64,000 bases of DNA from Krasilnikoviella flava (GTDB taxonomy: Bacteria; Actinomycetota; Actinomycetes; Actinomycetales; Cellulomonadaceae), in assembly GCF_900167525.1 (NCBI RefSeq), contig NZ_FUZQ01000004.1, forward strand, positions 306,747 to 370,746, given 5' to 3'. This document shows positions 1-64,000 of the stretch, one piece after another (within the stretch, counting starts at the first letter, position 1; the number at the start of each line of letters is the position of its first letter). The notes under the pieces were generated by a model that saw only the letters and a list, made by a program, of their open reading frames with translations, did no database searches and was not told the DNA's origin. The position numbers and the translations under genes were made by a program.

Positions 1-238
1 CGAGTACGGCGCGCAGGGGCTGCGCGTCAACGCCGTCGGCCCCGGCTACATCAAGACGCCTCTGGTCGAGTCCAGCCTCTCGCCCGAGGCGCGCCGGTCG
101 CTGGAGGGCAAGCACGTGCTCGGGCGTCTCGGCACCGCGCAGGAGGTGGCGGCCGTCGTGCGGTTCCTGCTGTCCGACGACGCGTCGTTCGTCACCGGCG
201 CGTACTGGCTGGTCGACGGCGGTTACACCGCCGTCTGA
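1..238 (+). CDS. SDR family oxidoreductase, C-terminal part
   Basis: The window opens inside this gene; 79 codons remain, in the frame that starts at base 2. The fragment has the C-terminal half of the classical short-chain dehydrogenase fold: the segment RVNAVGPGYIKTP after the catalytic Tyr-Lys pair (which lies outside the window) and the closing motif FVTGAYWLVDGG, which is almost invariant in FabG-like enzymes. These enzymes use NAD(P)H to reduce or oxidise an alcohol/ketone in the cytoplasm. The substrate cannot be told from this end of the protein. It runs convergently toward the AHSA1 gene, and the inverted repeat at 251-303 lies between the two stop codons. Confidence 0.9.
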   Translation, partial: EYGAQGLRVNAVGPGYIKTPLVESSLSPEARRSLEGKHVLGRLGTAQEVAAVVRFLLSDDASFVTGAYWLVDGGYTAV

Positions 239-250
239 CCCCGGACGCCG

Positions 251-303
251 GTCGAGCCCGTCGAGACGACCCGGAACGTTCCGGAGGTCTCGACAGGCTC
301 GAC
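251..303. repeat. Long inverted repeat, probable bidirectional terminator
   Basis: The left arm GTCGAGCCCGTCGAGAC (251-267) pairs with GTCTCGACAGGCTCGAC (287-303) with one mismatch. The centre holds a second perfect palindrome, CCGGAACGTTCCGG (271-284). The element lies between two convergent stop codons, so it can serve as a terminator for both genes. The same arm sequence recurs as a perfect palindrome inside ligD at 13570-13607, so this is a dispersed repeat family and not a unique hairpin. Confidence 0.85.
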
Positions 304-320
304 CGACGGGGCCGCCCCGG

Positions 321-821
321 TCAGCGGGAGGCGAGGGCCGCGGCGAGCTCGTCGACGAGGTCGAAGCCCTCCTGGAGGCCGCCCTCCATGCCGGATCCGA
401 CGATCGCGTCGCGCACCTCACGGCTGGGCGCACGCGTGACGAGCGTGAGCGTGGTGGCGCCGCCGTCCTCGGCGAACGTGTAGGTGTTCAGGGTGGCCGC
501 GGTGTCGCCGTCGGGCATCCCCTCGTAGACCTCCGTGTGCACGAGGCGCTCGGTGGGGACCACCTCGGTGAACTCGCCGTGGAAGGCGACCTCGAAGCCG
601 CCCTCGGCCTGCATGACGTAGCGGTACGTGCCGCCCGGTCGCGGGTCGATCTCGACGCTGGTGACGGTGCCGCGCTGCCCGGCCCACCAGCGGGCGATGA
701 GGTCGGGCTCGGTGAAGACGCGCCAGACGGCGGCCGCGGGGGCGGCGAACCGGCGGACGACCCGGATGTCCGTGTCGTTCGGCAGCGTCAGGACGGCGCT
801 GCCGGTGGTGGTGCTGGCCAT
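321..821 (-). CDS. SRPBCC / AHSA1 domain protein
   Basis: A 166-residue protein of the START/Bet v1-like (SRPBCC) superfamily, AHSA1 branch. Visible hallmarks are the N-terminal strand with RRFAAPAAAVWRVFTEPDLIARWW, the strand-rich middle with PRPGGTYRYVM and GEFTEVVPTERLVHT, and the long C-terminal helix. Such proteins bind hydrophobic ligands or act as small polyketide-type or stress proteins; the ligand is unknown. The ATG at 821 is chosen because GAGGAG lies six bases upstream, within the tandem repeat at 831-870. The gene sits 58 bp downstream of an ArsR-type regulator on the same strand. That ArsR-plus-AHSA1 pairing is a common two-gene operon, so the regulator probably controls both genes. 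Confidence 0.9.
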   Translation of the reverse strand: MASTTTGSAVLTLPNDTDIRVVRRFAAPAAAVWRVFTEPDLIARWWAGQRGTVTSVEIDPRPGGTYRYVMQAEGGFEVAFHGEFTEVVPTERLVHTEVYEGMPDGDTAATLNTYTFAEDGGATTLTLVTRAPSREVRDAIVGSGMEGGLQEGFDLVDELAAALASR

Positions 822-830
822 GGTGACTCC

Positions 831-870
831 TCGTGGTGCCTCGTGGTGCCTCGTGGTGCCTGGTGGTGCC
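831..870. repeat. Four tandem 10-bp repeats between arsR and AHSA1
   Basis: Four consecutive 10-mers, three of TCGTGGTGCC and one of TGGTGGTGCC, fill most of the 58-bp gap between the ArsR stop (880) and the AHSA1 start (821). On the coding strand the last unit (GGCACCACGA) supplies part of the GAGGAG ribosome binding site. Change in copy number would alter the spacing between the two genes but not the reading frame of either. Confidence 0.85.
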
Positions 871-879
871 TCAGATGGG

Positions 880-1233
880 CTACTGCCGACCCGCGTCGTC
901 CGGGCTCTCGAGCGCCAGCTCGGCGAGCACCTCGTCGACCAGCGCGAACCGCTCTTCCCAGAGCCGCTCGTACCGGCCGGCCCAGGCGTGGATCTCCCGC
1001 AGGGGCCGGCTGTCGACGCGGTAGAGGCGACGACGACCGTCGTCGCGGACCTCGACCAGCCCGACCTCCCGCAGCACCTTGAGGTGCTTGGAGACCACGG
1101 GCTGGGCGACGTGGAGCAGCTCGGCGAGCTCACCGACGCTGCGCTCCTGGTGCGCCAGGGCGTCGAGGATCTCGCGGCGCCGGGGCTCGGCCACCGCGTT
1201 GAACGCGTCCGTCGTCGTCGCTGCACGTGCCAC
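880..1233 (-). CDS. ArsR/SmtB-family winged-helix regulator
   Basis: A 117-residue protein with the typical ArsR HTH: AVAEPRRREILDALAHQERSV, then the recognition region LLHVAQPVVSKHLKVLREVGLVEV, then the wing DDGRRRLYRV. There is no CxC or other obvious metal-binding motif, so it probably belongs to the non-metal subgroup that regulates neighbouring AHSA1 proteins. The C-terminal part (RPLREIHAWAGRYERLWEERF) is the form usual in that subgroup. It is the first gene of a two-gene unit with the AHSA1 protein. ArsR proteins normally repress their own operon, which is likely here but is not shown by a clear operator. Confidence 0.93.
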   Translation of the reverse strand: MARAATTTDAFNAVAEPRRREILDALAHQERSVGELAELLHVAQPVVSKHLKVLREVGLVEVRDDGRRRLYRVDSRPLREIHAWAGRYERLWEERFALVDEVLAELALESPDDAGRQ

Positions 1234-1263
1234 AGACCCAATGTATGCCGATATCGGAATGTG

Positions 1264-2145
1264 TCAAGGGGTGGGGTTGCAGCGGGCCGCCATCGTCGCG
1301 ACCAGGCCGACGTCGGGCCGCCAGGGCTCGAGGTTCCACGTGTCCTTGTCCGGCGCCCCGATCGCATGGCACTCGAGCTGGTCGCGCATCGTCGGGACGT
1401 CCACCGCGGGGTCGGTCGCGACGAGCTCGGCCCAGACGAGGTCGACACCGGCCTGGCCGGCGCCGCGCGCCCAGTCCGTCGGCTCGACCGCGAGCGAGCG
1501 GCCGCCCTCGCGCTCACCCCAGTCGGTCCCCGCGACGGCGGCCGTGCCGAGGGTGGTCGTGACCTCGTCGCGCTCGGCGCCCGACGCCGTGGTGCGCACC
1601 TCGAGATGGGTGCCGTCCAGCGCGACGAGCCGTGCTCCCTGCGGGACGGTGAGACCGCCCACGGCCGCGCCGCCGTCGTCGAGCACGGTGACGCTGCCGT
1701 CGACGTTCGGGGAGAGCGTCCCGGGCGACGTCAGTGCCACCCGCGGCGCCGCCGGGGGGCTCGCGGCGTCGGTGTCGTGGGGCGGCGCCCCGATCGTCAC
1801 GGTGGCGGTGGTGGCGTCCGGCCCGGGGGAGGTGCGCACGCGCGGGTCGTCGACCGTCGCTCCCGGCGCCGTCACCTCCAGCGTCACGTCCCCGGCGGCG
1901 ACCTGGACGCCGGCGGTCGTGTCCGCCGTCGAGCTCGTCGTCGGGGTGGGGGAGGCCGAGGGCGTCGCCGGCGCGGTCGGCGTGGGGTCCGACGGTGTGC
2001 ACGCGCCCAGCGTGAGCAGGGCCAGCACGGCCAGCACGGCCGGCGCGGCCAGCACCGCGGCCGGCCGGCGGGTGGGCGTCGCGCGGGACCGGGCGCGCGG
2101 GTGTCGACGGGGCACGTGTCCAGTGTCCGGCACGGGTCTGGTCAT
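1264..2145 (-). CDS. DUF2599-type lipoprotein
   Basis: A 293-residue secreted protein. The N-terminus is arginine-rich, followed by a hydrophobic stretch and a lipobox (LTLGAC) with the lipidated cysteine near residue 49, then a Pro/Thr/Ser-rich spacer typical of surface lipoproteins. The C-terminal ~100 residues carry the DUF2599 pattern: a Trp-rich end with MRDQLECHAIGAPDK, then WNLEPWRPDVG and a final Cys-Asn-Pro. The two C-terminal cysteines probably form a disulfide. The function of DUF2599 is unknown. The ATG at 2145 gives a long n-region; GTG at 2115 is an alternative start. It is divergent from the siderophore-interacting protein gene, with the iron box only 5 bp from this start, so iron may also control it. 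Confidence 0.8.
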   Translation of the reverse strand: MTRPVPDTGHVPRRHPRARSRATPTRRPAAVLAAPAVLAVLALLTLGACTPSDPTPTAPATPSASPTPTTSSTADTTAGVQVAAGDVTLEVTAPGATVDDPRVRTSPGPDATTATVTIGAPPHDTDAASPPAAPRVALTSPGTLSPNVDGSVTVLDDGGAAVGGLTVPQGARLVALDGTHLEVRTTASGAERDEVTTTLGTAAVAGTDWGEREGGRSLAVEPTDWARGAGQAGVDLVWAELVATDPAVDVPTMRDQLECHAIGAPDKDTWNLEPWRPDVGLVATMAARCNPTP

Positions 2146-2150
2146 AGAAG

Positions 2151-2169
2151 TGAGGGTCGCCTAACCTTA
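2151..2169 (+). promoter_or_regulatory. Iron box (DtxR/IdeR-type operator) over the SIP -10 element
   Basis: The 19-mer TGAGGGTCGCCTAACCTTA matches 14 of 19 positions of the IdeR/DmdR consensus TTAGGTTAGGCTAACCTAA. The right half-site contains TAACCT (2162-2167), which is also placed as the -10 element of a leaderless transcript starting at the GTG at 2175. A bound repressor would cover the RNA polymerase site directly. No IdeR gene is in the window. Confidence 0.75.
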
Positions 2170-2174
2170 CCTTC

Positions 2175-3044
2175 GTGAGCACCTCCAGTCTGCGCAAGCC
2201 GGTCGACCCGCACGTCCTCGTGGCCGAGGTGGTGACGACCAAGCAGGTGAGCCCCCACCTGCGCCGGGTCACGCTCGGCATCGACGACATCGACCGCCTC
2301 ACGCTCGTGGGCGACGACCAGTGGTTCCGCCTGTTCCTCCCGCGCCCCGGCCAGGACGCGCTGAAGCTCCCGACGCGCACGTCGAACCTCGGCTGGTACG
2401 CGCAGTACCTCGCGACGCCGCGGGCCCGGCGCCCGCTGGTGCGCAACTACACGATCCGTGCCGCGCGGCCGGACCTCGGGGAGATCGACGTCGACTTCGT
2501 GCTGCACGGGCACGACGACGGTGCCGACCCCGCCGCGCCGACCGGGCCGGGCGCCGGGTTCGCGGCGGCGGCCCGGCCGGGCGACCGGGTCGGCATCCTC
2601 GACCAGGGGGCGTACCACCGGCCGCGGCCCGGGTGCGCCTGGACGCTGCTCGTCGCGGACGAGAGCGGCCTGCCCGCCGTCGCCGGCATCTGCGAGTCGC
2701 TCCCCGACGACGCGCGCGGCGTCGCCGTCGTCGAGGTGCCCACCGCGGACGACCGCCAGGACTTCCGTGTGCCCGACGGCGTCGACCTGCGGTGGGTGGT
2801 GCGCGAGCGTGCCGCGGCCGACGACGCGGCCCTCGGGGAGGTGCCCGGCCGGGCGGCCCTCGCGTTCGTCCGCGACACGTTCCACGAGGCGGGGCTGCCC
2901 GCCCGCGACGGCTACGCGCTCGTCGCGGGGGAGCAGGCGCTCGCCGCCGGGGTGCGTCGGCACCTGGTGAACGACCGGCAGTGGCCGAAGGCGCACGTCG
3001 ACTTCATCGGGTACTGGCGGCACGGCAAGGCGTCGCCCAGCTGA
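2175..3044 (+). CDS. Siderophore-interacting FAD/NAD(P)H ferric reductase (SIP family)
   Basis: A 289-residue cytoplasmic flavoprotein that reduces iron in imported ferric siderophores and so releases it. The FAD-binding beta barrel occupies roughly residues 10-130, with the flavin motif RNYTIR near residue 92. The NAD(P)H-binding half follows (TLLVADESGLPAVAGICESL), and the C-terminus ends in the SIP signature GYWRHGK. The length is normal for the family. The GTG start has no Shine-Dalgarno sequence, but a -10 element lies seven bases upstream, so the mRNA is probably leaderless. The iron box overlapping that promoter predicts expression under iron limitation. No siderophore genes are adjacent. 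Confidence 0.94.
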   Translation: MSTSSLRKPVDPHVLVAEVVTTKQVSPHLRRVTLGIDDIDRLTLVGDDQWFRLFLPRPGQDALKLPTRTSNLGWYAQYLATPRARRPLVRNYTIRAARPDLGEIDVDFVLHGHDDGADPAAPTGPGAGFAAAARPGDRVGILDQGAYHRPRPGCAWTLLVADESGLPAVAGICESLPDDARGVAVVEVPTADDRQDFRVPDGVDLRWVVRERAAADDAALGEVPGRAALAFVRDTFHEAGLPARDGYALVAGEQALAAGVRRHLVNDRQWPKAHVDFIGYWRHGKASPS

Positions 3045-3056
3045 GGGTGCGCGGGG

Positions 3057-4202
3057 CTACTCGACGACGACGACCTCGTGCCGTGAGGTGTTGAGGCGCA
3101 CGCCGCCGTCGGGGGCGTCCGCCAGGCCGGGCACCCCGGACGGGAACGCGACGACGATGTCCTCGATGCGCACGCCGAACTCGCCCGGCAGGTAGATCCC
3201 GGGCTCCACGGAGAAGCACATCCCCGCCTCGATCGGCGTCTCCTCGCCCTCCACCATGTACGGCGGCTCGTGCGTCGTCAGGCCGATGCCGTGGCCCGTG
3301 CGGTGCACGAAGTACTCGCCGAAGCCGGCGTCCGTGATGACGGCGCGCGACGCGCGGTCCACGTCCTGGCAGGTCGCGCCGGGTCGCACGGCGTCGACGC
3401 CGGCCTGTTGGGCGACGCGCACCACGTCGTGCACCTCCTGCTCGCGGGCGGTGGGCTCGCCCACGTGCACGGTGCGGGTGGTGTCGGAGCCGTAGCCGTC
3501 GGCGAGGCCGCCGAAGTCCATGACCACCATGTCGCCCGGGCGGATCACGCGGTCGCCCGCCTCGTGATGCGGGTCGGCACCGTTCTCGCCCGCGCACACG
3601 AGGGTGAAGTCCACCTGCTCGTGACCGTGGGAGCGCAGCAGCGCGTCGAGGTCGTCGGACACCTCGCGCTCCGCGCGGCCGGCGAACCGGCGCGTGACGA
3701 TCTCCGCGAACACCGCGTCCGCCCCCGCTCCCGCGGCCGCGAGCCGCGCGACCTCATCGGGCGACTTGGCCGCCCGCAGCATCGGCAGCGCCGTCGTCAC
3801 GGCGGCGTACGACGAGGCGGGCAAGGTGCGCTGCAGGCCCAGCACGTGCAGCGCCCAGGCGGCGTCGCTGATGGCGTACCGCCCGTCGGGGCGCAGCAGC
3901 CGGGCGGCGACGGCGTGCTCGTCCTCGCCGTCCGACCAGGCGATCGCCTCGATGCCGCCGACGGCGCCCACCTCGAGGTCGTGCGCCTCCAGCTTCGGCA
4001 CGACGGCGACGGGGTCGGAGCCGCCGTCGGCCGGGATCGTGAGCAGCGTGAGCCGCTCGGTGTCGGCCGACGGGGTGTAGCCGAGGAAGTAGCGCAGGTC
4101 GGGGCCGGGCGTCACCAGCACCCCGGAGAGGCCAGCGGCGGCCGCCTGTGCGGCGGCCCTGCGGCGGCGGTCGGCGTACACGGCGGGGGAGAAGGGCGTC
4201 AT
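3057..4202 (-). CDS. M24 family metallopeptidase (Xaa-Pro dipeptidase/aminopeptidase type)
   Basis: A 381-residue cytoplasmic peptidase that removes N-terminal residues next to proline. An N-terminal creatinase-like domain (about 1-140) is followed by the pita-bread catalytic domain. All five dinuclear-metal ligands can be seen: Asp229 (MDFGG), Asp240 (GSDTTRT), His304 (HRTGHGIG), Glu333 (SVEPGIY) and Glu347 (RIED). The length fits PepQ/PepP-like enzymes. It stands alone, convergent with the SIP gene 12 bp away. Substrate range (dipeptides or longer peptides) cannot be read from the sequence. Confidence 0.94.
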   Translation of the reverse strand: MTPFSPAVYADRRRRAAAQAAAAGLSGVLVTPGPDLRYFLGYTPSADTERLTLLTIPADGGSDPVAVVPKLEAHDLEVGAVGGIEAIAWSDGEDEHAVAARLLRPDGRYAISDAAWALHVLGLQRTLPASSYAAVTTALPMLRAAKSPDEVARLAAAGAGADAVFAEIVTRRFAGRAEREVSDDLDALLRSHGHEQVDFTLVCAGENGADPHHEAGDRVIRPGDMVVMDFGGLADGYGSDTTRTVHVGEPTAREQEVHDVVRVAQQAGVDAVRPGATCQDVDRASRAVITDAGFGEYFVHRTGHGIGLTTHEPPYMVEGEETPIEAGMCFSVEPGIYLPGEFGVRIEDIVVAFPSGVPGLADAPDGGVRLNTSRHEVVVVE

Positions 4203-4242
4203 GAGCCCAGCGTGCCGCCTCGGACCGCGGCCTGCACCACGA

Positions 4243-5166
4243 TCAGACGCGCACGACGATCTTGCCGCGCCCGTGCCGGGTCTCGCTGGCCCGGTGCGCG
4301 TCGGCCGTGTCGGCGAGGTCGAAGACCTGACCCACCTCGACGGCGACCTTGCCGGCGTCGATGAGCGCGCCGAGGGCCTCGAGGTCCGCGCTCGAGGGGC
4401 GCACCCAGACGTAGTGCCCGCCGTGCTCGGTCCGGGCGGCGGCGTCCGTGATGGACGTGATCGTGCCGCCGGGGGCGAGCAGCTGCGCGCTCGCCGCGAC
4501 GGCGTCGCCGCCGGCGTAGTCGAGGGCGACGTCGACCCCCTGGGGAGCCAGCGCCCGCACGCGCTCGACGAGACCGTCGCCGTACGCCACGGGCTCGACC
4601 CCGAGACCGCGCAGGAAGTCGTGGTTGGCCTCGCTCGCCGTCCCGATGACGCGCGCGCCCAGGCTGCGGGCGATCTGGACGGCGAACGAGCCTACTCCGC
4701 CGGCCGCCGCGTGCACCAGCACGGTCTGGCCCTCGCGGACGCCGGACCGCAGGATCGACTGGTAGGCCGTGAGCCCGGCGAGCGGCACGGCCGCGGCCTC
4801 CTCGAAGCTCAGCGACGCGGGCTTGCGGGCCAGGGTCCGCACCGGCGCGGCGACCAGCTCGGCGAACGTGCCGCCGTGCACCCAGTCCTTGCGCACGTAG
4901 CCGTAGACCTCGTCGCCCACCTGGAGCTCGGGGGTGTCGAGGCCGACCTGCTCGACGACGCCCGCCACGTCCCAGCCCGGGATCGCCGGGAACTGGGTGT
5001 CGAGCACGCCCTCGAGGTAGCCCTGGCGGACCACCCAGTCGACCGGGTTGACGGACGCGGCGCGCACGCGCACGACGACGACGTCGGCCCCGGGGTGCGG
5101 GTCGGGCTGCTCGGTGAGCTCGAGGACGTCGGCGCTGCCGAACTGGCTGTAGGTGATGGCTCGCAT
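4243..5166 (-). CDS. Zinc-independent NADP-dependent MDR oxidoreductase (quinone oxidoreductase-like)
   Basis: A 307-residue medium-chain dehydrogenase/reductase. The N-terminal GroES-like domain starts MRAITYSQFGSADVLEL and contains ASVNPVDW and the GWDVAGVVEQVG segment. The Rossmann domain has the AAAGGVG nucleotide motif, as in quinone oxidoreductases. The catalytic zinc ligands of alcohol dehydrogenases are missing, so the likely role is NADPH-dependent reduction of quinones or enones. The ATG at 5166 is preferred over the in-frame ATG at 5199, because the family begins with MRA-type sequences and the extra 11 residues overlap the terminator hairpin of the preceding gene. Confidence 0.9.
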   Translation of the reverse strand: MRAITYSQFGSADVLELTEQPDPHPGADVVVVRVRAASVNPVDWVVRQGYLEGVLDTQFPAIPGWDVAGVVEQVGLDTPELQVGDEVYGYVRKDWVHGGTFAELVAAPVRTLARKPASLSFEEAAAVPLAGLTAYQSILRSGVREGQTVLVHAAAGGVGSFAVQIARSLGARVIGTASEANHDFLRGLGVEPVAYGDGLVERVRALAPQGVDVALDYAGGDAVAASAQLLAPGGTITSITDAAARTEHGGHYVWVRPSSADLEALGALIDAGKVAVEVGQVFDLADTADAHRASETRHGRGKIVVRV

Positions 5167-5180
5167 GCCGGGCACAACAC

Positions 5181-5214
5181 GGGCCGGGTCGCGAGCCATC
5201 CCGCGACCCGGCCC
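5181..5214 (-). terminator. Hairpin terminator of the GlxA-type gene
   Basis: A perfect stem pairs 5181-5193 (starting GGGCCGGGTCGCG) with 5202-5214, leaving an 8-base loop. It lies 23 bp past the stop of the regulator gene and just before the MDR start. There is no U-tract, as is usual in high-GC actinobacteria. Confidence 0.75.
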
Positions 5215-5236
5215 CGGCCGGTGTGAGGTGCGCGGC

Positions 5237-6220
5237 TCAGCTCGCGAGGCGGAACCGGGCGCGGTACTGCGCCGGGGTGGTGTCCAGCCGACGCCGGAAC
5301 GCCCGGGCGAGCGTGTCGGTCGTGCCGAACCCGCAGGCGGTCGCGACGCGCTCCAGCGTGTCGTCGGTGGTCTCGAGCCGCTGCCGCGCGACCTCGACGC
5401 GGACCGACTCGACGTAGGCCGCCGGCGTGGTGCCCAGCTCGGTCCTGAAGAGCCGGGTGACCTGGCGCTCGCTGAGGTGCGCGTGCGCGGCCAGGTCGGC
5501 GACCGTCAGCGGCGACGCGACGTGGCGCTGCACGTGATGGCGGAGGTCCTCGATGCGGCGGGACGTCGCCCGCGGGTCCGTCGAGACGGAGAACTGGCTC
5601 TGCCCGCCCGGCCGCTTGAGGTACATCACGAGCTGCCGGGCGACGCGCAGCGCGACCTCCTGCCCGTGGTCGTCGGCGACCAGCGCGAGCGTGAGGTCGA
5701 GGCACGCCGTGAGGCCCGCGCCCGTCCAGGTGTCGCCGTCGCGGACGAAGATCGGGTCCGGGTCGACGCGCACCCGGGGGTGCTCGTCGGCAAGCTGTTG
5801 GGCGGTGGACCAGTGCGTGGTGGCGCGCACGCCGTCGAGGAGCCCGGCGTCGGCGAGCACGTGCGCCCCGACGCAGACGGACGCCAGCCGCCGGGTGCGC
5901 GGGGCCAGCTCGCGCACCCGCTCCACCACGCCGGGGTCGACGACGGCGCGCACCCGGCGCTCGTCGTCGAGCTCGACGGCGCCCGGCACGACGAGGGTGT
6001 CCACGGCGCGTCCCGCGAGGTCGTCGAACGTGGCGTCGGGCAGCACGCGCACGCCCGCGGACGTGGTCACCGGGTCGAGGGTCTCCGCGGCGAGGACCAC
6101 CTGGTACCCAGGCGGATCGGTGGTCACCCGCGGCACCAGGGCGAACACCTCGGCCGGCCCGGTGACGTCGAGCAGGTCGACGCCGTCGAACAGGGTGACC
6201 ACCATCAGGCGCTCGATCAT
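5237..6220 (-). CDS. GlxA-family regulator: DJ-1/PfpI domain plus AraC HTH
   Basis: A 327-residue transcription factor. Residues ~1-185 form a DJ-1/PfpI-like sensor domain (MVVTLFDGVDLLDVTGPAEVF; the nucleophile-elbow cysteine in SVCVGAHVLADAG). Residues ~215-320 form an AraC-type double HTH (LTVADLAAHAHLSERQVTRLF; ACGFGTTDTLARAFRRRL). The ATG at 6220 is chosen over the one at 6247 because an inverted repeat (6221-6256) sits immediately upstream and would otherwise lie inside the gene. It is divergent from an isochorismatase-family hydrolase. This pairing is common, and the regulator probably controls both genes from the shared region. Confidence 0.92.
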   Translation of the reverse strand: MIERLMVVTLFDGVDLLDVTGPAEVFALVPRVTTDPPGYQVVLAAETLDPVTTSAGVRVLPDATFDDLAGRAVDTLVVPGAVELDDERRVRAVVDPGVVERVRELAPRTRRLASVCVGAHVLADAGLLDGVRATTHWSTAQQLADEHPRVRVDPDPIFVRDGDTWTGAGLTACLDLTLALVADDHGQEVALRVARQLVMYLKRPGGQSQFSVSTDPRATSRRIEDLRHHVQRHVASPLTVADLAAHAHLSERQVTRLFRTELGTTPAAYVESVRVEVARQRLETTDDTLERVATACGFGTTDTLARAFRRRLDTTPAQYRARFRLAS

Positions 6221-6256
6221 GGCAATGTCCGAATCTGCGGGTTGCACGACATTGCC
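6221..6256. promoter_or_regulatory. Inverted repeat operator between glxA-type gene and isochorismatase
   Basis: GGCAATGTC (6221-6229) and its perfect complement GACATTGCC (6248-6256) are separated by 18 bp. The half-site centres are 27 bp apart, near 2.5 helical turns. The pair lies in the divergent intergenic region, directly against the regulator start, so it is the best candidate for the binding site of the adjacent AraC-type protein. Confidence 0.6.
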
Positions 6257-6333
6257 GACACGATAGCCGGGCCGTAGCGTCGAGGCGAGCCGCCCACCGG
6301 TGGCGACCCCTGACCTCCTGCGGAAGGAACCCC

Positions 6334-6942
6334 ATGACCAGCACGACCCTGCGCGAGCTCAGCGGCAGCGACCAGACGCCGGCCGACCTGGCCGACGCGA
6401 CCGTGATCCTCGTCGACTACCAGAACACCTACACGCGCGGCGTGATGGAGCTCCACGGCTGGGGGCCGGCTCTGGACGCGGCGGCGGACCTCCTGGCCCG
6501 CGCGCGGGCGGCGAGGTCCACGGTGATCCACGTGCAGCACGACGGCGGTACGGGCTCGCCGTACGACCTGGACACCGAGCTCGGGCAGATCCACCCGCGC
6601 GTCGCGCCCGCTCCCGGTGAGGCGTTGGTCACCAAGACCGCGCCGGACTCGTTCCGCGGCACCGACCTGGGCGACCTCGTGGACGCCGCCGGGCACGACG
6701 ACGTCGTGGTGGTCGGGTTCATGACCCACATGTGCGTGGCCTTCACGTCCCAGGGCGCGGCGCTGCGGGGCAACCGGCCCACCGTGGTCGCCCAGGCCTG
6801 CGCCACCCGGCCGCTCGCCACCGCGGTCGCTCAGGTGTCGGCGGAGGAGCTCCACCACGCGGCGCTGGCGACCGTCGCCGACGCGTACGGCGTCGTCGTG
6901 GCGTCGGCCGACGACCTGGCCGGGCAGGCGCAGGCGGCCTGA
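6334..6942 (+). CDS. Isochorismatase-family cysteine hydrolase
   Basis: A 202-residue hydrolase with the complete catalytic triad of the family: Asp28 (ILVDYQNTY), Lys101 (LVTKTAPDSF) and Cys134 (GFMTHMCV). The preceding cis-peptide motif is intact. Members hydrolyse isochorismate, N-carbamoyl compounds, nicotinamide or related amides; nothing adjacent fixes the substrate. Its length is normal. A ribosome binding site (GGAAGGAA) precedes the ATG. The divergent GlxA-type regulator likely activates it. No isochorismate synthase or siderophore genes are nearby, so a role in 2,3-dihydroxybenzoate synthesis is unlikely. Confidence 0.93.
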   Translation: MTSTTLRELSGSDQTPADLADATVILVDYQNTYTRGVMELHGWGPALDAAADLLARARAARSTVIHVQHDGGTGSPYDLDTELGQIHPRVAPAPGEALVTKTAPDSFRGTDLGDLVDAAGHDDVVVVGFMTHMCVAFTSQGAALRGNRPTVVAQACATRPLATAVAQVSAEELHHAALATVADAYGVVVASADDLAGQAQAA

Positions 6943-6964
6943 CCGGGCAGGCCGCTCAGCCGCG

Positions 6965-8179
6965 TCAGACCAGCACCTCGCCGTCGCGGGCGACCACCCG
7001 GCCGCCCGCGACGACGAGCGCCCGACGCGGCGCGCGCACCACGGCGTCGGGCACGTTCTGGGCCTCGACGAGCACGACGTCCGCCGGGGCGCCGGCCACG
7101 AGGTCGTGCACCGGTCGCCCCACGAACCGCGCGGCGTCGGACGACGCCACCCGTGCCGCGGTGACGAGGTCCTCGTCGTGCCGGAGGCCCGACAGGCGGG
7201 CGAGCTGCGTGGTGAGCGTCAGCAGGTCGCCGGTGCCGTAGGGGGACCACAGGTCGCGGATGCCGTCGGTGCCCAGGCCGACCGGCACGCCGGCGTCGCG
7301 CAGCGCGAGGAGCGGCAGGGGAGCGGCGCCGATCGGGGCCACGGTGGTCATGGTGATCCCGGCCTCGCCCATCGCCGCGACCAGGTCCGCCTGGCGCGAC
7401 CCGGACAGCTGACCGACGGCGAACCCGTGCGCCACGTTGACCTTGCCCTGCAGCCCCGCGCGCAGGGTGCGCTCGATCATCAGCTCGATCTGGAACACGC
7501 CGAGCTCGCCCCCGTCGTGCAGGTGCACGTCGATCCCGACGCCGCGCTTCTCGGCGATCGCGAACAGCCCGTCGAGCTGGCCCACCGGGTCGCGATCGAT
7601 CGACGCCGGGTCCAGGCCGCCGATGTGCTCGGCCCCGGCCGCGGCGGCCCGGTCGAGCAGGTCCAGCACGCCCGGGCGCCGCAGCACGCCGTCCTGCGGG
7701 AACGCGACGATCTCGGCGTGCACGGCGCCGCCGAGGGCGGCGACCGCCTCGCGCACGACCTCGATGCCGCGCAGCCCGACGCCGAGGTCGACGTCCACGT
7801 GCGTGCGCACCGCCGTCGTGCCGGTGCGCACGGACTCGCGCAGCACGGCCAGCGTGACCTCCACGCCGGGGATGCCGAGCTCGTCGCGGTGCGCGCGCTC
7901 GTGCGCGATGCGGCCCTGCGTGCCGGGCTCGCCGCCGTAGCTCACCCACGGCTTGCCCCACCACGACTTGTCGATGTGCGCGTGGGCGTTGACCAGCCCG
8001 GGCAGCGCCAGCAGGCCCCGCCCGTCGACGCCGCCCGGAGGGGCGGCCGCTGTCGCGTCGTGCGGCACGACGGCGGTGATCACGCCGTCCGCGACGTGCA
8101 TGTCGGAGCGGTCGCCGCCCCAGGGCCGCACGTCGCGGATCACGGAGACGGGGCTGGCGGTGGTCACGCTGTCGGTCAT
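6965..8179 (-). CDS. Amidohydrolase-superfamily deaminase (cytosine deaminase-like)
   Basis: A 404-residue cytoplasmic metal-dependent hydrolase. The first metal motif is VNAHAHIDKSWWGKPW, the HxHxDK form typical of the cytosine deaminase/CodA branch. Further ligands are visible in IDVHLHDGG, NVAHGFA and GLGTDGIRD. It probably deaminates or hydrolyses a cyclic nitrogen compound; the exact substrate is open. The ATG at 8179 has a strong AAGGAGG site and overlaps the stop of the upstream lipoprotein gene by four bases (ATGA), so the two are translationally coupled. The pair lies divergent from a GntR regulator. Confidence 0.88.
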   Translation of the reverse strand: MTDSVTTASPVSVIRDVRPWGGDRSDMHVADGVITAVVPHDATAAAPPGGVDGRGLLALPGLVNAHAHIDKSWWGKPWVSYGGEPGTQGRIAHERAHRDELGIPGVEVTLAVLRESVRTGTTAVRTHVDVDLGVGLRGIEVVREAVAALGGAVHAEIVAFPQDGVLRRPGVLDLLDRAAAAGAEHIGGLDPASIDRDPVGQLDGLFAIAEKRGVGIDVHLHDGGELGVFQIELMIERTLRAGLQGKVNVAHGFAVGQLSGSRQADLVAAMGEAGITMTTVAPIGAAPLPLLALRDAGVPVGLGTDGIRDLWSPYGTGDLLTLTTQLARLSGLRHDEDLVTAARVASSDAARFVGRPVHDLVAGAPADVVLVEAQNVPDAVVRAPRRALVVAGGRVVARDGEVLV

Positions 8180-9402
8180 GGACGGTCCTCCTTGACAGGG
8201 ACGACCGCCTGGGGTCGTCCGGGGATGGTGATCTCGTAGCTCTCGTCGGCGCCGTCGAGCGCCGCGTCGAGCGGGATGACGGTGGCGCCGTCCCACGCCT
8301 CCTGCTGGGTGTAGCCGCCGGCGAGGACGCCGTACGTCTCCCCGTCCCGGCCGCGCCAGACGGCCACAGTCTCGTGCCGCCGGTCGGTGGCGAGCACGAC
8401 GTCGGTGCCGTCCGGGCCGACGACCTCGATGCTCGGCCCCGACCCGGCGTTGCCGAACGGGCCGTTGCCGGCGATCACCAGCGTGCCGTCGTCGGCGCGG
8501 GCCACCCCGTGCTGGTGGGAGTCCGCCGTCAGCTCGGTGGTCGTGACCACGCCGGTGGCGGGGTCCACGCGAGCGAGCAACCGGCCCTGGTACGGCAGCA
8601 GCAGGTCTCCCGCGTCGTCGAGCACGGCGTAGTGCGGCTTCTCGAACGACGCCAGGCCGCCCTCGCGGCCGAACGGCGCCACCTCGATCGCGCGGGCGCG
8701 CTCGCGCTCGGGGTCGACGACCGTCACGGTGAAGCCGTCGTGGTCCACCGTGTACACCTCGTCGCCGTCGTCGCTCACGAGGACGTCGAAGGGGCGCAGG
8801 CCCACGGGCACGGAGGAGACGACCTCGCCGCTGTCCGCGTCGAGGGTCTCGAGGAACGTGGCGTCACCGGTGCTCACCGCGACGTGCACGCGTCCGCCGT
8901 CGGGGGAGACGGCCAGGCCGAGCCCGCCGCGGCGGTACTCCCCGAACGCGACGCGGTCGGGCTGGTGCGCATAGGGGAAGAGGTCGGTGCGCTCACGGGT
9001 ACCGAGGTCCACGACGGCGATGCCCTCCGCGGTGGAGACGTACGCGCGCCGGGAGCCCTCGTCGACCGCGACGTCCCACGGCGCGGCGCCGACGGCGATC
9101 TCGTCGACGACGGCGGAGCCGCGGCGGTCGGTCGGGTCGACCACCGCGAGGGTGTCGCGCGCGGCCTGCGTGACCAGCAGCAGCTGCGGAGGCTCGGGCT
9201 TTCGCGACGGCGACGGCGACGGTGTCGGAGTTGACGTCGGCGTCGGTGCGGCCGGCGTGCCCGGTCCGCCCGCCGCGGCGGGGGCCTCGGGCGCGGCGCA
9301 CGCACCGAGGGCGAGCAGGGTGGCGACGGACACGACCGCTCCGGCGGCGCGGGCCCGACGGCGCGCGGGGCGGGGCAGGGTCACCGGCAGATGGTATGCC
9401 AT
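8176..9402 (-). CDS. Secreted beta-propeller lipoprotein (YVTN/YncE-like)
   Basis: A 408-residue exported protein. The signal peptide ends in the lipobox LLALGAC (Cys near residue 35), followed by a Pro/Thr/Ser-rich linker (~40-70). The rest is a series of about seven propeller blades with recurrent patterns such as AVVDPTDRRGSAVVDEIAVG, PWDVAVDEGSRRAYVS and RPFDVLVSDDGDEVYTVD. It likely binds a small ligand or protein at the cell surface. The stop overlaps the amidohydrolase start, so both come from one transcript. A GntR-type palindrome overlaps the start codon, which predicts repression by the divergent regulator. Confidence 0.85.
   Translation of the reverse strand: MAYHLPVTLPRPARRRARAAGAVVSVATLLALGACAAPEAPAAAGGPGTPAAPTPTSTPTPSPSPSRKPEPPQLLLVTQAARDTLAVVDPTDRRGSAVVDEIAVGAAPWDVAVDEGSRRAYVSTAEGIAVVDLGTRERTDLFPYAHQPDRVAFGEYRRGGLGLAVSPDGGRVHVAVSTGDATFLETLDADSGEVVSSVPVGLRPFDVLVSDDGDEVYTVDHDGFTVTVVDPERERARAIEVAPFGREGGLASFEKPHYAVLDDAGDLLLPYQGRLLARVDPATGVVTTTELTADSHQHGVARADDGTLVIAGNGPFGNAGSGPSIEVVGPDGTDVVLATDRRHETVAVWRGRDGETYGVLAGGYTQQEAWDGATVIPLDAALDGADESYEITIPGRPQAVVPVKEDRP
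9391..9402. promoter_or_regulatory. Candidate GntR/FCD operator
   Basis: ATGGTATGCCAT is a near-perfect palindrome of the TGGTAT-ACCA type bound by FCD-class GntR proteins. It lies on the start codon of the lipoprotein gene and 33 bp before the GntR gene, a position from which one regulator could control both directions. Confidence 0.5.
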
Positions 9403-9434
9403 TTGGTCCTCCGGGTGGCTGGCAGGATGAGCGC

Positions 9435-10079
9435 ATGTCGTCCGAGCTCTCGGCAGCGTTCGAGCCCGAGTCCGTGCGGGTGGCGCGCGTCGTCCGCGAG
9501 CAGATCGTGGACGGCACGCGGAGGCCGGGAAGCCGGCTGGTCGAGCGCGACCTGGCGGCGGAGCTGGGGGTGAGCCGCATCCCCGTCCGGGACGCGCTGC
9601 GCACGCTCGTCGCCGAGGGCCTCGTGACCCCGCGCCCCCGCACGTGGGCGGTGGTGCGGGAGTTCTCCGACGCGGACGTCGCCCAGCTGCAGGAGGTGCG
9701 CGAGGCCACCGAACCGCTGCAGTTCCGGCTGGCTGCGCGACGCCGGAGCGCCGCGCAGCTCGAGGCGCTCGCCGAGGCGTGGGAGCGGGAGGACGCGGCG
9801 GCCAGGGCCGGCGACGCCCCGGGCGCCCGTCGTGCGGGCGCGGACTTCCACGAGCGGGTGGTCGACGCCGCGGGCAACCCGGTGCTGGCCGAGCTGCACG
9901 GCGTCACGGCGAGCCGTGTCCGCTGGCTGCTGGGCCAGCACACGGACCTCGTGGCGATGGCGGACGAGCACCGCGGGCTGCTGGCGGCCGTCCGCGACGG
10001 GGACGAGGAAGCGGCGGCCCGGGTCGCGCGCGAGCACCTCGGCACCAGCCGGACCGCGGCGACGGAGCGCCGGGGCTGA
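9435..10079 (+). CDS. GntR-family regulator with FCD domain
   Basis: A 214-residue repressor. The winged HTH is at ~10-75 (VREQIVDGTRRPGSRLVERDLAAELGVSRIPVRDALRTLVAEGLV, the GntR signature). The all-helical FCD ligand-binding domain follows, with a metal-site pattern of an acidic residue and histidines (GADFHERVVDAAGNP; ADEHRGLLAAV). FCD regulators sense small carboxylates or sugars acids and usually control the neighbouring catabolic genes, here the divergent lipoprotein/amidohydrolase operon. The ATG at 9435 gives the normal N-terminus of the family. Confidence 0.93.
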   Translation: MSSELSAAFEPESVRVARVVREQIVDGTRRPGSRLVERDLAAELGVSRIPVRDALRTLVAEGLVTPRPRTWAVVREFSDADVAQLQEVREATEPLQFRLAARRRSAAQLEALAEAWEREDAAARAGDAPGARRAGADFHERVVDAAGNPVLAELHGVTASRVRWLLGQHTDLVAMADEHRGLLAAVRDGDEEAAARVAREHLGTSRTAATERRG

Positions 10080-10226
10080 CGGCTCGCCCCGGCGGTCACG
10101 TCGACGGTCGGTCATGACTCCAGGCTCGTCGGCGGAGTGCCGCCGACGCATCGGACCTCCGGGGCGCGCGGTCTCATCCGAACGGTGGAGGTGCGGACCG
10201 GTCGCGCCCGGCTAGCGTGGCTGTCC

Positions 10227-11384
10227 GTGCCCGGATCCCTCACGCGCGGCGTCCACCTCGCCTTCGCGGCCCTCGTCGCGACGTCGGCCGCGCGCTACCT
10301 CACCCACCACGGCCTGGACGGCCGGTGGTGGCTGGTCATCGTGCTCGTCGCGGTGGTGGCCGCCGCGTACGCGGCGCTCGTGGTGCTCGCGCGGCGGCCC
10401 CGCCCGACGGCACGACGCGTCGTGCTGGGAGTCCTGCTCCTCGCCTGGGGCGTGCTCGTCCTCGTCGCGCCGAGCTTCGCGTGGTCTGCGATCCCGCTGT
10501 TCTTCGTCTGCCGCACCCTCGTGCCGGCGCCCGCGGCGCACGTCCTGGTCGGCGCCGTCGCGGTGGTGACCGGTGTCGCGCTCTTCGGCCTGTCCGGACG
10601 CAGCGACTGGGCGGCCGCCGTCGCGCCGCTGGTCGTGGCCGTGCTGCTCAGCCTCGCGTACGACGCGATCGTCCGGCAGGCCGGCGAGCGGGTGCGGCTG
10701 CAGCGCGAGGTCGCCGTGCTGGCGGAGCGCGAGCGTATGGCGCGGGAGATCCACGACACCGTCGCCCAGTCCCTCTCGTCGGCGGTGCTGCGCCTCGAGG
10801 CCGCCGACCAGCGCTGGGACGCCGAGCCGGGCGCCGCGCGCGACGACGCCCGCCAGGCCGCGGTCGCCGTGCGCGCCAGCCTCGGCCAGACGCGCGACCT
10901 CGTGCACGACCTGGTGGACCCGTCCCCGGCAGCCGGCGGGGTGGCGCCGGCCGACCTCGGGGCCGCGATCCGGACGGCGGCGCGTCGCCACGTCCCCGCC
11001 GCGGAGCTCACCGTGGTGGGCGACCCGGTGCCCGTGGGAGCCGAGACGGCGCACGCCCTCGCGCGCATCGCGCAGAGCGCCGTCGCCAACGTGCACCGGC
11101 ACGCCGGCCCGGCGCGGCTCGGTCTCACCCTCACGTACCTGCCCGAGGCCGTCGCGCTCGACGTGTTCGACGACGGCCGCGGGTTCGACGTCGCCGGGGT
11201 CGCGTCGCGGGCCGTGGGCCCCGACGGCGGGTTCGGGCTGCGGGCCATGCGCCAGCGGGTCGAGCAGCTCGGTGGCACGATCACCGTGGAGAGCGGGCCG
11301 GGGGAGGGGACCGTGGTCGGGGTGCAGCTGCCGGTACCGGGGACCACCTCGCCGCCGCGGCACGGGACCAAGGAGGACGCATGA
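10227..11384 (+). CDS. Sensor histidine kinase, NarL/DesK-type
   Basis: A 385-residue membrane kinase. About five hydrophobic helices fill residues ~5-160. The HisKA_3 dimerisation helix follows, with the phospho-acceptor in AREIHDTVAQSL. The HATPase domain has the N-box AQSAVANVHRHAG, the D-box FDDGRGFD and the G-box GGFGLRAMRQRV. The GTG at 10227 is preferred to upstream ATG codons because TAGCGT lies eight bases before it, the leaderless promoter pattern used across this window. The stop overlaps the response-regulator start by four bases. No exporter genes adjoin this pair, so the target regulon is unknown. Confidence 0.93.
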   Translation: MPGSLTRGVHLAFAALVATSAARYLTHHGLDGRWWLVIVLVAVVAAAYAALVVLARRPRPTARRVVLGVLLLAWGVLVLVAPSFAWSAIPLFFVCRTLVPAPAAHVLVGAVAVVTGVALFGLSGRSDWAAAVAPLVVAVLLSLAYDAIVRQAGERVRLQREVAVLAERERMAREIHDTVAQSLSSAVLRLEAADQRWDAEPGAARDDARQAAVAVRASLGQTRDLVHDLVDPSPAAGGVAPADLGAAIRTAARRHVPAAELTVVGDPVPVGAETAHALARIAQSAVANVHRHAGPARLGLTLTYLPEAVALDVFDDGRGFDVAGVASRAVGPDGGFGLRAMRQRVEQLGGTITVESGPGEGTVVGVQLPVPGTTSPPRHGTKEDA

Positions 11385-12010
11385 GCGACCGGATCACCGT
11401 CCTGCTCGTGGACGACCACCACGTCGTGCGTGCCGGGCTGCGCGCCCTGCTCGACTCCCAGCCGGACCTCACCGTGGTGGGCGAGGCGGGCTCGGCGGTC
11501 GAGGCCCTCGACGCCGTCGGGAGCCTGGCTCCGGCGCTCGTCGTCATGGACCTCGAGCTCGGCGCCGAGGAGGACGGCGTGGCCGCCACCCGCCGCATCC
11601 GTGCCGCCCACCCGGGCGTGCCCGTGCTCGTGTTCAGCGCCTACGACACCGACGCGGACGTGGTGCGCGTCGTGGACGCCGGCGCCATCGGCTACGTGCT
11701 CAAGGACGCGCCGCCCGCCGAGATCTTCGCCGCCGTGCGCGGCGCCGTCGTCGGCCGCAGCGTGCTGTCCCCACCGGTCGCGTCCCGGCTGATGCAGCAG
11801 GCGCAGAACCCGGGCAGCGCCCTGACCCCGCGCGAGGCGGAGCTGCTCACCCTGCTCGCGCAGGGCCTCAGCAACCGGGAGCTCGGCCGACGGCTGTTCA
11901 TCTCCGAGGCCACCGTCAAGACCCACCTCGCGCACGTGTACGCGAAGCTCGGCGTCGACTCCCGCGCAGCGGCCGTCGCGCACGCGCTGCGCGGGCAGAC
12001 CGTGCGCTGA
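11381..12010 (+). CDS. Response regulator, NarL/LuxR type
   Basis: A 209-residue regulator. The receiver domain spans ~5-120, with the acidic pair in LLVDDHHVVRAG, the phospho-acceptor Asp in LVVMDLELG and the conserved Lys in GYVLKDAP. The LuxR-type HTH spans ~145-205 (LTPREAELLTLLAQGLSNRELGRRLFISEATVKTHLAHVYAKLGV). It is co-translated with the kinase upstream (ATGA overlap), and a good AAGGAGG site precedes its ATG. It is convergent with ligD, with only 12 bp between the two stop codons. Confidence 0.95.
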   Translation: MSDRITVLLVDDHHVVRAGLRALLDSQPDLTVVGEAGSAVEALDAVGSLAPALVVMDLELGAEEDGVAATRRIRAAHPGVPVLVFSAYDTDADVVRVVDAGAIGYVLKDAPPAEIFAAVRGAVVGRSVLSPPVASRLMQQAQNPGSALTPREAELLTLLAQGLSNRELGRRLFISEATVKTHLAHVYAKLGVDSRAAAVAHALRGQTVR

Positions 12011-12022
12011 GGCCCGCCTCTC

Positions 12023-14629
12023 CTAGCGTTCGACGACGACGTCCCCTGGGCGCTTGTCCTCGCGCCAGCCGCGCCACACCGAGTGCCGCAGCCGTGGGCC
12101 CTCGTCGCCGACCTCGTCCGCCGCGCCCAGGTCGGCGGGGTCGCTCGTCCAGTCGCCGTAGGTCACCTCGGCCACGCGCTCCGGCGCGGCCCACCGCGCG
12201 TGCACGGCCTCCGCGCGGGGCACCCCGGCCAGCGGGGCGTCGTCCACGGGCCGCAGCCGGCGGACCACGTCCCGCCGGTCCGCCTCCTTGAAGCCCGTGC
12301 CGACCTTGCCGACGTAGCGCAGCACGCCGCCGTCGTCGGGCACGGCCAGCAGCAGCGACCCGGCCACGCGCGCGTCCTCGCGGCCGGTGCCCGCGTGGAG
12401 CGGCCGCCAGCCCACGACGACCACCTCCTGGGTGCGGGCGTGCTTGATCTTCAGCCAGTCGCGCGACCGGTGGCCCGGCGTGTACTGCGACCCGCGCCGC
12501 TTGGCCACCACCCCCTCGAGCCGCATGAGGCGGCTCGTCTCCAGAGCCTCGTCGAGCGTGCCCTCCAGCGGGTCCGGTACGTGCACCGGGCGCCGCGGGT
12601 CCACGACCCGCGCCAGCTCCGCGCGGCGCTCGGTGTACGGCCGGCCTGTCAGCGCCCGCCCGCCCACGACCAGCGCGTCGAACAGCACGAGGTCGACCCC
12701 GACCCCGCGGCGCGCCTTCTCGACGTCGCGCGGCCTGGTGAGGTTCGCACGCTGCTGCAGGCGGCGGAACGACGGGCGGCCGTCCGCGTCGAGGGCGACG
12801 ATCTCGCCGTCCAGCGCCAGCGGCAGGTCGTCACCCGACACCATGTCCCCGAGCGCCTGCAGCTCCGGGAACGTCACCGTGAGGTCCTGCCCCGAGCGGG
12901 ACGTGAGCCGCACCGTGCGCTCGTCATCGCCGTCCGAGCTCACCTGCAGCACCTCCACCACCGCGCGGAAGCCGTCCCACTTGACCTCGAACGACCAGTC
13001 CTCCGGGTCGAGCCGGGCCAGCTCGCCCGCCGGCGCGGTGGTGGCGAGCATCGGTCGCGGTGCCGCGGCGGGTGCGGCGGGCGTCGGGCGCTCGCGGCGT
13101 CCCGGGGGCGCGCCGTCGTCGTCACCGTCACCGTCACCGTCACCGTCGCCGGAGTCGCCGCCCGCCTCGTCGCCGGGCTGGGCCTTGGTGCGGTGGATGA
13201 GCCACGAGTTCTCGTCGTCGCCGCCGCGCCCGCCGGTGCGGATGAGCGCGAGGCGCCGCGAGCCGCGCCGGTCGCTGTGGAGCGTGGCGATCACCTCGCC
13301 CTCGCGCCACTTCTCGAGGTCGTACGTGCCGGCGTCCCAGATCGTCACCTCGCCGCCGCCGTACTCGCCGGCGGGGATGCTGCCCTCGAACGACCCGTAC
13401 TCGAGCGGGTGGTCCTCCGTCTGCACCGCGAGGTGGTTCTGCTTCGGGTCGGTGGGCTCGCCCCGCGGCAGCGCCCAGCTCACGAGCACGCCCTCGTGCT
13501 CCAGCCGGAAGTCCCAGTGCAGGCGGCGGGCGTGGTGCTCCTGGATGACGAACGTGGGGCCACCGTTGGTCGAGCCTGTCGAGACCCGGGTCTCGACAGG
13601 CTCGACGTCCGGTGCCCCGAACGGCTCCGGGGTCCTGTCGGGGTCGCGCTTGGCGCGGTAGGTCTCGAGCTTCTCGGCCGGGGTGCGCTCGAAAGTGGCC
13701 ATCCGCTCGGGGGTGGGCTCCAGCTGCGCCAGGTGCCCGGCGGCGAGCGGCTCCAGCAGGTCGCCGTCGCGCTCCAGCCGCTCGACGACCTCCGTGAACG
13801 AGAGCTGGCGCAGGCCCGGGTCCTCGAGCTCGGCCCAGCTGCGCGGCGCGGCGACCGTGGGCTCGTCGCGCCCGCGCAGCGAGTACGGCGCGATCGTCGT
13901 CTTCGCGCCGTTGTTCTGCGACCAGTCCACGAGCACCTTGCCCGCGCGCAGCGACTTCTTCATGTCGCTGACGACCAGGTCGGGGTGCTCGGACTCCAGG
14001 TGCCGCGCGAGCTCGTGCGCCACGGCCGAGACGGCGTCGGCGGTGAGCGACTCGTCGTGACCGGTGAGCGCCGCGTACAGGTGGATCCCCTTGGAGCCGC
14101 TGGTCACGGGCAGCGGTTCGAGGTCCATGCCGCGCAGGATGTCGCGGGCCAGGCGCGCCACCTCGGCACACTCGGCCAGGCCCGCGCCCGGCCCGGGGTC
14201 GAGGTCGAGCACCAGCCGGTCCGGCGGCAGGGGCGTGCCCGTGCGGCCGAACCGCCACTGCGGCACGTGGATCTCGAGGGTGGCCGTCTGCCCCAGCCAC
14301 GTGAGCGTGGCCAGGTCGTTGACGAGCACGTAGTCGTTGGTCGACGTGCGGTGCCGGATGGAGCGCCGCGGCACCCAAGACGGCGTGGACGCGTCCAGGT
14401 TCTTCTGGAAGAACATCTGCCCCGCGACGCCGTCCGGCCAGCGCTTGCGCGTCGCGGGCCGGTGGGACGCGTGCCGCAGCAGCGCGGGCGCGACCTGGGC
14501 GAGGTACTGCAGCACCTCGCCCTTCGTCGTCCCCGTCGCGGGGTAGTAGACCTTGTCGAGGTTGGTCAGCTGCAGGCGTCGGTCGTCGACCGTGACGGTC
14601 TGCGGCTTGCTCGACGAGGTGCGTGCCAT
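12023..14629 (-). CDS. ligD: Multi-domain DNA ligase/polymerase LigD (NHEJ)
   Basis: An 868-residue end-joining enzyme with the mycobacterial order Pol-PE-Lig. The primase-type polymerase is at ~10-300 (LTNLDKVYYP; LVLDLDPG, with the catalytic Asp pair; SGSKGIHLYA). The 3'-phosphoesterase is at ~356-490 (FVIQEHHARRLHWDFRLEHEG). The ATP-dependent ligase is at ~530-860, with the adenylated Lys550 in EVKWDGFRA and LEGVVAKRRGSQY. With Ku it repairs double-strand breaks. The start is the ATG at 14629; the long in-frame extension upstream overlaps the divergent ABC gene and lacks homology. Two linkers are repeat-encoded: the Pol-PE linker by a 38-bp palindrome and the PE-Lig linker by a 6-bp microsatellite. 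Confidence 0.96.
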   Translation of the reverse strand: MARTSSSKPQTVTVDDRRLQLTNLDKVYYPATGTTKGEVLQYLAQVAPALLRHASHRPATRKRWPDGVAGQMFFQKNLDASTPSWVPRRSIRHRTSTNDYVLVNDLATLTWLGQTATLEIHVPQWRFGRTGTPLPPDRLVLDLDPGPGAGLAECAEVARLARDILRGMDLEPLPVTSGSKGIHLYAALTGHDESLTADAVSAVAHELARHLESEHPDLVVSDMKKSLRAGKVLVDWSQNNGAKTTIAPYSLRGRDEPTVAAPRSWAELEDPGLRQLSFTEVVERLERDGDLLEPLAAGHLAQLEPTPERMATFERTPAEKLETYRAKRDPDRTPEPFGAPDVEPVETRVSTGSTNGGPTFVIQEHHARRLHWDFRLEHEGVLVSWALPRGEPTDPKQNHLAVQTEDHPLEYGSFEGSIPAGEYGGGEVTIWDAGTYDLEKWREGEVIATLHSDRRGSRRLALIRTGGRGGDDENSWLIHRTKAQPGDEAGGDSGDGDGDGDGDDDGAPPGRRERPTPAAPAAAPRPMLATTAPAGELARLDPEDWSFEVKWDGFRAVVEVLQVSSDGDDERTVRLTSRSGQDLTVTFPELQALGDMVSGDDLPLALDGEIVALDADGRPSFRRLQQRANLTRPRDVEKARRGVGVDLVLFDALVVGGRALTGRPYTERRAELARVVDPRRPVHVPDPLEGTLDEALETSRLMRLEGVVAKRRGSQYTPGHRSRDWLKIKHARTQEVVVVGWRPLHAGTGREDARVAGSLLLAVPDDGGVLRYVGKVGTGFKEADRRDVVRRLRPVDDAPLAGVPRAEAVHARWAAPERVAEVTYGDWTSDPADLGAADEVGDEGPRLRHSVWRGWREDKRPGDVVVER
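13121..13150. repeat. 6-bp microsatellite in the ligD PE-Lig linker
   Basis: About five copies of GTCACC-type hexamers encode a Gly-Asp run (residues ~493-503) between the phosphoesterase and ligase domains. Each unit adds two codons, so slippage would alter linker length without shifting the frame. Confidence 0.8.
13570..13607. repeat. Perfect 38-bp palindrome inside ligD
   Basis: The arm GTCGAGCCTGTCGAGACCC (13570-13588) is followed without a loop by its exact reverse complement (13589-13607). It lies in frame in ligD, encoding roughly VEPVETRVSTGST at residues ~341-353, exactly in the linker between polymerase and phosphoesterase domains. The arm is the same as in the intergenic element at 251-303 apart from one base. 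Confidence 0.95.
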
Positions 14630-14743
14630 GCGGCCATCGTCGCGCGCGTCGGTCCTGTGCGCATCGACGACCGGGCGCGCCGGCCGGCGTTCCGTACTTT
14701 CGTCGGTACCGGGCGCCAGAGCGGGCCCGTCATCGTGGTGCCC

Positions 14744-15670
14744 ATGCTTCAGTTCGCAGAGATCAGCAAACGCTATGGGCCGGTGACGGCACTGGACCAC
14801 GTCTCGTTCCGCGTCGAGGAGGGGACGGTGACCGGGCTCCTCGGGCCCAACGGGGCGGGCAAGTCGACGCTCATGCGGCTGCTGGTGGGTCTCGACCGTC
14901 CCACCAGCGGGTCCGCGACCGTGGCCGGCCATCGCTACCGGGACCTGCGCTGGCCGCTGCGGGTGATCGGCACCCACCTGGGCGGCCGTCCGGTGCACCG
15001 CCGTCGTTCGGCCCGTGCCCACCTGAGGAGCGTGGCGCTGACCCACGGCCTGGCGCGGGCGCGCGTCGACGAGGTGCTGGAGCTGACCGGGCTCGCAGAC
15101 GTCGCGCACCGCGCGGCGGGAGGCTTCTCCCTGGGCATGGGTCAACGTCTGGGCCTCGCCGGCGCCCTGCTGGGCGACCCGGCGGCCCTCGTCCTGGACG
15201 AGCCCGTGAACGGGCTGGACACCGACGGCGTCCGGTGGATCCGGGAGCTGTTGCGCCTGCTCGCCGACCAGGGACGCACCGTGCTGATCTCCAGCCACCT
15301 GATGAGCGAGGTGCAGCTGGTGGCGGACCGGGTCGTCGTGCTCGGAGGCGGGCGCCTGCTCGCCGACACGACGGTCGCCGAGCTCGCGGGTCGGGCTCGT
15401 GACGAGGTGGTGCTGCGGACGGCGGAGCACGGCGCGGACGATCGGCTGCGGGCGCTGCTGCCCGACGCCGCGATCCGGCCCGTTGACGACCAGTGCGACG
15501 ACGGGGCGTGGCGGGTCACCGGCGCGTCCGAGCGGGAGGTGGGGCTCGCGGCGCGCGGCGCCGATCTCACGGTGCTGCACCTGGCGCGGGAGACGGCGGA
15601 CCTCGAGGCGGGGTACCTGACGCTGGTCGGCGACCGGGGTCAGCAGGTCGACAGCGTGGAGGCCCGCTGA
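14744..15670 (+). CDS. ABC transporter ATP-binding protein (ABC-2/bacitracin-export type)
   Basis: A 308-residue ATPase of an ABC-2 exporter. Walker A is GPNGAGKST and Walker B LVLDEPVNGLD. The signature segment reads FSLGMGQRLGLA, the variant seen in BcrA-type exporters in place of LSGGQ. The switch histidine is in LISSHLMSEV. A C-terminal accessory domain of ~80 residues follows. It forms a transporter with the membrane protein encoded next (start overlapping by one base), and a two-component pair follows in the same direction. Such clusters usually export, or give resistance to, a peptide or lantibiotic sensed by the kinase. Confidence 0.93.
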   Translation: MLQFAEISKRYGPVTALDHVSFRVEEGTVTGLLGPNGAGKSTLMRLLVGLDRPTSGSATVAGHRYRDLRWPLRVIGTHLGGRPVHRRRSARAHLRSVALTHGLARARVDEVLELTGLADVAHRAAGGFSLGMGQRLGLAGALLGDPAALVLDEPVNGLDTDGVRWIRELLRLLADQGRTVLISSHLMSEVQLVADRVVVLGGGRLLADTTVAELAGRARDEVVLRTAEHGADDRLRALLPDAAIRPVDDQCDDGAWRVTGASEREVGLAARGADLTVLHLARETADLEAGYLTLVGDRGQQVDSVEAR

Positions 15671-16443
15671 TGTCCGGGCGGAACGCCACCATCGAGGTGG
15701 GAGCCACGTCGTCGGCCCTGGTCGCTCTGATCCGCTCGGAGTGGGGGAAGGCGTGGTCGGTGCGCGCGCCGGCCGCCTGCCTGGCGGGGGCGGTGCTGCT
15801 CGCCGCGGGCACGGCGTTCACCCTGGCGAACGACCAGGTCCGCGCGATGCAGACCGGGGAGATCCCCGTCGGCACCCTGGTGCCCGTCGCGGAGATCCTG
15901 GCGTCGTCCGTCATGTTCGCGCAGATGGTCGTCGTCCTGGCGGCCCTCCAGCTCGTGACTCCCGAGTACGCCAGCGGCCAGATCGCCACCACGTTCCTGT
16001 CCCACCCGCGCCGGTGGGTGGTGGTGCTCACCAAGGCCGCCGTCGCGGGGGTCCTCGGCGGGCTCACCGGCCTGCTGACCGGCCCCCTGTGCGTCGCGGC
16101 GACGGAGCTCGCCCTGGGGGACGCGCCACGGGCCACGGTCCCGGCGGCGGAGGCGGCCGTCATGACGGCGGGCGTGTTCGCGTGCGCCGCGATGGTCGCC
16201 GTGGCCCTCGGGTTCCTCACGCGGAGCGGGGTGGCCGCGCTGAGCGTGGCCTTCGTGCTGCTGGTCCTCACCCTGGCGGCCCCCGCGGCGACGGGCAAGG
16301 TGTTCCCGGGGGTGGCGGGCAGCGCGCTCGTCTCCGGCACCGGTGACCCGTACGCCCGGTGGGCGGCCCTGCTGGTGCTCCTCGCCTGGGTCGTCGCGAG
16401 CGTGGGCGCGGCCGTGGTGAGCGTCGAGCGGCGTGACGCCTAA
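15670..16443 (+). CDS. ABC-2 type permease
   Basis: A 257-residue membrane protein with about six hydrophobic segments (for example LAGAVLLAAGTAFTL, MVVVLAALQLV, GVLGGLTGLLTGPL, VAFVLLVLTLAAPAA and LLVLLAWVVASVGAAVV) and the ABC-2 feature QLVTPEYASGQIATT before the second membrane region. Its ATG shares one base with the stop of the ATPase gene. Together they form a heteromeric exporter in the cytoplasmic membrane. The cargo is unknown; the following kinase/regulator pair suggests self-regulation. Confidence 0.88.
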   Translation: MSGRNATIEVGATSSALVALIRSEWGKAWSVRAPAACLAGAVLLAAGTAFTLANDQVRAMQTGEIPVGTLVPVAEILASSVMFAQMVVVLAALQLVTPEYASGQIATTFLSHPRRWVVVLTKAAVAGVLGGLTGLLTGPLCVAATELALGDAPRATVPAAEAAVMTAGVFACAAMVAVALGFLTRSGVAALSVAFVLLVLTLAAPAATGKVFPGVAGSALVSGTGDPYARWAALLVLLAWVVASVGAAVVSVERRDA

Positions 16444-16453
16444 CCTCGTCCCC

Positions 16454-17659
16454 ATGGCTCAGTCGGGTGCAGCACGCTGGCTGCCGGTGCTCCTGGTCGC
16501 AGCCCAGGTCGTCGTGGGCGCGTTGGCGTGGCAGTCCCGGAGCTGGATCCTGCTCGCGTTCGGCGAGCTCGCCCTGCTGGTCGGTGGGACCGCTCTGTAC
16601 GGCGTGGTCCGCTACCGCGACCTCCGGGATCGCTACCGGCGGGAGCGGGAGGTGGCGCGCCGACTCGCCGAACGCCGGCAGCTCGCCGACGAGGTGCACG
16701 ACCTGGTCGGCCACGAGCTGAGCGTGATCGGGATGCGGGCCGCCCTGCTGCAGCTCCGCACCACCGGGGACGAGTCGGTGCTCGCCGGCCAGGTGCGCAG
16801 CGACGCGGAGCGGGCCGTCGTGATGCTGCACGAGACGGTGGCCACGCTGCACCGCACGCCCTGGACCGATCCGGCTGAGGCAGACGTCGCCGCGGTGATC
16901 GAGCGGTTCCGACGCGCGGGCGCGGACGTGCACCTCGTCGGCGACCCGGACGTGCTGACCCGGGCGTCGGTGGCGACGCGCGTCACCGCGCACCGGGTGG
17001 TGCTCGAGGCACTGACGAACTCGGCCCGGCACGCACCCGGCGACGCGGTGACCGTCGTGGTCCGGCGCGCGGACGACGTGGTGACCCTCGAGGTCCGGAC
17101 CCACGGGTCCGGCGATCCCTCGCCCGCCGTCGACCGCGACGACCGGCGGGGCGGTGGCCTGGAGTCCCTGCGCCGCCGTGTCCAGGCGATCGGTGGGACC
17201 TGGCAGGTGGACACGGGCGCCGACGGGCACCGGGTGGTCGCGCGGCTGCCTGTGCGCGCCACGCTCGAGCCGGAGCCTGAGGTCGCCTCTGGGGCCGCTC
17301 CCGAGACCTCCCGCGCACGCCGGCCGTTCGTGGCGCTCGTCGGGCCGCTCGTGCTTCCCGCGGTCCTGGTGCTGCTGGGTGGGGCCGCCTACTGGGCGTG
17401 GGCGTCGCACGACGCCACCGTCGAACCGGTGGACGCGGTCGCCGTCCGGGTCGGTATGCCCGCCGCCGAGGCGGCGGAGCACCTGCCCGTGCGGGAAGCG
17501 CCGGTCCGGCTCGCCCGCGCGCCGGGACCCGGGCCCGGATGGGAGTGCCGGCAGTACACCGACGGCAACGTGCCGCTCGCGATGGCCACGCTCGAGGTGT
17601 GCACGGACGGCGGCACCGTCGTGCGAGTGACCGACCTGAGTGAGATGCCGCTCCTGTGA
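16454..17659 (+). CDS. Sensor histidine kinase with a C-terminal membrane segment and outside domain
   Basis: A 401-residue kinase. Two N-terminal membrane helices (~10-50) precede a HisKA_3 helix with the phospho-acceptor in ADEVHDLVGHELSV. The HATPase follows (EALTNSARHAPGD; RGGGLESLRRRVQAIGGTW). The usual DxGxG box reads THGSG, so its Asp is replaced by Thr. After the kinase core a further helix (LVGPLVLPAVLVLLGGAAYW, ~295-315) is followed by ~85 residues predicted outside the cell, with two cysteines (WECRQY and LEVCTDG). Kinases of this family normally end at the HATPase, so the tail may be an added sensor. The ATG at 16454 follows a TAACCT element by seven bases; GTG/ATG codons upstream lie in the permease gene. 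Confidence 0.85.
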   Translation: MAQSGAARWLPVLLVAAQVVVGALAWQSRSWILLAFGELALLVGGTALYGVVRYRDLRDRYRREREVARRLAERRQLADEVHDLVGHELSVIGMRAALLQLRTTGDESVLAGQVRSDAERAVVMLHETVATLHRTPWTDPAEADVAAVIERFRRAGADVHLVGDPDVLTRASVATRVTAHRVVLEALTNSARHAPGDAVTVVVRRADDVVTLEVRTHGSGDPSPAVDRDDRRGGGLESLRRRVQAIGGTWQVDTGADGHRVVARLPVRATLEPEPEVASGAAPETSRARRPFVALVGPLVLPAVLVLLGGAAYWAWASHDATVEPVDAVAVRVGMPAAEAAEHLPVREAPVRLARAPGPGPGWECRQYTDGNVPLAMATLEVCTDGGTVVRVTDLSEMPLL

Positions 17660-18351
17660 CTCCTGTGACGACCGCTGCCGCCGAGGCCCGCGCCGTCCGG
17701 GTCGCCATCGTCGACGACGACCCCCGGGTCCGGCAGACCCTGCGCGAGATCCTGGCCAGCGACCCGAGCATCTCCGTCGTCGGCGAGGCGGGCGACGGCC
17801 GGGAGGCGCTGGCACTGCTCGACCGCTGGGCCACGGAGGTCGTCGTCCTGGACGTGCGCATGCCGGTCCTGGACGGCATCGCCACCCTCCGCCTGCTCCG
17901 GGCCCGACCGGACACCCCCCGGGTGCTGATCCTGACCAGCTTCGGGGAGTCCGAGTACGTCCGTGAGGCCATCGAGCTGGGCGTGGACGGGTTCCTCCTC
18001 AAGTCGGGCGACCCCCACGACCTGCTGCGTGCGGTTCACGGGCGGTCCGACGCCGAGACCTACCTCTCGCCCGGCGTCGCACACATGGCAGCCGCCGAGC
18101 TCAGGCGAGGCCGTGCCCGGCGCCAGGCCGGTGCGGACGCCGCACGACGACTCGGTGCCCTGACCCCGCGCGAACGTGACGTCGTCGCGGCGCTGGCGGA
18201 GGGCGCCACCAACGCCGAGATCGCCGGGCAGCTCCACCTGGCAGAGTCCACGGTCAAGGCCTACGTGAGCGCGGCGATCGACCGTGCGGGCGTGCGCAAC
18301 CGGGTCGAGCTCGCGTGGCTCCTGTGGTTGTCGGCGGCGGTGGAGGGCTGA
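17656..18351 (+). CDS. Response regulator, NarL/LuxR type
   Basis: A 231-residue regulator. Receiver: VAIVDDDPRVRQTL, phospho-acceptor Asp in VVVLDVRMPVLDG and conserved Lys in GFLLKSGDP. LuxR HTH at ~170-225: LTPRERDVVAALAEGATNAEIAGQLHLAESTVKAYVSAAIDRAGV. The GTG start overlaps the kinase stop (GTGA). The linker between domains is longer than in the two other regulators in this window (the Arg-rich AAELRRGRARRQAGADAARR). It probably controls the ABC-2 exporter upstream. Confidence 0.94.
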   Translation: MTPVTTAAAEARAVRVAIVDDDPRVRQTLREILASDPSISVVGEAGDGREALALLDRWATEVVVLDVRMPVLDGIATLRLLRARPDTPRVLILTSFGESEYVREAIELGVDGFLLKSGDPHDLLRAVHGRSDAETYLSPGVAHMAAAELRRGRARRQAGADAARRLGALTPRERDVVAALAEGATNAEIAGQLHLAESTVKAYVSAAIDRAGVRNRVELAWLLWLSAAVEG

Positions 18352-18397
18352 GGCTCGGGCGGGGTCGCCGGCGCGCTCGCAGGCGGGCGAACCCCGG

Positions 18398-18660
18398 TCA
18401 CGTCTCGGTGAGGAACTCCCGTAGGGCCGCAGCCACCGCTCCGGGAGCCCTGCGGTCGTGGCCCACCACGGCGAAGCGGTCGTGCCCAAGGCGTCCATCA
18501 GGCCGACGACGTCCCGCGCCATCGCCCGCTTGCTGGACGGGGCGCGGTCGGGTGCGTCGTGCGGCAGAGCCCCTCGCAGCCCCGCACGTCGTGGCCACAC
18601 CACCGTGTGGTCGTTCGCCAGCAGCGGGGCCACCGCGTGCCACGTCGCGCGAGGATCTGC
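18398..18660 (-). pseudogene. Remnant of an alpha/beta hydrolase (haloacetate dehalogenase-like)
   Basis: No intact gene fits here, but two frames carry pieces of one hydrolase. One frame reads ATWHAVAPLLANDHTVVW and then KRAMARDVVGLMDALG; the other continues HDRFAVVGHDR, the nucleophile elbow. The frames must switch at about 18486, so there is a frameshift. After GHDR the sequence jumps to what resembles a hydrolase C-terminus (AVAAALREFLTET, stop at 18398), so most of the cap and the acid/His part are deleted. The N-terminus is also missing. It reads as a decayed gene at the edge of an accessory segment. Confidence 0.65.
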
Positions 18661-18719
18661 CGGAGGTCCACCTGGTCCTGGGCGACGAGTGACGCGACCA
18701 GCTCGCCGACCCCGACGAG

Positions 18720-19262
18720 TCAGGCCGGCCGAAGGTTCGCGGCCCCGGCGACCACGGAGAGCCGGTCGAGCCAGGAACGGTAGTGGCTGCCGAACGGCTC
18801 GACGCCGTCGCGCAGGGCTGCGGTCAGCCAGACGGCCGCCGCCTCCGCCTTCTCGACGACGTCGGCCGGGTAGCCGTACCGCACCTGGTGGACGGCGAAC
18901 TCGTCCTCGTCGTCGACGTAGACGGACATGTCCTCCCGGACGCGGCAGACGTCGAGGTCCAGGTCGACCATCGTGACCTCGCCGGCCGACCACACCGCCG
19001 GGGTAGCGACGTCGCAGTACGCGTCCAGCCGCGCCGGTGCCGCCTGGAACTCGGCCGTCCACCACCCGTCGCGGGGGAAGAGCACCACCCGGTCGTCCTC
19101 GACGGTCACGACCAGGTCCCGCTCGCCCCGGGTGTAGACCGTCCCGGCCGGCGCGCCGAGCCACACACCGAACTCGTCCTGGCCGAGGCGTGTCATGGGG
19201 TGGTGCCAGTGCAGGCTGCCGTCGAACTTGCGCCACACGATCCGGACGTCGTCGTCTGCCAT
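18720..19262 (-). CDS. DUF402 domain protein
   Basis: A 180-residue protein with the DUF402 pattern: an N-terminal barrel (RIVWRKFDGSLHWHHP; VVLFPRDGWWTAEFQ) and the acidic metal-binding strand VTMVDLDLDVCRVREDMSVYVDDEDEF, followed by a helix with HQVRYGYP. DUF402 proteins include nucleoside tri/diphosphatases and the FomD hydrolase, and act on nucleotides with a divalent metal. The precise reaction here is unknown. A TAGCCT -10 element lies six bases before the ATG, so the message is probably leaderless. It lies next to the broken hydrolase. Confidence 0.8.
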   Translation of the reverse strand: MADDDVRIVWRKFDGSLHWHHPMTRLGQDEFGVWLGAPAGTVYTRGERDLVVTVEDDRVVLFPRDGWWTAEFQAAPARLDAYCDVATPAVWSAGEVTMVDLDLDVCRVREDMSVYVDDEDEFAVHQVRYGYPADVVEKAEAAAVWLTAALRDGVEPFGSHYRSWLDRLSVVAGAANLRPA

Positions 19263-19350
19263 CGCTCGAGGCTATCGGAGCCTCCGGGGCCGACCTCGGG
19301 GCGGGAAGATCCACCGACAGCCCCGACGATGGACCTCCTCCGTGTGGGGC

Positions 19351-20064
19351 CTACCTGCGCGTGGCTACGACCGCGATCACGAACGGGACTTCGGGCGGGG
19401 ACGGTGTCGGGGCGGGGATCTCGAGGACCTTCGCCAGGTCGAACCCCGCTCGGGTCAGACCATTGAGGAACGTGGCCAGGGTGCGGTGGTAGGCCCCGAT
19501 CTTGCCGGGCGGGCCGTTGCGCAGGTCGGACTTCCAGTAGCCCTCGGTGTAGTACCCAGTGACAGTGCGGTGAGTTCGGCCCGCCTCGTCCAGCACCTGG
19601 TCGCTCAACGGTGTGTTGAAGCACGGGTGGAACGCGGAGAACCCGAACCATCCGCCGGGGCGAAGGACCCGCGCGGCGCTGGTGAAGGCGGCGTCCAGGT
19701 CTGCGATGTCCATCAACGCCATATTGCACAGCACCCCATCGAACTCGGCTTCGGCACAGCTTCCCAAAGCGTGCGCGTCGTCGCACCGGTACGTCACGGA
19801 CGCTGGGGTCGGGTAGGTGCCGGCGATCTCGAGCATCCTTCTCGACGCGTCGATACCGACCACGGTGGCACCTTGGTCGGCGAGGTGTCGGGTCATCCGT
19901 CCTTGCCCACAGGCCAGGTCACAGACGCGCAGGCCGGTGACGGGACCGATGAGCTCGAGCAAGGGCAGCGCGAAGGGGTCGTCGCCCAGGGAGATGCCGT
20001 CGCCCAACCAGTTGTCATACCAGTCCGCGAAGGCGTCATAGCTAGCGAATGGAGTTGTGGACAT
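19351..20064 (-). CDS. Class I SAM-dependent methyltransferase
   Basis: A 237-residue methyltransferase. Motif I is VCDLACGQGRM (~47-57), the acidic residue of motif II is in VVGIDASRRML, and motif III/IV is DGVLCNMALMDIADL. The post-motif (RVLRPGGWFGFSAFHPCFNT) is of the UbiE/Methyltransf_11 type. The substrate is unknown. The start ATG at 20064 is six bases after a TAGGGT -10 element, and the region where the -35 should be is occupied by the (CGGCC)9 repeat. Codon choice is slightly less GC-extreme than in the flanks, in line with an accessory origin. Confidence 0.9.
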   Translation of the reverse strand: MSTTPFASYDAFADWYDNWLGDGISLGDDPFALPLLELIGPVTGLRVCDLACGQGRMTRHLADQGATVVGIDASRRMLEIAGTYPTPASVTYRCDDAHALGSCAEAEFDGVLCNMALMDIADLDAAFTSAARVLRPGGWFGFSAFHPCFNTPLSDQVLDEAGRTHRTVTGYYTEGYWKSDLRNGPPGKIGAYHRTLATFLNGLTRAGFDLAKVLEIPAPTPSPPEVPFVIAVVATRR

Positions 20065-20070
20065 GTGTGC

Positions 20071-20076
20071 ACCCTA
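20071..20076 (-). promoter_or_regulatory. -10 element of the methyltransferase gene
   Basis: TAGGGT on the minus strand, six bases from the ATG, fits the TANNNT leaderless pattern seen elsewhere in the window. The -35 position would be inside the adjoining CGGCC repeat. Confidence 0.5.
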
Positions 20077-20080
20077 GGGT

Positions 20081-20125
20081 CGGCCCGGCCCGGCCCGGCC
20101 CGGCCCGGCCCGGCCCGGCCCGGCC
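20081..20125. repeat. (CGGCC)9 tandem repeat in a promoter
   Basis: Nine uninterrupted CGGCC pentamers start 5 bp upstream of the methyltransferase -10 element and cover the spacer and -35 region. It is the longest pure short tandem repeat in the window and a plausible slippage site. Confidence 0.95.
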
Positions 20126-20191
20126 CGAGACCGGGACCGGTCGCCGAGAGGCCTTGGCTGCGCCGGGAACCTGTGATGGGCATCACGTTTG

Positions 20192-20212
20192 ACCTTGACC
20201 CAAGGTCAAGGT
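20192..20212. promoter_or_regulatory. MerR-type operator before the serine hydrolase gene
   Basis: ACCTTGACC (20192-20200) and its perfect complement GGTCAAGGT (20204-20212) are separated by three bases. A TTGACC -35 element overlaps the left arm (20189-20194). An inverted repeat of this sequence set in a long promoter spacer is typical of MerR-family activator sites. No MerR gene is in the window, so the regulator must be encoded elsewhere. Confidence 0.6.
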
Positions 20213-20278
20213 GAATGGTGACCGCATCGGCGTTGATCGCCCCAAGGAACCGACCGCTTTGAGAAGGAGCGAGCCACC

Positions 20279-21391
20279 ATGACCACCACCGTTACCGGCC
20301 AGACTGCCGATCACTTTCAGCAGACGATCGAGTCGGTCGTCGATCCCGGCATCATCGGCCTGTCGGTTCGCGTCCAGGACGAGCAGGGCGTGTGGGTCGG
20401 TAGCGCCGGTGCGGCCGAACTGGGCGGAGCCGCGAAGCCGCCCGCCGACGGCCACGTCCGGATCGGCAGCAACACCAAGACCTTCACCGCCACGCTCGTG
20501 CTGCAGCTCGTGGCCGAGGGCAAGGTCGGCCTGGACGACCTTGTGGCCCACCACCTGCCCAAGATCGGTATCGACCGGCGGATCACGGTCCGGATGCTGC
20601 TCCAGCACACCAGCGGCCTGTTCAACTTCACCGGTGAGGTCTACGAGGACGGCTCGATGGTGCTCGGCATCCCCATGCCGTACGGCCCTCACGGCCGAGA
20701 GTGGCTCGACAACCGGTTCACGACGTTTCGCCCGGAAGAGCTGGTCGAGCTCGCCCTGTCCAAGCCCGCACGGTTCGAACCCGGAACAGGCTGGAGCTAC
20801 TCCAACACCAACTACGTCCTGGCCCGCCTGCTCATCGAGCAGATCACCGGCCGCACCATCACCGAGGAGCTGCAGCGGCTGATCCTGACCCCGCTCGGCA
20901 TGTCGCACACCGTGGTTCCGACCGGCGCGGAGATCGCCGAACCGCACGCCCACGCCTACTACCGGTACGACGAAGACGGCGAGGCGTGCACGGTCGACGT
21001 CACCCGTCAGAATCCTTCATGGATCTCCGCCGGCGGCGACATGATCTCGACAACCGAGGATCTGAGCACCTTCATCGCCGCGCTCACCAGCGGAGAGCTG
21101 CTCCCCGACCACCTGCGCGACGAGATGTTCACCCCGCGCGAGACCGGCATCCCGCACATGGGCTACGGCCTCGGCGTGTTCGTGGTGACCACCGACGACG
21201 GCGCCACCGTGATCTCCCACAACGGCGCCTCGGTCGGCCACGCGGCGCTCATGTACGCCCTGCCTGACGGGTCCCGGACGTTGACCGCCGCCCTGAACTG
21301 CGTGGACGACGCGAACCTCACCGTCGCCGCGGCATTCCAGGCCGCCCAGCAACGACTCCTCCATGCGGTGTTCGGCAGCGGGCGCGCGTGA
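20279..21391 (+). CDS. Serine hydrolase (beta-lactamase class C / D-Ala-D-Ala carboxypeptidase fold)
   Basis: A 370-residue enzyme with all three motifs of the penicillin-recognising fold: Ser64-Asn-Thr-Lys67 (GSNTKTFTA), Tyr174-Ser-Asn176 (GWSYSNTNY) and His314-Asn-Gly316 (ISHNGASVGH). It has no signal peptide or membrane anchor, so it probably acts in the cytoplasm as an esterase, amidase or D-aminopeptidase and not as a cell-wall enzyme or secreted beta-lactamase. A good ribosome site (GAAGGAG) precedes the ATG. The MerR-type operator 66 bp upstream predicts induction by a small molecule or thiol/metal stress. Confidence 0.9.
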   Translation: MTTTVTGQTADHFQQTIESVVDPGIIGLSVRVQDEQGVWVGSAGAAELGGAAKPPADGHVRIGSNTKTFTATLVLQLVAEGKVGLDDLVAHHLPKIGIDRRITVRMLLQHTSGLFNFTGEVYEDGSMVLGIPMPYGPHGREWLDNRFTTFRPEELVELALSKPARFEPGTGWSYSNTNYVLARLLIEQITGRTITEELQRLILTPLGMSHTVVPTGAEIAEPHAHAYYRYDEDGEACTVDVTRQNPSWISAGGDMISTTEDLSTFIAALTSGELLPDHLRDEMFTPRETGIPHMGYGLGVFVVTTDDGATVISHNGASVGHAALMYALPDGSRTLTAALNCVDDANLTVAAAFQAAQQRLLHAVFGSGRA

Positions 21392-21790
21392 GCAGACGCG
21401 AACAGTGATCGGCCCTACCGGCGGTACGGATCATGCGATCTGCTCAGGCTCGTGCTGGCCCGGGCCCTGGTGCCCGGAGGCTTCGACGACTTCCTGAACC
21501 AGTTCGAACATGCCCTGCAGCATGCAGGCAGGGACCGACGCTGCGGCTCGGTACGCCATGATCGCCGGGCACGGTGACAGCCTGACACCGGCCATGCTGC
21601 GGCTGTCCGCGCTCTTCGATCCCAAGCTCCGCACGGCTGGCGTCCGTATCCCCAGGACCGACCCCTCGTCGGCCCCGTCGTGACGACGGTCTGACGCGTG
21701 CCCTGGGCGGTCAAGGGCTCGGTCGCGTCACGCCGGGGAGCGCTCGCCACAGGAGCCTCGGGTCCCCTGTCCGGCGGTCATCGCGTCGGT
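21392..21790. other. 400-bp stretch without a convincing gene
   Basis: No reading frame here has both a usable start and recognisable homology. A 53-codon plus-strand frame starting at 21521 (MQAGTDAAARYAMIAGHGD...) and fragments in two other frames have protein-like composition but match no family I know. The stretch may be decayed coding sequence, consistent with the other broken genes in this accessory region. I see no tRNA, terminator or clear promoter. Confidence 0.5.
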
Positions 21791-22267
21791 TCAGGGGCGG
21801 CGCCCGTTCGCCTCGGGCCGTGCTGCCGCAGCATCGTCATCCTCGAGGACGCGCCGCAACAGCCGTGTCAGCGTTGCCAGTTCCTCGGTGTTCAGTGAAT
21901 CGAGCTGCCCGCGCTCGACGGCCTGCGCGGTCGCGACGAGCTCGTCGGCGAGCCGGGTGCCGGAGGGGGTGAGCTTCACGAACAGGCGACGCCGGTCGTC
22001 GGCATCGCGTGAGCGGGTGGTGTAGCCGTCCTGTTCGAGATGGTCGAGGTAACCGACGAGGTGGCTCCGGTTCAGTCCGAGTCGATCAGCGAGCTCATGT
22101 TGAGCGATCGGTCCGAAGTCGTGCAGCCCCGCGAGCACCGCGAAGTGCGGCAGCCGCAGCCCGTGCCCCGTCAGCTCCTCGACCAGGGTCCGATTCCCGA
22201 TCCGGGAGACGTGACCGGCCAGGTAGGAGGGCAGGCTCAGCAGGGTCGGGGGCCGTACAGACGTCAT
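21791..22267 (-). CDS. MarR-family regulator
   Basis: A 158-residue winged-helix repressor. The dimer helix is followed by the HTH (IAQHELADRLGLNRSHLVGYLDHLEQDGYTTR) and the wing signature RDADDRRRLFVKLTPSG, the hallmark of MarR. The ATG at 22267 is chosen over upstream ATGs because a TACGAT -10 lies seven bases before it and the operator region would otherwise be translated. It is divergent from an MFS exporter gene, 51 bp away. MarR proteins of this arrangement repress both themselves and the exporter until a drug-like ligand binds. Confidence 0.92.
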   Translation of the reverse strand: MTSVRPPTLLSLPSYLAGHVSRIGNRTLVEELTGHGLRLPHFAVLAGLHDFGPIAQHELADRLGLNRSHLVGYLDHLEQDGYTTRSRDADDRRRLFVKLTPSGTRLADELVATAQAVERGQLDSLNTEELATLTRLLRRVLEDDDAAAARPEANGRRP

Positions 22268-22283
22268 GGTCCTCATCGTACCG

Positions 22284-22310
22284 TGACGTAATCGTGTCGT
22301 CATGTAATGA
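22284..22310. promoter_or_regulatory. Candidate MarR operator in the marR-MFS intergenic region
   Basis: Two similar direct motifs, TGACGTAAT (22284-22292) and TCATGTAAT (22300-22308), are spaced 16 bp apart. The second is part of the palindrome TCATGTAATGA (22300-22310), which overlaps the likely -10 of the MFS gene. The whole divergent region is only 51 bp, so a protein bound here would block both promoters. Confidence 0.5.
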
Positions 22311-22317
22311 TGCCTCC

Positions 22318-23706
22318 ATGTCATCCCGGTCCGTCCACCCGTCCCGATCGACCGGCGGCGCCTTCGCGGCGCTGCTGCTGGCGGTCTTGTCGTTCTCCCT
22401 GCTGCAAACCCTCATCGTCCCGGCGCTGCCGGCACTGGAACGCGACCTGCATGCTGATACCGGCGGCGCGTCATGGCTGATCAGCGCGTTCCTGGTCGCC
22501 TCGTCCGTCGGCACCGTGATCCTGGGACGGCTGGGTGACATCTTCGGCCGCAAGCGGCTGCTGCTTGTCAGCCTTGGCATCCTCGCCGCCGGCTCGCTGC
22601 TGGCGGCCCTGTCCGAATCGCTCGGCCTGCTCATCGCCGCCCGCGCAGTCCAGGGTCTGGGCGCCGGCACCTTCCCGCTCGCGTTCGGGCTGGTGCGGGA
22701 GCTGTTCACCAAGGAGCGGGTGCCGGTAGTGATCGGCACGATCAGCGCGGCGTTCGGCATCGGGTTCGGCGTGGGCCTGGTCGCACCGGGCCCACTCATC
22801 GACGCATTCGGCTGGCCGTCGCTGTTCTGGGTCTCCCTGATTCTGGTCGCCGTCGCGGCCGCCGCCGTCCTCGCGTTCATACCCGCCGCCCGCCACGCAG
22901 GCGCAGGCCAGATCGACTGGGCAGGTGCCACGGTGCTGTCGGTCGCGCTCGTCGCGCTGCTGCTCGGCATCAGCCAGGCCCGCACCTGGGGAGCCCTCGC
23001 GACCATGCAGCTCATCGTCCTCGCGGTGGTCGCGTTCATCGTGTTCGTGCTCCTCGAGCGGCGCGTACCCGCGCCGCTGATGAACCTCGGCGTGCTGCGC
23101 CGACGCCCCGTCGCCGCAGCAAACCTGACCGCGCTCATCATCGGATTCGGAATGTACGGAGCATTCACCCTCGTCCCGCAACTCGTGCAGACCCCCGTCA
23201 GCGCCGGCTACGGATTCGGCGCCACGGTCACCTCGTCCGGCCTCTATCTGCTGCCGATGGCCGTGACCATGTTGTTCGCCGGACCTGTCGCCGGACGCCT
23301 CGGCCCTCGCATCGGCTACACCACCACCCTCGTGATCGCCTGCCTCATCAGCGCCGTCGGCTTCGGCCTCCTGGCGATCGGCCTCGACCAAGGCTGGGCG
23401 ATCGCCACCGGCGCCGGGATCATCGGCATCGGCATCGGCCTTGCCTTCTCGGTCCTTGCCAACGTGGTCGTCGCCGCCGTCGAACCACACGAGACCGGGG
23501 AAGCCACCGGTGTGAACACCATCGTCCGCACCATCGGTGGCGCGATCGGCGCCCAGACCGCCGCCGCCATCGTCACCGCCCACCTGACCAGCACCGGCCA
23601 CCCCGACCCCGCCGGCTACACCATCGCCTTCGCCGTCTCCGCGATCTCGCTCGTGCTCGCGGCCCTTGCCGGCCTCCTCGGCGGGACCCGAAAGGCCAGG
23701 CGATGA
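22318..23706 (+). CDS. MFS drug exporter (DHA2/EmrB-QacA type)
   Basis: A 462-residue permease with about 14 membrane helices. The first helix is followed by the A-motif GRLGDIFGRKRLL, and the antiporter motif C region is AAFGIGFGVGLVAPGPLIDAFGW. The second half has PLMNLGVLRRR between helices 6 and 8, as in DHA2 exporters. It exports lipophilic compounds in exchange for protons. It is regulated by the divergent MarR protein and overlaps the LLM oxidoreductase gene by four bases (ATGA), so efflux and a flavin oxidation are coupled in one operon. Confidence 0.92.
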   Translation: MSSRSVHPSRSTGGAFAALLLAVLSFSLLQTLIVPALPALERDLHADTGGASWLISAFLVASSVGTVILGRLGDIFGRKRLLLVSLGILAAGSLLAALSESLGLLIAARAVQGLGAGTFPLAFGLVRELFTKERVPVVIGTISAAFGIGFGVGLVAPGPLIDAFGWPSLFWVSLILVAVAAAAVLAFIPAARHAGAGQIDWAGATVLSVALVALLLGISQARTWGALATMQLIVLAVVAFIVFVLLERRVPAPLMNLGVLRRRPVAAANLTALIIGFGMYGAFTLVPQLVQTPVSAGYGFGATVTSSGLYLLPMAVTMLFAGPVAGRLGPRIGYTTTLVIACLISAVGFGLLAIGLDQGWAIATGAGIIGIGIGLAFSVLANVVVAAVEPHETGEATGVNTIVRTIGGAIGAQTAAAIVTAHLTSTGHPDPAGYTIAFAVSAISLVLAALAGLLGGTRKARR

Positions 23707-24587
23707 CCGGCTACGGACACGACCCCCTGTTCGGCGTCATCCTCACCCCTGACGCCACCGACCCCGCACGAACCGTCGACCTCGCCATCCATGCCGAGCA
23801 TGCCGGGCTCGATCTCGTCAGCGTCTCGGACCATCAGTACCACCCACGGTTCCTGGACGCCTGGACCCTGCTCGCCTGGATCGCCGCCCGCACGCACAGC
23901 ATCACTGTCATGCCGAACGTCGCCAACCTCCCGCTACGGCCGCCCGCCGGGCTCGCCCGCGCCGCCGCGTCTCTCGACGCTCTGAGCGGCGGCCGCGTCG
24001 AGCTCGGCCTCGGCGCCGGCGGCCACGGCGACGCCATCCACAGCGAAGGCGGACCCGACCTCCCCATCGGTGAGCGGATCGACGCCTTCGCCGAAGCCGT
24101 CCACGTCATCCGCAGCCTCACCACGCCAGGGCCGCCCGTCACCCTCGACGGCCGCCACCACGCGCTCCACGACGCGACACCCGGCCCACCCCACCCGCAC
24201 CCGATCGGACTGTGGATCGGGGCCGTCGGACCACGGATGCTGAGACTCGTCGGCCGAACCGGCGACGGCTGGATCCCCTCGGCCACCCGGATCCCTCCGA
24301 GCGGGCTCGACGCCGCCAACGCCCGCATCGACGCCGCGGCCCGTGCGGCTGGGCGCGACCCCTCCAAGATCCGCCGCCTCTACAACATCTCCGCGCCACC
24401 CTCCGGACACGACCGGATCTGGGCAGACCAGCTCATCAAGCTCGCCACAGACCACGCCGTCAGCGGCCTCAACCTCTTCGTCGACGACCACGACACCATC
24501 ACGCGCTTCGCCGAAGACGTCGCGCCGCACGTCCGCAAGGCCCTCGGCAGCCATCGAGGTCTCGAAACGCCCAGGACCCGACGCTGA
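23703..24587 (+). CDS. LLM-class flavin-dependent oxidoreductase
   Basis: A 294-residue TIM-barrel enzyme of the luciferase-like family. It has GVILTPDATDPARTVDLAIHAEHAGLDLVSVSDHQYHP at the start, TVMPNVANLPLRPPAGLARAAASLDALSGGRVELGLGAG (the flavin-site loop) and PIGLWIGAVGPRMLRLVGRTGDGWIP, all hallmarks of F420- or FMN-dependent members. It starts within the MFS stop codon, so it is co-translated with the exporter and repressed by the same MarR protein. A role in modifying the exported compound is an inference from this coupling. Codon use is like its accessory-region neighbours. Confidence 0.92.
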   Translation: MTGYGHDPLFGVILTPDATDPARTVDLAIHAEHAGLDLVSVSDHQYHPRFLDAWTLLAWIAARTHSITVMPNVANLPLRPPAGLARAAASLDALSGGRVELGLGAGGHGDAIHSEGGPDLPIGERIDAFAEAVHVIRSLTTPGPPVTLDGRHHALHDATPGPPHPHPIGLWIGAVGPRMLRLVGRTGDGWIPSATRIPPSGLDAANARIDAAARAAGRDPSKIRRLYNISAPPSGHDRIWADQLIKLATDHAVSGLNLFVDDHDTITRFAEDVAPHVRKALGSHRGLETPRTRR

Positions 24588-24756
24588 TCGATCCCTCATG
24601 CGGTGGTTTCTGACCGTCTCGATCCTGGCGCCCCTGCCCTGCGCGAGCCCTCGTCGCGTGGTCAAGGACCGGCCAGTTCGACGACCCGGAGGATCGCTCC
24701 ATCGAGGTGGCGTCTCGATACGCGGGCGGCACGCCGTCTCGTGGCACAGTGTCCGC

Positions 24757-25533
24757 GTGACCGACGCGTACCTGTCCTCCCTGTTCTCCCTCGACGGCCG
24801 GGTCGCACTGGTGACCGGGGGCAGCTCCGGCATCGGCCGGGCGATCGCCGGGGCGCTCGCCCACGCCGGGGCGCGCGTCGTCGTGCTGGCCCGCCGGGAG
24901 GCCGAGCTGGACGACACGGTCGCGGAGCTGCGCGCGGACGGGTGCACCGCCGACCGCGTGAGCGCGGACCTCGGCACGCGGGACGGCGTGCGAGCGGCGG
25001 CGGACGCCGCGGCCGCGGTCTTCGGCGAGCCCGACGTCGTGGTCAGCTCCGCGGGCATCAACCTGCGCCCGCCGCTGGGCGAGACGGACGACGCCACCTG
25101 GGACGCGACGATGGCGGTCAACCTCGAGGCGCCGTACCTGCTGGGGCAGCGGTTCGGGCCCGGGATGGCGGAGCGCGGCTTCGGCCGCCTGATCCACGTG
25201 TCCTCCCAGCAGGCGCACCGGGCGTTCGTGCAGTCGGGCGTCTACGGGGTGTCCAAGGGCGGGCTCGAGTCGCTCGCGCGGTCGCAGGCCGAGGCATGGT
25301 CGGGTCGCGGGGTCACCGCGAACACGCTGGTGCCGGGCTTCGTGCTCACGCCGCTCAACGCGCGCCTGCAGTCCGACCCTGCGCGGGTCGAGGCGCTCGC
25401 GGCCCGCACGATGGTGGGCCGCAACGGGCTTGCCGAGGACTTCACGGGCGCCGCCGTCTTCCTGGCCAGCAGCGCCTCGGCCTACGTCACCGGCCAGGCG
25501 CTGCACGTGGACGGCGGCTTCTCGGTGCACTGA
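24757..25533 (+). CDS. SDR family oxidoreductase (gluconate 5-dehydrogenase-like)
   Basis: A 258-residue classical short-chain dehydrogenase. The cofactor motif is VTGGSSGIGRAIA, the structural motif SSAGIN, and the catalytic residues are Ser in HVSSQQAHRA and Tyr-Lys in YGVSKGGLESL. The C-terminus is ASAYVTGQALHVDGG. The basic residue after strand 2 (LARREAEL) suggests NADP(H). The family resemblance is to sugar-acid or 3-oxoacyl reductases; the substrate is not fixed. The GTG at 24757 gives the normal N-terminus (FSLDGRVALVTGG). It marks the return to chromosomal-type sequence after the accessory segment. Confidence 0.92.
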   Translation: MTDAYLSSLFSLDGRVALVTGGSSGIGRAIAGALAHAGARVVVLARREAELDDTVAELRADGCTADRVSADLGTRDGVRAAADAAAAVFGEPDVVVSSAGINLRPPLGETDDATWDATMAVNLEAPYLLGQRFGPGMAERGFGRLIHVSSQQAHRAFVQSGVYGVSKGGLESLARSQAEAWSGRGVTANTLVPGFVLTPLNARLQSDPARVEALAARTMVGRNGLAEDFTGAAVFLASSASAYVTGQALHVDGGFSVH

Positions 25534-25589
25534 GCCCCCCGGCCCCCGGGATTCCGTAACCCTCACCCCTGGGGGGTATGGTGCTGGCC

Positions 25590-25868
25590 ATGACCGACAC
25601 CACCACGACCGACCTCCGCCGCCCCGCCACCCTCACGATGTACGGGGCGACGTGGTGCGGCGACTGCCGACGCGCCAAGCGCGTGCTCGACTCCCGCGGC
25701 GTGGAGTACGTGAACGTGGACCTCGTGGCCGACCCGACCCGGGCCGACGACGCCGAGTCGATCAGCGGTCGCAAGAACATCCCGGTGGTCGTGTTCCCCG
25801 ACGGCGACTTCTTCGTCGAGCCCACGGACGCGGAGCTCACCGCGAAGCTGGACGCCGCCGGCCTCTGA
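25590..25868 (+). CDS. Glutaredoxin-like protein (mycoredoxin type)
   Basis: A 92-residue thioredoxin-fold protein. The redox motif is Cys23-Gly-Asp-Cys26 (YGATWCGDCRRAK), and the cis-proline is in KNIPVVVFPDG. In actinobacteria such short glutaredoxins usually work with mycothiol. The CGDC motif differs from the CGYC/CPYC of classical glutaredoxins. The ATG at 25590 follows a TATGGT -10 by seven bases, so the transcript is probably leaderless. It is convergent with an ABC exporter, with a shared terminator hairpin between. Confidence 0.9.
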   Translation: MTDTTTTDLRRPATLTMYGATWCGDCRRAKRVLDSRGVEYVNVDLVADPTRADDAESISGRKNIPVVVFPDGDFFVEPTDAELTAKLDAAGL

Positions 25869-25875
25869 GCCACGG

Positions 25876-25903
25876 GGCCGGGCGGCGAGAACGCCGCCCG
25901 GCC
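25876..25903. terminator. Bidirectional hairpin terminator
   Basis: A perfect 12-bp stem GGCCGGGCGGCG / CGCCGCCCGGCC with an AGAA loop lies between the convergent stops of the glutaredoxin and ABC permease genes. Confidence 0.85.
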
Positions 25904-25906
25904 TCC

Positions 25907-26755
25907 TCAGTCCCAGCGGAACCAGACGGCGGCCGCGCCGCCCGCGACGACGGTGCCCGCGCCGAGCCCGACCAGGGCGGGCAGGGGCACCGCCAGCCCC
26001 GCCCACGCCCCGCCGAGCGCGTCGACGGCGGCGCCGAACGGGAGCCAGCCGCCCAGGGTGGCGAGCGCGTCGGGCAGGTTCTCGCGGGACCCGAACATCC
26101 CGCCGAGCGCGGCGAGCGCGAAGAAGGCGACGAGGCCGATCGCCACCGCCGACCCCGGCGTCGGCGCGACGGCGGCCACGAGCATCCCGACCGCGTACAT
26201 CGCGGCGATCGCCAGCGCCAGCACGCCCGCTGCCACCCACGGGTCGGCCGGCGGCGAGGCGCCCAACCACACGAACGCGACGCCGAGCGCGAGGGCGATG
26301 CCGAGCAGGATCTGCGCCACCCCGACGAAGGCCTGCGCACCGAGCACCATCGCCGGGGACGCGGGGGTGACACCGAGGCGCCTCAGGACGCCGGTGCGGC
26401 GGTAGTAGGCGAGGAAGCTCGGCATGTTGATCACCCCGACCGTGGCGACCACCATCGTCAACGTCAGCGGGATCACGGAGACGTCCAGCGCCGTGCGCCC
26501 GCCGGTCCCCGGGACGACCTGGTCCAGGCCCGGGGCCAGCCCGTTCATCACCAGGATGAGCAGCGGCATGCCGAGCGGGATCACGAGCCCCGCGGTGTCG
26601 CGGGCCACCATCCGGGCCTCGGCGACGGTGAGTGCGAGCCAGGCACCGGCACCCGGCCGCACCGCGCGTGGGGGCGCGCCCGGCTCCGGCAGCTCCAGCA
26701 CGCCGGGCAGGTCGTCGCGGGACCCGTGGTCACGGATGGTGCGCTGGGCGGTCAT
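25907..26755 (-). CDS. ABC-2 type permease (daunorubicin-resistance/DrrB-like)
   Basis: A 282-residue membrane protein with about six helices. Visible segments are LVIPLGMPLLILVMNGLAPG, VIPLTLTMVVATVGVINMPSFLAYYRRTGVLRRLGVTP (the EEK/ABC-2 loop with RRTGVLRRL), AFVGVAQILLGIALALGVAFVW and VAIGLVAFFALAALGG. It pairs with the ATPase encoded immediately upstream (ATGA overlap). Together they probably export a drug-like or lipid substrate. The divergent two-component pair is the likely regulator. Confidence 0.9.
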   Translation of the reverse strand: MTAQRTIRDHGSRDDLPGVLELPEPGAPPRAVRPGAGAWLALTVAEARMVARDTAGLVIPLGMPLLILVMNGLAPGLDQVVPGTGGRTALDVSVIPLTLTMVVATVGVINMPSFLAYYRRTGVLRRLGVTPASPAMVLGAQAFVGVAQILLGIALALGVAFVWLGASPPADPWVAAGVLALAIAAMYAVGMLVAAVAPTPGSAVAIGLVAFFALAALGGMFGSRENLPDALATLGGWLPFGAAVDALGGAWAGLAVPLPALVGLGAGTVVAGGAAAVWFRWD

Positions 26756-27711
26756 GCTGCCTCCAGAGGGCTTCCGGTGAGGGTGAGGAACGCGTCGTCG
26801 AGGGTGGGGCGGCGCAGCTGCGTCTCGGTCGCGACGACGCCCGCCGCCGCCAGGGCCGCCCCCACCTCGTGCAGCAGGTCGCCGTGCCGCGGGTCCTGCG
26901 GCCCGGACGAGGCGCCGGTGACGGTGAGCCGCGGCCCCGCCGCGTCGACGCGTTCGACGGCGGCCAGCCGCGCCAGGAGGTCGGCCGCGGTGGGATCGTC
27001 GGTCCGCAGGGTGACGGTGGGCCGCAGCCCCGCCCGTTCGACGAGCTGGGCGGCGGTGCCGCGCGAGACGACGCGTCCGGCGTCGAGGATCGTCACGTGG
27101 TCGCACAGCCGCTCCACCTCCTCCATGAGGTGGCTCACCAGCAGCACGGTGACGCCGTCGGCGCGCAGGTCCTCGACCAGCGCCCACATGGTGCGCCGCG
27201 CCTCGGGGTCCAGCCCGGTGGTGAGCTCGTCGAGGATGACGGCGCGCGGTGCGCCCACGAGGGCGAGCGCGATCGAGACGCGCTGCTGCTGGCCGCCCGA
27301 CAGCTTCTCGAAACGGGTGTCGCGTGACGAGCCGAGGCCCACCCGCTCGACGAGCCGGTCGGGGTCGAGGCCGCGGGCGTAGAACGACCGGTACAGGCGC
27401 ACCAGCTCGCGCACGGTCAGCGCGCCGTGCAGGGACGCGCCCTGCAGCTGCACCCCGAGGACGCCGCGCACCCGCCCGCGGTCCGTGCGCGGGTCGAGGC
27501 CGAGCACGCGGACCTGCCCGGAGTCCGGGGTGCGTGCACCGGCCAGGAGCTCCACCGTCGTGGACTTGCCGGCGCCGTTGCGGCCGAGCACGCCGGCCAC
27601 CTCGCCGGGCCCCACCGTCAGGCTCACGTCGTCGAGGGCGACCACCGGCGGGCGGCCGCGACCCCGGGAGCGGTACGTCTTGCGCAGGTGCTGCGCCACG
27701 AGTGCGGTCAT
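26752..27711 (-). CDS. ABC transporter ATP-binding protein (drug export type)
   Basis: A 319-residue ATPase with Walker A GRNGAGKST, the Q-loop in GVQLQGASL, signature LSGGQQQRVSIA, Walker B AVILDELTTGLD and the switch His in LLVSHLMEEV. The C-terminal ~90-residue DrrA-like domain ends in RPTLDDAFLTLTG. The ATG at 27711 follows a TAGCGT element by seven bases (leaderless). The first ATG upstream (27762) lies in the divergent promoter region and is not used. It forms an exporter with the downstream permease. Confidence 0.94.
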   Translation of the reverse strand: MTALVAQHLRKTYRSRGRGRPPVVALDDVSLTVGPGEVAGVLGRNGAGKSTTVELLAGARTPDSGQVRVLGLDPRTDRGRVRGVLGVQLQGASLHGALTVRELVRLYRSFYARGLDPDRLVERVGLGSSRDTRFEKLSGGQQQRVSIALALVGAPRAVILDELTTGLDPEARRTMWALVEDLRADGVTVLLVSHLMEEVERLCDHVTILDAGRVVSRGTAAQLVERAGLRPTVTLRTDDPTAADLLARLAAVERVDAAGPRLTVTGASSGPQDPRHGDLLHEVGAALAAAGVVATETQLRRPTLDDAFLTLTGSPLEAA

Positions 27712-27811
27712 GCCGACGACGCTAGGGACGCGGCCCACGCCGCCGCGCGTGCCGCCGGTCACGACCCGTACCCGTGACTTCCGGCACGGGTCGCGACGCG
27801 GTGCGGCCCGT

Positions 27812-27817
27812 TAGCGT
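27812..27817 (+). promoter_or_regulatory. Leaderless -10 element of the kinase gene
   Basis: TAGCGT lies seven bases before the GTG at 27825. The divergent ABC gene has the same hexamer at the same spacing from its own start, so the two promoters are back to back within 114 bp. Confidence 0.6.
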
Positions 27818-27824
27818 GGTGTCC

Positions 27825-28955
27825 GTGCGCCGGCTGGGACCCGAGGAGATGTCCGGGCTGACGATCCTCGTCGTCTGCCTGGCCGTCGTCGTGCCCGTAC
27901 CGTTCGTGGCCGAGCCGGACCGGATGCTGGTGCCCCTCGCAGTCTGGCTGCTGCTGGCGGTCGCCTGGTTCGCCGCGACCGCCGTCGCCGTCCTGCAGCC
28001 GCCCCGCACCCGTGCCGCCTACGTGGCGCTCGCGGCCCAGACCCTGCTCACCGCGGCCCTCGTCGTCACGGTGCCGGGGATCGGCTGGCTGCCGATCCTG
28101 CTGGTCTTCGGCGCCGCGCTGAGCACGTACGTGGGGCCGACGCGGGTGGTCGTCGCCGTGGTCGTGATCAACACGGCGGCCTTGCTCGTCGCCTTCCTGC
28201 TCGCGCCCGGGCAGGCGCGCGCCTTCGAGATCGTGCTGTCGCTGGGGCTGTACCTGCTGCTCCAGGTGGCGAGCGCCGCCGTGAGCATCGCGCTGCAGCG
28301 CGAGCAGCGCATGCGCACCGAGCTCACCGTCGCGCACGCCGAGCTGGCGGCCGCGGCCGTGCGGGACCAGGAGGCGACCCGGGCGTCCGAGCGGCTGCGC
28401 ATCTCGCGCGAGCTGCACGACCTCATCGGGCACCAGCTCACCGTGCTCACGCTCGAGCTGGAGTCCGCCGCGCACCTGCCCGGCGAGCGCGGGGCCGCGC
28501 ACGTCGAGCGTGCCCGCGCGGTGGCCCGCGCGCTGCTGGGCGACGTGCGGGCCACCGTCGGCGAGCTCCGTCGTCGCGCCCCCGACCTGCGCGCGGCCCT
28601 CGACACGGTCGCCGCCGCCGTGCCGTCCCCGCGGGTCGAGGTCTCCGTCGCCGACGACGTCGTCGCGGACGAGGAGCAGACGGCGGCCCTGGTGCGTGTC
28701 ACCCAGGAGGTCGTGACCAACGCGGTCCGGCACGCCGAGATGGCCACGGTGCTGCGCATCGAGGTCGGCACGGGCGAGGACGGCGTGCTGACGTTCCTGG
28801 CCCGCGACGACGGCCTCACCTCCGGGCCGGTGCGGCTCGGTCACGGGCTGGCCGGCATCGTGGAGCGTGCCGAGGCCCTCGGTGGCGGCGCGACGTTCGA
28901 CGCGTCGGCGGGGTTCACGGTCGAGGCGCGGCTCGCCGGGCGGGTGGCGTCGTGA
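27825..28955 (+). CDS. Sensor histidine kinase, NarL/DesK-type
   Basis: A 376-residue membrane kinase with about six helices in residues ~5-160 and a coiled segment (LTVAHAELAAAAVRDQEATRASE). The HisKA_3 box is SRELHDLIGHQLTV. The HATPase has VTQEVVTNAVRHAE, an unusual D-box region (ARDDGLTSG) and GHGLAGIVERAEALGGG. The GTG start is set by the TAGCGT element. It overlaps the regulator gene by four bases (GTGA) and is divergent from the ABC exporter, its likely target. Confidence 0.93.
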   Translation: MRRLGPEEMSGLTILVVCLAVVVPVPFVAEPDRMLVPLAVWLLLAVAWFAATAVAVLQPPRTRAAYVALAAQTLLTAALVVTVPGIGWLPILLVFGAALSTYVGPTRVVVAVVVINTAALLVAFLLAPGQARAFEIVLSLGLYLLLQVASAAVSIALQREQRMRTELTVAHAELAAAAVRDQEATRASERLRISRELHDLIGHQLTVLTLELESAAHLPGERGAAHVERARAVARALLGDVRATVGELRRRAPDLRAALDTVAAAVPSPRVEVSVADDVVADEEQTAALVRVTQEVVTNAVRHAEMATVLRIEVGTGEDGVLTFLARDDGLTSGPVRLGHGLAGIVERAEALGGGATFDASAGFTVEARLAGRVAS

Positions 28956-29644
28956 CGGGGGTCGTGAGCGTGGGCGCGGACGCGGGCGCCGCCGAGGCGC
29001 CGCAGCGGGTGCGCCTCGTGCTCGCCGACGACCAGACCCTGGTGCGGCACGGCATCCGCAGCCTCCTGGAGATCGCCGGGGGCATCGACGTCGTCGCCGA
29101 GGCGGACGACGGCGCGGCGGCCGTCGCGGCGGTGCTGGAGCACGAGCCCGACGTCCTCCTGCTGGACCTGCGGATGCCCGGCCGCGACGGGATCTGGGCG
29201 CTGGAGACGCTGCAGGCGAACGGCCTCGACGTCGCCGTGCTCGTGCTGACCACCTTCGACGACGACGCGCTCGTCCTGCGCGCGCTGCAGGCCGGGGCGC
29301 GCGGCTACCTGCTCAAGGACGTGACGCTCGAGCAGCTCGCGGGCGCGGTGCGGACTCTCGCCGACGGCGCGACGCTGGTGCAGCCCGCGGTCACGGCCCG
29401 GCTCCTGCGCGCGGTCCGGTCGGGGCCCGCGCCCGCCGACGTGGCTCCGGCCGACCTCACGGAGCGCGAGCGGGAGGTGCTGCGGCTCATGGCCCAGGGG
29501 TGGTCGAACCGGGAGATCGCGGACGCGCTCTACCTGGCCGAGGGCACGGTGAAGAATCATGTCTCGAACGTGCTGCTCAAGCTCGGCGCCAAGGACCGTA
29601 CCCGGGCCGTGCTGCTCGCCCTGCAGACGGGCCTGCTGGCCTGA
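28952..29644 (+). CDS. Response regulator, NarL/LuxR type
   Basis: A 230-residue regulator. Receiver: VLADDQTLVRHGIRSLL, phospho-acceptor Asp in LLLDLRMPGRDG and Lys in GYLLKDVTLEQL. HTH: LTEREREVLRLMAQGWSNREIADALYLAEGTVKNHVSNVLLKLGAKDRT. It is co-translated with the kinase. By context it controls the divergent ABC exporter. A short membrane-protein gene follows in the same direction but has its own promoter. Confidence 0.95.
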   Translation: MTGVVSVGADAGAAEAPQRVRLVLADDQTLVRHGIRSLLEIAGGIDVVAEADDGAAAVAAVLEHEPDVLLLDLRMPGRDGIWALETLQANGLDVAVLVLTTFDDDALVLRALQAGARGYLLKDVTLEQLAGAVRTLADGATLVQPAVTARLLRAVRSGPAPADVAPADLTEREREVLRLMAQGWSNREIADALYLAEGTVKNHVSNVLLKLGAKDRTRAVLLALQTGLLA

Positions 29645-29685
29645 GCGGTGCAGGGCGGCCCGCGGCCCGGGGCATACTCGACGCC

Positions 29686-29907
29686 GTGGAGATTCCCGTC
29701 GTCTGGTCCGTCGTCCTGCTCGTCGCCGCCCTGTGGAACCTGGCGGTGTGGCCGTCGTTCTGGCGTCGGGTGACCAAGGACCCGCGAGCGCGCGACGCCG
29801 CCGGCCGCCCCACCCGCTTCTTCACCGTGCACGCCGTGCTGGTGGGCGTCTCGATGGTCCTGGCCGTGCTCGTCGGCGTCGTGGGAGTGCTCGGCCTCGT
29901 CGGCTGA
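29686..29907 (+). CDS. Small SCO4848-type membrane protein
   Basis: A 73-residue protein with two membrane helices (VVLLVAALWNLAVWPSFW and TVHAVLVGVSMVLAVLVGVVGVLGLVG) joined by a basic loop (RRVTKDPRARDAAGRPTRFF). The layout matches the small actinobacterial SCO4848 family: helix, W-P-x-F-x-R, charged loop, F-x-x-H, helix. Its function is unknown. The GTG start has a CATACT -10 element seven bases upstream and no Shine-Dalgarno sequence. Confidence 0.8.
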   Translation: MEIPVVWSVVLLVAALWNLAVWPSFWRRVTKDPRARDAAGRPTRFFTVHAVLVGVSMVLAVLVGVVGVLGLVG

Positions 29908-29997
29908 CGTCGCGGCTGACGACGGCGCGGCGGTCGAGCGCGGGATCCGCGACGCCGGGCGCTGGCGCGTATCCGCAGGTCGCGTGACGATGGTCAC

Positions 29998-30990
29998 ATG
30001 AGGGCGATCTGGAAGGGCGCCGTGACGTTCGGTCTCGTCAACGTGCCGATCAAGCTGTACAGCGCGACCGAGGACCACGACGTGCCGTTGCACCAGGTGC
30101 ACGACGAGGACGGCGGGCGCATCCGCTACAAGCGCGTGTGCGAGCTGGACGGCGAGGAGGTGGCCTACCAGCACATCGACCGCGCGTATGACGACGGCGA
30201 ACGCACCGTGGTGCTCACCAAGGACGACTTCGCCGCGCTGCCGGCGGAGGCGAACCGGGAGATCGAGGTCGTCGAGTTCGTGCCGAGCGACCAGATCGAC
30301 CCGATCATGCTCGACCGCACCTATTACCTGGAGCCGGACTCGAAGAGCCCGAAGGCCTACGTGCTGCTGCGCCGCACCCTGGAGGAGACGGACCGCACGG
30401 CGATCGTGAAGTTCGCGCTGCGCCAGCGCACCCGGCTGGCGGCGATGCGGGTGCGCGACGAGGTGCTGGTGATGCAGACCCTGCTGTGGGCCGACGAGGT
30501 GCGCGAGGCGGCGTTCCCGTCGCTGGACGGCTCGGTGAACGTCTCGGACAAGGAGCTGGCGATGTCGGGCCAGCTCGTCGCCAGCTACGAGGCGGACTTC
30601 GCGCCCGAGGAGTACGAGGACGAGTACCAGGTGCAGCTGCGCCAGCTCATCGACGCCAAGATCGAGCAGGGCGACGCGCTCGACACCTCCGAGACCTTCG
30701 GCGAGCAGGAGGAGAAGGGGGACGCCGAGGTCATCGACCTCATGGAGGCGCTGCGGCGCAGCGTCGGGGGCTCGAAGGCCGGCGCGAAGGGCGCGTCCGA
30801 CGAGTCGGCACCGGCGAAGCGGTCCGGGTCCGCGAAGTCCCCGGCGACGAAGTCCGCGCCGAAGAAGTCGGCGGCGAAGGCGCCGGCGACGGAGAAGGCT
30901 CCCGCGAAGAAGAAGGCACCGGCGAAGAAGGCCGCGCCCGCGAAGAAGGCGGCCGCGAAGTCGTCGTCACCGCAGCGCAAGACGGGCTGA
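29998..30990 (+). CDS. ku: Ku protein (NHEJ)
   Basis: A 330-residue DNA-end-binding protein. The N-terminus MRAIWKGAVTFGLVNVPIKLY is the Ku signature. The core (~1-255) includes the bridge region IRYKRVCELDGEEV and the dimer part, and ends in AEVIDLMEALRRSVG. The tail (~262-330) is rich in Lys, Ala and Pro (repeats of PAKKK and AKKA), like the DNA-binding tails of long actinobacterial Ku proteins. The homodimer threads onto broken ends and recruits LigD, encoded 15 kb away in this window. In most genomes the two genes are adjacent, so here they have been separated. Confidence 0.97.
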   Translation: MRAIWKGAVTFGLVNVPIKLYSATEDHDVPLHQVHDEDGGRIRYKRVCELDGEEVAYQHIDRAYDDGERTVVLTKDDFAALPAEANREIEVVEFVPSDQIDPIMLDRTYYLEPDSKSPKAYVLLRRTLEETDRTAIVKFALRQRTRLAAMRVRDEVLVMQTLLWADEVREAAFPSLDGSVNVSDKELAMSGQLVASYEADFAPEEYEDEYQVQLRQLIDAKIEQGDALDTSETFGEQEEKGDAEVIDLMEALRRSVGGSKAGAKGASDESAPAKRSGSAKSPATKSAPKKSAAKAPATEKAPAKKKAPAKKAAPAKKAAAKSSSPQRKTG

Positions 30991-31003
30991 GCCGCCCGGC
31001 CCG

Positions 31004-31561
31004 TCAGGCCGGGGCGTCGGTGCCGGCGGCGCGGGCGGCCGCCGCCTCGCGCACGAGCACGAGCAGGTCGTCGATGTCCCGGTCGTCGAGGCTCGACGCG
31101 CCGAACGACGCCAGCGCGTACAGGCCCTCGCCCATGAGCGACACCGCCCGGGAGAGCACGGGGTCGCCGACCTCCTCGCGCACGGTGGCGGTCCAGGCGG
31201 CCTGGGCCTCGTCGAGGACGTCGCGGGCGCGCGGGTAGGCGCCCTGGGCGAGACGCGACGCGGCGAGGTAGACCACGCCGAACTCGCCGTCGATGACCGT
31301 GGACGTGCGCAGCAGGTAGTCGGCCGCGCCCTCGGGCGCGCGGCGCATCGTCTCGACGTCGGCCGAGGTGAGCTGGCCGAGCTGGTCGAGGAGGCCGTCG
31401 ACGAGCGCGTCCTTGGACGGGAAGTGATAGAGCAGACCGCCCTTGGAGACGCCGGCCCGGTCCGCGACGGCCTCGAGGGTCGCCGACCGTTCCCCGGACT
31501 CGACGAGGAGCTCGGCGAACGCGCGCAGGACCTTGGCTCGGGCGGCGGGGGGAGGGGGCAT
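31004..31561 (-). CDS. TetR-family regulator
   Basis: A 185-residue repressor. The HTH is at ~8-52 (ARAKVLRAFAELLVESGERSATLEAVADRAGVSKGGLLYHFPSKDALVDGLL, the TetR signature). The C-terminal ligand domain is of the TetR_C_17-like actinobacterial kind. A TAGGCT -10 element lies six bases before the ATG (leaderless). It is divergent from an MFS exporter 103 bp away and very probably represses it. An imperfect dyad lies at 31587-31605 between them. Confidence 0.94.
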   Translation of the reverse strand: MPPPPAARAKVLRAFAELLVESGERSATLEAVADRAGVSKGGLLYHFPSKDALVDGLLDQLGQLTSADVETMRRAPEGAADYLLRTSTVIDGEFGVVYLAASRLAQGAYPRARDVLDEAQAAWTATVREEVGDPVLSRAVSLMGEGLYALASFGASSLDDRDIDDLLVLVREAAAARAAGTDAPA

Positions 31562-31586
31562 GTCGACAGCCTAGTGGCGAGGTGTT

Positions 31587-31605
31587 ACTGTACCGGCTGG
31601 ACGGT
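31587..31605. promoter_or_regulatory. Candidate TetR operator dyad
   Basis: ACTGTACCGGCTGGACGGT is an imperfect 19-bp dyad (6 of 9 pairs) between the TetR gene and the MFS gene. It contains TACTGT just to its left edge as a possible MFS -10. The support is position plus partial symmetry only. Confidence 0.35.
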
Positions 31606-31664
31606 GCGGAAGCTCGACGTCGACGACGTCGCCCCGGCCGTCCGCAGTGTGTGAAAGGCACCTC

Positions 31665-33221
31665 ATGGCTCAGACCCAGGTGACGACGCACCCCACCTCC
31701 TCGGCGACGACCCGTCCCGTCCCCGCGCGCCCCGCCGGCGCCGGGCGGCGCTGGGCGGCCCTCGCCGTGCTGATGCTGCCGGTGCTGCTCGTCTCGATCG
31801 ACAACACGGTCCTCAGCTTCGCCCTGCCGCAGATCTCGGAGTCGCTCGCCCCGGGCGGCACGCAGCTGCTGTGGATCGTCGACGTGTACCCGCTCGTCCT
31901 CGCCGGCCTCCTCGTGCCGATGGGCTCCGTCGCGGACCGCGTCGGACGCCGCCGCCTGCTCCTGGTCGGGGCGGTCGGCTTCGCCGCCGTGTCCGCCGTC
32001 GCCGCCTTCGCGCCCACCGCGGGCGCGCTGATCGCCGCGCGGGCCGGCCTCGGCTTCTTCGGCGCGATGCTCATGCCCTCCACGCTGTCGCTGCTGCGCA
32101 ACGTGTTCACCGACCGCGACGAGCGACGTCTCGCCATCGCGATCTGGGCCGCCGGCTTCGCTGCGGGCTCGGCCGTGGGGCCGATCGTCGGCGGGCTGCT
32201 GCTCGAGCACTTCTGGTGGGGCTCCGTGTTCCTCCTCGCGGTGCCCGTGCTGGCGCTCCTGCTCGTGCTCGCGCCGGTCTTCGTGCCCGAGTCGCGCGAC
32301 CCGGCCCCGGGCCCGGTCGACCCGGTCTCGATCGTCATGGTCATGGCCGCGATGGTGCCGGTCGTCTTCGGCATCAAGACGCTCGCGAAGGGCTCGCTGC
32401 CCTCGCTGGGCCTCGCCGCGATCGCCGTCGGCCTGCTCATGGGCGTGCTCTTCGTGCGCCGCCAGCTGCGGCGCCGGAACCCCATGCTCGACGTGCGGCT
32501 GTTCGCGGTGCCGGCGTTCACCGGCAGCGTGCTGGTGAACCTGCTGTCGGTGTTCTCGCTGGTCGGCTTCCTGTTCTTCGTCTCGCAGGACCTGCAGCTC
32601 GTCATCGGCCTGTCGCCGGTGCAGGCGGGCCTCGTGCTGCTGCCGGGGACCGTGGCGATGGTCGTCGCGGGGCTGTCCGTGGTGAAGGTCGTGCGTCGCG
32701 TGCGGCCGTCACGCGTCGTCGCCGCCGGGCTGGCGCTGTCCGCCGTCGGCTACCTCGTCACGGCGCTCGTCGCCGGGCGCGGCGAGGCCGGCTGGCTCGG
32801 GCTCGCGTTCGTCGTCCTCGCGATCGGCGTCGGCTCGGCCGAGACGGTGTCGAACGACCTCATCGTCTCGACGGTGCCCGCCGCCAAGGCGGGCGCGGCC
32901 TCGGCGATCTCGGAGACCGCGTACGAGGTCGGCGCCGTGCTCGGCACGGCGGTCCTCGGCGGGATCCTCACCGGGTCGTACCACGCGAACGTCGTGGTGC
33001 CCGCGGGCGTGCCCGCCGCCGACGCGGCGTCGGCGGCCGAGACGCTCGGCGGCGCGACGAGCGTCGCGGCCGACCTTCCGGCCGGCCAGGCGCAGGCGCT
33101 GCTCGACTCCGCTCACGCCGCGTTCGGCAGCGGGGTCGTCGTGACGTCCGCGATCGGCTTCGTGGCGGTGCTCGTCGCCGCCGGGATCGCGCTGACCACG
33201 CTCCGCGACGTGCGCTCCTGA
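31665..33221 (+). CDS. MFS drug exporter (DHA2/EmrB-QacA type)
   Basis: A 518-residue permease with 14 predicted helices. Helix 1 carries VSIDNTVLSFALPQI, the D1-type motif of QacA/Smva exporters. Motif A is GSVADRVGRRRLL and motif C is AAGFAAGSAVGPIVGGLLLEHFWW. PMLDVRLFAVPAF lies in the central loop. The long loop after helix 13 (~430-475) is Ala-rich. It exports cationic or lipophilic drugs. The ATG at 31665 has a GAAAGG site. The divergent TetR protein is the likely repressor. Confidence 0.94.
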   Translation: MAQTQVTTHPTSSATTRPVPARPAGAGRRWAALAVLMLPVLLVSIDNTVLSFALPQISESLAPGGTQLLWIVDVYPLVLAGLLVPMGSVADRVGRRRLLLVGAVGFAAVSAVAAFAPTAGALIAARAGLGFFGAMLMPSTLSLLRNVFTDRDERRLAIAIWAAGFAAGSAVGPIVGGLLLEHFWWGSVFLLAVPVLALLLVLAPVFVPESRDPAPGPVDPVSIVMVMAAMVPVVFGIKTLAKGSLPSLGLAAIAVGLLMGVLFVRRQLRRRNPMLDVRLFAVPAFTGSVLVNLLSVFSLVGFLFFVSQDLQLVIGLSPVQAGLVLLPGTVAMVVAGLSVVKVVRRVRPSRVVAAGLALSAVGYLVTALVAGRGEAGWLGLAFVVLAIGVGSAETVSNDLIVSTVPAAKAGAASAISETAYEVGAVLGTAVLGGILTGSYHANVVVPAGVPAADAASAAETLGGATSVAADLPAGQAQALLDSAHAAFGSGVVVTSAIGFVAVLVAAGIALTTLRDVRS

Positions 33222-33241
33222 GGCGACGGTCACACCGCGCG

Positions 33242-33278
33242 ACGGCGGCGCCACCGGCGAGGACGGTGGCGCCGCCGT
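33242..33278 (+). terminator. Hairpin terminator after the MFS gene
   Basis: A perfect 15-bp stem (ACGGCGGCGCCACCG, 33242-33256; complement 33264-33278) with a 7-base loop lies 20 bp past the MFS stop. Confidence 0.85.
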
Positions 33279-33303
33279 GCGTGTTCGGCGAGGGTGGGAC
33301 GCG

Positions 33304-35010
33304 ATGAGCGACGAGCACGACGAGCCCACCCCGGCGGACGGGGACGAGAAGACGTCGCACGGGGAGCGGCCGGTGCGCCGCCGCCGGACACCCCCGCGCT
33401 GGGTGCGCTGGACCCTCGCCGGCGTGACCGCGGCCGTGGCATGCCTCGTCTTCGGGGTGAGCACCGCCACCGCGCAGCTCGGCTTCGGGCCGCACGAGGC
33501 CGTGTACTCGGTGACCAACGACAGCCAGGTCGTGGTCGACCTCGGCCCCCTCGGCACCCTCGAGATCGACTCGCCGCTCCCGCTCGGGCTGGGCGTGGAC
33601 GTGGAGGTCAAGGAGATCCCCGCCGACCTGACCACGGTGGGCGCGGCCAACACCCTCGCCGCCCTGGGCGAGGACCTCGAGAGCTACCTGCAGTTCTTCT
33701 CCAGCCCGGACGTCGCGGTGCGCAGCGTCGCGCTCGCGCTGATCGAGAACGCGCTCTGGCGCTCCTTGGGAGCCGCCGCCGTGCTGGTCGGGGCCGGGTT
33801 CGCCCTGCGCTGGCTGCTCGGGCCCCTGCGCCGGCGCGAGCTCGCCGACTCGCTCGGTCCCCGGACGGGGGAGATCGCGGCCGGCGTGGTGGTCGTCGGG
33901 CTCGTCGTGACGACGCTCTCGTCCGCCGGCGCCGGCAGCGCCGGCCAGGGGCAGCCCGCGTCACCGGTCTTCGCCGGCACCGCGCTCGAGGGCGCGCGGA
34001 TCACGGGCCGCCTCGCCGGGGTGATCGACACCTACGGCGGGCAGCTCGTGAAGCTCTACGAGGACAACGAGAACTTCTACACCGGCGCGGACGACGCCCT
34101 GTCCGCCGCGTGGGACGCACGGTTGGCCTCCGAGGCGGTGACGTCGGCCGCGGACGCGGGGACCCTGTTCGCCTCGCCGGCCCCGGCCGAGCCCACCGCG
34201 CCGGTGGCGCCGCCGCGCGCCGTGCCCGGCGGGAGCGCCGAGGAGGGCCTCGTCACGCTCGTCGTCATCTCCGACCTGCACTGCAACACCGGCATGACGC
34301 CGCTGATCCGCACGACGGTCGAGCGCTCGGGCGCCGACGTGGTGCTCAACGCGGGCGACACCACCATGAACGGCACGTCGGTGGAGAAGGTGTGCGTCGA
34401 CTCGTTCGCGTCGGCCGTCCCGCGCGGCGTGCCGATGGTCGTGGCGGACGGCAACCACGACTCGCAGATCACGTCGGACCAGGAGGCCGCGCACGGCCAG
34501 ACGATCCTCGACGGCCAGGTGGTCGAGGTCGACGGCATGCGCATCCTCGGCGACCGGGACGCGCTCGAGACCCGGGTCGGCGAGGGGACCAACGTCGCCC
34601 GCGAGCGGACCCCCGAGCAGCAGGCCGCCGACCTCGCGACGACGGCCTGCGACGACGACGGTGTCGACCTGCTGCTGATCCACACGCCGGCCGTGGGCCT
34701 CGACGCCCTCGAGACGGGATGCGTGCCGTTCCAGGTCTCCGGCCACACCCACAGCCGGTCCGGGCCGGGGCAGGTCGGGCAGGGGATCCGGTACGTCAAC
34801 GGCTCCACGGCCGGGGCGGCGCCCAGCCAGCCGACCGTCGGGCCGCTGCACGGCACCGCCGAGATGACGGTGCTGCGGTTCGACCCCGCGACGCGCACGA
34901 TGGTCGACGTGCAGGTCGTGAGCGTCACGCCCGACGGCGCGGCGACGGTCGGCGAGCGCGAGCCGGTGCCCGACGTCGTGCCGCCCGCCGACGACGCGCT
35001 CGGGTCGTGA
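33304..35010 (+). CDS. Membrane-anchored metallophosphoesterase
   Basis: A 568-residue protein. A basic cytoplasmic N-terminus (~1-38) leads to a helix (WTLAGVTAAVACLVFGV). Further helices at ~155-175 and ~195-215 flank a conserved but uncharacterised region. The C-terminal half is a calcineurin-like phosphoesterase with all motifs: Asp324-Leu-His326 (ISDLHCN), NAGDTT, Gly383-Asn-His-Asp386, IHTPA and Gly480-His-Thr-His483. The dinuclear metal site is complete. The active domain is probably outside the membrane. The substrate (phosphodiester or phosphomonoester) is unknown. Its stop overlaps the broken phosphatase gene that follows. Confidence 0.88.
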   Translation: MSDEHDEPTPADGDEKTSHGERPVRRRRTPPRWVRWTLAGVTAAVACLVFGVSTATAQLGFGPHEAVYSVTNDSQVVVDLGPLGTLEIDSPLPLGLGVDVEVKEIPADLTTVGAANTLAALGEDLESYLQFFSSPDVAVRSVALALIENALWRSLGAAAVLVGAGFALRWLLGPLRRRELADSLGPRTGEIAAGVVVVGLVVTTLSSAGAGSAGQGQPASPVFAGTALEGARITGRLAGVIDTYGGQLVKLYEDNENFYTGADDALSAAWDARLASEAVTSAADAGTLFASPAPAEPTAPVAPPRAVPGGSAEEGLVTLVVISDLHCNTGMTPLIRTTVERSGADVVLNAGDTTMNGTSVEKVCVDSFASAVPRGVPMVVADGNHDSQITSDQEAAHGQTILDGQVVEVDGMRILGDRDALETRVGEGTNVARERTPEQQAADLATTACDDDGVDLLLIHTPAVGLDALETGCVPFQVSGHTHSRSGPGQVGQGIRYVNGSTAGAAPSQPTVGPLHGTAEMTVLRFDPATRTMVDVQVVSVTPDGAATVGEREPVPDVVPPADDALGS

Positions 35011-35383
35011 CCGTCGTCGACTGGTCAGGATGTCGCAACGCCCGCGACCTCGGCGGCGTCCCGACCGTCGACGGGAGTGCGACGAGCGGCCGAGCCCGTT
35101 CGTCGCAGACGCCGTCTATCGGCACGTGCCCGTGCTGGGCGGCACGCTGGCGTACGTGCCCGACCCGGACACCTGTGCCCCGATGGTGGACCACCAACGG
35201 CGGCGGATCGGCAGGGCGCTCTGCACCGTCGCCGACGCACCCGCCGGGACCGTCGTCGTGCACTGTCAGGCCGGCAAGGACCGGACAGGCGTCCTCGTCG
35301 CGCTGATGCTGGCTGTCGCCGGTGTCGGCGCCGATGGCGTCCGCGCGCCGCTGACCGGGAAGCACGTGGATCGTGGCGGATAG
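35007..35383 (+). pseudogene. Broken tyrosine phosphatase gene (Y_phosphatase3 type)
   Basis: The GTG at 35007 overlaps the metallophosphoesterase stop and starts DWSGCRNARDLGGVPTVDG, the N-terminal signature of this phosphatase family. The frame then runs out of homology, and another frame (through 35383) carries VYRHVPVLGGTLAYVPDPD and the active-site loop VVHCQAGKDRTGVLVAL (HCxxGKDRTG). A frameshift or deletion near 35085-35100 therefore splits it. The middle of the domain and the usual ~100-residue C-terminal part are also missing. It is probably non-functional, unless the second part is translated alone. Confidence 0.75.
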
Positions 35384-35392
35384 GCTCGGACC

Positions 35393-36103
35393 GTGCCCGA
35401 TCCCACCTCACCCGCCCCGACCGTCGACCCGGACGAGCTGACCCCCGTCGCCCAGGACTACCTCAAGGCGGTGTGGTCCGCGCAGGAGTGGTCGGACGAG
35501 AAGGTCACGACCGGGCTGCTGGCCGACCGGCTGGGCGTGGGCCCGTCCACCGTCTCGGAGACGGTGCGCCGCCTGACGACGCAGGGCCTGCTGGGCCACG
35601 AGCCGTACGGCGGGGTGTGGCTCACCGAGCTCGGCCGACGCTATGCGCTGGTGATGGTGCGACGGCACCGGCTGCTGGAGACGTGGCTGGTGCGCGACCT
35701 CGGGTACGCGTGGGACGAGGTGCACGACGAGGCCGAGGTGCTGGAGCACGCCGTCTCGGACCGCCTCGTGGAGCGCATCGCCGCGCGGCTCGGTCATCCG
35801 GAGCGTGACCCGCACGGCGACCCGATCCCGTTCCCCGACGGCCAGGTCCTGCGGCCCGAGGCCGTGCCGCTCGTCGATCTCGGCGCGGGGGAGTCGGGCG
35901 TCGTCGCCCGGATCTCCGACGCCGACCCGGAGGCCCTGCGGTACCTGGCCGACCTCGGCATCGACCTGGACCTGCCGGTGCGGCTGACGTCGCGCCGGGA
36001 GTTCGCGGGGACGGTCGGCGTGGCGTGGGAGGCCGACGGCCGTGAGGTCACGGTGGACCTCGGGCTGCTGGCGGCGTCGCGCATCTGGGTCGTGCGCGCG
36101 TAG
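35393..36103 (+). CDS. DtxR-family metalloregulator, MntR-like
   Basis: A 236-residue metal-dependent repressor with an N-terminal winged HTH (TTGLLADRLGVGPSTVSETVRRLTTQGLL), a dimerisation domain and a C-terminal SH3-like FeoA domain (~155-236). The metal ligands can be read by alignment. Asp22 (QDYLKAVW) stands where DtxR has Met10, and Glu115 (HDEAEVLEH) where DtxR has Cys102; Glu118 and His119 are conserved, as are ancillary His92, Glu96 and His111. Asp and Glu at these places are the MntR pattern, so manganese is the likely signal. A TAGGCT -10 lies six bases before the GTG (leaderless). Confidence 0.9.
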   Translation: MPDPTSPAPTVDPDELTPVAQDYLKAVWSAQEWSDEKVTTGLLADRLGVGPSTVSETVRRLTTQGLLGHEPYGGVWLTELGRRYALVMVRRHRLLETWLVRDLGYAWDEVHDEAEVLEHAVSDRLVERIAARLGHPERDPHGDPIPFPDGQVLRPEAVPLVDLGAGESGVVARISDADPEALRYLADLGIDLDLPVRLTSRREFAGTVGVAWEADGREVTVDLGLLAASRIWVVRA

Positions 36104-36162
36104 GCTGTCCCGGTTCCCCGACGACGTGAGCGCTGACGGCGCACCGTCGTCGCCGCCCCGTC

Positions 36163-36176
36163 TCGAAACGATTCGA
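36163..36176. promoter_or_regulatory. LacI-family-like operator before the MFS gene
   Basis: TCGAAACGATTCGA has perfect 5-bp arms and the AANCGNTT core of LacI-family operators. It lies 33 bp before the MFS start. No LacI gene is in the window. Confidence 0.45.
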
Positions 36177-36208
36177 CCGTCCGCGGTCCCACTCACGAGG
36201 AGAGGCGA

Positions 36209-37426
36209 GTGACCTCGACGACCACGTCCGCGAGCGGCGCCGCGGCCGGCGCCGGCCGCGCACCCCGCCCCGAGCACGTCGGGGCGGCGCTCTTCGCGCT
36301 CGCCGTCGGCGGGTTCACGATCGGCACCACCGAGTTCGCCACCATGGGCCTGCTGCCGCAGATCGGCGCGGACCTGGGTGTCAGCGACCCGGTGGTCGGC
36401 CACGCGATCACCGCGTACGCCGTCGGGGTCGTCGTCGGTGCGCCGCTGCTGACCGTCGCCGCGGCGCGGATGTCGCGCAAGCGGCTGCTGCTGTGCCTCA
36501 TGGGCTTCTACACGGTGGCCAACGTGCTGTCGGCCGCCGCGCCCGGCATCGAGAGCCTCGTCGTGGGGCGGTTCCTCGCCGGCCTGCCGCACGGCGCGTT
36601 CTTCGGCGTCGGGGCCGCCGTGGGCGCCGCGGTGGCCGGGCCCGGGCGCCGCGGGCACGCCGTGTCCATGATGATGACCGGCCTCACGATCGCGAACGTC
36701 GTCGGCGTGCCCCTGTCGACCGCCGTGGGCCAGAACCTCGGCTGGCGCGCCGCCTTTGTCGTGATCGGGGTCCTCGGGCTCGTCACGCTGCTCGGCATCT
36801 GGCGCTTCGTGCCCGAGCACGGGCCCGTGGACTCCAGCGTCCGGCAGGAGCTGGGCACCCTGCGCAACGGGCCGCTGTGGATCTCCTTCGCCGCCGGCGC
36901 CATCGGTTTCGGCGGGCTGTTCGCCGTCTACACCTACGTCGCGCCCACCGTCACCAAGGTGGCGGGCATGCCCGAGAGCGCCGTGCCCTGGGTGCTCGCC
37001 GTCTTCGGCGTCGGCATGACCGTGGGCACGCTGCTCGGCGGCCGCCTCGTCGACCGGAACGTGCTGCGCACCGTGATCGGGGGGTTCGTCGCCACGGCGC
37101 TGTCCCTGGTGCTGTTCGCCCTGGTCGGCACCTCCCCGGTCCCGGCGGTGCTGGGCCTGTTCGCGATCGCCGTCACCTCCCAGACCCTCGGCCTCGCGAT
37201 GCAGACCCGGCTCATGGACCTCTCGCCGCGGGCGCAGTCCCTCGGCGCCGCCCTGTGCCACTCCGCGCTGAACGTCGGCAACGCGAGCGGCGCGTTCTTC
37301 GGGGGCCTCGTCATCGCCGCGGGCTACGGCTACCTCGCGCCGGCATGGGTCGGCCTCGCGCTCACCCTCGTGGGCCTGGCGATGGTGCTCGCGTTCGGGC
37401 GCCAGCGTGTGACGCACGCGGCCTGA
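36209..37426 (+). CDS. MFS transporter (AraJ/Cmx type, 12 helices)
   Basis: A 405-residue permease of the DHA1 group. The first helix holds ALAVGGFTIGTTEFATMGLLPQIGADLGVS, the diagnostic start of AraJ/CmlA/Cmx-type exporters. Helix 4 has GRFLAGLPHGAFFGVGAAV, and helix 5 TGLTIANVVGVPLSTAVGQNLGWR. Family members export sugars, chloramphenicol or purines; the substrate cannot be chosen here. The GTG start is preceded by GAGGAGAGG. A LacI-type palindrome upstream hints at control by a sugar-responsive repressor. Confidence 0.93.
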   Translation: MTSTTTSASGAAAGAGRAPRPEHVGAALFALAVGGFTIGTTEFATMGLLPQIGADLGVSDPVVGHAITAYAVGVVVGAPLLTVAAARMSRKRLLLCLMGFYTVANVLSAAAPGIESLVVGRFLAGLPHGAFFGVGAAVGAAVAGPGRRGHAVSMMMTGLTIANVVGVPLSTAVGQNLGWRAAFVVIGVLGLVTLLGIWRFVPEHGPVDSSVRQELGTLRNGPLWISFAAGAIGFGGLFAVYTYVAPTVTKVAGMPESAVPWVLAVFGVGMTVGTLLGGRLVDRNVLRTVIGGFVATALSLVLFALVGTSPVPAVLGLFAIAVTSQTLGLAMQTRLMDLSPRAQSLGAALCHSALNVGNASGAFFGGLVIAAGYGYLAPAWVGLALTLVGLAMVLAFGRQRVTHAA

Positions 37427-37481
37427 CGGCGTCGAAGGCCACGGGCGGGCGGCCCCAGGAACGTGCGGTACCGTCGCGCCC

Positions 37482-38144
37482 GTGAGCCCGAGCGTGCGCG
37501 ACGAGACCCACGACGACACCCCCGACGACGCCGGGGCGGTCCTCCCGGCAGGCCCGCGCGGCCTGTCGTCCCGCGCCTACGCGACGCTGCTGACGGTGCT
37601 GGGCGCGATCGGTTTCGGCGCGGCGTCGTGGCTGGCGATCGAGGAGTACCTCAAGCTGCTCGACCCGAACCGCGTCACGAGTTGCAGCTTCAACGTCTTC
37701 CTCGACTGCGGCGTCGCGATGGCGTCGTGGCAGGGCACGCTGCTGGGCTTCCCCAACCCGTACCTCGGCGTGGCGGCCTTCCCCGTGGTGATCACCACGG
37801 GCGTGGTGCTGCTCACGGGTGCCCGGCTGCCGCGGTGGTACCACCGGAGCCTGCTCGCCGTGACGGTCGCAGCCCAGCTGCTCATCTTCTTCCTCATGTG
37901 GTCGAGCTTCTACGCGCTGGTGCGGCTGTGCCCGGCCTGCATGGTGGTGTGGACCATCCTGTGGCCGCTGCTGTGGTTCCAGGTGGTGCACGCCGTGCAG
38001 GAGGGGCACTTGCCCGCGAGCGACGGGCTGCGCCGGGCCGTCGTGCGCAACCGCGGGCTCGTCCTGGTCATCGGCTACGTGGTCGCCGTGGGCTGGCTGC
38101 TCCTGGCCGTCGGAGGCCCGCTCGTCGAGTCGTTCGGCCTGTGA
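37482..38144 (+). CDS. VKOR family protein
   Basis: A 220-residue membrane protein with five predicted helices. The active-site pair is Cys150-Pro-Ala-Cys153 (VRLCPACMVVW), and the loop cysteines are Cys68 and Cys76 (TSCSFNVFLDCGVAMASWQG), with the following Ser/Trp as in bacterial VKORs. It reoxidises a DsbA-like partner by passing electrons to menaquinone, so it drives disulfide formation in exported proteins. The GTG start has a TACCGT element seven bases upstream (leaderless). A terminator hairpin follows at once. Confidence 0.94.
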   Translation: MSPSVRDETHDDTPDDAGAVLPAGPRGLSSRAYATLLTVLGAIGFGAASWLAIEEYLKLLDPNRVTSCSFNVFLDCGVAMASWQGTLLGFPNPYLGVAAFPVVITTGVVLLTGARLPRWYHRSLLAVTVAAQLLIFFLMWSSFYALVRLCPACMVVWTILWPLLWFQVVHAVQEGHLPASDGLRRAVVRNRGLVLVIGYVVAVGWLLLAVGGPLVESFGL

Positions 38145-38148
38145 AAAC

Positions 38149-38175
38149 ACGGCCGGGGCCTGCGGTCCCGGCCGT
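38149..38175 (+). terminator. Hairpin terminator of the VKOR gene
   Basis: ACGGCCGGG (38149-38157) pairs with CCCGGCCGT (38167-38175), with a 9-base loop. The last stem base touches the -10 element of leuS. Confidence 0.8.
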
Positions 38176-38181
38176 TAGACT
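38176..38181 (+). promoter_or_regulatory. Leaderless -10 element of leuS
   Basis: TAGACT lies six bases before the GTG at 38188. The -35 region would fall within the terminator hairpin of the preceding gene, so one short stretch ends one transcript and starts the next. Confidence 0.6.
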
Positions 38182-38187
38182 CGCCGG

Positions 38188-41133
<2,946 letters not shown>

Positions 41134-41135
41134 GC

Positions 41136-42755
41136 TTGTCGACGCCGTTGACGGGCCGCCGGACGGCGGGGTCCCGACTCGAGGGCGCCCTGGCACGCAG
41201 CCAGGGCGCCTTCGGCACGCCCGCGCTCGCCCTGCTGCACCGCAAGGAGGGGCCGCTGGTCGTGGCCCTGCTGTCCCTCATCTTCACGCCCGGTCGGGCC
41301 ACCGTGCCGACCGAGCAGATGCACGTGGAGGTCGAGGACCTGCTCGCCGAGGCGCGGTCCGCCGGTCACGAGCTGCCCGACGACGCCGCCCGCGCGCTGT
41401 GCTCGCGCTGGGTTGCCGGCCGCTGGCTGGTGCGGGCGCTCGACGACGACGGCGTCGAGCAGTACCAGGTGAGCTCGCACGCGGCCGAGGCGCTGGCGTT
41501 CGTCGACCGCACCCAGGGCGCGCGCGCCCTGGTGAGCGAGTCGCGCATCCGCACCCTGCTCGTGGCCCTGGACGGGCTCGCGCGAGACGCCCGCCCCGAC
41601 CGCGAGTCGCAGCAGCGGGCGCTGCGGGAGCAGGCCGCGCGCGCCCGCGACGAGATCGCGGCCGCCGAGGCCGAGCTGGCGCGGCTCGACGCCGGCGGTC
41701 CCGTCGTGCAGGCGCCGACGGAACGCCTGGTCGAGCAGTTCGACAACGTGGCCGCGCTGGTGCGCGAGCTTCCCGCCGACTTCGCCCGCGTGGCCGAGTC
41801 GATCGCCGAGCTGCAGCGCAGCATCGTCACCAGCCTGCGCCAGGACGAGCGCCCGACCGGCGAGGTGCTGGGCGCCTACCTCGACGCCTCCGACACCCTC
41901 ATGCAGCGCACGCCCGAGGGCCGCGCCTTCTCCGGCGCGATGGAGCTGCTGCGCGACCCGCAGCTCCTCGGCCAGGTGGACGAGCGGGTGCGGGCCGTCC
42001 TGGCGCACCCGTTCGCCGGGGACCTGCCCGCCGACCGCCGCGAGTCCGTGCGTGCCCTGTACTCGCAGCTCCTGGCCGCCGTCGACGGCGTCCTCGACGC
42101 CCAGGCGCGCGCCTCGCGCACCATCACGCAGCAGCTCACGGTGCACAACCCGCTGCGCGACCGCGAGCTGGACTCCGCGCTGCGCGAGGCCACCGCGGCG
42201 ATGGCCGAATGGTTCCCGGTGTCGGGCCGCGCCGCGCGCGTGGAGCCTCTGCGCTGGCTGGAGCGTGCGCGCCTCGGGCGGTTCCGCGCCCAGCTGCACG
42301 ACCTGCGCCCCGACACGCCGCCCGACGCGCTGGCGGACCTCGACGACCCCGGCCACGACGCGGGCGGCGAGCCCCGGGAGATCCTGGGCGGCCTGCTGGG
42401 TATGGGCGGCCCGCGCTACGACGAGACGACGGCCCACGCGGTGCGGGTGCTGCGCGAGCGCGGCGACGCGACGGCGGACGAGGTGTTCTCCGCGGCGCCC
42501 GCGGAGCTCCGCCGGCCCGTGGAGCTGCTGGGCTACCTCGAGCTGGCGGCGCCGGGCGCGCTCGAGGAGGCGCTCGGCCACGGCGACGTCCCGGCCGCGC
42601 GGCTGCGCCGCGTGACGGCCGTGCGCGCTGACGGCAGCACCCGCGAGCTGGTGGTGCCCGAGATCCCGATCGAGGTACCGGACAACGGATCGGTCGACGC
42701 CTCGGACGACATGCCCCACGACCAGCCCCACGATCACCAGGAGACGGACGGATGA
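41136..42755 (+). CDS. jetA: JetA/MksF-like kleisin (DUF3375)
   Basis: A 539-residue protein of the DUF3375 family, the kleisin of Wadjet (JetA) and MksBEF condensins. Segments that fit the family are ALALLHRKEGPLVVALLSLIF at the start, LVEQFDNVAALVRELPADFARVAESIAELQRSIV in the helical middle (~200-235) and LYSQLLAAVDGVLDAQ. The C-terminal winged helix (~420-510) contacts the SMC head in known complexes. The TTG at 41136 lies two bases after the leuS stop. It is chosen because homology begins before the next candidate, GTG 41262, which has a good AAGGAGG site 11 bases upstream. It overlaps jetB by four bases (ATGA). Confidence 0.85.
   Translation: MSTPLTGRRTAGSRLEGALARSQGAFGTPALALLHRKEGPLVVALLSLIFTPGRATVPTEQMHVEVEDLLAEARSAGHELPDDAARALCSRWVAGRWLVRALDDDGVEQYQVSSHAAEALAFVDRTQGARALVSESRIRTLLVALDGLARDARPDRESQQRALREQAARARDEIAAAEAELARLDAGGPVVQAPTERLVEQFDNVAALVRELPADFARVAESIAELQRSIVTSLRQDERPTGEVLGAYLDASDTLMQRTPEGRAFSGAMELLRDPQLLGQVDERVRAVLAHPFAGDLPADRRESVRALYSQLLAAVDGVLDAQARASRTITQQLTVHNPLRDRELDSALREATAAMAEWFPVSGRAARVEPLRWLERARLGRFRAQLHDLRPDTPPDALADLDDPGHDAGGEPREILGGLLGMGGPRYDETTAHAVRVLRERGDATADEVFSAAPAELRRPVELLGYLELAAPGALEEALGHGDVPAARLRRVTAVRADGSTRELVVPEIPIEVPDNGSVDASDDMPHDQPHDHQETDG
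41184..41210 (+). terminator. Terminator-like hairpin inside the 5' end of jetA
   Basis: GGCGCCCTGG (41184-41193) pairs perfectly with CCAGGGCGCC (41201-41210) across a 7-base loop, followed by TTC. It has the strength and position of a leuS terminator, 51 bp past its stop, yet lies within the jetA reading frame if translation starts at 41136. Confidence 0.75.
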
Positions 42756-43522
42756 CCGGCACGACGCAGGACGTGGTCCCGGACGCAGACTCCGGGACGG
42801 AGCCGGACGCCTCGGGCGCGGGCGCGTTCGTCGCCGAGCCGGCGATCGCCGACGACGACGCGGCGCTGTTCGCCGGCGACACGGGGGTGCTCCCGTACGA
42901 GGCGCGCCGCGCGCTGGCGCTGGTGCTGCAGCGCCGCTACCTGTCGGCGGCGGCGCACCCGGCGGAGTGGAAGGCGCTGCTGGCGCACCAGAACGTGCTC
43001 GCCTCGCGGTGCCACGACCTGTTCGTGGAGCTCGTGGTCGACCGCGACTACGAGATCGCGTACAAGCGGCAGGTCCGCGAGGCCGGGCTGAGCATCCCCG
43101 TGCTGCTCAAGGACGAGCCGTACAAGCGGGTCGAGACGCTGCTCATGCTGTTCGCGCGCAACCGCTTCCGGCAGGAGCAGGGCGCGGGGGAGCGGGCCGC
43201 GCACGTGGATGCCGAGGAGCTGGTGGACTACGCGCTCGGGTTCCTCGCCGCGGACGAGACCAATCTCGCCGCGCGCCGGCGCGAGGTCGACAACGCGATC
43301 GCCACCCTCGTGCGCGAGCACGTGCTCGACGAGGTCGCCGAGGGGCGCTACCGGGTCCAGCCGGTCGTGGAGATCCTGCTGCCGGTGGAGCGGCTGCGCG
43401 AGCTGACGGCGTGGCTGCGCTCGCCGTCGGGCGAGCGGGACCCGTCAGCCGCGCCTGTCGAGCACCCCGAGCGCGAGGACGAGACCGAGCCGGTCGACGA
43501 GGACGAGGAGGCCCGCGCGTGA
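42752..43522 (+). CDS. jetB: JetB/MksE-like protein (DUF4194)
   Basis: A 256-residue protein of the DUF4194 family, the KITE subunit (JetB/MksE) that dimerises and bridges kleisin and SMC. An acidic, disordered N-terminus (~1-45) is followed by two winged-helix domains: ARRALALVLQRRYLSAAAHPAEWKALL, then DRDYEIAYKRQVREAGLSIPVLLKDEPYKRVETLLMLFARNRF, then DYALGFLAADETNLAARRREVDNAIATLVREHVLDEV. The C-terminus is acidic. It is coupled by overlaps at both ends (ATGA with jetA, GTGA with jetC), so all three are made from one message in fixed proportion. Confidence 0.9.
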   Translation: MTGTTQDVVPDADSGTEPDASGAGAFVAEPAIADDDAALFAGDTGVLPYEARRALALVLQRRYLSAAAHPAEWKALLAHQNVLASRCHDLFVELVVDRDYEIAYKRQVREAGLSIPVLLKDEPYKRVETLLMLFARNRFRQEQGAGERAAHVDAEELVDYALGFLAADETNLAARRREVDNAIATLVREHVLDEVAEGRYRVQPVVEILLPVERLRELTAWLRSPSGERDPSAAPVEHPEREDETEPVDEDEEARA

Positions 43523-46500
43523 CGATCACGAGCGACCCGGCGGAGCAGGTCGCTGCGCCCCGCATGCAGCAGTCGCTGTTCGGGCTGATCCCGACGGCGT
43601 CTGACGGGCGGCAGTGGACGGCGCGCTCCATGCAGCTGGTGAGCTGGGGCGGCTACCACGGCTACCACGAGGTGCGGTTCGCGGGCACGACGACGCTGCT
43701 CACGGGCGCGTCCGGGTCCGGCAAGTCGACCCTGCTGGACGCGTACATCGCGCTGATGATGAGCCACACGACGCCGTTCAACGGGGCGTCCAACACGGCC
43801 ACGAGCGGCCGGGCGCGCGGGCAGGAGCAGCGCAACGTCGTCTCGTACGCGCGGGGCAAGCTCGACGAGGAGCGCACTGCCGGGTCCGCGCGTGCGAAGG
43901 ACCGCGTGCTGCGCGGCGAGGCGTCGGACACCTGGTCGGGGATCGCGATGACCTGGTCGTCGCAGGCCGGGGAACGGTTCACGGCACTACGTGCCTGGTA
44001 CGTGCCGCGCGGCGCCCAGCGCACCGACGAGACGGTCGCGGTGCGCGCCGTCGTCGATGCGGACTTCAGCCTGCGCGACCTCGAGCCGCTCGCCGCCCAG
44101 CGGTTCGGCAGGACGGGGCTCACCGCGGCCGGGCTGACGACGTTCGACACGGACAAGGCGTTCGCCATCCGCCTGCACGCGGCGCTCGGCATCGGCGCCG
44201 CCGGCGACGGCGAGAAGGCCATGCAGCTGCTGGGCCGCATCCAGGCCGGGCAGCAGATCACCACGGTGGACTCGCTGTACAAGGCGATGGTGCTCGAGGA
44301 GCCGGAGACGATCCGGGTGGCCGAGCGCGCCGTCGAGCACTTCGACGAGCTCAGCGAGGTGCGCGCCGAGATGGACACGGCGCAGCGGCAGGTGGACGTG
44401 CTGCGCCCGATGCTGGAGCACCGGGCGGCGATCGACGACGCCGCCGCGCAGCGCCGGGTGGTGGACGCGCTCGGCCCGGACGGCGGTCCGGACGGCGGGG
44501 TCACGCCGTTCACGGCCTGGCGCGACCGCACCCAGCTCGATCTGCTCCGCGCCGGCGAGGCGGAGAACCGGGCCCAGCACAAGGCCGCGGCGGAGCGGGT
44601 CGCCGTCGCCGAGGAGCGGCTCACCGCCGCCCAGGGCGAGCTCGAGCAGGTGCGCGCCGACCAGCGGCGCAACGGCGGCGACGCCATCGAGGCCGCGGAG
44701 CGTGACGTCCGGGCGGCCGGGCAGCGGCTGGCCGAGGTGCGGCGCGCCCGCGCCGAGCTCGAGGGGCACCTGGCGCCGCTGGAACGGGACGCCGGGACGC
44801 GGCGGGAGCTGGACGCCCTGCACGCCGACGCCCGCCGGTACCTTGACGAGCGCGACACCCACACCGACGCCCTGTCCGAGGCGGTCGTCGAGGCCGCGGC
44901 CCGCGAGAAGGACGCGATGCGCGCCCTCGCCGAGCTGGAGCGCGAGGAGGCGTCGCTGAAGGCCCGCCGCGGCAACGTGCCGCGCGAGCTGCACGAGGCG
45001 CGCGAGGCGCTGGCCCGGGCGGCCGGGATGCGGGCGCAGGACGTGCCGTTCGTCGGCGAGCTGCTCGAGGTGCGCGGTGAGTACGAGCCCTGGCGCGACG
45101 CGATCGGCCTCGCGCTCGGGGGCCTCGCCGTGACGATGCTGGTCGACGAGGCGCGGCTGGACGCGTTCCGGGCCGCGATCGACGCCGTCCGCTCCCCGGT
45201 GCGCGTGCGCTTCGAGGGCGTCCCCACCGGCCTGGCGCTGCACGAGGAGACCGACCGTGCGCTGCTGCCCGGGCGGCTGGAGGTCAAGGCCGGGCCGTTC
45301 GGCGGGTGGCTCGCCGGCCGCCTGGCGGAACGTTTCGCCTACGTGTGCGTGGACGACCCGACCGAGCTGGCCCATCACGACCTGGCGCTCACCCGGTCGG
45401 GTCAGACGTCGGAGGGGCGTCGGGGCGCGCACGGCGGCCAGGGCCGGGCGTCGGTGCTGGGGTTCAGCAACCACCGGCGGCTCGAGCAGCTCGCCGAGCA
45501 GATCGGGGCGGCCCACCAGGAGCTGCGGCAGGCGTCCGAGGCGCTCGCGGGCGCGCGGCTGCGGCAGAAGGGCGAGGCCGACCACTTCGTCGCGTACAGC
45601 CACGCGCTGCGCGCCGCCTGGGACGACCTCGACGTGCGCGGGGCCGAGGAGCGGCTCGGCGAGCGGCAGGAGCGGCTCGAGACGCTGGTCGCGGGCTCGG
45701 ACGTGCTGCGCGCCCTCAAGGCGGACGAGGACCGGCTGCGCGCCCGCGTCGACGAGCTGTACCGGGAGCGTGCCGCGGCGCAGCAGCGCGTGACCGAGCT
45801 CGGCGCGGCGTGGGAGCAGCTGAGCGACCAGGTGGACCAGGTCGCGGACGCCGTCGAGCACGCCGACGCCGGGGGCATCGAACCGACGCCTGAGCAGGTG
45901 AGCCGGTTGGCCGAGCTCATGGCGCAGGTCGGCTGGTCCGGGGTGTCGGGCACGTCGGGCAGCGGCCTCGCGGACCTCACCACCGCCGTGGCCGCCGTCG
46001 TGCGGGAGCTCGACCACGAGCGGGAGGCCGCGCAGGAGGCGGAGCGGGCCGCCCGGGCGGCCCTCGCGGCGCTTTTCGAGCGGTTCAACGACACCTGGCC
46101 CGACCCGAACCGCAGCGCCGATCCCGACGGGGCCTACGCGGACTTCCTGCGGATCTACGAGGAGCTGGAGTACCAGCAGCTCTACCGGCTTCGGGACAAG
46201 TGGTCGGCGCACCTGCGCCAGATGTCGGGTGACCAGCTCACGCGGCTCAACAACGGCATCGCGCAGGCGGTCGCGGAGATCCGCGACCGCATGGAGCCCG
46301 TCAACGCGATCCTCGCGACGCTGCCGTTCCGCGACGAGGCGCACCGGCTGCGGATCACGGCCACCCCCGTCGAGGCGGGCGACGTGGTCTCGTTCCGGCG
46401 GCGGCTGCGCGAGCTGGCCGCGGTCCCCGCGGGCGACGTCCCGCTCGCCGAGCACGAGCGGCGGTACGACCGGATGCGCCGGCTCGTCGACCGCATCCGC

Positions 46501-46920
46501 CCGGACAGCCCGGAGCGGCGGCGCCTGGTGGACGTGCGCGACCACGTCCGCGTCAGCGCGGAGTGCGTGGACCGAGCGGGCAACCACGTGAGCGTCTACG
46601 ACCACATCGCCGGCAAGTCCGGTGGCGAGTCCCAGGAGCTCGTCGCGTTCATCGTCGGCGCGGCCCTGCGCTACCAGCTGGGCGACGCCGGGGCGGAGCG
46701 CCCGCGGTACGCGCCCGTGTTCCTCGACGAGGCGTTCATCAAGGCGGACGCCCGGTTCGCCGGCCGCGCCGTGGGTGCCTGGCGCGGGCTGGGCTTCCAG
46801 CTCGTCGTGGGCGCGCCGCTGGACAAGGTGAGCGCGCTGGAGCCGCACGCCGACGTCGTGCTGCAGGCGATCAAGGACGCGACCGGCCGGTCGCGGCTGG
46901 TGACGCTCGTGGGGGAGTGA
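43519..46920 (+). CDS. jetC: JetC/MksB-like SMC-type ATPase
   Basis: A 1133-residue SMC-like motor. The head has Walker A at 63-71 (GASGSGKST) after YHGYHEVRFAGTTTLLTG, the signature SGGES at ~1034-1038 and Walker B FLDE at ~1068-1071 (VFLDEAFIKADARF). Long coiled coils (~330-560 and ~700-830) flank a hinge (~560-690: VPFVGELLEVRGEYEPWRDAIGLALGGLAVTMLV). This is the form of JetC/MksB, shorter than MukB. JetABC complexes extrude DNA loops. In Wadjet the JetD nuclease then cuts small circles, but no JetD (DUF3322/DUF2220) gene follows; the next gene is glgP. Confidence 0.92.
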   Translation: MTITSDPAEQVAAPRMQQSLFGLIPTASDGRQWTARSMQLVSWGGYHGYHEVRFAGTTTLLTGASGSGKSTLLDAYIALMMSHTTPFNGASNTATSGRARGQEQRNVVSYARGKLDEERTAGSARAKDRVLRGEASDTWSGIAMTWSSQAGERFTALRAWYVPRGAQRTDETVAVRAVVDADFSLRDLEPLAAQRFGRTGLTAAGLTTFDTDKAFAIRLHAALGIGAAGDGEKAMQLLGRIQAGQQITTVDSLYKAMVLEEPETIRVAERAVEHFDELSEVRAEMDTAQRQVDVLRPMLEHRAAIDDAAAQRRVVDALGPDGGPDGGVTPFTAWRDRTQLDLLRAGEAENRAQHKAAAERVAVAEERLTAAQGELEQVRADQRRNGGDAIEAAERDVRAAGQRLAEVRRARAELEGHLAPLERDAGTRRELDALHADARRYLDERDTHTDALSEAVVEAAAREKDAMRALAELEREEASLKARRGNVPRELHEAREALARAAGMRAQDVPFVGELLEVRGEYEPWRDAIGLALGGLAVTMLVDEARLDAFRAAIDAVRSPVRVRFEGVPTGLALHEETDRALLPGRLEVKAGPFGGWLAGRLAERFAYVCVDDPTELAHHDLALTRSGQTSEGRRGAHGGQGRASVLGFSNHRRLEQLAEQIGAAHQELRQASEALAGARLRQKGEADHFVAYSHALRAAWDDLDVRGAEERLGERQERLETLVAGSDVLRALKADEDRLRARVDELYRERAAAQQRVTELGAAWEQLSDQVDQVADAVEHADAGGIEPTPEQVSRLAELMAQVGWSGVSGTSGSGLADLTTAVAAVVRELDHEREAAQEAERAARAALAALFERFNDTWPDPNRSADPDGAYADFLRIYEELEYQQLYRLRDKWSAHLRQMSGDQLTRLNNGIAQAVAEIRDRMEPVNAILATLPFRDEAHRLRITATPVEAGDVVSFRRRLRELAAVPAGDVPLAEHERRYDRMRRLVDRIRPDSPERRRLVDVRDHVRVSAECVDRAGNHVSVYDHIAGKSGGESQELVAFIVGAALRYQLGDAGAERPRYAPVFLDEAFIKADARFAGRAVGAWRGLGFQLVVGAPLDKVSALEPHADVVLQAIKDATGRSRLVTLVGE

Positions 46921-46924
46921 GCTG

Positions 46925-46950
46925 CGCACGGCGACGGGCCGCGCCGTGCG
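46925..46950 (+). terminator. Hairpin terminator of the jetABC operon
   Basis: CGCACGGCG (46925-46933) pairs perfectly with CGCCGTGCG (46942-46950), with an 8-base loop, starting 5 bp past the jetC stop. Confidence 0.7.
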
Positions 46951-46963
46951 GGCGGGCCGTGTG

Positions 46964-46969
46964 TACTGT
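46964..46969 (+). promoter_or_regulatory. Leaderless -10 element of the glycogen phosphorylase gene
   Basis: TACTGT lies six bases before the GTG at 46976. It shows that glgP has its own promoter and is not part of the jet operon. Confidence 0.6.
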
Positions 46970-46975
46970 CGTCAC

Positions 46976-49447
46976 GTGACCGAGACCACGCCTCTGATCA
47001 CCAGCCCGGAACCGACGGTCGAGGGGTTCGTGCGCGAGTACCTGCGCGAGCTCAACTTCTCCCAGGGCACGATCCTGGAGCGGGCCACGACCAACGACCA
47101 GTACCTGGCGCTCGCGCGCACGGTGCGGCACTACCTGATGTCCCGCTGGATGCAGACCACGGTGAGCCAGTACCGCTCGCAGGCCAAGGCGGTGGCCTAC
47201 CTGTCGGCGGAGTACCTCCTGGGCCGCCAGCTCGACAACGCGCTCATCGCGACCGGGCTGGAGGAGGTCGCCGCGGAGGCGCTCGCCAGCCTGGGCCTGG
47301 ACCTCGACGAGCTGCGCGAGGTGGAGGTGGAGCCGGGGCTCGGCAACGGCGGGCTCGGTCGGCTGGCGGCGTGCTTCGTGGACTCGCTGGCGACGATGAG
47401 CGTGCCCGCCATCGGGTACGGCATCCGCTACGAGTACGGCATCTTCCGGCAGCGGTTCGACGACGGCAGGCAGGTCGAGGAGCCGGACAACTGGCTCGAC
47501 AACGGCGCGCCGTGGGAGTTCGCGCACCCCGAGCACGAGGTCGCGGTCGGGTTCGGCGGCCGCACGGAGACGTACACGGACGACGACGGCCGCGAGCGCA
47601 CCCGCTGGCTGCCGGGCTGGCAGGTGCTCGGGGTCCCGTACAACTACATGGTGCCGGGCTACCGGAACGGGCGCGTCAACACGCTGCGGCTGTGGAGCGC
47701 GCGGGCCACGCACGCCTTCGACCTCAAGATCTTCAACTATGGCGACTACGCCGAGGCGGTCCGGTCACAGACTTTCGCGGAGAACATCTCCAAGGTGCTC
47801 TACCCGGAGGACTCCACGCCGCAGGGCAAGGAGCTGCGGTTGCAGCAGCAGTACTTCTTCGTGGCGTGCTCGATCCGCGACTTCATCGACCAGCTGCTGC
47901 CGCCGGGCTTCGACCTGCACGACCTGCCCGACCGAGTCGTCTTCCAGCTCAACGACACCCACCCCGTCATCGCGGTCCCGGAGCTGATGCGGATCCTCGT
48001 GGACGAGCGCGGCTTCGAGTGGGACGACGCGTGGCAGGTCACCCAGCGCTGCTTCGCGTACACGTGCCACACCCTGCTGCCGGAGGCACTGGAGGTGTGG
48101 CCGGTCGAGCTGGTCGGGCGACTGCTGCCGCGGCACCTGGAGATCGTCTACCGCATCAACGACGAGTTCCTCGCCCAGGTGCGCGAGCGTTCCGGCGGCG
48201 ACGAGCTGCTCGTGCGGCGCATGTCGATCATCGCGGAGCACCCCGAGCGGTCGGTGCGGATGGCGTACCTGGCGACGGTGGGCGGCTCGAAGGTGAACGG
48301 TGTCGCGGAGCTGCACTCGCAGCTGCTGCGCGACAAGGTGCTCGCCGACTTCGCCGCGTTCTGGCCGGAGAAGTTCACCAACGTCACCAACGGGGTCACG
48401 CCCCGGCGGTTCGTCAAGCTCGCCAACCCGGGGCTGTCCGGGCTGATCACCGAGGCCATCGGCGACGGGTGGGTCACCGACCTCGACCGGCTGCGCGAGC
48501 TCGAGCCGCTCGCCGACGACGCCGAGTTCCGCCGCCGGTTCCGCGAGGTCAAGGCCGCGAACAAGGACCGGCTCGTCTCCTTCCTGGCCGCGCGCGACGG
48601 CATCGCGATCGACCCGGCCACGATGCTCGACGTCATGGTCAAGCGGCTGCACGAGTACAAGCGCCAGCTGCTCAAGCTGCTGCACGTCGTCACGCTGTAC
48701 GACCGGATCACGTCGGGCGACCTCGCCGCGGCCGACGTCACGCCGCGCACCGTCGTCTTCGGCGCGAAGGCCGCGCCGGGCTACGTGATGGCGAAGGAGA
48801 TCATCGCGCTGATCAACCACGTCGGCGCCGTCGTGAACGCGCACCCCGACGTCTCGCGGGTGCTGCGGGTGGCGTTCCCGGCGAACTACAACGTGACCGT
48901 CGCCGAGACGCTCGTCCCCGCGGCGGACCTGTCGGAGCAGATCTCCCTGGCCGGCAAGGAGGCGTCCGGCACGGGCAACATGAAGTTCGCGCTGAACGGG
49001 GCGCTCACGATCGGCACGGACGACGGCGCGAACGTCGAGATCCGGCGCCTCGTGGGCGACGAGAACTTTTTCCTGTTCGGGCTCACCGAGCCCGAGGCGA
49101 GCGCCGTCGCGGAGGCGGGCTACCGCCCGGCCTCGTACTACGAGGAGAACGTGTCGTTGCGCCGGGCGCTGGACCTGATCGCCCGCGGCACCTTCTCCGG
49201 CGGCGACGGGTCGGTGTTCGAGCGGGTGGTCTCCAACCTGCTCAGCGAGGACCGCTTCATGGTGCTCGCCGACTACCAGGCCTACCTCGACGCCCAGGAG
49301 CGGGTGGAGCGGGCGTACGCCGACCCGGACGCCTGGAGCAGGTCGGCCGTGCTCAACGTGGCCCGCTCGGGGTTCTTCTCCTCCGACCGCTCGATGCGCG
49401 ACTACCTCGACCGCGTCTGGCACGCCGCGCCGCTCACGGCCGGCTGA
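46976..49447 (+). CDS. glgP: Glycogen/starch phosphorylase
   Basis: An 823-residue cytoplasmic enzyme that releases glucose 1-phosphate from alpha-1,4-glucans. Visible family features are AVAYLSAEYLLGRQLDNAL, the catalytic region VEPGLGNGGLGRLAACFVDSLATM, VTNGVTPRRF, KRLHEYKRQLLK and the PLP-binding Lys670 in EASGTGNMKFALNG. The length matches the GT35 family. GTG 46976 follows a -10 element at the leaderless spacing. No other glycogen genes are adjacent. Confidence 0.97.
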   Translation: MTETTPLITSPEPTVEGFVREYLRELNFSQGTILERATTNDQYLALARTVRHYLMSRWMQTTVSQYRSQAKAVAYLSAEYLLGRQLDNALIATGLEEVAAEALASLGLDLDELREVEVEPGLGNGGLGRLAACFVDSLATMSVPAIGYGIRYEYGIFRQRFDDGRQVEEPDNWLDNGAPWEFAHPEHEVAVGFGGRTETYTDDDGRERTRWLPGWQVLGVPYNYMVPGYRNGRVNTLRLWSARATHAFDLKIFNYGDYAEAVRSQTFAENISKVLYPEDSTPQGKELRLQQQYFFVACSIRDFIDQLLPPGFDLHDLPDRVVFQLNDTHPVIAVPELMRILVDERGFEWDDAWQVTQRCFAYTCHTLLPEALEVWPVELVGRLLPRHLEIVYRINDEFLAQVRERSGGDELLVRRMSIIAEHPERSVRMAYLATVGGSKVNGVAELHSQLLRDKVLADFAAFWPEKFTNVTNGVTPRRFVKLANPGLSGLITEAIGDGWVTDLDRLRELEPLADDAEFRRRFREVKAANKDRLVSFLAARDGIAIDPATMLDVMVKRLHEYKRQLLKLLHVVTLYDRITSGDLAAADVTPRTVVFGAKAAPGYVMAKEIIALINHVGAVVNAHPDVSRVLRVAFPANYNVTVAETLVPAADLSEQISLAGKEASGTGNMKFALNGALTIGTDDGANVEIRRLVGDENFFLFGLTEPEASAVAEAGYRPASYYEENVSLRRALDLIARGTFSGGDGSVFERVVSNLLSEDRFMVLADYQAYLDAQERVERAYADPDAWSRSAVLNVARSGFFSSDRSMRDYLDRVWHAAPLTAG

Positions 49448-49449
49448 CC

Positions 49450-49499
49450 GAGCCCCGGCGACGCGGGCTCCAGCGAACGAGCTCCGGTGACGCGGGCCG
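49450..49499. repeat. Two 21-bp direct repeats between convergent stops
   Basis: GAGCCCCGGCGACGCGGGC (from 49450) recurs at 49479 with about 17 of 21 matches. The pair fills the gap between the glgP and HerA-like gene stops, and each copy can form only a short stem. Confidence 0.5.
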
Positions 49500-51293
49500 T
49501 CAGCGCCGGCGGCGGGTGCCGAAGACCGTCCGCGTGATCTCCCGCGCGAGCGTCGTGCCGACCGTGGTGAGGATCGCGTCCACCGGGCTGCGGGAGCTGC
49601 GCCGGGACGGCGTGCCGGACGTCCGCGGTGCGCGGCCGGCGTCGCGGCGGGCCTTCTCGGCCTCCTTCTCGAGCTCGGCGGCGCGCTCGGCCGCCTCTCG
49701 GGCGGCGGTGTCCTGCGCGGCGCGCGCCTGCAGCAGCTCGTACGCGGACTCGCGGTCGACGGCGCCGCCGTAGCGCGCCTGGCCGGGGGAGGTCGCGACG
49801 GCGGCGTCGAGCACCTGCTGCGGCGCCGGGTCCATCGACGCCTGGGGCGCGCGCACGCGCGTCCACGCGACGGGCGTCGGCGCACCCTTCTCGTCGAGCA
49901 GGGTGACGACGGCCTCGCCCGTGCCGAGCGACTGCAGCAGCCGTTCCAGGTCGTAGGGCGAGGTGGGGAAGGTGCGGGCGGCTGCCCGCAACGCCTTGGC
50001 GTCGTCGGGGGTGAAGGCGCGCAGCGCGTGCTGCACGCGGTTGCCGAGCTGGGCGAGCACGTCGGCGGGCACGTCCTTGGGGGACTGGGTGACGAAGAAG
50101 ACGCCCACGCCCTTGCTGCGGATGAGCCGCACGGTCTGGACCACCTGCTGCAGGAAGTCCTTCGAGGCACCCGTGAACAGCAGGTGCGCCTCGTCGAAGA
50201 AGAACACGAGCCGCGGCTTGTCCGGGTCGCCCACCTCGGGCAGCTCCTGGAACAGCTCGGCGAGCAGCCACATGAGGAACGTGGAGAACAGGGCCGGTCG
50301 GTCCTGCACCCCGGGCAGCTCGAGGGCCGAGATCAGACCGCGGCCGTCCGGCGCGGTGCGCAGCAGGTCGGCGGTCTCGAAGGCCGGCTCGCCGAAGAAC
50401 ACACCGCCGCCCTGCGCCTGCAGGCCCACGATCTCGCGCAGGATGACGCCCGCGGAGGCGGTCGAGATGCCGCCGATGCCCTTGAGCGCCTGCTTGCCCT
50501 CGTCGGAGGTGAGGTAGGCGATCGTGGCCTGCAGGTCCTTGAGGTCGAGCAGCGCGAGCTGCTGGGTGTCGGCCCAGTGGAAGATCAGCTCGAGGCTGGA
50601 GGCCTGTGTCGCGTTGAGGCCCAGCACCTTGCTCAGCAGCAAGGGCCCGAAGTCGGTGACGGTCGTGCGGATCGGCACGCCGGTGCCGAGCCCGCCCAGG
50701 GAGTAGAACTCCACGGGGTAGGACGTCGGGGCCCATTCCTGCCCGATGCTCGCCGCGCGCTCGGCGACCTTCGGGTTGTCCGGGCCTTCGACGGCCAGGC
50801 CGGACAGGTCGCCCTTGATGTCCGCGAGGAAGACGGGGACGCCCTGGGCGGACAGGCCCTCCGCCATGCCCTGCAGGGTCTTCGTCTTGCCCGTGCCCGT
50901 GGCGCCCGCGACGAGCCCGTGGCGGTTCAGCGTCGCCAGCGGGAAGCCGACCTGGACCGTCGCGTCGGGCGTCGGGTCGCCGCCGAGCGTGCCCGACAGC
51001 AGCGCACCGAGGGGCAGGGCCGGGGCGTCGGAGGTGTAGCCCTCGCGCACCACGTCCGCGTAGGACGCCGGGGCCGCGGGCTCGGCGTCCGGCGTCGGGA
51101 CGGTGTCGGTGTGCCGCGCATCCGCGGGGGCGGGCGGGGGGACGTCCTCGCTCGCGGCCTCCGCCGCCTCGAGCGCTGCCTGGGCGGCGGCGGCCTTCGC
51201 CTCGGCGGCCTCGGCCTCGGCCGCGGCCTGCGCGGCGGCCGCGCGCAGCGCAGCGAGCTCGGCGGCCCTTGCGGGCGGTGTCCCCTCGGCCAT
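49500..51293 (-). CDS. HerA-like ATPase (DUF853)
   Basis: A 597-residue P-loop protein of the DUF853 group related to HerA/FtsK translocases. An Ala-rich coiled-coil N-terminus (~8-45) is followed by a linker, then Walker A at ~130-138 (GATGTGKTKT), LADIKGDLSGLA, Walker B near residue 380 (LVFFFDEAHLLF) and the sensor VGVFFVTQSPKDVP with an arginine further on. The C-terminus (~540-597) is basic. The cellular role of DUF853 is not established. The ATG at 51293 follows a TAGCGT element by seven bases (51301-51306, minus strand), so it is leaderless; the longer frame upstream overlaps the Zur boxes and is not used. Confidence 0.88.
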   Translation of the reverse strand: MAEGTPPARAAELAALRAAAAQAAAEAEAAEAKAAAAQAALEAAEAASEDVPPPAPADARHTDTVPTPDAEPAAPASYADVVREGYTSDAPALPLGALLSGTLGGDPTPDATVQVGFPLATLNRHGLVAGATGTGKTKTLQGMAEGLSAQGVPVFLADIKGDLSGLAVEGPDNPKVAERAASIGQEWAPTSYPVEFYSLGGLGTGVPIRTTVTDFGPLLLSKVLGLNATQASSLELIFHWADTQQLALLDLKDLQATIAYLTSDEGKQALKGIGGISTASAGVILREIVGLQAQGGGVFFGEPAFETADLLRTAPDGRGLISALELPGVQDRPALFSTFLMWLLAELFQELPEVGDPDKPRLVFFFDEAHLLFTGASKDFLQQVVQTVRLIRSKGVGVFFVTQSPKDVPADVLAQLGNRVQHALRAFTPDDAKALRAAARTFPTSPYDLERLLQSLGTGEAVVTLLDEKGAPTPVAWTRVRAPQASMDPAPQQVLDAAVATSPGQARYGGAVDRESAYELLQARAAQDTAAREAAERAAELEKEAEKARRDAGRAPRTSGTPSRRSSRSPVDAILTTVGTTLAREITRTVFGTRRRR

Positions 51294-51346
51294 GGCCCGC
51301 ACGCTAGCGCGGCGTCGCCGCGGTGGCGCGTCGAGCCGAACGCGCT

Positions 51347-51361
51347 TGAGAACGGTTCTCA
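51347..51361 (+). promoter_or_regulatory. Zur-like box 1
   Basis: TGAGAACGGTTCTCA is a perfect palindrome around a central G. It matches the AANCGNTT-containing 15-mer typical of actinobacterial zinc-uptake-regulator boxes. It lies 79 bp before the AztD start. Confidence 0.65.
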
Positions 51362-51385
51362 CATCTGCTTCACTGTCCGGGCACA

Positions 51386-51400
51386 TGGGAAGCGTTCTCA
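51386..51400 (+). promoter_or_regulatory. Zur-like box 2
   Basis: TGGGAAGCGTTCTCA resembles box 1 in 12 of 15 positions. It is centred 39 bp downstream of it, close to four helical turns, and 40 bp before the AztD start. Two in-phase boxes strengthen the case for zinc repression. Confidence 0.65.
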
Positions 51401-51439
51401 TGTGGCCCTCGTCGTGCTGCCCATCCGGAAAGAAGACTC

Positions 51440-52798
51440 ATGCCTTCCCCCACCCCCACCCGCACCCCCGGAGCTCGCCACCGGCACCGTCTGCCGGCGC
51501 TGGCGCTCGCCCTGACCGTGCCCGCCGCGCTCTCCGGCTGCGCCTCGGCCGAGCCCGCAGGCGAGGACGCGGCGGCCGTCCCGTCCGAGACGTCGGCGCA
51601 GGCGACCGAGGCCGCCGCCGCCACCGCGCGGATCGCCATCACCTACGACGGCGGCGTCGCCGTGCTCGACGCGCAGACGCTGGAGCAGGTCGCCGACCTG
51701 CCGCTCGACGGCTTCACCCGCCTCAACCCGGCCGGCGACGGCCGCCACCTGCTGGCGTCCACGACCGGCGGCTTCCGCGCCGTCGATCTCGGGGCCTGGG
51801 CCGAGGCGCACGGCGACCACCACCACTTCTGGACGGCCGAGCCGCGCCTCACCGACGTCACGTACGCCGCCGAGGAGCCCGGCCACGTCGTCGTGCACGG
51901 GGGGCGCACCGTGCTGTTCGACGACGGGACGGGGCAGGTCAGCGTGCTCGACTCCGCCCACGTGGCGGAGGGCGAGGCCCCGGCGCGGGAGCTCACCACG
52001 CCGGCGGCGCACCACGGGGTCGCCGTCGAACTCGCCGACGACACGCTGCTCGTCACCGAGGGCACCGAGGAGTCCCGCTCCGGGGTGCGCGTCCTGGACG
52101 CCGACGACCGGGAGATCGCGGCCAGCGACGACTGCCCCGGGGTGCACGGGGAAGCGGTCGCGGCCGACGAGGCCGTGGTCGTGGGCTGCGAGGACGGCAT
52201 CCTCGTCTACGCAGGCGGCGAGCTGACCAAGGTCCAGGCGCCCGACGACTACGGCCGCATCGGCAACCAGGCCGGGTCCGAGGAGTCCCCGATCGTCCTC
52301 GGTGACTACAAGACCGACCCTGACGCCGAGCTGGAGCGGCCCACGCGCGTCTCGCTCGTCGACACGCGCACCGGCGAGCTCTCGCTGGTCGACCTCCCGT
52401 CGAGCTACACGTTCCGGTCCCTCGCACGGGGCGACGACGGCGAGGCGCTCGTGCTGGGCACCGACGGCGCCCTGCACGTGATCGACCCCGAGAGCGGCAA
52501 GCTCTCGACGTCGATCCCCGTGCTCGACGCCTGGGAGGAGCCGGTCGAGTGGCAGGAGCCGCGCCCGGCGGTCCTCGCGCTGGACGGTTCGGTGTACGTG
52601 ACGGACCCCGCGACGAAGTCCCTGCACGCCGTCGACCTCGAGTCCGGCGAGGTCTGGAAGTCGGTCCAGCTCGACGTCGCGCCGAACGAGATCTCCGGAG
52701 TCTCGGGCGACGTCGAGGCACACGGCGAGACACACGGCGCGGACGAGGGCGACGACCACGGGTCGGACGAGTCGCACGAGTCGCACGATCACGAGTGA
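51440..52798 (+). CDS. aztD: AztD-type zinc metallochaperone lipoprotein
   Basis: A 452-residue exported protein. The signal peptide ends in LSGC with the lipidated Cys34. The mature part is a beta-propeller with repeats such as TYDGGVAVLDAQTLEQVADLPLDGF. His-rich zinc sites are present: HGDHHH (124-129), His pairs in TPAAHHGV, and a C-terminal tail with many His-Asp/Glu pairs. AztD proteins deliver zinc to the AztC binding protein of an ABC importer. No aztABC genes are beside it. The two Zur boxes upstream predict expression when zinc is scarce. The ATG is preceded by GGAAAGAAG. Confidence 0.9.
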   Translation: MPSPTPTRTPGARHRHRLPALALALTVPAALSGCASAEPAGEDAAAVPSETSAQATEAAAATARIAITYDGGVAVLDAQTLEQVADLPLDGFTRLNPAGDGRHLLASTTGGFRAVDLGAWAEAHGDHHHFWTAEPRLTDVTYAAEEPGHVVVHGGRTVLFDDGTGQVSVLDSAHVAEGEAPARELTTPAAHHGVAVELADDTLLVTEGTEESRSGVRVLDADDREIAASDDCPGVHGEAVAADEAVVVGCEDGILVYAGGELTKVQAPDDYGRIGNQAGSEESPIVLGDYKTDPDAELERPTRVSLVDTRTGELSLVDLPSSYTFRSLARGDDGEALVLGTDGALHVIDPESGKLSTSIPVLDAWEEPVEWQEPRPAVLALDGSVYVTDPATKSLHAVDLESGEVWKSVQLDVAPNEISGVSGDVEAHGETHGADEGDDHGSDESHESHDHE

Positions 52799-52805
52799 TT
52801 GCCGG

Positions 52806-52839
52806 CCGGCGCCGCCCGGGAACACCCGGGCGGCGTCGG
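52806..52839 (+). terminator. Hairpin terminator of the aztD gene
   Basis: A core stem GCCGCCCGGG / CCCGGGCGGC around an AACA loop (52811-52834) is extended by further pairs outward. It ends where the degV -10 element begins. Confidence 0.85.
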
Positions 52840-52845
52840 TAGACT
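52840..52845 (+). promoter_or_regulatory. Leaderless -10 element of degV
   Basis: TAGACT lies eight bases before the ATG at 52854 and touches the preceding terminator, the same arrangement as at leuS. Confidence 0.55.
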
Positions 52846-52853
52846 CCCCGCCG

Positions 52854-53732
52854 ATGCCCAACGAAGCCCCCGCGGTCCGCGTCGTCACCGACTCGACCGC
52901 CTGCCTGCCCGCCGCCGCCGCCGACGCCGGCGCGCCCGTCGTCGTCCCGCTCCGCGTCGTGTCGGGCGAGGAGTCGTGGCGCGAGGGCGTCGACATCACG
53001 CCGGAGGAGGTGGCCGCGCGAATCACCGCGGGCGAGCGGCTCAGCACCTCTCAGCCCTCACCGGCAGAGTTCGCCGGCGTCTACCGCGACCTCGTCGCCG
53101 ACGGGGCGCAGGCGGTGGTCGGGGTCTACCTGTCGGGCGCGCTGTCCGGTACCGTCGAGGTAGCCGCGAGCGCCGGGCACCGCGCGATGATCCCGGTGCA
53201 GGCGATCGACTCCCGCACCGTCGCGATGGCACTCGGGTTCGCCGCGCTGGAGGCCGCGCGGTGCGCCGCCGAGGGGCACGATGCCGCGACCGTCGCCGCA
53301 CGGGCGCGGCAGGTCGCGGCCTCGAGCACGACGGTGTTCCTCGTCGACTCCCTCGACCACCTGCGCCGCGGTGGGCGGCTGTCCGCCCCGGCCGCCGCGC
53401 TCGGTACCGCCCTCGGGGTGCGGCCCATCCTCGCGGTGCGCGACGGCGGGATCGAGATGGCGCAGCGCGTACGCACCCGTCGCGCGGCCACCGACCGGCT
53501 GGTCGAGCTCGCGCTGCGCCGGGCCGAGACGTGCGAACGTCCCGGTCTGGCCGTGCACCACCTCGGGGTGCCCGAGCGGGCGGCGGAGCTGGCCGAGCGG
53601 CTGGGGGCCGCCACCGGGGCGGAGCCCGTGGTCACCCCCGTGAGCGCGGTGCTCGGTGCGCACGCCGGGCCGGGGGCGCTCGCCGTCGTCGTCGCCGAGC
53701 TGGGCGGACGCCCGCGCGACGCCGTGCGCTGA
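52854..53732 (+). CDS. DegV family protein
   Basis: A 292-residue cytoplasmic protein of the DegV/FakB fold, which binds a fatty acid between its two domains. The N-terminus VRVVTDSTACLP is the family signature (ligand-contacting Thr-Asp-Ser). STSQPSPAEF and the later SRTVAMALGFAALEAA and FLVDSLDHLRRGGRLS are further conserved blocks. In Gram-positive bacteria FakB hands fatty acids to the kinase FakA. The gene precedes comEA in many actinobacteria. Its start is set by the leaderless -10. Confidence 0.95.
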   Translation: MPNEAPAVRVVTDSTACLPAAAADAGAPVVVPLRVVSGEESWREGVDITPEEVAARITAGERLSTSQPSPAEFAGVYRDLVADGAQAVVGVYLSGALSGTVEVAASAGHRAMIPVQAIDSRTVAMALGFAALEAARCAAEGHDAATVAARARQVAASSTTVFLVDSLDHLRRGGRLSAPAAALGTALGVRPILAVRDGGIEMAQRVRTRRAATDRLVELALRRAETCERPGLAVHHLGVPERAAELAERLGAATGAEPVVTPVSAVLGAHAGPGALAVVVAELGGRPRDAVR

Positions 53733-53815
53733 CGAGCCTGCCCCCAGGCGAGCGCCGTCCACAGGTTCCCGACGGGCGGCGCTCGTGGCGCGGCGGGTGA
53801 CCCTAGCGTCGCCGC

Positions 53816-54976
53816 GTGACCACCACGCTGCCCCACGACCCTGCCGACGTCGAGCCGTCGGACGGCACCGGACCCGACGGCACCGGCCCGTCCGACGGCA
53901 CGAGGCCGCCCGGCGACGTCGGGCGGCCGGACGACGCGCCGTGGCGCGCGCGGGACCCCGCGCTGGACGAGGCCGCGGCACGGCTGCACGCGTGGCACGC
54001 CCTGCGGGAGGAGACCGACGAGCCCCCTCGAGAGGACCCCGGCCAAGGGCGCGCGGTCACCCCGCCCGTCGCCGGCACGGCGGCGGGGCAGGGCGCGGTG
54101 GCGGGGGCGGTGCCGGCCGAGGAGGACGAGCTTGCCGCGCGCCTGCGTGCCCGCCGGTCGGCGCGGCACGTCGCCGCGGCGTACGCGGCCGCGCACGGGC
54201 ACCCGCTCGGCGGGCACGACGGCGGCGGACCGCGTCGATGGTCGATCGGGCTGCGTGCCGCGGTCGTGGCGTCGGCCGTCGTGGTGCTCGTGGCCGTTCT
54301 CGTCGCGGTGGTCGCGTCGGCCCGGCCCGACGACGTCATCACCCTCGCCGGGGGGAACGCGCCGTCCGCGTCCGACGCCGCGTCCGACGCCGCGGCCGGC
54401 GATGCAGGTGCCGCCGCCGCGGACGGCGGGGCAGGCGCGTCACCCGCCCCGGGCGCAGACACACCGGACGCGGAGCTTGACCCCGGCGAGACGTCGGGGC
54501 CGACTCCCGCGCCGGGGACGGTCGTGGTGCACGTGGTGGGCGAGGTGCGCGAGCCGGGCCTGGTCACCGTCCCGACGGGCGCCCGGGTGGCGGACGCGGT
54601 GGCCGCCGCCGGGGGGACGACCCGGCGCGCCGACGCCGCGGCGCTCAACCTGGCGCGCGCCGTGGTCGACGGCGAGCAGATCCGCGTGCCGCGGCCGGGT
54701 GAGGCGCCGCAGATCGCCGACGGTGCTGCCGCCGGGGACGGCGCCGCAGCGGGGCCGGGCGAGAGCTCGGGCACCGGCACGGGAGGGACGGTGGACCTCA
54801 ACACCGCGGGGGTGACGGAGCTCGAGGAGCTGCCCGGCATCGGCCCGGCGCTGGCCGGGCGGATCATCGCGTGGCGCGACGAGCACGGTCCGTTCACCAG
54901 CGTCGACGAGCTCGACGAGGTCTCCGGGATCGGGCCGGCCGTGCTCGGGCAGGTCCGCGACCTGGTCCGGCTGTGA
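53816..54976 (+). CDS. comEA: ComEA-like DNA-uptake receptor
   Basis: A 386-residue membrane protein. A long charged cytoplasmic part (~1-140) precedes a helix (AAVVASAVVVLVAVLVAVVA). Outside are an Ala/Asp/Gly-rich spacer, an SLBB domain (~235-290: VHVVGEVREPGLVTVPTGARVADAVAAAGG) and a helix-hairpin-helix DNA-binding domain (~323-385: VDLNTAGVTELEELPGIGPALAGRIIAWR and a second hairpin VSGIGPAVLGQV). It binds incoming double-stranded DNA for ComEC. The long N-terminus is unusual compared with Bacillus ComEA. It is leaderless (TAGCGT six bases before the GTG) and overlaps comEC by four bases. Confidence 0.94.
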   Translation: MTTTLPHDPADVEPSDGTGPDGTGPSDGTRPPGDVGRPDDAPWRARDPALDEAAARLHAWHALREETDEPPREDPGQGRAVTPPVAGTAAGQGAVAGAVPAEEDELAARLRARRSARHVAAAYAAAHGHPLGGHDGGGPRRWSIGLRAAVVASAVVVLVAVLVAVVASARPDDVITLAGGNAPSASDAASDAAAGDAGAAAADGGAGASPAPGADTPDAELDPGETSGPTPAPGTVVVHVVGEVREPGLVTVPTGARVADAVAAAGGTTRRADAAALNLARAVVDGEQIRVPRPGEAPQIADGAAAGDGAAAGPGESSGTGTGGTVDLNTAGVTELEELPGIGPALAGRIIAWRDEHGPFTSVDELDEVSGIGPAVLGQVRDLVRL

Positions 54977-57720
54977 GGGCGCGGCGTCCGGGTCCGGAGC
55001 TACTGCTGCCGCCACGGTCCGGGACGTCCGCGCCGGTGCTGCGCGGAGCAGTGGCCGCCGGGCTCGGAGCTGTGCCGGGCCGAGACGAGGGAGACGGGAG
55101 CGTGGTGCCGCCGCCCCGGCGGGTCGACCTGCGCCTGGTACCGGCAGTGCTCGCCACCTGGGGAGTCGCCTGGGCGCTCACCGGTGCCGCGCAAGCCTGG
55201 GCGCCTCCGGTGGCCGTCGGGGCGGCGCTCGGCGCAGTCGGCGTGGGGGTCGCGCTGGGTGCCGTCACGCGGGCGCGGCGACGGTCGCGACACGGCGCGC
55301 CCGCGTTGCCCGCCGCCACGCCCGCCGCCGTGCCCGCCGCCATGCCCGCCGCCATCGCGCCGGACATCAGGCCGGACGCACCGGACACCGTGCCGTCTCG
55401 AGCTCCCCGGGGGGCGCGCGGCTCCCGAGGCGCCCGATGGGCGGGCGGCCGCCGGGCCGTCGCGGTGCATGCCGTCCTGGTCCTTGCCTGCGTCGCGGCC
55501 GTCGCGCTGGGGGTGCACGCGCAGGCCGCCCGCCAGGCGCCGCTGCGGGCGCTGTCCGGGCAGGGCGCGCACGCCGAGCTGGTCGGGCGGGTCGCCTCGG
55601 AGGCGCGGCCCGCGGTCTTCGGTACGGGCGACCGGTGGGTGCTGGCGGTGCGCCAGGTGGCCGCGCGCGGGGTGGCGGTGCCCACCGCCGGCCTCGTCGA
55701 GATCACCGCGGACGGTCCGGTGCCGCGGTTCGGGTCCACCGTCGTGGTCTCGGGCGTGCTGCGCCCGGTGTCCGGCGGCGACGGACCGCTGGCCCGGCTG
55801 GCGGCGTCCGACCCGGTGGCGGAGCGCGCACCGCCGTCGGCGCTGCTGCGCGGGACGCACACGATGCGGTCGGCGCTCCTGGACGTCACGGAGCCCCTGT
55901 CCCCGCAGGCCCGCGGGCTGGTACCGGGCGTCGCGGTAGGCGACACGAGCCGGGTGCCCGACACCGTCGACGAGGCGATGCGGGTCACGAGCCTCACGCA
56001 CGTCACCGCGGTGTCCGGCGGCCACTTCGCGATCGTGGTGGCCGCGCTCACCGCCCTGTGCGCGCTGGCCCGTGCCCCGCGGACGGTGCGGGTGGTGGTC
56101 GTGGCGGCCGTTGCGGCCGCGTTCGTCCTCCTCGTGCGGCCCGAGCCCAGCGTGCTCCGGGCGGCCTGGACCTGCGCCGCGGCGCTCCTGGGGCTCGCCC
56201 TCGGCCGGCCGTCGGCAGGCGCCCCCGCGCTCGCCGCCGCGGCGACGGTGCTGCTCGTCGTCGACCCGTGGCTGGCGCGCTCCTTCGGGTTCGTGCTGTC
56301 GTGCGCGGCGACCGCGGGCCTCGTGCTGCTGGCGGGTCCGCTCGCGCGCCGGCTGACGCCGTGGACCGGGCGTCCGCTCGCGTTCGCGCTCGCCGTCCCG
56401 TGGGCCGCGCAGGCCGCATGCGGGCCGGTGCTGCTCCTGATCGACCCGCACGTGCCGCTCATGTCCGTGCCCGCAAACCTTCTCGCGACGCCCGCCCTGG
56501 TCCCGGCCACCGTCCTCGGGCTCGTGGCCACGTTGCTCGCCCCATGGGCGCCGGGTCTCGCGCTGCCCGTCGCCTGGCTCGCAGGGACGGCCACGGGCTG
56601 GATCGCCGTGGTGGCGCAGACGTTCGCCGCCGTGCCGGGCGCACGACTGCCCTGGCCGGGCGGCGCCGGCGGGGTGGCCGCGCTGGCGCTGCTGACCCTC
56701 GCGGGCCTCGCGCTCGTGCTGCGCCGACCGCCCGGCGAGGGCTGGCGCCGCGAGTGGCGCGAGGCCGTGCCACGGGTCGTGCGGCGGGCGCGCGGGCAGG
56801 TCCGGCGCACGACGGCACGGCACGGGCGCGCGCGGACCGCCGCTGTGGCTGGGCTGGCCGGCCTCGCCCTGCTGGCGGTCGTCGTGGTGATGGTGCCTCG
56901 CCTCGCGGGAGCCGGGCACCGCGTCCCGGCAGACTGGCAGGTGGCCGCCTGCGACGTCGGCCAGGGCGACTCCCTCGCGGTCCGTACGGGGCCGGAGTCG
57001 GCGGTGGTGGTGGACGTGGGCCCCGACGGCGAGGCCGCCGGCCGGTGCCTCGACCGGCTCGGCGTCACGACCGTGGACCTGCTGGTGCTCAGCCACTTCC
57101 ACGCCGACCACGTGGGAGGGCTGGCGGCGGTGCTGCGGGGCCGTGCCGTCACGGACGCACTGGTCTCACCGCTCGACCAGCCGGAGGGCCAGGCGGCGTC
57201 GGCGCGGTCGCAGCTCGACGCCGCAGGCGTGCCGGTCCACGTGGCGGCCGCGGGAGACGGCGGATCGGCGGGCTCCGCGACCTGGCAGGTGCTCGGGGCC
57301 TCGGGCGCGTCGCGCGCGGGCGGGTCGGGCGGGGGAGACGAGGGCGACGGGGCGAACGACGCCAGCGTCGCGGTCGAGCTGCGCACCGCCGGCGGGCTCG
57401 ACGTCGTGGCGCTCGGTGACCTGGAGGAGCCGGGTCAGGAGGCCCTGGTGGCCGACCTCGCCGCGTCGGGGCGGTCGGCCGACGTCGACGTGGTGAAGAT
57501 GGCCCATCACGGGTCGCGGTCGCAGTCGGCGGCGCTCGCCCGGCACCTGTCACCGCGCGTCACGCTCGTGAGCGTGGGCGCGGACAACACCTACGGGCAC
57601 CCCACCGACGACGCGCTGTCCCTGTACGCGTCCGTGGGTTCCGCCCTGGTGCGCACCGACGAGTGCGGCACGGCCGCGCTGGTGGGACGGGGCGACGAGA
57701 TCGGCCTGGCCTGCGGGTAG
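54973..57720 (+). CDS. comEC: ComEC/Rec2 DNA-uptake channel
   Basis: A 915-residue membrane protein that carries single-stranded DNA into the cell. It has an OB-like domain (~220-300), the Competence domain with about seven helices and the signature HVTAVSGGHFAIV, and a C-terminal metallo-beta-lactamase-like domain (~655-915: ACDVGQGDSLAV; SHFHADHVGG; MAHHGSRSQ) thought to degrade one strand. The metal ligands HxHxDH are intact. The GTG at 54973 overlaps the comEA stop (GTGA), so the two are co-translated. The length is full, so a working uptake channel is plausible. Confidence 0.95.
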   Translation: MRARRPGPELLLPPRSGTSAPVLRGAVAAGLGAVPGRDEGDGSVVPPPRRVDLRLVPAVLATWGVAWALTGAAQAWAPPVAVGAALGAVGVGVALGAVTRARRRSRHGAPALPAATPAAVPAAMPAAIAPDIRPDAPDTVPSRAPRGARGSRGARWAGGRRAVAVHAVLVLACVAAVALGVHAQAARQAPLRALSGQGAHAELVGRVASEARPAVFGTGDRWVLAVRQVAARGVAVPTAGLVEITADGPVPRFGSTVVVSGVLRPVSGGDGPLARLAASDPVAERAPPSALLRGTHTMRSALLDVTEPLSPQARGLVPGVAVGDTSRVPDTVDEAMRVTSLTHVTAVSGGHFAIVVAALTALCALARAPRTVRVVVVAAVAAAFVLLVRPEPSVLRAAWTCAAALLGLALGRPSAGAPALAAAATVLLVVDPWLARSFGFVLSCAATAGLVLLAGPLARRLTPWTGRPLAFALAVPWAAQAACGPVLLLIDPHVPLMSVPANLLATPALVPATVLGLVATLLAPWAPGLALPVAWLAGTATGWIAVVAQTFAAVPGARLPWPGGAGGVAALALLTLAGLALVLRRPPGEGWRREWREAVPRVVRRARGQVRRTTARHGRARTAAVAGLAGLALLAVVVVMVPRLAGAGHRVPADWQVAACDVGQGDSLAVRTGPESAVVVDVGPDGEAAGRCLDRLGVTTVDLLVLSHFHADHVGGLAAVLRGRAVTDALVSPLDQPEGQAASARSQLDAAGVPVHVAAAGDGGSAGSATWQVLGASGASRAGGSGGGDEGDGANDASVAVELRTAGGLDVVALGDLEEPGQEALVADLAASGRSADVDVVKMAHHGSRSQSAALARHLSPRVTLVSVGADNTYGHPTDDALSLYASVGSALVRTDECGTAALVGRGDEIGLACG

Positions 57721-57779
57721 CGGGCCGTCGCGGGTCGGGGGAGGGCGGCGGCGTCGGCGGTCCGTGGCAGGCTGGGGGC

Positions 57780-58808
57780 GTGCCATCCGCCCCCGCCTCG
57801 CGCCAGTCCCGTCCGCCCCGCAAGGGGAGGTCCGCGGCGAACAGCCGGCCGTGGGACGACCCGACCCTGGCGCCCGTCCTCCTGGTGCGCGGCCCGGAGG
57901 GGCTGCTCGCGGAGCGCGCGGTGGACGGCGTCGTCCGCCTCGCCCGCGAGCGCGACGCCACCACGGAGAAGGCGGAGCTCGACGGCGGCACGTACGCCGC
58001 CGGCCAGCTCGCCGTCGCGGCCAGCCCGTCCCTGTTCGGCGAGCCGAGCGTCGTCGTGGTGCGGGGGGCGGAGGCGGCCACCGAGGACCTCGTGGCGGAC
58101 GTCGTCGCCTACGTCGCGTCGCCGGACCCGGAGACCGTCGTCGTGGTGGTGCACGGGGGCGGGCAGCGCGGCAAGCGGATGCTCGACGCGATCGTGGCCA
58201 GCGGCGCCCCGGTGCTCGAGTGCGAGCCCGTCACCAAGGACGCCGACAAGGTCCAGTTCGTGACGGCCGAGTTCCGCACCGCGCGCCGCCGGGCGGACGC
58301 CGCCGCGGTGCGCGCGCTCGTCGACGCCCTGGGCACCGACCTGCGCGAGCTCGCCTCGGCGTGCTCCCAGCTCGTGGCCGACACGACCGGAACGATCAGC
58401 GAGACCGTCGTCGACCGCTACTACGGCGGCCGGGTCGAGGCCACCGGCTTCAAGGTCGCCGACGCCGCTGTGGCGGGCGACCCGGGCGGTGCCGTCGCCC
58501 TCCTGCGCCACGCCCTCGCGACCGGGGCCGACCCGGTGCCGATCGTCGCCGCCCTTGCGCTGCGGCTGCGCACCCTGGCGCGGGTCGCGGCCATCCGCGG
58601 TGGCGCGGCCACCGCCCGTCAGCTCGGGCTGCAGGACTGGCAGGTGCGCAACGCCCAGCGGGACCTGTCCCGCTGGACCCCGGAAGGGCTCGCCACCGCC
58701 ATCGGCGCCGTCGCCCAGGCCGATGCCGACGTCAAGGGCGGCGGCCGCGACCCGGTGTTCGCCGTCGAGCGCGCCGTCCTGACCATCGCGCGGTCCCGCC
58801 GGGGCTGA
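57780..58808 (+). CDS. holA: DNA polymerase III delta subunit
   Basis: A 342-residue clamp-loader subunit that opens the beta clamp. The N-terminal AAA-like domain starts LLVRGPEGLLAERAVDGVVRLARE, with KAELDGGTYAAGQLAVAASPSLFGEPSVVVVRGAEAA. The middle and C-terminal helical collar has ALVDALGTDLRELASACSQLVAD and VAALALRLRTLARVAA. Its place after comEC is conserved in actinobacteria. The GTG at 57780 follows a CAGGCT element by six bases. A strong terminator separates it from the convergent rpsT. Confidence 0.95.
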   Translation: MPSAPASRQSRPPRKGRSAANSRPWDDPTLAPVLLVRGPEGLLAERAVDGVVRLARERDATTEKAELDGGTYAAGQLAVAASPSLFGEPSVVVVRGAEAATEDLVADVVAYVASPDPETVVVVVHGGGQRGKRMLDAIVASGAPVLECEPVTKDADKVQFVTAEFRTARRRADAAAVRALVDALGTDLRELASACSQLVADTTGTISETVVDRYYGGRVEATGFKVADAAVAGDPGGAVALLRHALATGADPVPIVAALALRLRTLARVAAIRGGAATARQLGLQDWQVRNAQRDLSRWTPEGLATAIGAVAQADADVKGGGRDPVFAVERAVLTIARSRRG

Positions 58809-58844
58809 CCACCGGCCGCCCGCTCACCGCATCCCCGGGACGCA

Positions 58845-58880
58845 CGAAGGGCGCCGCACCCGGGGGTGCGGCGCCCTTCG
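58845..58880. terminator. Bidirectional terminator between holA and rpsT
   Basis: A perfect 16-bp stem (CGAAGGGCGCCGCACC and its complement) closes on a CGGG loop between the convergent genes. It is the strongest hairpin in the window. Confidence 0.93.
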
Positions 58881-58935
58881 GAGCCTTGCATGTCCGACCC
58901 GGCGCGAGCGCGTCAGGCGGACGGAGCGCGACGAC

Positions 58936-59196
58936 TCAGAGAGCCTCGACCAGCTTCGCGATGGCCGACTTGCGGTTCGCGGCCTGGTTGGTGTGGATGA
59001 CACCCTTCGAGACGGCCTTGTCGAGCTTGCGCGACGCGGCCTGCAGCGCGGTGGAGGCGGCCTCCTTGTCGCCCGCGGCGACGGCCTCGCGCACCTTGCG
59101 CACGTACGTCTTCAGCTCAGACTTGACGGCCTTGTTGCGCAGGCGCGCCTTCTCGTTCGTCTTGATGCGCTTGATCTGGGACTTGATGTTTGCCAC
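58936..59196 (-). CDS. rpsT: Ribosomal protein S20
   Basis: An 86-residue basic helical protein of the 30S subunit: [23 protein letters not shown] at the start and [21 protein letters not shown] at the end, both S20 signatures. The GTG at 59196 is the start, with AGGAAG upstream. Unlike most genes here it has a leader: a TATCGT -10-like element lies ~140 bp upstream (59336-59341, minus strand). Long leaders are usual for S20, where the protein can regulate its own mRNA. Confidence 0.98.
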
Positions 59197-59404
59197 GTGT
59201 GGACTTCCTGGTGTGTTCGCCTGCCGGCGAGCGGATAGGTCGTAGAGGGCGGCCACAGCTCCGGGACTGGGGTGGGGAACCCGTGGAGAGGAACTGCGGC
59301 GGTGCCCGCCGACCTGGGCGGACACGCAAACATCAACGATAGCAGAGGGCCCCAGGCGGGCAGAACCGCTGCGCGGGCCCGTCGTGTGAGGTCCGTCGCC
59401 GGTA

Positions 59405-59947
59405 TCAGCGGCGAGCGTCCGCCATCGCCCGGGCCACCCGGTCGAACGTCCGGCGGTCCATGACGGCGCCCTCGCGGCGTACGGCCTGCGGGTCCACGCG
59501 GATCACCCGGTTGAGGCGCACCTCGCTCGGGCGCTTCCGGGAGTCCCACGCACCGGTGCCGACGTCCATCCACAGCCGCCCGTACCGGGCCTCCTGGGCG
59601 GCGTCCCGGTCGTGGTCCTTGCTGGTGAGCTGGAGGGCCAGCAGCCAGCGGCCGTCGCGGCCCACGAGCAGCACCGGTCGGTCCTTGCCCTGGGCGTGGT
59701 CCTCCTCGTACGGCACCCAGGTCCACACGACCTCGCCCGGGTCGGGCTCGCCGTCCGGGCGCGGGGAGTACACAGGGCGCACCGTGCCGGAGAAGTCGCC
59801 GGGGTAGCCCACGGCCGACGCGGGCCGCGCGGGAGTCGCGGCGCCGCCGCGCCGGCTGGTCGAGGAGGGGCGCGACGCGCCGCGCGACGACGGCCGCGTC
59901 GCCGATCGCAGCACGTCGACCAGCAGGTTCAGCCATCGGTTCGCCAC
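59405..59947 (-). CDS. PemK/MazF-like endoribonuclease-type protein
   Basis: A 180-residue protein. Residues ~1-65 are basic and Ser/Arg-rich. The rest is a PemK/MazF-type barrel: [43 protein letters not shown], with the conserved E/D-P/K-x-RPVL motif and the strand LTSK. In toxin-antitoxin systems this fold cuts mRNA, but no antitoxin gene adjoins it, and single genes of this size are widespread in actinobacteria, so it may not be a toxin. The GTG start follows TAGGCT by seven bases (59955-59960, minus strand; leaderless). Confidence 0.85.
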
Positions 59948-59954
59948 GGCGGAC

Positions 59955-59960
59955 AGCCTA
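59955..59960 (-). promoter_or_regulatory. Leaderless -10 element of the PemK-like gene
   Basis: TAGGCT on the minus strand lies seven bases before the GTG at 59947. It gives this gene its own promoter within the 21-bp gap after the upstream hydrolase. Confidence 0.55.
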
Positions 59961-59968
59961 CGTGCGGC

Positions 59969-60793
59969 TCATTCGAGGACGAACCCCGCCAGGCGGTCGG
60001 CCATCGCCTCCGGCTCCCACGAGTGGTCGGCGCCGTCCACGGTCTCGGCGGTGCCGTCGGGCACCGCGTCGGCGAGGCTCCGCGCGGCCTCCGGCATCCG
60101 CGGGAACGTCCGCGTCCCCGTCATGGCGAGCAACGGCACGTCGAGCGCGCCGAGGCCACCGTCCGCCAGAGCGCGTGTCGCCCAGACGAGCGCCTGCGCG
60201 TCGGCGCGCTGCGACACGACCGACGCCGCGATCGCAGGCCAGTGCGGCGACGCCTTGGCCCCGGCGAGCCACTCGGGCGGCATGTCCTTCATGTAGTGCT
60301 CGGTGGCGCCCTCGAGGTCGCCGGCGTCGATCCTCCGCTCGATCTCTGCCGCCCAGGCCGCCGTCTCGTCGGCGCTCGACTCCAGGGGCGCCTCCCACAG
60401 CGCGAGCCCGACGACGAGGAGCCCGCGGTCTGCTGCCCGCAGCGAGATCGCGCACCCCGAGGAGTGCCCGCACAGCACGGCGGAGCCGCCCGCGACGTCG
60501 AGCACCGCCGCCACGGCGTCGAGCTCACGGTCCAGGTCGAGGGACCCGGAGGCGGGGGAGTCACCCCGGCCGAGCCGGTCGAAGACCACGGTCATCACGC
60601 CCTGGGCCGCGAGGAGCTCCGCCGTGCGGGTCGTCACCGGGTCGACGGCGCGGTACGGGCCTGCCCCGGCGACGAAGACGACCGCGGGCCCGCTGCCGCG
60701 CAGGTCGTAGGTGACCCGGTCGCCCCGCCCCGTGGTGACCGTCGCGGTCGTGACGGCGGGCGTGCTGGTGTCGGTGGTGGTGTCGTCGCTCAT
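59969..60793 (-). CDS. Alpha/beta hydrolase
   Basis: A 274-residue hydrolase with the nucleophile elbow Gly-His-Ser111-Ser-Gly (LCGHSSGCA), the oxyanion region VFVAGAGPYRAV and the catalytic His in VDGADHSWEP. A cap domain of ~70 residues lies between (SSADETAAWAAEIERRIDAG). The substrate is unknown. The ATG at 60793 gives a Thr-rich N-terminus; an ATG at 60826 is an equally possible start, 31 bp past the preceding stop. Neither has a clear ribosome site. It probably shares a transcript with the DinB/MDMPI gene upstream. Confidence 0.88.
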   Translation of the reverse strand: MSDDTTTDTSTPAVTTATVTTGRGDRVTYDLRGSGPAVVFVAGAGPYRAVDPVTTRTAELLAAQGVMTVVFDRLGRGDSPASGSLDLDRELDAVAAVLDVAGGSAVLCGHSSGCAISLRAADRGLLVVGLALWEAPLESSADETAAWAAEIERRIDAGDLEGATEHYMKDMPPEWLAGAKASPHWPAIAASVVSQRADAQALVWATRALADGGLGALDVPLLAMTGTRTFPRMPEAARSLADAVPDGTAETVDGADHSWEPEAMADRLAGFVLE

Positions 60794-60856
60794 GGCGGGT
60801 GGACCGCGCGACCCGTCGGGAGTCATCGGTCGCGTCCGCCCCGAAGGGCCTCGGCG

Positions 60857-61681
60857 TCAGGGCACGAGCGGCGCCGCGAGCACGCGGCGGGCGGCGGCCG
60901 CGTCGCCGGCGACGACGGCGCCCGCCTCGTCGAGGGTCAGCCGACCCCACAGCAGCAGCGCGAGGCCGTGCGCCGGCGCCTCGATCGTCGCCGCCGGTCC
61001 GCCGGCCTCGGCAGCGGGGGCCTCCAGGGTCCACGACCAGTCGAGGTCGGTCGCGACGACGCGCAGCCGGTCGCGCAGCGGCGCCATCCGCCCGAGCCGC
61101 ACCTGCCGGGGCTGGAACATCGTCACGACCTCGTCGACGGCGTCGGCCCACACCTCGGGGGCGACGTCGACGGCGGCCAGCGCGGCCGGGCCCGAGCCCA
61201 GCCGGGCGCCGTGCAGGTCGTGCAGGTGCACGAGCGTCTCGTATCCCTGGCGCCGCCACCAGAAGGACGCCGGTCCCTCTCCGAGCAAGGTGCGCGAGGC
61301 GCCGTCGGGACCCGCGGCCGCCAGCGCGGACCGCAGGGCCGTGGCGTGCCGGGCGTAGAGGGCGGCCAGCTCCGCAGCGCCGCCGTCGGGCCCCGAGAGG
61401 TCGGGCACGGGCAGGTCCTCCGACCGCGACGGGTCGCCCACGGCCATCCCGCCTGCCCAGTGGTGGACGCCCGCGAGGTGCACCACCAGCTCGCGGGCCC
61501 GCCAGTCCCCGCACGCCGGGACGAGCGCGTCGGGCGCGACGTCGGGCACGGCGGCGGCGAACTCGTCCTGGAGCCGGGCGAGCAGCGCCAGCCGCTCGGG
61601 CTCCGGCCCGCCGTCGGCGCGCCGCCCCGTGTGCGGGTCGACGGTGGGACGGCGCGGCGCGGCGGCGGGCTCGATCGGCAT
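60857..61681 (-). CDS. DinB/MDMPI-type maleylpyruvate isomerase-family protein
   Basis: A 274-residue protein with the mycothiol-dependent maleylpyruvate isomerase N-terminal four-helix bundle: ALVPACGDWRARELVVHLAGVHHWAGGM and later GYETLVHLHDLHG, which supply the three metal-binding histidines. A C-terminal domain of ~90 residues follows. Members act as mycothiol S-transferases or isomerases in actinobacteria; the reaction here is open. The ATG follows TAGCCT by seven bases (leaderless). Confidence 0.88.
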   Translation of the reverse strand: MPIEPAAAPRRPTVDPHTGRRADGGPEPERLALLARLQDEFAAAVPDVAPDALVPACGDWRARELVVHLAGVHHWAGGMAVGDPSRSEDLPVPDLSGPDGGAAELAALYARHATALRSALAAAGPDGASRTLLGEGPASFWWRRQGYETLVHLHDLHGARLGSGPAALAAVDVAPEVWADAVDEVVTMFQPRQVRLGRMAPLRDRLRVVATDLDWSWTLEAPAAEAGGPAATIEAPAHGLALLLWGRLTLDEAGAVVAGDAAAARRVLAAPLVP

Positions 61682-61727
61682 GGCGCCGAGGCTAGTACCC
61701 GGCGTGGCCTGGTGGTCGGGCCCTGGG

Positions 61728-62291
61728 TCAGGAGCTCAGGACCGCGTCGACCTGGCGGAGGAAGTCGTCCAGGTCGTCCGGGGTCCGCGACGTCACGAGG
61801 GGGAAGCCCGCGCCGTCGTCGCGCACCACGGACCGGTCCACCCAGCGGCCTCCGGCGTTGCGCACGTCGGTGGCCAGCGACGGGTAGGAGGTGAGGGTCG
61901 CGCCACCGACGCAACCGGCCTCGACCACCGCCCACGGGCCGTGGCAGATGGCGGCGACCGGCCTGCCGGAGTGCGCGAACGCGGTGACGAGACCGACGGC
62001 GGCCTCCTGCAGGCGCAGCGTGTCGGCGTTGATCGTGCCGCCCGGCACCAGCAGCAGGTCCGCGCCGTCGGGGTCGACGGCGTCGTAGGTCGTGTCGGCG
62101 GGGACGGGCCGGCCCGGGTCCTTGTCGCCGACGAGCGTGCGGACGTCGCCGGGCTCGTTCGAGGCGACCACCACCTCGGCGCCCGCGGCGCGCAGGTGCT
62201 CGAGCGGAACGACCAGCTCGTCCTGCTCGACGCCGTAGCTCGTCACGATCGCCAGGACTCGCTTCCCGGTCAGGTCGGCGGTGTCGGTCAT
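61728..62291 (-). CDS. DJ-1/PfpI family protein
   Basis: A 187-residue protein of the type 1 glutamine amidotransferase-like fold. The nucleophile elbow is Cys116-His117 ([14 protein letters not shown]), and the acidic partner is in [27 protein letters not shown] is the GG turn of the family. Such proteins act as proteases, glyoxalases or deglycases under stress. The ATG at 62291 has an AAGGAG site; the frame extends upstream without homology. It is divergent from lepA. Confidence 0.93.
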
Positions 62292-62452
62292 GTCGGGGCT
62301 CCTTCCGTCACGTCGGTCGGTGGGCCCTCGACCGTACGCAGCGGTGCGCGGTGCCCGCACGTGGGACGTGCCCGCGGTACCTCATGGGACAATGGCCGGG
62401 CCTCGTCACCACCGACGACACCCTTCCAGCGACCCTGACGGAGCGAATCGCG

Positions 62453-64000
62453 TTGCCCATCCCCGGACCCGCGCTGAGTGCGCGCATCGAGCCGAACGTC
62501 ACGGCGCCCGAGCTCATCCGCAACTTCTGCATCATCGCGCACATCGACCACGGCAAGTCGACGCTCGCCGACCGCATGCTCCAGCTCACCGGCGTCGTCG
62601 AGCCGCGGGCGATGCGGGCGCAGTACCTCGACCGCATGGACATCGAGCGCGAGCGCGGCATCACGATCAAGTCGCAGGCCGTGCGGATGCCGTGGCAGCT
62701 GGGCGACCAGGCGCACGCGCTCAACATGATCGACACCCCGGGGCACGTCGACTTCACCTACGAGGTCTCCCGTTCGCTCGCGGCCTGCGAGGGCGCGGTC
62801 CTGCTGGTCGACGCGGCGCAGGGCATCGAGGCGCAGACGCTCGCCAACCTGTACCTGGCGATGGAGAACGACCTCGAGATCATCCCCGTCCTCAACAAGA
62901 TCGACCTGCCCGCCGCGCAGCCGGAGAAGTACGCGGAGGAGCTGGCGAACCTCGTGGGCGGCGACCCCGACGACGTGCTGAAGGTCAGCGGCAAGACGGG
63001 CGCGGGGGTCGAGGCGCTGCTCGACAGGATCGTCGAGCGCATCCCGGCCCCGGTCGGTGACGCCGACGCACCCGCCCGCGCGATGATCTTCGACTCCGTG
63101 TACGACACCTACCGCGGGGTCGTGACGTACGTGCGGGTCATCGACGGCAGCCTCAGCCCGCGCGAGCGCATCGTCATGATGTCGACGCGCGCCACGCACG
63201 AGCTGCTCGAGATCGGCGTCATCTCGCCCGACCCGATCGTCACGAAGGGGCTCGGCGTCGGCGAGGTCGGCTACCTCATCACGGGCGTGAAGGACGTGCG
63301 GCAGTCGAAGGTCGGCGACACCGTCACCAACGCCGGCAAGCCCGCGACGGAGTCGCTCGGCGGGTACAGCGAGCCGAAGCCGATGGTCTTCTCCGGCCTG
63401 TACCCGGTGGACGGGTCCGACTACCCGGCGCTGCGCGACGCGCTCGACAAGCTCAAGCTCAACGACGCGGCGCTCAACTACGAGCCGGAGACGTCGGTGG
63501 CGCTCGGCTTCGGCTTCCGCGTCGGCTTCCTCGGGCTGCTGCACCTGGAGATCGTGCGCGAACGGCTCGAGCGCGAGTTCGACCTGGACCTCATCTCGAC
63601 CGCGCCGAACGTCGTCTACGACGTCACGCTCGACGACGGTACCGAGGTGAAGGTGACGAACCCGTCCGAGTTCCCGGGCGGCAAGATCAAGGAGGTCCGC
63701 GAGCCCGTGGTGCGCGCGACCATCCTCGCGCCGAGCGAGTTCGTCGGCACCGTGATGGGCCTGTGCAACGACCGGCGTGGTCAGATGGACGGCATGGACT
63801 ACCTGTCGGAGGACCGGGTCGAGCTGCGCTTCACGCTGCCGCTCGCCGAGATCGTCTTCGACTTCTTCGACCAGCTCAAGTCGCGCACCCGTGGCTACGC
63901 GTCGCTGGACTACGAGCCCCAGGGTGACCAGGCGGCGGACCTCGTGAAGGTCGACATCCTGCTGCAGGGCGACCAGGTGGACGCGTTCAGCGCCATCGTG
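62453..64000 (+). CDS. lepA: Elongation factor 4 (LepA), 5' part
   Basis: The first 516 codons of the ~615-residue ribosomal back-translocase; it runs off the window. G1 is [10 protein letters not shown]2 includes [15 protein letters not shown]3 is [28 protein letters not shown] and G4 NKIDLP. The LepA-specific domain IV starts at [23 protein letters not shown] at 62453 is the start, with CGGAG upstream, since no ATG or GTG lies before the conserved N-terminus ([18 protein letters not shown]). It ends the comEA-comEC-holA-rpsT-lepA order typical of actinobacteria. Confidence 0.97.

Follow-up and report, generated by a model that had tools for sequence, protein, structure and literature searches.

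Immediately downstream of the leucyl-tRNA synthetase gene leuS, the 64,000-nucleotide stretch of Krasilnikoviella flava DNA analyzed here (the window) encodes, on one strand, three proteins in the order JetA-JetB-JetC, namely, a DUF3375 kleisin, a DUF4194 KITE protein and an SMC-like ATPase, followed by the glycogen phosphorylase gene glgP (Table 1). Domain searches and coordinates bear out what an earlier note, made by a model from the letters of the sequence, had read here: the overlapping gene set, both neighbors, the DegV gene and the DNA-uptake genes comEA/comEC about 7 kb away; given the coordinates of the last three genes, comEA begins 6.9 kb past jetC. From the gene overlaps we infer that jetA, jetB and jetC form an operon. 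The TTG start of jetA lies two bases past the leuS stop codon (41131-41133), and an in-frame TTG is present at the equivalent site in three relatives (G142, G143 and G144), with different first residues. By contrast, the terminator that the same note placed after jetC was not recovered, as a terminator scan of positions 40900-47300 detected no intrinsic-terminator-like site. By eye, a short G+C-rich inverted repeat that is not followed by a T run is discernible 3' of jetC.

Table 1. Genes and JetC motifs of the jetABC region, with positions in the window
Feature	Coordinates	Strand	Basis
leuS (leucyl-tRNA synthetase), upstream neighbor	38188..41133	+	Pfam tRNA-synt_1_2 editing domain
jetA: DUF3375 kleisin, 539 aa counted from TTG	41136..42755	+	
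jetB: DUF4194 KITE protein, 256 aa; ATG (42752) overlaps jetA stop (end 42755)	42752..43522	+	
jetC: SMC-like ATPase, 1133 aa; GTG (43519) overlaps jetB stop (end 43522)	43519..46920	+	
JetC Walker A (presumed), residues 62-72, TGASGSGKSTL	43702..43734	+	alignment of 12 JetD-less JetC
JetC ABC signature KSGGESQ (1033-1039) to Walker B VFLDEAFIKAD (1067-1077) (presumed)	46615..46749	+	
jetC-glgP gap, would-be jetD position; too small for any gene	46921..46975	+	
glgP (glycogen phosphorylase), downstream neighbor; selected start GTG 46976	46976..49447	+	Pfam Phosphorylase, 1047 bits
DegV	52854..53732		
ComEA-like protein	53816..54976		HHH_3 + SLBB
ComEC	54871..57720		

Protein families and class assignment

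All three proteins match the type I Wadjet models of PADLOC or the corresponding Pfam families: JetA scores 340 bits with DUF3375 and 521 bits with JetA1, JetB 121.5 bits with DUF4194 and 261 bits with JetB1, and JetC 1440 bits with JetC1 (residues 18-1134 of the stretch searched). Among solved structures, JetC matches the Wadjet JetC 8dk2_C (E=2e-51) and JetA is nearest to the JetA chain 8q72_E (E=3e-19), the match of JetB to solved JetB structures being weak (E=0.004). Across 12 aligned JetC proteins from JetD-less loci, the motifs that we take to be the ABC signature and Walker B are invariant, as are residues G63, S65, G66, G68, K69, S70, T71 and L72 of the presumed Walker A.

The operon thus has the DUF3375 JetA, DUF4194 JetB and JetC ATPase of type I Wadjet (JetABCD, also known as MksBEFG or EptABCD) in the same A-B-C order, but the JetD nuclease (DUF3322/DUF2220) that makes up the fourth gene of that system is missing behind jetC, in an operon that lies between leuS and glgP. 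MukBEF shares the overall SMC-kleisin-KITE plan, but the JetC of the window scores 16.8 bits with the Pfam MukB model, under the 23-bit cut-off; nor does it reach the cut-offs of SMC_N (12 against 40 bits) or SMC_prok_B (33 against 567 bits), which sets it apart from the Smc of Smc-ScpAB. ScpA, the component of Smc-ScpAB that was searched for, is encoded on another contig of the genome, and in gene content the locus is like Pseudomonas aeruginosa MksBEF, a nuclease-free kleisin-KITE-SMC operon alongside Smc-ScpAB. In Wadjet, the IFDR motif of JetB contacts JetD (PMC10586767). No literal IFDR occurs in the inspected stretch of the window's JetB; a [LI][FW]xxDxGxL-like motif at its N-terminus would be at most a candidate counterpart, lying in a region where solved JetB aligns differently, and this motif is kept in JetD-positive and JetD-less loci alike, with exceptions.

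Absence of JetD and constraint on jetABC

That no jetD is linked to the operon had been pointed out in the earlier note, which proposed a genome-wide search with JetD profiles. In this search, neither Pfam JetD_C, nor DUF3322, nor a 16-sequence JetD profile produced a match anywhere in the 4.85-Mb assembly (10 contigs, completeness 100%), which speaks against a JetD elsewhere in it; JetD_C and DUF3322 both matched in the positive control, Corynebacterium glutamicum. DUF2399 also yielded no match in the genome, although this says little because its own controls stayed silent. Among 80 named loci, the gene directly 3' of jetC on the same strand is most commonly JetD (20 loci), with glgP next (10 loci), and no other shared gene was seen in this position. 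Eighteen JetD-less named loci were hand-picked out of 55, and one neighbor gene of each, selected by codon bias within 2.6 kb, was compared with Pfam. These 18 genes are a mixed set with nothing in common, including transporters, hydrolases, histidine kinases, regulators, VanY and rhodanese; one of them is an antisense DUF222/HNH gene, one has a match below the cut-off and three have no match. Two further candidate sites for a replacement nuclease were dismissed by eye: an insert of about 1 kb in G136, G138, G139, G141 and G146 encodes an antisense, apparently secreted fibronectin-III-like protein, and in G147 a TetR-like gene together with an MFS-like one takes its place. A gap of similar size is also present in G142. 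The choice left by the earlier note, a condensin-like complex or a defense completed by another nuclease, is thereby narrowed: JetABC without JetD stands, an unlinked JetD was not found in this genome, and another nuclease at a fixed position was not seen among the neighbors compared, which leaves a trans-acting nuclease of another family as an improbable candidate.

The jetABC genes are intact and under purifying selection, with a constraint resembling that on leuS and glgP. In nine pairs of genomes that are JetD-less on both sides at this locus, dN/dS by a simple Nei-Gojobori count, applied here to G+C-rich genes, is 0.06-0.22 for jetC, 0.09-0.24 for jetA and 0.04-0.32 for jetB; in the same pair set, it is 0.07-0.36 for leuS (eight measurable pairs) and 0.08-0.23 for glgP (six pairs). 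DUF3375 is present in all 18 genomes examined from the window's genus, where JetD is found in four, in three of them within a second, separate JetABCD. Given this retention, the intact ATPase motifs and dN/dS values like those of leuS and glgP, decay of the operon, the alternative that the earlier note had kept in reserve, is not supported. Beyond the genus, the operon is not universal: JetC (PDLC00517) was detected in at least 169 of the 221 family genomes, and in the phylum DUF3375 exceeds the cut-off in 16 of 396 genomes, at 18 places, with JetD within about 6 kb at eight of these and not at the other ten.

Turnover of JetD and exchange at the leuS slot

In the main clade of the JetC tree, 99 of the 112 loci have no JetD behind jetC, two have remnants and 11 have JetD; for 11 of the 99 JetD-less loci, JetD is encoded elsewhere in the genome and for 88 none was found. 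(The tree leaves out G149 and fragmented or other-subfamily JetC, e.g., G013, G025, G056, G074, G092, G159, G186, G197, G214, G218 and genera g6, g15 and g22; the L172 contig of G213 has JetD, with no JetC recovered.) The closest relatives of every JetD-positive locus in this clade are JetD-negative, and close pairs differ by the clean presence or absence of a jetD of about 1.2-1.3 kb. In particular, DNA that G041 carries 1283 bases past the jetC stop is found in G053 at a distance of 48 bases (88% identity), and the corresponding distances in G187 and G184 are 1329 and 25 bases. The nuclease can be lost, as indicated by jetD remnants adjoining intact jetC in G081 and in G060, which retains a 3' jetD remnant alone and is the sister of G059. 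Loss alone (lnL -50.6) fits the distribution of JetD much worse than gain plus loss (-35.0), with gain alone in between (-40.7), on a single FastTree JetC gene tree with an uncertain root, one genome per species and uneven species sampling; the plain Dollo count is 34.

A recent spread of a single JetD is disfavored as well, since the JetD proteins of the 11 positive loci are only 38-59% identical, and their identities track those of JetC to a moderate degree (Mantel r 0.52, p 0.028). The JetD data reject the JetC (p-AU 0.016) and JetB (0.005) topologies and not that of JetA (0.128). Taken together, these comparisons suggest that JetD is an optional, labile gene behind a retained JetABC in the wider clade. 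It is not a rare visitor everywhere, however, because outside the family JetD-positive loci cluster: one group of Actinomadura, Actinoplanes and Lentzea has JetD at 12 of its 18 loci.

The position of the operon, by contrast, is stable in the subclade to which the window belongs, which comprises 28 loci from seven genera. Comparison of the locus in related genomes, also suggested in the earlier note, showed leuS as the immediate upstream neighbor at all 27 loci that could be tested (the contig of the remaining one is too short); none of the 28 has JetD behind jetC, and glgP follows jetABC in most members of the genus examined; in the remaining 84 loci of the main clade, 27 JetD-less and two JetD-positive ones have too little upstream DNA for the leuS test. 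Yet, although the genes touch, the JetC and LeuS trees conflict, and in AU tests each data set rejects the topology of the other (p 1e-75 and 2e-6; compared without L171 and L079, several inner branches of the LeuS tree being weak). G137 and G150 are 91% identical in leuS and 92% in glgP but only 48%, 46% and 54% in jetA, jetB and jetC; that is, G137 has a JetABCD cassette of about 50% identity between flanks of about 90%. At the slot next to leuS, G137 and G211 carry JetABCD, whereas their relatives have JetABC there. It appears that JetABC alleles are swapped in place, as blocks, and that JetD is gained and lost within a single JetABC lineage, neither of which was part of the earlier note.

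Possible functions of JetABC without JetD

The explanation that we favor, with roughly even confidence in it, is that JetABC most likely has a nuclease-independent job, namely, MksBEF-like chromosome upkeep beside Smc-ScpAB. The genes adjoining leuS would then encode a type I JetABC SMC complex that is complete in itself and has no need of JetD. By analogy with Wadjet, MukBEF and P. aeruginosa MksBEF, dimeric JetC would join with the kleisin JetA and with JetB to extrude DNA loops at the expense of ATP, loading on the DNA, drawing it in and then releasing rather than cutting it; the retained job would be auxiliary chromosome organization or segregation, as in Pseudomonas, and acquisition of jetD would turn the same kind of motor into a plasmid cutter. 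A report on P. aeruginosa assigns MksBEF roles in organization and segregation (PMC7485682), so a JetD-less MksBEF is already known and what is new is the pattern of JetD turnover: unlike in Pseudomonas MksBEF, JetD in the window's clade has apparently appeared and disappeared several times, with JetABC alleles being exchanged at a fixed site. A three-gene Wadjet set annotated 'JetA, JetB, JetC', which resembles that of the window, is listed for the actinobacterium Paenarthrobacter lasiusi, which also has a full type I system (Table 6 of PMC11719660). C. glutamicum MksBEFG, also an actinobacterial DUF3375/SMC set and matched in our control searches, differs in having JetD (MksG); it acts on plasmids, and the authors of the studies on it found no chromosomal role (PMC7083940, PMC10123090).

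The same SMC motor maintains the chromosome in one bacterium and destroys plasmids in another. For studying the step between defense and non-defense, this clade supplies a fixed exchange slot and close JetABC pairs with and without JetD (e.g., G041/G053, G059/G060, G187/G184) that lend themselves to direct comparison.

Several observations speak against a condensin job: the conflict of trees, the block swapping, the patchy presence outside the genus and the JetD groups outside the family. A plain condensin should be inherited with its neighbors, so tree conflict and block swapping are more like the behavior of an arms-race gene. Action without a nuclease is itself open to the objection that JetD of a second system could act in trans in five of the 28 subclade genomes. 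A possible alternative, to which we give clearly less credence, is that JetD-less JetABC provides immunity against mobile DNA, reeling up small circular DNA and blocking its replication, expression or segregation uncut, with JetD as an optional cutter and allele swapping at the fixed slot reflecting escape by plasmids or phages. In-place cassette exchange between unchanged flanks, the alternation of JetABCD and JetABC at the leuS slot and the turnover of JetD on one JetABC lineage are all in line with immunity, and non-cutting action on mobile DNA fits the allele swapping better than chromosome upkeep does. Presence in all 18 genus genomes at housekeeping-like constraint argues against it; moreover, JetABC is not known to act against plasmids when it lacks its nuclease. 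In C. glutamicum, plasmid defense is executed by the nuclease MksG (PMC10123090). Conceivably, although we hold it only tentatively, type I JetABC across Actinomycetota is a stand-alone, nuclease-independent system directed at mobile DNA, with a fixed leuS slot, arms-race alleles and JetD as a plug-in that many lineages have acquired or shed; the usual one-way story from JetABCD through JetD loss to a condensin would then become two-way traffic. Counts of defense systems in which JetABC is accepted even if JetD is lacking may put plasmid defense in actinobacteria too high.

It is rather improbable that JetABC is a chassis between rounds of JetD ownership, with selection acting mainly in jetD-carrying lineages or strains and JetD-less states being transient: the JetD-negative closest relatives of each JetD-positive locus and the fast fitted rates of JetD gain and loss are compatible with this scheme, but comparisons of two JetD-less loci likewise show strong purifying selection and no JetD lies behind jetC throughout the seven-genus subclade of the window. 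Completion of the defense in trans by a different, unlinked nuclease seems more doubtful still; although five subclade genomes harbor a second complete JetABCD, no JetD was found in this genome and no common partner gene other than JetD and glgP behind jetC. Finally, a decaying Wadjet remnant is hardly credible, for despite the residual jetD sequences of G060 and G081, the frames and ATPase motifs are intact, dN/dS is well under 1 and DUF3375 persists in all 18 genus genomes examined.

A constrained JetABC operon and its surroundings

In the window, jetA, jetB and jetC, which both Pfam and PADLOC assigned to the type I Wadjet families (a DUF3375 kleisin, a DUF4194 KITE protein and an SMC-like ATPase, respectively), lie between leuS and glgP, each borne out by Pfam, and DegV, the ComEA-like protein and ComEC are positioned as the earlier note stated; the terminator which that note claimed behind jetC was not found on scanning. 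The closest solved structures are 8dk2 for JetC and 8q72 for JetA, JetB matches weakly, and the JetC ATPase motifs are invariant in 12 relatives that lack JetD, the type I Wadjet nuclease. The earlier note had seen no linked jetD, and the complete genome (4.85 Mb, 10 contigs, 100% complete) likewise gave no match to JetD_C, DUF3322 or a 16-sequence JetD profile, both Pfam models having matched in the C. glutamicum control.

Features of the jetABC region in the window
Feature	Start	End	Strand	Remarks
leuS		41133 (stop)		directly upstream of jetA; tightly packed with jetABC
jetA	41136			TTG start, at the same place in genomes G142, G143 and G144
jetB	42752			start within the jetA stop
jetC	43519	46920		GTG start, within the jetB stop
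HerA-like helicase	49500	51401	-	PF05872 match of 627 bits; convergent with the end of glgP
probable lipoprotein	51440	52798	+	His- and acid-rich tail, possibly metal-binding (by eye)

In nine pairs of loci that both lack JetD, dN/dS was 0.06-0.22 for jetC, 0.09-0.24 for jetA and 0.04-0.32 for jetB and, where measurable in the flanks, 0.07-0.36 for leuS and 0.08-0.23 for glgP. Decay of jetABC is made very unlikely by these low values together with the presence of DUF3375 in all sampled genomes of the window's genus (18/18). The JetD profile matched in 4 of the 18, at the leuS slot in G137 and within a second, separate JetABCD in G140, G145 and G150.

Gain and loss of JetD

JetD is the labile part of these loci. 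In the sample of 221 genomes from the window's family, to which Cellulomonas also belongs, it was detected in 32 genomes by the JetD profile and in 31 by Pfam JetD_C; the JetC model PDLC00517, which according to its controls also picks up some distant SMC-like proteins, matched in 169 (E <= 0.001). A JetC tree built from the window and 121 fetched loci, 122 in all, includes a main clade of 112, in which 99 have no JetD behind jetC, two (G060 and G081) retain a short remnant beside an intact jetC, and 11 possess JetD; for the 99, JetD is encoded elsewhere in the genome in 11 and was not found in 88. Each JetD-positive locus of this clade is isolated on the tree, implying at least 11 state changes, and under irreversible loss 34 losses are required. 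In a two-state model of the clade, gain plus loss was preferred (lnL -35.0) over gain only (-40.7) and loss only (-50.6).

Comparison of the downstream DNA in 14 pairs revealed a clean presence or absence of ~1.2-1.3 kb in four (G041/G053, G052/G098, G187/G184 and G187/G185), of which three are independent, G187 being counted twice. The difference is about 2.5 kb in G054/G090; an internal part of jetD is missing in G060 relative to G059, and G081 retains a jetD piece. Unlike genes follow in G211/G215 and G211/G219, and no downstream match was detected in five pairs (G155/G181, G162/G163, G189/G190, G216/G213 and G137/G160). The JetD proteins of the 11 loci are 38-59% identical, and these identities correlate only moderately with those of JetC (r 0.52, p 0.028). 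The topology of JetC is rejected by the JetD data (p-AU 0.016), that of JetA is not, so from these sequence comparisons JetD seems to have moved between JetABC types that are rather closely related.

Across 396 genomes sampled from the phylum, DUF3375 exceeded the cut-off at 18 places in 16 genomes; JetD lies within about 6 kb of eight of these places, and for three of the other 10 it is elsewhere in the same genome (G228, G294 and G545). JetA without a nearby JetD is thus common in Actinomycetota and no oddity of the genome studied here. Other, distant JetC subfamilies occur within the family, in G057, G058 and G180 and in the genera g6, g15 and g22; the three loci fetched from these (L174-L176, from G057, G058 and G180) likewise have no JetD behind jetC, and for L176 a similarity search gave no JetB.

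Operon replacement at the leuS slot and the possible role of JetABC

Within the main clade, the window belongs to a subclade of 28 loci from seven genera, including Isoptericola, Sanguibacter, Paraoerskovia, Jonesia, Timonella and Luteimicrobium, with leuS directly upstream in 27/27 testable cases and JetD behind jetC in none. The other 84 loci comprise 10 leuS-linked, 45 unlinked and 29 untestable ones; outside the subclade, leuS-linked loci with JetD are those of G137 and G211. In a wider tree, to which other actinobacterial families were added and whose rooting is uncertain, the subclade appears as a JetD-less basal grade, so in the window's lineage JetD may be an ancient loss or may never have been present; JetD-positive loci outside the family are also grouped (e.g., 12/18 with Actinomadura, Actinoplanes and Lentzea).

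The JetC and LeuS trees of 36 leuS-linked loci conflict: in AU tests, either data set rejects the topology obtained from the other (p 1e-75 and 2e-6); several inner branches of the LeuS tree are weak, the key groups having support of 100. Between G137 and G150, leuS and glgP are 91% and 92% identical, and jetA, jetB and jetC 48%, 46% and 54%; G160 and G161 share 83% in leuS, 46% in jetA and 58% in jetC, and G161 and the window 76% in leuS and 82-85% in JetABC. These block-wise contrasts indicate that entire operons were replaced between unchanged neighbours. The slot has also been occupied by a JetABCD cassette.

By analogy with Wadjet and MukBEF, JetA, JetB and JetC would form a dimeric, ATP-driven loop extruder which, without JetD, would extrude DNA and then release it. 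As the job of such a complex we place chromosome upkeep first, with evenly balanced confidence. For the nuclease-free MksBEF of Pseudomonas aeruginosa, roles in chromosome organisation and segregation are reported (PMC7485682). ScpA is encoded elsewhere in the genome, so Smc-ScpAB is probably present too. In the actinobacterium C. glutamicum, MksBEFG includes the nuclease and is described as having plasmids, not the chromosome, as its target (PMC7083940), and this counts against chromosome upkeep. The in-place swapping of JetABC speaks most strongly against a plain condensin and is why we keep a second, rather unlikely reading, namely, immunity conferred by JetABC without cutting.

JetD-less complexes of the MksBEF type are already known, and Table 6 of PMC11719660 has two Wadjet entries for Paenarthrobacter lasiusi, one complete and one with JetABC only. 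In open-access titles and abstract openings, we found no description of recurrent JetD gain and loss on a retained JetABC, nor of JetABC swapping at the leuS slot; on the basis of this open-access search, we make a weak claim of novelty for both.

Genes behind jetC

Among 80 named loci, many from the same genomes as the family sample, JetD was present in 20, absent in 55, a remnant in one and untestable in four; as the next same-strand gene after jetC, it is the commonest family (20), followed by glgP (10). The 25 largest reading-frame clusters were inspected, several of them plainly shadow frames, and no common replacement gene emerged: the neighbours of 18 hand-picked JetD-less loci fell into unrelated families, a DUF222/HNH protein encoded antisense among them, or, in three cases, matched no family.

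A relative of the HerA-like helicase lies directly behind jetC in Sanguibacter and some others. In five loci of the window's genus (L063, L065, L066, L069 and L075), though not in the window, the interval from jetC to glgP contains a gene of ~270-350 codons in antisense orientation, whose product is apparently secreted and fibronectin-III-like (by eye). In L076 (G147), the longest of the 12 intervals examined between jetC and glgP holds genes for a TetR-like regulator and an MFS-like transporter, as judged by eye.
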